A stretch of 8,051 bases of DNA from positions 1 through 8,051 of the forward strand of contig JACRGO010000131.1 of assembly GCA_016212295.1 (NCBI GenBank). Reading direction: 5' to 3'. Under the pieces are notes generated by a model. The model was given only the letters and a program-made list of their open reading frames with translations. It ran no database searches and was not told the DNA's origin. The position numbers and the translations under genes were made by a program. Below, piece by piece: positions 1 to 8,051 of this stretch. The stretch's first letter is position 1. Each line of letters begins with the position of its first letter. Source of the stretch: Nitrospinota bacterium. GTDB taxonomy: Bacteria; Nitrospinota; Nitrospinia; JACRGO01.

Positions 1-107
1 AGGTTCGCTCTAAAATTTGACTTTCAATGATTTTCTTGCTACATTTTATCAGAATTTTTGGGGAGCCGGAAAATCACCTCGCTTTTTTTCATTTTCATCC
101 GACAGCT

Positions 108-163
108 AGGTCTTTTTGGTGTTTGTGGGGGCCGCGCGGCCACCACAAACACCAAAAAGACCT
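108..163. repeat. 56-nt near-perfect palindrome downstream of panB
   Basis: Two perfectly complementary 21-nt arms (108-128 and 143-163) flank a 14-nt centre whose inner 12 nt (GGCCGCGCGGCC, 130-141) are themselves self-complementary. The whole unit can fold into one long hairpin with a single G/A mismatch. It lies about 40 nt after the panB stop codon in the direction of transcription. No T-run follows it on either strand, so it is not a standard intrinsic terminator. The arms are built on a GGTNTTTNTGG rhythm, like dispersed intergenic repeats. It could still protect or end the panB transcript. The rest of positions 1-202 shows no convincing gene. Confidence 0.85.
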
Positions 164-202
164 CTAATCAATAAACCCCAAAAAAAGCAAATTCCTATCA
201 AG

Positions 203-1039
203 CTATTCAAAACTCTCGTCAATCGAAGGAAATTTGCCTTCCTGGACGTCCCGCGTAAATTCCTTCACGGCCTTCAGAGTAATATCCTCCACATCCGCGT
301 AACGCCTGGCGAACTTAGGTTTGAAATCGCCGGAGAGGCCAAGGATGTCGTGCAGCACCAGGACCTGGCCGTCGCAGTGGGGTCCGGCGCCGATCCCGAT
401 GGTTGGCATGGCAAGCTTTTCAGTGATCTGTTTTCCGAGTTTGGCGGGAATCCCTTCCAGCACGACGCTGAAGGCCCCGGCCTCTTGAATGGCTTCGGCG
501 TCCTTCATGACCTCCAGCGCGGCTTTTTTGTCCCGGCCCTGTATCCTGTATCCGCCGAACTGGTGATAGGATTGAGGGGTCAACCCAACATGGCCCATGA
601 CAGGAATGCCCATCTCCACCAAGGCGGCAATTTTTTCCTTGACCCGCCTTCCGCCCTCCAGTTTCACGGCGGCCGCGCCTCCTTCCTTTATGAACCGAAC
701 CGCGTTCCCGACGCACTCGGCAAGGGAAGCCTGATAAGACCCGAAGGGCATATCGCCGACAAGCAGGGCGTTTTTAACTCCGCGGCGCACGGCCTTGGTG
801 TGGTGCAGCATCTCCTCCATTGTGACCGGCAGGGTGGTGTCGTATCCCAGGACCGCGTTTCCCAGGGAATCGCCCACCATTATGATATCAACCCCCGCCT
901 CGTCCAATATCCTGGCGAATGGACAATCGTAAGCGGTCAGGGCGGTGATCTTTTTTTTCTCTGATTTTTTTTTCAGGATGTCATTTATGGTCATGTGATG
1001 ATCCATTTTTTTCAATTCTATGTAGCGGCTTGCACACAT
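203..1039 (-). CDS. panB: 3-methyl-2-oxobutanoate hydroxymethyltransferase (ketopantoate hydroxymethyltransferase)
   Basis: Cytoplasmic enzyme of pantothenate (coenzyme A) synthesis. It transfers the methylene group of 5,10-methylene-tetrahydrofolate to 2-ketoisovalerate to give ketopantoate. Family landmarks, numbered from the 1039 start, are TAYD (35-38), metal-ligand aspartates in VGDSLG (D57) and GDMPFG (D96), KLEGG (K126), GHVGLTPQ (149-156), the catalytic glutamate in VLEGIP (E195) and GIGAGPHCDGQVLVLHD (215-231). The core is full length and ends normally. The start is uncertain. The ATG at 1039 has a good ribosome-binding site (AGAAGG, 9 nt upstream), but PanB proteins usually begin near MTIND, and ATGs at 1006 and 994 would give that form without a clear Shine-Dalgarno. 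The 1039 site sits inside a toxin-gene remnant, so the extra N-terminal residues may be a recent gain. It is last in the folK–kinase–panB cluster in this window; panC is not seen. Confidence 0.95.
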   Translation of the reverse strand: MCASRYIELKKMDHHMTINDILKKKSEKKKITALTAYDCPFARILDEAGVDIIMVGDSLGNAVLGYDTTLPVTMEEMLHHTKAVRRGVKNALLVGDMPFGSYQASLAECVGNAVRFIKEGGAAAVKLEGGRRVKEKIAALVEMGIPVMGHVGLTPQSYHQFGGYRIQGRDKKAALEVMKDAEAIQEAGAFSVVLEGIPAKLGKQITEKLAMPTIGIGAGPHCDGQVLVLHDILGLSGDFKPKFARRYADVEDITLKAVKEFTRDVQEGKFPSIDESFE

Positions 1040-1189
1040 TTATAACAACCTTCTTCTCAAAATCTCATAAAAATTTCCCCTCTTTCCAATCATGAGAAAA
1101 CAAACGATTTTTTTTGATTCATCAATTTAATAAGCCATTCTATAATCGACATTGCTTTTCCTGAAATGATAGCTGTCTTTATAGGACAT
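1040..1189 (-). pseudogene. Decayed RelE/ParE-like toxin, C-terminal half
   Basis: Reading from 1189, 50 codons stay in one frame apart from a TAA at 1127-1129 (codon 21). The product reads MSYKDSYHFRKSNVDYRMAY, stop, then IDESKKIVCF and LMIGKRGNFYEILRRRLL before the final TAA. This matches the layout of the second half of RelE-superfamily mRNA interferases: a YRxRxxxYRxxY strand, a charged turn, a hydrophobic strand, then (I)GxRxxFYexlxRR. The usual first 40 or so residues are absent, and upstream codons in this frame hit stops, so the gene is truncated at the front and also interrupted. Its first codons overlap the end of the antitoxin-like ORF, as in many toxin-antitoxin pairs. Its final TAA directly abuts the panB ATG at 1039. 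Family assignment is by eye. A functional toxin is very unlikely. Confidence 0.6.
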
Positions 1190-1316
1190 TTTTAAATGTT
1201 TCTTCCCGTGACAAAGTCTTCACCTTTCCGGTTTTCACTTCCTTAAGCCTTTTGGATATTTCCTTTCCTTCACCCGACAAAAGTAGAATCAACCTTTCCC
1301 TGTCTTCTCTCGTCAT
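1179..1316 (-). CDS. Small antitoxin-like protein (45 aa)
   Basis: A 45-codon ORF starts 31 nt after the kinase stop codon. It is rich in charged residues: MTREDRERLILLLSGEGKEI, then SKRLKEVKTGKVKTLSREET and FKNVL. The second half follows the pattern 'RLxEVxxGKVKTLSxEEvfxxl', which is typical of the C-terminal tail of small addiction-module antitoxins that wrap around RelE-type toxins. The toxin remnant downstream in an overlapping frame (ATG at 1189, inside this ORF) supports that reading. It is shorter than usual antitoxins (about 70-90 aa), so it may itself be a remnant. An in-frame stop upstream rules out a longer start nearby. The ribosome-binding site is weak (AAGAAA). If translated it would ride on the folK–kinase transcript. 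Confidence 0.5.
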   Translation of the reverse strand: MTREDRERLILLLSGEGKEISKRLKEVKTGKVKTLSREETFKNVL

Positions 1317-1347
1317 TTTCTTAATTGAATAAGCTATTTATAAATTC

Positions 1348-1992
1348 TCAAGAGGCCGTAACAGGCACAAAACATTCAACGCCCGCCCGATGGCTGTTTA
1401 TCTTGTCCACCAATCTGGCGAGGTCCCCCTTGTTGCGCACGAAGTCTATTTCATCCGTGTTCACGATAAGCAGGGGCGCCTCGGTGTAATGAAAGAAAAA
1501 ATGGTTGAATGCCTCGCAAAGGCCCTCTATATATCCCGCGGCAATTCCTCTTTCCATTGGACGGTCCCGCAGGCGTATTCTTTTTCTGAGGGTCTTTACC
1601 CCGGCTTGGAGATAAACCACCAAATCAGGCTTGGCCAGCCGCTGGTCCAGGAGGGAATACACGTCCTCGTACAGCTTCAGTTCGTCATCGGACAGATTCA
1701 GCCGCGCGAAGATCCCGTCCCTTGCGAAGATATAATCGCTGACAGTATAGACATTGAAAAGATTTTGCTGGTTTATTTCCCTCTGCTGCTGGTATCGCGA
1801 GAGGAGGAAAAAGAGCTGGGCCTGAAGCCTGTAGCGCGAGGGGTCCTCGTAAAACTTTTCCAAAAAGGGGTTCGACTCACCTGCATCCAGGATCAATTCC
1901 GCGTTGAGAAATTCGCTCAAAAGGCGGGCAAGGCTGGTTTTGCCGGACCCTATGACTCCCTCCACAGCAATATACCTTTTGTCCAAAGTCAT
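1348..1992 (-). CDS. Deoxynucleoside kinase family protein (deoxyadenosine/deoxyguanosine kinase-like)
   Basis: Cytoplasmic salvage enzyme expected to move the gamma-phosphate of ATP (or another NTP) to a deoxynucleoside and give the 5'-monophosphate. The 214-aa length is normal for the family. The P-loop is GVIGSGKTS (12-20). The nucleoside-site region is VSDYIFARDG (84-93), which resembles the bacterial dGK/dAK pattern. An arginine-rich lid follows at RKRIRLRDRPMERGI (136-150). The ATG overlaps the folK stop codon in an ATGA (1989-1992), so the two are probably translationally coupled. A folK–deoxynucleoside kinase–panB order is known from several bacterial groups. Substrate preference cannot be read from the sequence. 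The C-terminus (GVECFVPVTAS) looks unremarkable. Confidence 0.9.
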   Translation of the reverse strand: MTLDKRYIAVEGVIGSGKTSLARLLSEFLNAELILDAGESNPFLEKFYEDPSRYRLQAQLFFLLSRYQQQREINQQNLFNVYTVSDYIFARDGIFARLNLSDDELKLYEDVYSLLDQRLAKPDLVVYLQAGVKTLRKRIRLRDRPMERGIAAGYIEGLCEAFNHFFFHYTEAPLLIVNTDEIDFVRNKGDLARLVDKINSHRAGVECFVPVTAS

Positions 1993-2477
1993 GCGGCAAG
2001 GACCTCCCTTTCCCCGGAAAAATCGAGGTTGTTTAACATTTCGGACACGCTTTTCTTGAGGACGGGATGAATCAATTCCGCTTCGATTTCCGCGAGAGGC
2101 TCCAGAACGAATCTCCGGTCTGGAATTCCGGGATGGGGGACAACCAGATCCTGCGACTTCAGAACAATGGCGTTATAAAAAAGGAGGTCCAGGTCGATGA
2201 GCCTGGGTCCCCAACGGAATCCCGGTTCCCTGCCCAGCCTTGTTTCAATTGATTTCAAGGAGCGGAATAGTTCCCGGGGGCCAAGGCCGGTTTCCATTTT
2301 CAATACGGCGTTGATGAACCAATCCTGGCGCTCAAAGCCATAAGGCGGGGTATGGTGGAGGGAAGAGCGCTTCAGGATTCTTCCAGCGCCGGTCTCCTCA
2401 ATGAGGCGAACGGCGTCAAGGCAGTTCTTTTCCCTGCCGCCCATGTTTGATCCTATGCCGATAAAAGCGATGTTCAT
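1989..2477 (-). CDS. folK: 2-amino-4-hydroxy-6-hydroxymethyldihydropteridine pyrophosphokinase
   Basis: Folate pathway enzyme of the cytoplasm. It transfers pyrophosphate from ATP to 6-hydroxymethyl-7,8-dihydropterin, making the substrate of FolP. The 162-aa length fits the stand-alone HPPK family. The N-terminal IGIGSNMG (6-13), HHTPPYGFERQDWFINAV (41-58) and the family signature RWGPRLIDLDLLFY (88-101) are present, the last carrying the Mg-binding aspartates D95 and D97. It shares a 4-nt stop/start overlap with the downstream kinase. No clear Shine-Dalgarno precedes the ATG. Upstream lie two repeat arrays in place of an ordinary intergenic region. A weak promoter match (TTGTGA, 16 bp, TATTCT) lies partly inside one of them and is not convincing. 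Confidence 0.95.
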   Translation of the reverse strand: MNIAFIGIGSNMGGREKNCLDAVRLIEETGAGRILKRSSLHHTPPYGFERQDWFINAVLKMETGLGPRELFRSLKSIETRLGREPGFRWGPRLIDLDLLFYNAIVLKSQDLVVPHPGIPDRRFVLEPLAEIEAELIHPVLKKSVSEMLNNLDFSGEREVLAA

Positions 2478-2498
2478 TTTGTTATAGAATAGGCTTAA

Positions 2499-2524
2499 AC
2501 CACAAAGTCACAAAGGGCACAAAG
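2499..2524. repeat. CACAAAG-type short tandem repeat
   Basis: Three near-tandem copies of CACAAAG (CCACAAAG, TCACAAAG, GGCACAAAG) at 8-9-nt spacing lie just upstream of folK. No complementary partner arm is visible, only a T-rich stretch (2525-2543). This is one of the dispersed intergenic repeat types found in many bacterial genomes. No function is claimed. Confidence 0.75.
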
Positions 2525-2561
2525 TTTTTCTCTTTTTTTTCTTGAGTTCACAGTTAACTAA

Positions 2562-2602
2562 AAATCCGCGTGAATCCGATTCATCCGCATAATCCGCGTT
2601 CC
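2562..2602. repeat. ATCCGCG-type short tandem repeat
   Basis: Four or five degenerate copies of an (A)ATCCGCNT unit lie head to tail between the dapL stop and the folK repeat array (AATCCGCG, GAATCCGAT, TCATCCGCAT, AATCCGCG). The sequence is unrelated to the neighbouring CACAAAG array. Together the two arrays fill most of the 126-nt dapL-folK gap. Confidence 0.75.
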
Positions 2603-2603
2603 A

Positions 2604-3845
2604 TTAAAATTCAAACTCCACGCTGGACAGGCGCTTCCCTATTTCCCCAAGTATCCGGCCTTCTTCCTCAACGCTGGGCGCGGAAAAGGTGGCGGAGAAC
2701 CGGACGAAATGGCCCACGTCGTCCCAGGGAACGGTGGAAATAAGTTTTTCCGTGATGAGGTACTGAGAGAATGCCTCGCCGGAATCAAACCGCTGCCCTC
2801 CCTTGATCCCCTTGGGCGCCTTCACGTACAGGTAAAAGGAACCCTTGGGCATGGTTGCCTTGAAGCCGATGCTGTTCAGGACGCTCGTGAGCTTCTCCAG
2901 ACGCCGCTTGTATTTAGCTGAAATGGCGTCCGTGATCTCCGGGTGCTCCAGGGCGTAAATCCCGGCCTTCTGGATAGCGATGAATTGGCCGGAATCGTAG
3001 TTGTCCTTCACGTTGGCGAAACCGGCCACGACGAGGGGGTTTCCAACCACGAAGGCGAGCCGCCACCCGGTCATGTTGTAGGCCTTCGACAGGGAATGTA
3101 TCTCCACCCCCACCTCCTTTGCCCCTGGAGCTGAAAGAAAGCTTAAAGGCTTGCCGTCGAAGCTAAGGGCCGCGTAGGCGGCATCCTGGACCACCACGAT
3201 CCTGTTTTCCCTGGCGAAGCGCACCACCTTTTTAAAAAACTCCACTGCGGCGGTCGCGCCAGTTGGATTGTTGGGGTAATTGATGTAGAGTAGCTTGGCC
3301 CTCTTGCGGATATCTTCGGGTATTGAGTCCAGGTCCGGCAGGAAATTATTTTCTTCCTTTAACGGAAGCTGGTGGACCTCCCCGCCGTACCATTTGGCGT
3401 GGGTGGCCAGGACCGGGTATCCTGGCACGGTCATGAGCGCCACGTCTCCTGGATTTATATAGACTGAAGACATCATGGCCAGGGCGGGTTTGGACCCGAT
3501 GGAGTGGATTACCTCGGTTTCCGGGTCTATGCCCGGCACGCTGTAGACCCTTTCCATGTACTTGGCCGCCGCCGCTTTGAATTCCGAAATTCCGTTGTCG
3601 GCGTATCCCCTGTTCTCAGGCTTCGCGGTCTCTTCCTGCATCTTGGCCACCACGCCTGGGAAGGCCATCTCGTCCGGCTCGCCAACGCCGAGGTCGAAAA
3701 GCTCCTTGCCGGGATTCGCGGCCAGGGCCGCCCGCTTGGCCCGCTTGATCTTTTCAAATTTATAAACGGTTGTGTCTTTTCCAAATTTTTCCCCGCCTAT
3801 GCGCTGGGCGAAGAGGGACTGGATATAGCTTTCCTGCTCGCTCAT
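2604..3845 (-). CDS. dapL: LL-diaminopimelate aminotransferase
   Basis: PLP-dependent class I/II aminotransferase. It converts L-2,3,4,5-tetrahydrodipicolinate directly to LL-diaminopimelate with glutamate as amino donor, a one-step bypass of DapC/D/E in lysine and peptidoglycan synthesis. The 413 residues match the usual length of about 410. The opening RIGGEKFGKDTTVYKFEKIK (15-34), LGVGEPDE (52-59) and PENRGYADNGI (76-86) match the DapL group, closest by memory to the DapL2 form of archaea and anaerobic bacteria. PLP-site features are NYPNNPTG (189-196), DAAYA (221-225), the Schiff-base lysine in SLSKAYNMTGWR (K254), and a carboxylate-binding arginine in FVRFS (R382). The start has a good ribosome-binding site (AGGAAAGGGAG, GGGAG 8 nt from ATG) and a promoter candidate. 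A different substrate within the family remains possible. Confidence 0.88.
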   Translation of the reverse strand: MSEQESYIQSLFAQRIGGEKFGKDTTVYKFEKIKRAKRAALAANPGKELFDLGVGEPDEMAFPGVVAKMQEETAKPENRGYADNGISEFKAAAAKYMERVYSVPGIDPETEVIHSIGSKPALAMMSSVYINPGDVALMTVPGYPVLATHAKWYGGEVHQLPLKEENNFLPDLDSIPEDIRKRAKLLYINYPNNPTGATAAVEFFKKVVRFARENRIVVVQDAAYAALSFDGKPLSFLSAPGAKEVGVEIHSLSKAYNMTGWRLAFVVGNPLVVAGFANVKDNYDSGQFIAIQKAGIYALEHPEITDAISAKYKRRLEKLTSVLNSIGFKATMPKGSFYLYVKAPKGIKGGQRFDSGEAFSQYLITEKLISTVPWDDVGHFVRFSATFSAPSVEEEGRILGEIGKRLSSVEFEF

Positions 3846-3882
3846 AAAAATGGCTCCCTTTCCTGTTTAAATTTGAAAAATC

Positions 3883-3911
3883 AGTATACTAAAAATAAAG
3901 CGAGATATAAA
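3883..3911 (-). promoter_or_regulatory. Candidate sigma-70-type promoter for dapL
   Basis: On the minus strand, TTTATA (3906-3911) and TATACT (3883-3888) are separated by exactly 17 bp, matching four and five of six consensus bases. Predicted transcription would start near 3876, leaving a 5' leader of about 30 nt that holds the dapL ribosome-binding site. The rest of the 220-nt gap to cbiO is AT-rich. It contains one small hairpin (3999-4014, 6-bp stem) after cbiO that is too weak to call a terminator. Confidence 0.45.
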
Positions 3912-4065
3912 CGGCCGGTGGAACTCAAATATAATGGGTGGCTAAGTCAATTTATATTCCATAATCCAGCGCCGGAAAATATCTATTTTAAAAGTGAATG
4001 GATTATTCAATCCAGAAATATGGCGACTGAGGAATAAAGGTGCTATTTGCTCGTCACTCGTTACT

Positions 4066-4848
4066 TCAGCTTAGTTGCGGCGAAGCCGCGCCATGTATAT
4101 TGAAAGTAAAAGGGACCCTCAGGCCCAAGGATTCCATGAGAGGGGCGTTTGAGAAAACATCCTCCGGCCTTCCCTCCGTTTCCACTTTCCCTTTATGCAG
4201 CAGGCACACGGAGTCGCAATATTGGGCCGCGAGTTCCACATGGTGGGTAGCCATCAATATGGTTATTCCCTTCTCTTTGTTAAGCTTCATTAAAAGGCCC
4301 ATGATTTTTTTTTCGCCCTTTGGGTCAAGGCCTTCGGTGGGTTCGTCCAGAAGAAGGATTCGCTGTCCCATGGTCAACATGCCTGCGACGCATATCCTCT
4401 TTTTTTGTCCGTAGCTTATCCGCTGAATGCCCTTTTCGGCCAGGGCCTCCATGTCCACGTCCGCCAGGGACCGCCAGGCGCGTTCCTTGACCTCTTCCGG
4501 GTTTAGGCCCAAATTGTTGGGTCCAAGGGCCACTTCTTCAAAGACCGTGGAAGAAAGGAGTTGGAGGTTGGGATCATGAAAAACCATGCCCAGCCGCTGG
4601 TACAATTCCCTGGCCGGATAATCCCTTATTTCCCTGGATTCCACCTGGATGGAGCCTCTATATTTCGGGAACAGGCCGGCCAGGGCCTTGAGGAGGGTGG
4701 TCTTCCCGCTTCCATTCATGCCGAGCAGTCCGTAAAATTTCCCCTCTGGTATTTCAATATTCACCCCGCTAAGGGCGATGGTCCCGTCAGGGTAGGCTAC
4801 CTCAAGATTTTTGGCGATCATAGTCAACGCTTTTTTAAAAAGTGCCAT
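4066..4848 (-). CDS. cbiO: Energy-coupling-factor cobalt transporter ATP-binding protein
   Basis: ABC-type ATPase on the cytoplasmic face that powers the CbiMNQO cobalt importer. Motifs from the 4848 start are Walker A GMNGSGKTT (43-51), signature ISYGQKKR (144-151; Y replaces the first G of SGGQ), Walker B ILLLDEPTEG (164-173; catalytic E169) and the H-loop MATHHVE (199-205). The usual Q-loop glutamine of VFQ(D/N)P is a histidine here (VFHDPN, H91). The true start is probably the ATG at 4821 (MIAKNLEV), because homologues begin there. The nine extra residues fall in an inverted-repeat arm, and neither start has a clear Shine-Dalgarno. The C-terminal GAASPQLS is coded by a small GC hairpin (4077-4089), so the tail may also be repeat-derived. 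It is the last gene of the operon, and no strong terminator follows. Confidence 0.93.
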   Translation of the reverse strand: MALFKKALTMIAKNLEVAYPDGTIALSGVNIEIPEGKFYGLLGMNGSGKTTLLKALAGLFPKYRGSIQVESREIRDYPARELYQRLGMVFHDPNLQLLSSTVFEEVALGPNNLGLNPEEVKERAWRSLADVDMEALAEKGIQRISYGQKKRICVAGMLTMGQRILLLDEPTEGLDPKGEKKIMGLLMKLNKEKGITILMATHHVELAAQYCDSVCLLHKGKVETEGRPEDVFSNAPLMESLGLRVPFTFNIHGAASPQLS

Positions 4849-4957
4849 GATTTTTCAGGCAAGTAAGCGGATAGTAAACGCAAAAAATAAGTAGACATGC
4901 TGAGACTCCCTAATCTTATGGAAAAAATCATAGGCGCTTTTTAAAAAAGCGTTGACT
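4821..4957. repeat. Inverted repeat overlapping the cbiO start
   Basis: The reverse complement of 4821-4856 matches 4921-4956, with 21 exact consecutive bases at the core (CTTTTTAAAAAAGCGTTGAC plus T) and further similarity through TCAT and GAAAAA. The left arm covers the cbiO start codon at 4848 and the alternative start at 4821. In the mRNA the upstream arm could pair with the initiation region. The core is also self-complementary (CGCTTTTT/AAAAAGCG). Confidence 0.8.
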
Positions 4958-5010
4958 CTCCAGCCGAATGCGATAGAGGCTCATGTCTGCTTATTTCTGG
5001 CGTTTACTAT
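4871..5010. repeat. 29-bp inverted repeat, possible MITE-like element
   Basis: Arms 4871-4899 and 4982-5010 are complementary at 26 of 29 positions. They begin with ATAGTAAACGC and end with AGACATG, enclosing 140 bp between cbiQ and cbiO. The layout (short element, terminal inverted repeats, no ORF) resembles a miniature inverted-repeat element, but no clear target-site duplication is visible. One arm of the neighbouring 4821-4957 repeat lies inside it and the other outside, so the two sets are interleaved and not nested. Confidence 0.75.
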
Positions 5011-5020
5011 AAGCTTATCC

Positions 5021-5737
5021 TCAAATCCTCCCGTCCAGAGTCCAAAGAATCCCCAGCAAAGAGGAGGAATAAAGGGCAAAGAGGCAGTCCCTGAAACCTG
5101 GAGAGGCGTGGTCCACTGAGCGGAAGGCCCCGTCGTAACACCGCAAGGCCAGCGCCTCGGCAATGGCCCCTGACTTTTCAAAGGAACGGACAACGAGGAG
5201 TCCGGCCAGGCAGCCGAGGGAGACCAGTCCCCTTTTTCCACCGGCGTAGCCCAACCGCATTTTTTGGGCGCCATGGATAGTCCTTGCGTCCTCTAAAAAA
5301 AGAAAAATAAACCTGTAGGCATGGAGAGCCACTTCGATCCACGCGGATGAGACCCGGAACCAGGCAAGCCCGTTCAGGATGGAAGGCAAGGGGGTGGTGA
5401 AGCTAAGGAAGAGCACCACTGACACCGCGCCTATGATATGGGAAGACAGCAAGGCCCCTTTTGAAAATTCGCCTTCGTATGACATGACGAGGAATAGAAC
5501 CAGGGCTATGAACAAAGGCTCCAAAAGACGGATGGAGAGGTCACGGCAGGAAACCCCTCCGGCGAGGATGGCCAAAAAACAAACCAGGGCCAGCATAAGG
5601 GAAGGGATGGGTCCGGCAAAGGACAAATTAAAGGCCAGGGCCGCCAGTGCCAGGATTATCTTCAGCCGTGGGTCTACTTCCTCTCCCCAAGGGCCGGATT
5701 TTCTTTTGTCTTTGAATAAGGATGCAATGGGGTGCAT
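5021..5737 (-). CDS. cbiQ: Energy-coupling-factor cobalt transporter transmembrane protein
   Basis: Membrane coupling subunit (EcfT/CbiQ family) that links the CbiO ATPases to CbiM. The 238-aa length is typical. Hydrophobic segments lie near 25-41, 44-61, 72-86, 98-113, 134-149 and 217-235. The two cytoplasmic coupling motifs that dock into the ATPases are recognisable as LEDARTIHGAQKMRLG (148-163) and EALALRCYDGAF (194-205, a form of the A-x-R-x-(R)G signature). The N-terminus DPRLKIILAL (22-31) is characteristic of the family. The ATG at 5737 has only a purine-poor AAAGAC upstream, so initiation may depend on coupling or be weak. It lies between the CbiN-like gene and cbiO, with repeat-filled gaps of 396 and 172 nt on either side. 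Confidence 0.92.
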   Translation of the reverse strand: MHPIASLFKDKRKSGPWGEEVDPRLKIILALAALAFNLSFAGPIPSLMLALVCFLAILAGGVSCRDLSIRLLEPLFIALVLFLVMSYEGEFSKGALLSSHIIGAVSVVLFLSFTTPLPSILNGLAWFRVSSAWIEVALHAYRFIFLFLEDARTIHGAQKMRLGYAGGKRGLVSLGCLAGLLVVRSFEKSGAIAEALALRCYDGAFRSVDHASPGFRDCLFALYSSSLLGILWTLDGRI

Positions 5738-5782
5738 TTTTTGTCTTTAGAACTTAACGCCCTTCGGGCTGATTTTAAAGAA

Positions 5783-5886
5783 TTGAACATCGAACATCCA
5801 ACGCTGAACATCGAACGTCAAAAAAGAAAGAAAAGATTTAGAACACTTCGATGTTGGACGTTCAGTGTTCAATGTTCGATGTTCAA
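5783..5886. repeat. Palindromic repeat with GAACATC 7-mer units
   Basis: Left arm 5783-5819 and right arm 5850-5886 are complementary at about 31 of 37 positions, with TTGAACATCGAACAT exact at the outer end. Each arm is a run of 7-nt units (GAACATC, GAACATC, CAACGCT, GAACATC, GAACGTC). The 30-nt centre is purine-rich. This is a widely dispersed type of bacterial intergenic repeat, often mis-annotated as small proteins with NIEH/TSNIE patterns. It sits in the 396-nt gap between cbiQ and the CbiN-like gene. Confidence 0.85.
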
Positions 5887-5970
5887 GTTTTTCCCTCTTC
5901 TATATTTAGCATCTCATTGATTTATAAGCGGAAAAAATGGAAATTCCTATACTATTAAATTACAAGCTAT

Positions 5971-6130
5971 TGGGCGAAAGGCTAAGGGCAAAAGGCGTAA
6001 GGTTAAAGGCGAAGGGTAAAAGATAAAAAATTTGTTTAATTGGTATTTTAAAACTTAAAACCTGGCAACAACTCCCTTTTTAATCTTTCATCCTTTGCCT
6101 TTAGCCCTTAGCTTACGCCTTTCTGCCTAT
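5971..6130. repeat. Palindromic repeat with AAGGC/TAAGGGC units
   Basis: Left arm (5971-6024) and right arm (about 6082-6130) are imperfect reverse complements built from 6-7-nt units such as AAAGGCG, CTAAGGGC and TAAAGGC; AAAGGCGTAAG is shared exactly. The AT-rich centre is 55-60 nt. The right arm ends a few bases from the stop codon of the CbiN-like gene. The sequence between this element and the GAACATC element (5887-5970) shows no gene. Confidence 0.8.
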
Positions 6131-6133
6131 GTT

Positions 6134-6370
6134 TTATTTTCCCTGTTTTTCGGAAAAAAGAATCCTGAAATAATATCCGATGATGAAACCAGCCGCCAGA
6201 CCCGCCAGCAAGAAAAAAAACAACGGCAGGTCCCCCTGGTCCATTGGGAGCAAGGGCTTCCATGCGCCCCTTCCAGCCTCTTCCGCGAACTTCTCCACAA
6301 CGGTCTCGTCCACGCCGGACCACTTTGGCCCTTCCACGCTCAATATTTTATTGAAATCCAAGTTTTTCAT
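6134..6370 (-). CDS. Small single-helix membrane protein, CbiN-like component of the cobalt importer
   Basis: A 78-aa protein coded exactly where cbiN sits in cbiMNQO operons. Residues 1-47 are soluble and acidic/aromatic (KILSVEGPKWSGVDETVVEK followed by FAEEAGR). Residues 48-72 form one strong membrane helix (LPLFFFLLAGLAAGFIIGYY), with a short basic tail. Canonical CbiN is about 100 aa with two helices and a PDGLE-like end, none of which is seen, so this is a positional counterpart and not a clear homologue. I recall similar 'VEGPKWSGVD' proteins beside CbiM in other anaerobes, but cannot verify that here. The likely role is to help CbiM bind or pass Co2+. AGGA 11 nt upstream, coded within a repeat unit, is the probable ribosome-binding site. 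The start lies 29 nt after the present cbiM stop. Confidence 0.75.
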   Translation of the reverse strand: MKNLDFNKILSVEGPKWSGVDETVVEKFAEEAGRGAWKPLLPMDQGDLPLFFFLLAGLAAGFIIGYYFRILFSEKQGK

Positions 6371-6380
6371 TTAGCGCTCT

Positions 6381-6441
6381 TTCCTGTCTTCCTGTCTTCC
6401 TAATCTAAGAAATTTTTATTAGGAATGCAGGAAACCAGGAG
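6381..6441. repeat. Palindromic repeat with CAGGAAGA units, overlapping the cbiM 3' end
   Basis: The reverse complement of 6381-6402 (TAGGAAGACAGGAAGACAGG) matches 6420-6441 (TAGGAATGCAGGAAACCAGG) at about 17 of 22 positions, with ATTAGGAA at the inner end of both arms. The units are 8 nt long (CAGGAANN). The element codes the last 14 or so residues of CbiM and contains its stop codon, and it also supplies the AGGA ahead of the CbiN-like gene. Confidence 0.75.
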
Positions 6442-7248
6442 AAAAAATAATCGTTTAGCCACGAATTTACACGAACATCCATGAAGTATAAACTTTTCAA
6501 AAATAATATTCGTGTTAATTCGTGGTTTCTTTGCCAAAATCTCCGGTTTCCTCTTTAAAAGAAAAGAGACCATGCCCATGGTGACAAAGCCTTCCAAAAG
6601 ACCCAAGGGAAGTTGGGTAGGGACAAAGGCCAGGGAAATGGCAGTGAATAAATCCAGGACCGGTCTGTCCCCCTGAAGGGCCAGAGCCAGTTCCAGGGAC
6701 GTGGCCGCGTATGTGGTCCAGTCAGAAAGCAAGCCCGAAACGAAAGCCGCCCCCAGGATTCCGGCGCCTAACCGGCGAAGCCCGGCGTAAGCCATCCAAG
6801 CCGTGAATGACCCAACGATTCCCATGCTCACGATGTTTCCTCCCCATGTGGTAAGGCCACCGTGGGCCAAAAAAACGGCCTGGATAAAAAGGGCGATGGA
6901 GGTGATGAATACGGACAGGACAGGACCCAATATTATAGCCGCTATAGCCACGCCGCAGGGGTGGGAGCAAGTCCCGGCAATGGGGACCGGGACCGGCATG
7001 CAGGAAACCGCGAAGACCGCGGCGCATAGCAGCCCGAGCAATGGTTTAAACTGGAAATCCTTTTTCTCTCTTTCCCTCACTTTCCTGACCCCAGCGTAAA
7101 GAAAAGGAAGGGCCAGAAGGGTCCAGGCAATGGCCCAACTCATTGGCAAAATCCCTTCTCCTATATGCATGGCATGGGCGTCTGTCGGGAAAAATGCCGG
7201 AATTATGGGAATGAGAAATAATTTTTTTTTGTAACCGTTAAACAGCAT
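6400..7248 (-). CDS. cbiM: Cobalt transporter substrate-binding membrane protein
   Basis: S-component of the ECF cobalt importer, in the cytoplasmic membrane. I prefer the ATG at 7248, which has GGA 7 nt upstream; the ATG at 7260 adds only MEIP and has no Shine-Dalgarno. Residues 1-26 form a signal peptide (KKK, then LFLIPIIPAFF, then DAHA). Cleavage would expose MHIGEG, the free N-terminal Met-His that binds the metal in CbiM/NikM proteins. The other conserved histidine is in AGTCSHPCG (H96, about residue 70 of the mature chain). Several membrane helices follow through VTMGMVSFLL. From about residue 241 (KPRINTN...) the last 42 residues do not look like CbiM and fall on two palindromic repeats. 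The cobalamin riboswitch upstream favours Co2+ over Ni2+. It is the first gene of the operon. Confidence 0.93.
   Translation of the reverse strand: MLFNGYKKKLFLIPIIPAFFPTDAHAMHIGEGILPMSWAIAWTLLALPFLYAGVRKVREREKKDFQFKPLLGLLCAAVFAVSCMPVPVPIAGTCSHPCGVAIAAIILGPVLSVFITSIALFIQAVFLAHGGLTTWGGNIVSMGIVGSFTAWMAYAGLRRLGAGILGAAFVSGLLSDWTTYAATSLELALALQGDRPVLDLFTAISLAFVPTQLPLGLLEGFVTMGMVSFLLKRKPEILAKKPRINTNIIFEKFILHGCSCKFVAKRLFFLLVSCIPNKNFLD
6459..6525. repeat. Palindromic repeat with CACGAATT units inside the cbiM 3' end
   Basis: CCACGAATTTACACGAACAT (6459-6478) and the reverse complement of 6506-6525 (CCACGAATTAACACGAATAT) agree at 18 of 20 positions around an AT-rich 27-nt centre. Read in the cbiM frame it gives KPRINTNIIF and onward, a peptide string that recurs in databases as a by-product of this repeat type. 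It is immediately followed by the unrelated CAGGAAGA element. Confidence 0.85.
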
Positions 7249-7309
7249 AGGAATTTCCATTTTAAATTTTTTAAAGCCAAATAGATAGATGAATTACACC
7301 CTCCTTGAT

Positions 7310-7394
7310 CCCCCCTTGCCAGGGGGGAATTATTGAGCTATCCCCCGCCGGGGGGCTTTGAGGTTATTCCCCCTTAAAAAAGGGGGCCAGGGGG
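7310..7394. repeat. Cluster of three C5/G5 hairpins in the cbiM leader
   Basis: Three successive C-run/G-run hairpins (7310-7327, 7342-7355, 7369-7386) are followed by another G-run (7390-7394). The pattern ATCCCCC...GGGGGAT is a common dispersed intergenic repeat, recognisable in translation as PLAPFFKGE. It lies between the riboswitch terminator and cbiM, so it is part of the read-through mRNA leader. No T-run follows on the minus strand, so it is not called a terminator. Confidence 0.8.
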
Positions 7395-7421
7395 ATGTTA
7401 ATTCTTTTGGCTACGGCGAAA

Positions 7422-7448
7422 TAGGGAACAGTTTCAAACCGTTCTCTA
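7422..7448. repeat. 27-nt palindrome in the cbiM leader
   Basis: TAGGGAACAGTTT (7422-7434) and AAACCGTTCTCTA (7436-7448) are complementary at 11 of 13 positions around one C. On the minus-strand RNA the inner part forms an 8-bp stem (GAACGGUU/AACUGUUC, one G-U pair). It lies next to the C5/G5 cluster and may belong to the same composite repeat. Confidence 0.65.
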
Positions 7449-7510
7449 CTCAGTGTTATATTTTCCATGAGTTATATTTTCAATTCGACCGAAGGGCGTT
7501 AAATTCGTGG

Positions 7511-7548
7511 AAAAAAAAATCCCGAACCTTTTTCAAGATTCGGGATTT
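7511..7548 (-). terminator. Intrinsic terminator of the cobalamin riboswitch leader
   Basis: On the minus strand a 10-bp stem (AAATCCCGAA, 7548-7539, with TTCGGGATTT, 7526-7517) closes a 12-nt loop and runs directly into nine T residues (7519-7511). It lies about 65 nt beyond the aptamer and 250 nt before cbiM. This is the expected expression platform for a transcription-terminating riboswitch: B12-bound RNA would favour this stem and stop cbiMNQO transcription. Confidence 0.88.
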
Positions 7549-7574
7549 CCGTATTTAAATCCTCTAAGTGGGCG

Positions 7575-7609
7575 AAGATTGTCCCCTATTTCGCGAGGGG
7601 TCCAATCTT
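7575..7609 (-). promoter_or_regulatory. Hairpin between aptamer and terminator (switching element candidate)
   Basis: On the minus strand AAGATTG (7609-7603) pairs with CAATCTT (7581-7575) and CCCC pairs with GGGG inside it, leaving a loop UCGCGAAAUA. This is where cobalamin riboswitches usually carry the regulatory hairpin that docks on the aptamer. I do not see an obvious loop-loop complement in the aptamer. AAGATT could instead pair with AATCTT in the terminator's 5' side (7540-7535), which would open the terminator. Confidence 0.55.
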
Positions 7610-7611
7610 AA

Positions 7612-7757
7612 ACAATAAAAGGTTTCTGGCTCACGGATCGACCTACTAACCGTCCCTTCCCGGCCTGAAAGGCCAGTGGTTCCAACGATTTTCGTCCCCG
7701 TTCACAGCGGCGGCTCCGCTCCTGATTTTAGCAGGATTCCCTTAAAAAAATTTATAA
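7612..7757 (-). promoter_or_regulatory. Cobalamin (B12) riboswitch aptamer
   Basis: Read on the minus strand, the conserved B12-box landmarks appear in order: AAGGGAATCC (from 7743), a GAAAATC-type turn as GCTAAAATCAGGAGC, a GC stem with GCTGTGAACGGGGACG, then AACCACTGGCC with TCAGGCCGGGAAGG, and finally TCCGTGAGCCAGAAACC ending at 7621. Spacing and order match the cobalamin riboswitch family, which binds adenosyl- or other cobalamins and represses B12 synthesis and cobalt uptake genes. The 5' closing stem is less clear; AUAAA near 7755 could pair with UUUAU near 7613. It precedes a hairpin, a terminator and then cbiM, so ligand binding should switch the operon off. Confidence 0.92.
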
Positions 7758-7763
7758 GATAAG

Positions 7764-7792
7764 ATTATAAACGAGATATCTTTTTTTGACAA
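7764..7792 (-). promoter_or_regulatory. Sigma-70-type promoter for the riboswitch and cbi operon
   Basis: On the minus strand TTGTCA (7792-7787, five of six consensus bases) and a perfect TATAAT (7769-7764) are separated by exactly 17 bp. Transcription would start near 7757, just at the 5' edge of the riboswitch aptamer. It is the strongest promoter match in the window. The insertion-sequence transposase stop lies 67 nt upstream, so the promoter is either native or close to the element's end. Confidence 0.75.
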
Positions 7793-7858
7793 GGCGGCGC
7801 AGGCCCTAAAGACAAGGCAAGGCCGATTATTGTCACGGTAAATTTGTTCTACCATATC

Positions 7859-8051
7859 TCACGCGCCATTAAGGGTGCAGGAGTTTTTTGTCATGCGCAG
7901 GTAATCGAAGACCAACCTGGCGCTACGGTGTAGTTGCCTCATTTTTTGCGCGACATTGGAGACGCCTTTGGATTTAATCAGTCCCACGGCGAAACGCCGA
8001 AGGCGCGTGACATTTTCCGGGCCGCTGCCGGTTCGTATCCGGCTGCGATCC
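7859..8051 (-). CDS. ISAs1-type transposase, C-terminal part (runs off the window)
   Basis: 63 codons are visible before a TGA at 7859-7861; the rest lies beyond the window edge. The product begins DRSRIRTGSGPENVTRLRRF, continues AVGLIKSKGVSNVAQKMRQL and HRSARLVFDYLRMTKNSC, and ends TLNGA. The 'SRIRTGxGPEN...LRRFA(I/V)GLIKSKG...QKMRxL' pattern is what I know from the C-terminus of ISAs1-family DDE transposases (related to the E. coli H-repeat proteins). No frameshift is seen in this part, but whether the whole gene is intact cannot be judged. The element's terminal inverted repeat should lie between here and about 7793 but could not be identified without its other end. Confidence 0.78.
   Translation of the reverse strand, partial: DRSRIRTGSGPENVTRLRRFAVGLIKSKGVSNVAQKMRQLHRSARLVFDYLRMTKNSCTLNGA
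7859..8051 (-). mobile_element. Partial insertion sequence (ISAs1-like) at the right edge
   Basis: Inferred from the transposase C-terminus. The boundary toward the cbi promoter is undefined and is expected between 7793 and 7858. That 66-nt stretch contains no gene and no obvious terminal repeat that can be proven from one end. Confidence 0.6.

Follow-up and report, generated by a model that had tools for sequence, protein, structure and literature searches.

Inverted arrays of short repeat units in a Nitrospinota genome: probable gene-less members of two kinds of small mobile element

Genes and repeats of the window

The window examined in this study (the whole 8,051-nt stretch of DNA, contig C86) belongs to a Nitrospinota genome of 3.74 Mb in 237 contigs. 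Its minus strand carries panB, a deoxynucleoside kinase gene, folK, genes for a class I/II aminotransferase and an ABC ATPase, cbiQ, a small Pfam-less reading frame and cbiM; a cobalamin riboswitch lies at 7600-7771. Every repeat family named in a preliminary description of this DNA was confirmed in the sequence, and far above chance, as 82 arrays of 6-9-nt units were found in 368 kb of the host genome compared to 1 in dinucleotide shuffles. The repeats had been said to fill most gaps between genes, which holds for 2478-2603, 5738-6133 and 6371-6530 only. They had also been described as often having two inverted arms; such arms are present in the GAACATC, AAGGC/TAAGGGC, CAGGAAGA and CACGAATT repeats but not in CACAAAG and ATCCGCG, both of which are unpaired half-arms.

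Both half-arms belong to class II, in which the arm consensus is CRCRRAK with a modal spacing of 9. The plus-strand half-arm at 2499-2524 contains three CACAAAG units (2501-2524), with CRCRRAK at 2501, 2509 and 2518 (spacing 8 and 9); it lacks a complementary arm in the vicinity, and its best matches are the upstream flanks of GxxExxY genes L234 (18.5) and L214 (17.5), compared to 13.0 or less for the reversed control. The minus-strand half-arm at 2563-2598 consists of ATCCGCG units (2563-2597), read as CGCGGAT on that strand at 2564 and 2592, and matches the flanks of GxxExxY genes L212 and L182, the latter in the host genome. The two half-arms do not pair with each other. A complete pair of class II arms without a gene is found at 6457-6526, where inverted CACGAATT arms (6459-6478 and 6506-6525) carry CRCRRAK at 6460 (plus strand) and at 6508 and 6518 (minus strand) and match the flanks of GxxExxY genes L222, L185 and L183. 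Since CRCRRAK accommodates CACAAAG, CACGAAT and CGCGGAT (the complementary reading of ATCCGCG), these three window families, previously regarded as unrelated, are one.

The class I element of the window, also gene-less, has inverted GAACATC heptamer arms (5777-5822 and 5847-5892) that fold about a purine-rich centre of 24 nt, and the same unit flanks the four-helix-bundle gene L017. It is enclosed in a larger repeat of about 218 bp (5745-5962), several copies of which share 79-85% identity. The GAACATC elements at L171 and L179 have a hairpin built of a different unit, CATGACT, in place of their centre, and the families therefore nest. The gene-less element at 5970-6128, with inverted AAGGC/TAAGGGC arms (about 5981-6025 and 6085-6128), a period of approximately 7 nt and a G-rich first arm, is class-I-like by period and polarity, without a sequence match. 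Assignment to an arm class by sequence failed for TAAGGGC, for CAGGAAGA and for C5/G5. The inverted CAGGAAGA/TTCCTGTC hairpin at 6378-6442, built of 8-nt units (CAGGAAGA at 6378-6401, its partner at 6418-6442), accordingly falls in neither class by sequence. The C5/G5 hairpins at about 7310-7395, which the preliminary description counted within the shared design, behave as a separate repeat family: they occur in genome G003, which is without a match to PF05635 and whose sample is free of period-7 arrays, and they are judged to be unrelated to the array elements.

Several further features accompany these repeats. The GAACATC repeat (5736-5962) and the C5/G5 region (7238-7520) have both end sequences in common, in inverse orientation, and one of these end sequences is the start of cbiM. 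The cbiM frame enters the CACGAATT and CAGGAAGA hairpins (6400-6531); its CbiM domain stops at residue 241, and past residue 243 the repeats encode approximately 43 residues, which form the end of the frame. At 4820-5013, a repeat of about 193 bp whose inverted ends are nested is one of at least five dispersed genome copies (85-89% identity), and a near-perfect palindrome with 28-nt arms and zero spacer occupies 108-163.

Arrays in the host genome and their association with two gene families

About a fifth of the host genome was sampled, as stretches. Some of these contigs were picked for GAACATC or PF05635 matches, so host-genome densities are somewhat high; contigs of relatives were not picked in this way. 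Within 703 kb, counting outside long reading frames, a period of 7 was observed in 74 arrays, 8-10 in 22 and 14 in 42 (probably pairs of 7), with none of period 5 or 6, and 38 different 7-nt consensus units were present. The copy-number check proposed in the preliminary description found the families to be high-copy: GAACATCGAACRTC with at most one mismatch matched the host genome 185 times, compared to 0 for the reversed pattern. In the 703 kb, paired units also exceeded their reversed controls for CACAAAG (10 versus 0), ATCCGCG (6 versus 0) and CACGAA..CACGAA (17 versus 1), and TAAGGGC-like and CAGGA-like pairs gave no clear excess. Across 19 genomes of the same class, with kinship uncorrected, the density of period-7 arrays followed that of PF05635 (Spearman rho 0.82, p 2e-5); the ten of these genomes without PF05635 contained one array in about 515 kb.

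The host genome contains 18 matches to PF05635 (four-helix-bundle, S23/IVS protein), and these genes are flanked on both sides by inverted short-unit arrays whose unit differs from gene to gene. To measure linkage, the two flanks of each gene were compared and their best inverted match was scored, with a threshold of at least 14; mismatched flanks from other genomes or other reading frames served as controls. In the host genome, 14 of 17 PF05635 flank pairs reached the threshold, compared to 8 of 128 control frames; of the eight, five were themselves PF05635 genes. The corresponding values were 21 of 27 in further relatives (1.9% of cross pairs) and, in named genomes drawn from many phyla, 45 of 80 (control, 1.5% of 6320 mismatched pairs); 4 of 59 other reading frames in these named loci scored as high. 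Periodic class I arms had a period of 7 in 41 of 51 cases and of 8 in nine. The arms are also polar with respect to the gene, G exceeding C in 56 of 62 upstream arms (p 3e-11) and in 16 of 22 from a second set (relatives).

All four PF13366 (GxxExxY) genes of the host genome lie between inverted arrays of 8-10-nt units; the unit at L182 is ATCCGCG, which is also a window unit, and that at L183 is CACGAA. Combining the host with other genomes, archaeal ones included, 22 of 33 loci had flank pairs scoring at least 14, compared to 0.85% in the control. Polarity was again evident, as CRCRRAK occurred upstream of GxxExxY 60 times in sense and 12 times in antisense, and A exceeded T in 21 of 24 upstream arms (p 3e-4). 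Elsewhere, arms were not detectable at between one third and one half of the PF05635 and PF13366 loci, and an in-register unit test of arm pairs gave a weak signal (10 of 49 and 9 of 21 at p <=0.05). Conserved GxxExxY residues comprise E23, D63, ExK and QxxxY, which we take to be the pattern of RecB/Cas4-like PD-(D/E)XK nucleases; a comparison with the PDB yielded no significant match. Neither protein was found in 50,697 phage records, and no transposase family matched in the elements of either kind.

Variable occupancy of spacers and the origin of the elements

Arms and genes travel together, and whole elements are present or absent at a given site. The related copies L003 and L004 align through arms and gene, with the match fading at the arm ends. 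In Nostoc plasmids, the spacer that follows a TraM-like gene differs in content: it is empty in L245, L246 and L248, whereas in L239 and L244 it contains a four-helix-bundle element bounded by GGGAACA arms. It contains gene-less hairpins in L247 (with the same left junction as the GGGAACA-arm element) and in L253 (a different hairpin, of AATTCAA units). Comparison of L253 with L248 shows an apparent target duplication of 3-4 nt, a single case. At a second Nostoc spacer, the L236 element separates a stop codon from the ATG that follows, an interval of 3 nt in its relatives L249-L251. The content of one Geobacter spacer depends on the species: gene-less class II arrays, a four-helix-bundle gene whose arms are of AATTTTG units, or a GxxExxY gene. 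Class II elements between neighbouring genes were likewise found in Bacteroides and Bernardetia plasmids. A DNA search for empty sites in the relatives of the window returned no orthologous spacer, as nearly all matches were repeats, and among the loci compared no transposition step was observed and no integrase identified. The different states of one spacer in Nostoc and in Geobacter indicate that the elements are mobile and that gene-less forms exist. The preliminary description had preferred a common generating mechanism to independent mobile elements; the second part of that view is wrong, as such arrays form the termini of mobile elements. The shared architecture does point to a shared kind of origin, but a single mechanism for every family is not established, because the two classes differ in unit length and in their small gene.

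Taken together, it is likely that most hairpins of the window are gene-less members of two tiny kinds of mobile element in which a gene is situated between inverted degenerate arrays. A complete class I element would consist of a four-helix-bundle (S23/Avd-like) gene between arms of 7(-8)-nt units, and a complete class II element of a GxxExxY gene between CRCRRAK arms of 8-10 nt; we infer that gene-bearing elements gave rise to the gene-less copies and that the latter move in trans. An explanation in which the repeats came first, the hairpins being a repeat system of their own into whose loops the small genes land as cargo, would account for the absence of the gene from most copies and for the similar surroundings of two different genes. 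However, arm polarity follows gene orientation, which would not be expected of genes dropped randomly into palindromes; in addition, the two classes of arms differ in unit and gene, related copies have arm and gene in common, and arrays are missing where genomes lack PF05635, making this explanation unlikely. Local tandem expansion by slippage with zero mobility agrees with the degenerate units and their variable number, yet inverted pairing, the fixed 7-nt period, the empty and filled sites and the dispersal of copies of one unit leave it with almost no probability.

The same small share of probability as for the repeats-first explanation goes to elements acting at the RNA level, whose arms would pair in the transcript under selection on the RNA stem, with insertions tolerated because RNase III cuts the element out. 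This route keeps some standing because the Coxiella IVS, which encodes the same protein and has terminal inverted repeats and GACAGAT heptamers, is excised by RNase III (PMC4990558), and the location of elements between co-directional neighbouring genes also fits. However, G.U and A.C mismatches in the arms numbered 129 versus 142 and 63 versus 54, and this lack of a G.U excess argues against a sense RNA stem being under selection; moreover, L238 is oriented against its neighbours. Far less probable is a Y1 transposase spreading palindromes of the REP/RAYT type. The host genome does have two Y1_Tnp genes, but L059 is without arrays, L060 has different palindromes of its own and a downstream heptamer hairpin that is not paired across the gene, and the arrays track PF05635 and PF13366. 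The search for a RAYT-like transposase or reverse transcriptase (RT) suggested in the preliminary description recovered two Y1/RAYT-type genes and one group-II-intron-like RT, none flanked by matching paired arms; with so few genes, both were rejected as drivers. The copies are numerous and are not explained by any known transposase, contrary to the outcome that the description named as refuting it.

For the mobile elements preferred here, one may guess at a DNA-hairpin route, a speculation that we favour somewhat less than its negation. The arms would extrude as a hairpin or cruciform, to be bound by the protein of the element in class I and cut by it in class II, the copy would be joined into a gap between genes, and slippage could then shift the number of units. 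The guess is based on the E, D, ExK and QxxxY residues kept by GxxExxY and on the arm mismatches without G.U excess. It is also conceivable, and slightly more so than this route, that the two classes are transposase-free mobile elements of Bacteria and Archaea with inverted degenerate arrays as ends and with mobility conferred by the four-helix-bundle or GxxExxY protein, of which rRNA intervening sequences and cyanobacterial and Xanthomonas heptamers would be class I special cases. The findings place the four-helix-bundle/S23 and GxxExxY proteins, two abundant small families to which no function is assigned, in a genomic context and give them a role that can be tested; they also join unexplained heptamer repeats and rRNA intervening sequences into one kind of element. 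Movement can be tested directly in cultured bacteria in which empty and filled sites occur naturally.

Relation to known repeats and elements

The closest system is the S23p-coding intervening sequence (IVS) of 23S rRNA, for example in Coxiella burnetii, where tandem GACAGAT heptamers upstream of the gene (5' end) vary in number by strain and RNase III cuts the IVS out (PMC4990558). The IVS and class I have the same protein family, terminal inverted repeats and upstream tandem heptamers in common, and an S23p (PF05635) frame between terminal inverted repeats is found in class I but not in class II or the gene-less window copies. The IVS resides inside 23S rRNA, whereas the array elements read here lie between protein genes and, unlike the IVS, comprise numerous unit families, copies that lack the gene and a second class whose gene is a different one. 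We rate class I as resembling an intervening sequence and class II as having no known kin.

Heptamer over-representation, inverted pairs in Xanthomonas and the Coxiella IVS heptamers are already known. In the portions of the report consulted (PMC4692102), Xanthomonas (GGGAATC) and Nostoc arrays are intergenic tandem 7-nt units, with 70-75 inverted pairs in Xanthomonas, and are described without a link to a gene or mobility, whereas the arrays in this study are linked to four-helix-bundle genes and to empty and filled sites. The STRR repeats of cyanobacteria, as far as these portions extend, are likewise intergenic tandem 7-nt units, often in inverted pairs; many such units outside genes are a property of class I only. 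A search of the open-access literature yielded no paper that connects such arrays with four-helix-bundle genes and with mobility, and no paper on GxxExxY function.

Similar to MITEs, the elements are short and dispersed, with inverted ends and apparently non-autonomous copies, but their ends are degenerate tandem units, and the arms are common to PF05635/PF13366 elements and not to a transposase-coding element. REP/REPIN sequences with RAYT are also many-copy intergenic palindromes, but the array elements differ in their tandem units, long arms and associated genes, and no Y1 gene flanked by the same palindromes was found in the host genome. The palindromes flanking the Y1/RAYT-type gene L060 surround GGATTTGCAATCC and are unlike the arrays. 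No parts of a diversity-generating retroelement (DGR RT, template and variable repeats) were seen, and the sole RT found in the host genome is, by inspection, of the group II intron type. The likeness to DGR Avd lies in the four-helix-bundle protein, and L001 matched the Avd model with an E value of 1.6e-7, which is under the cut-off of the model.
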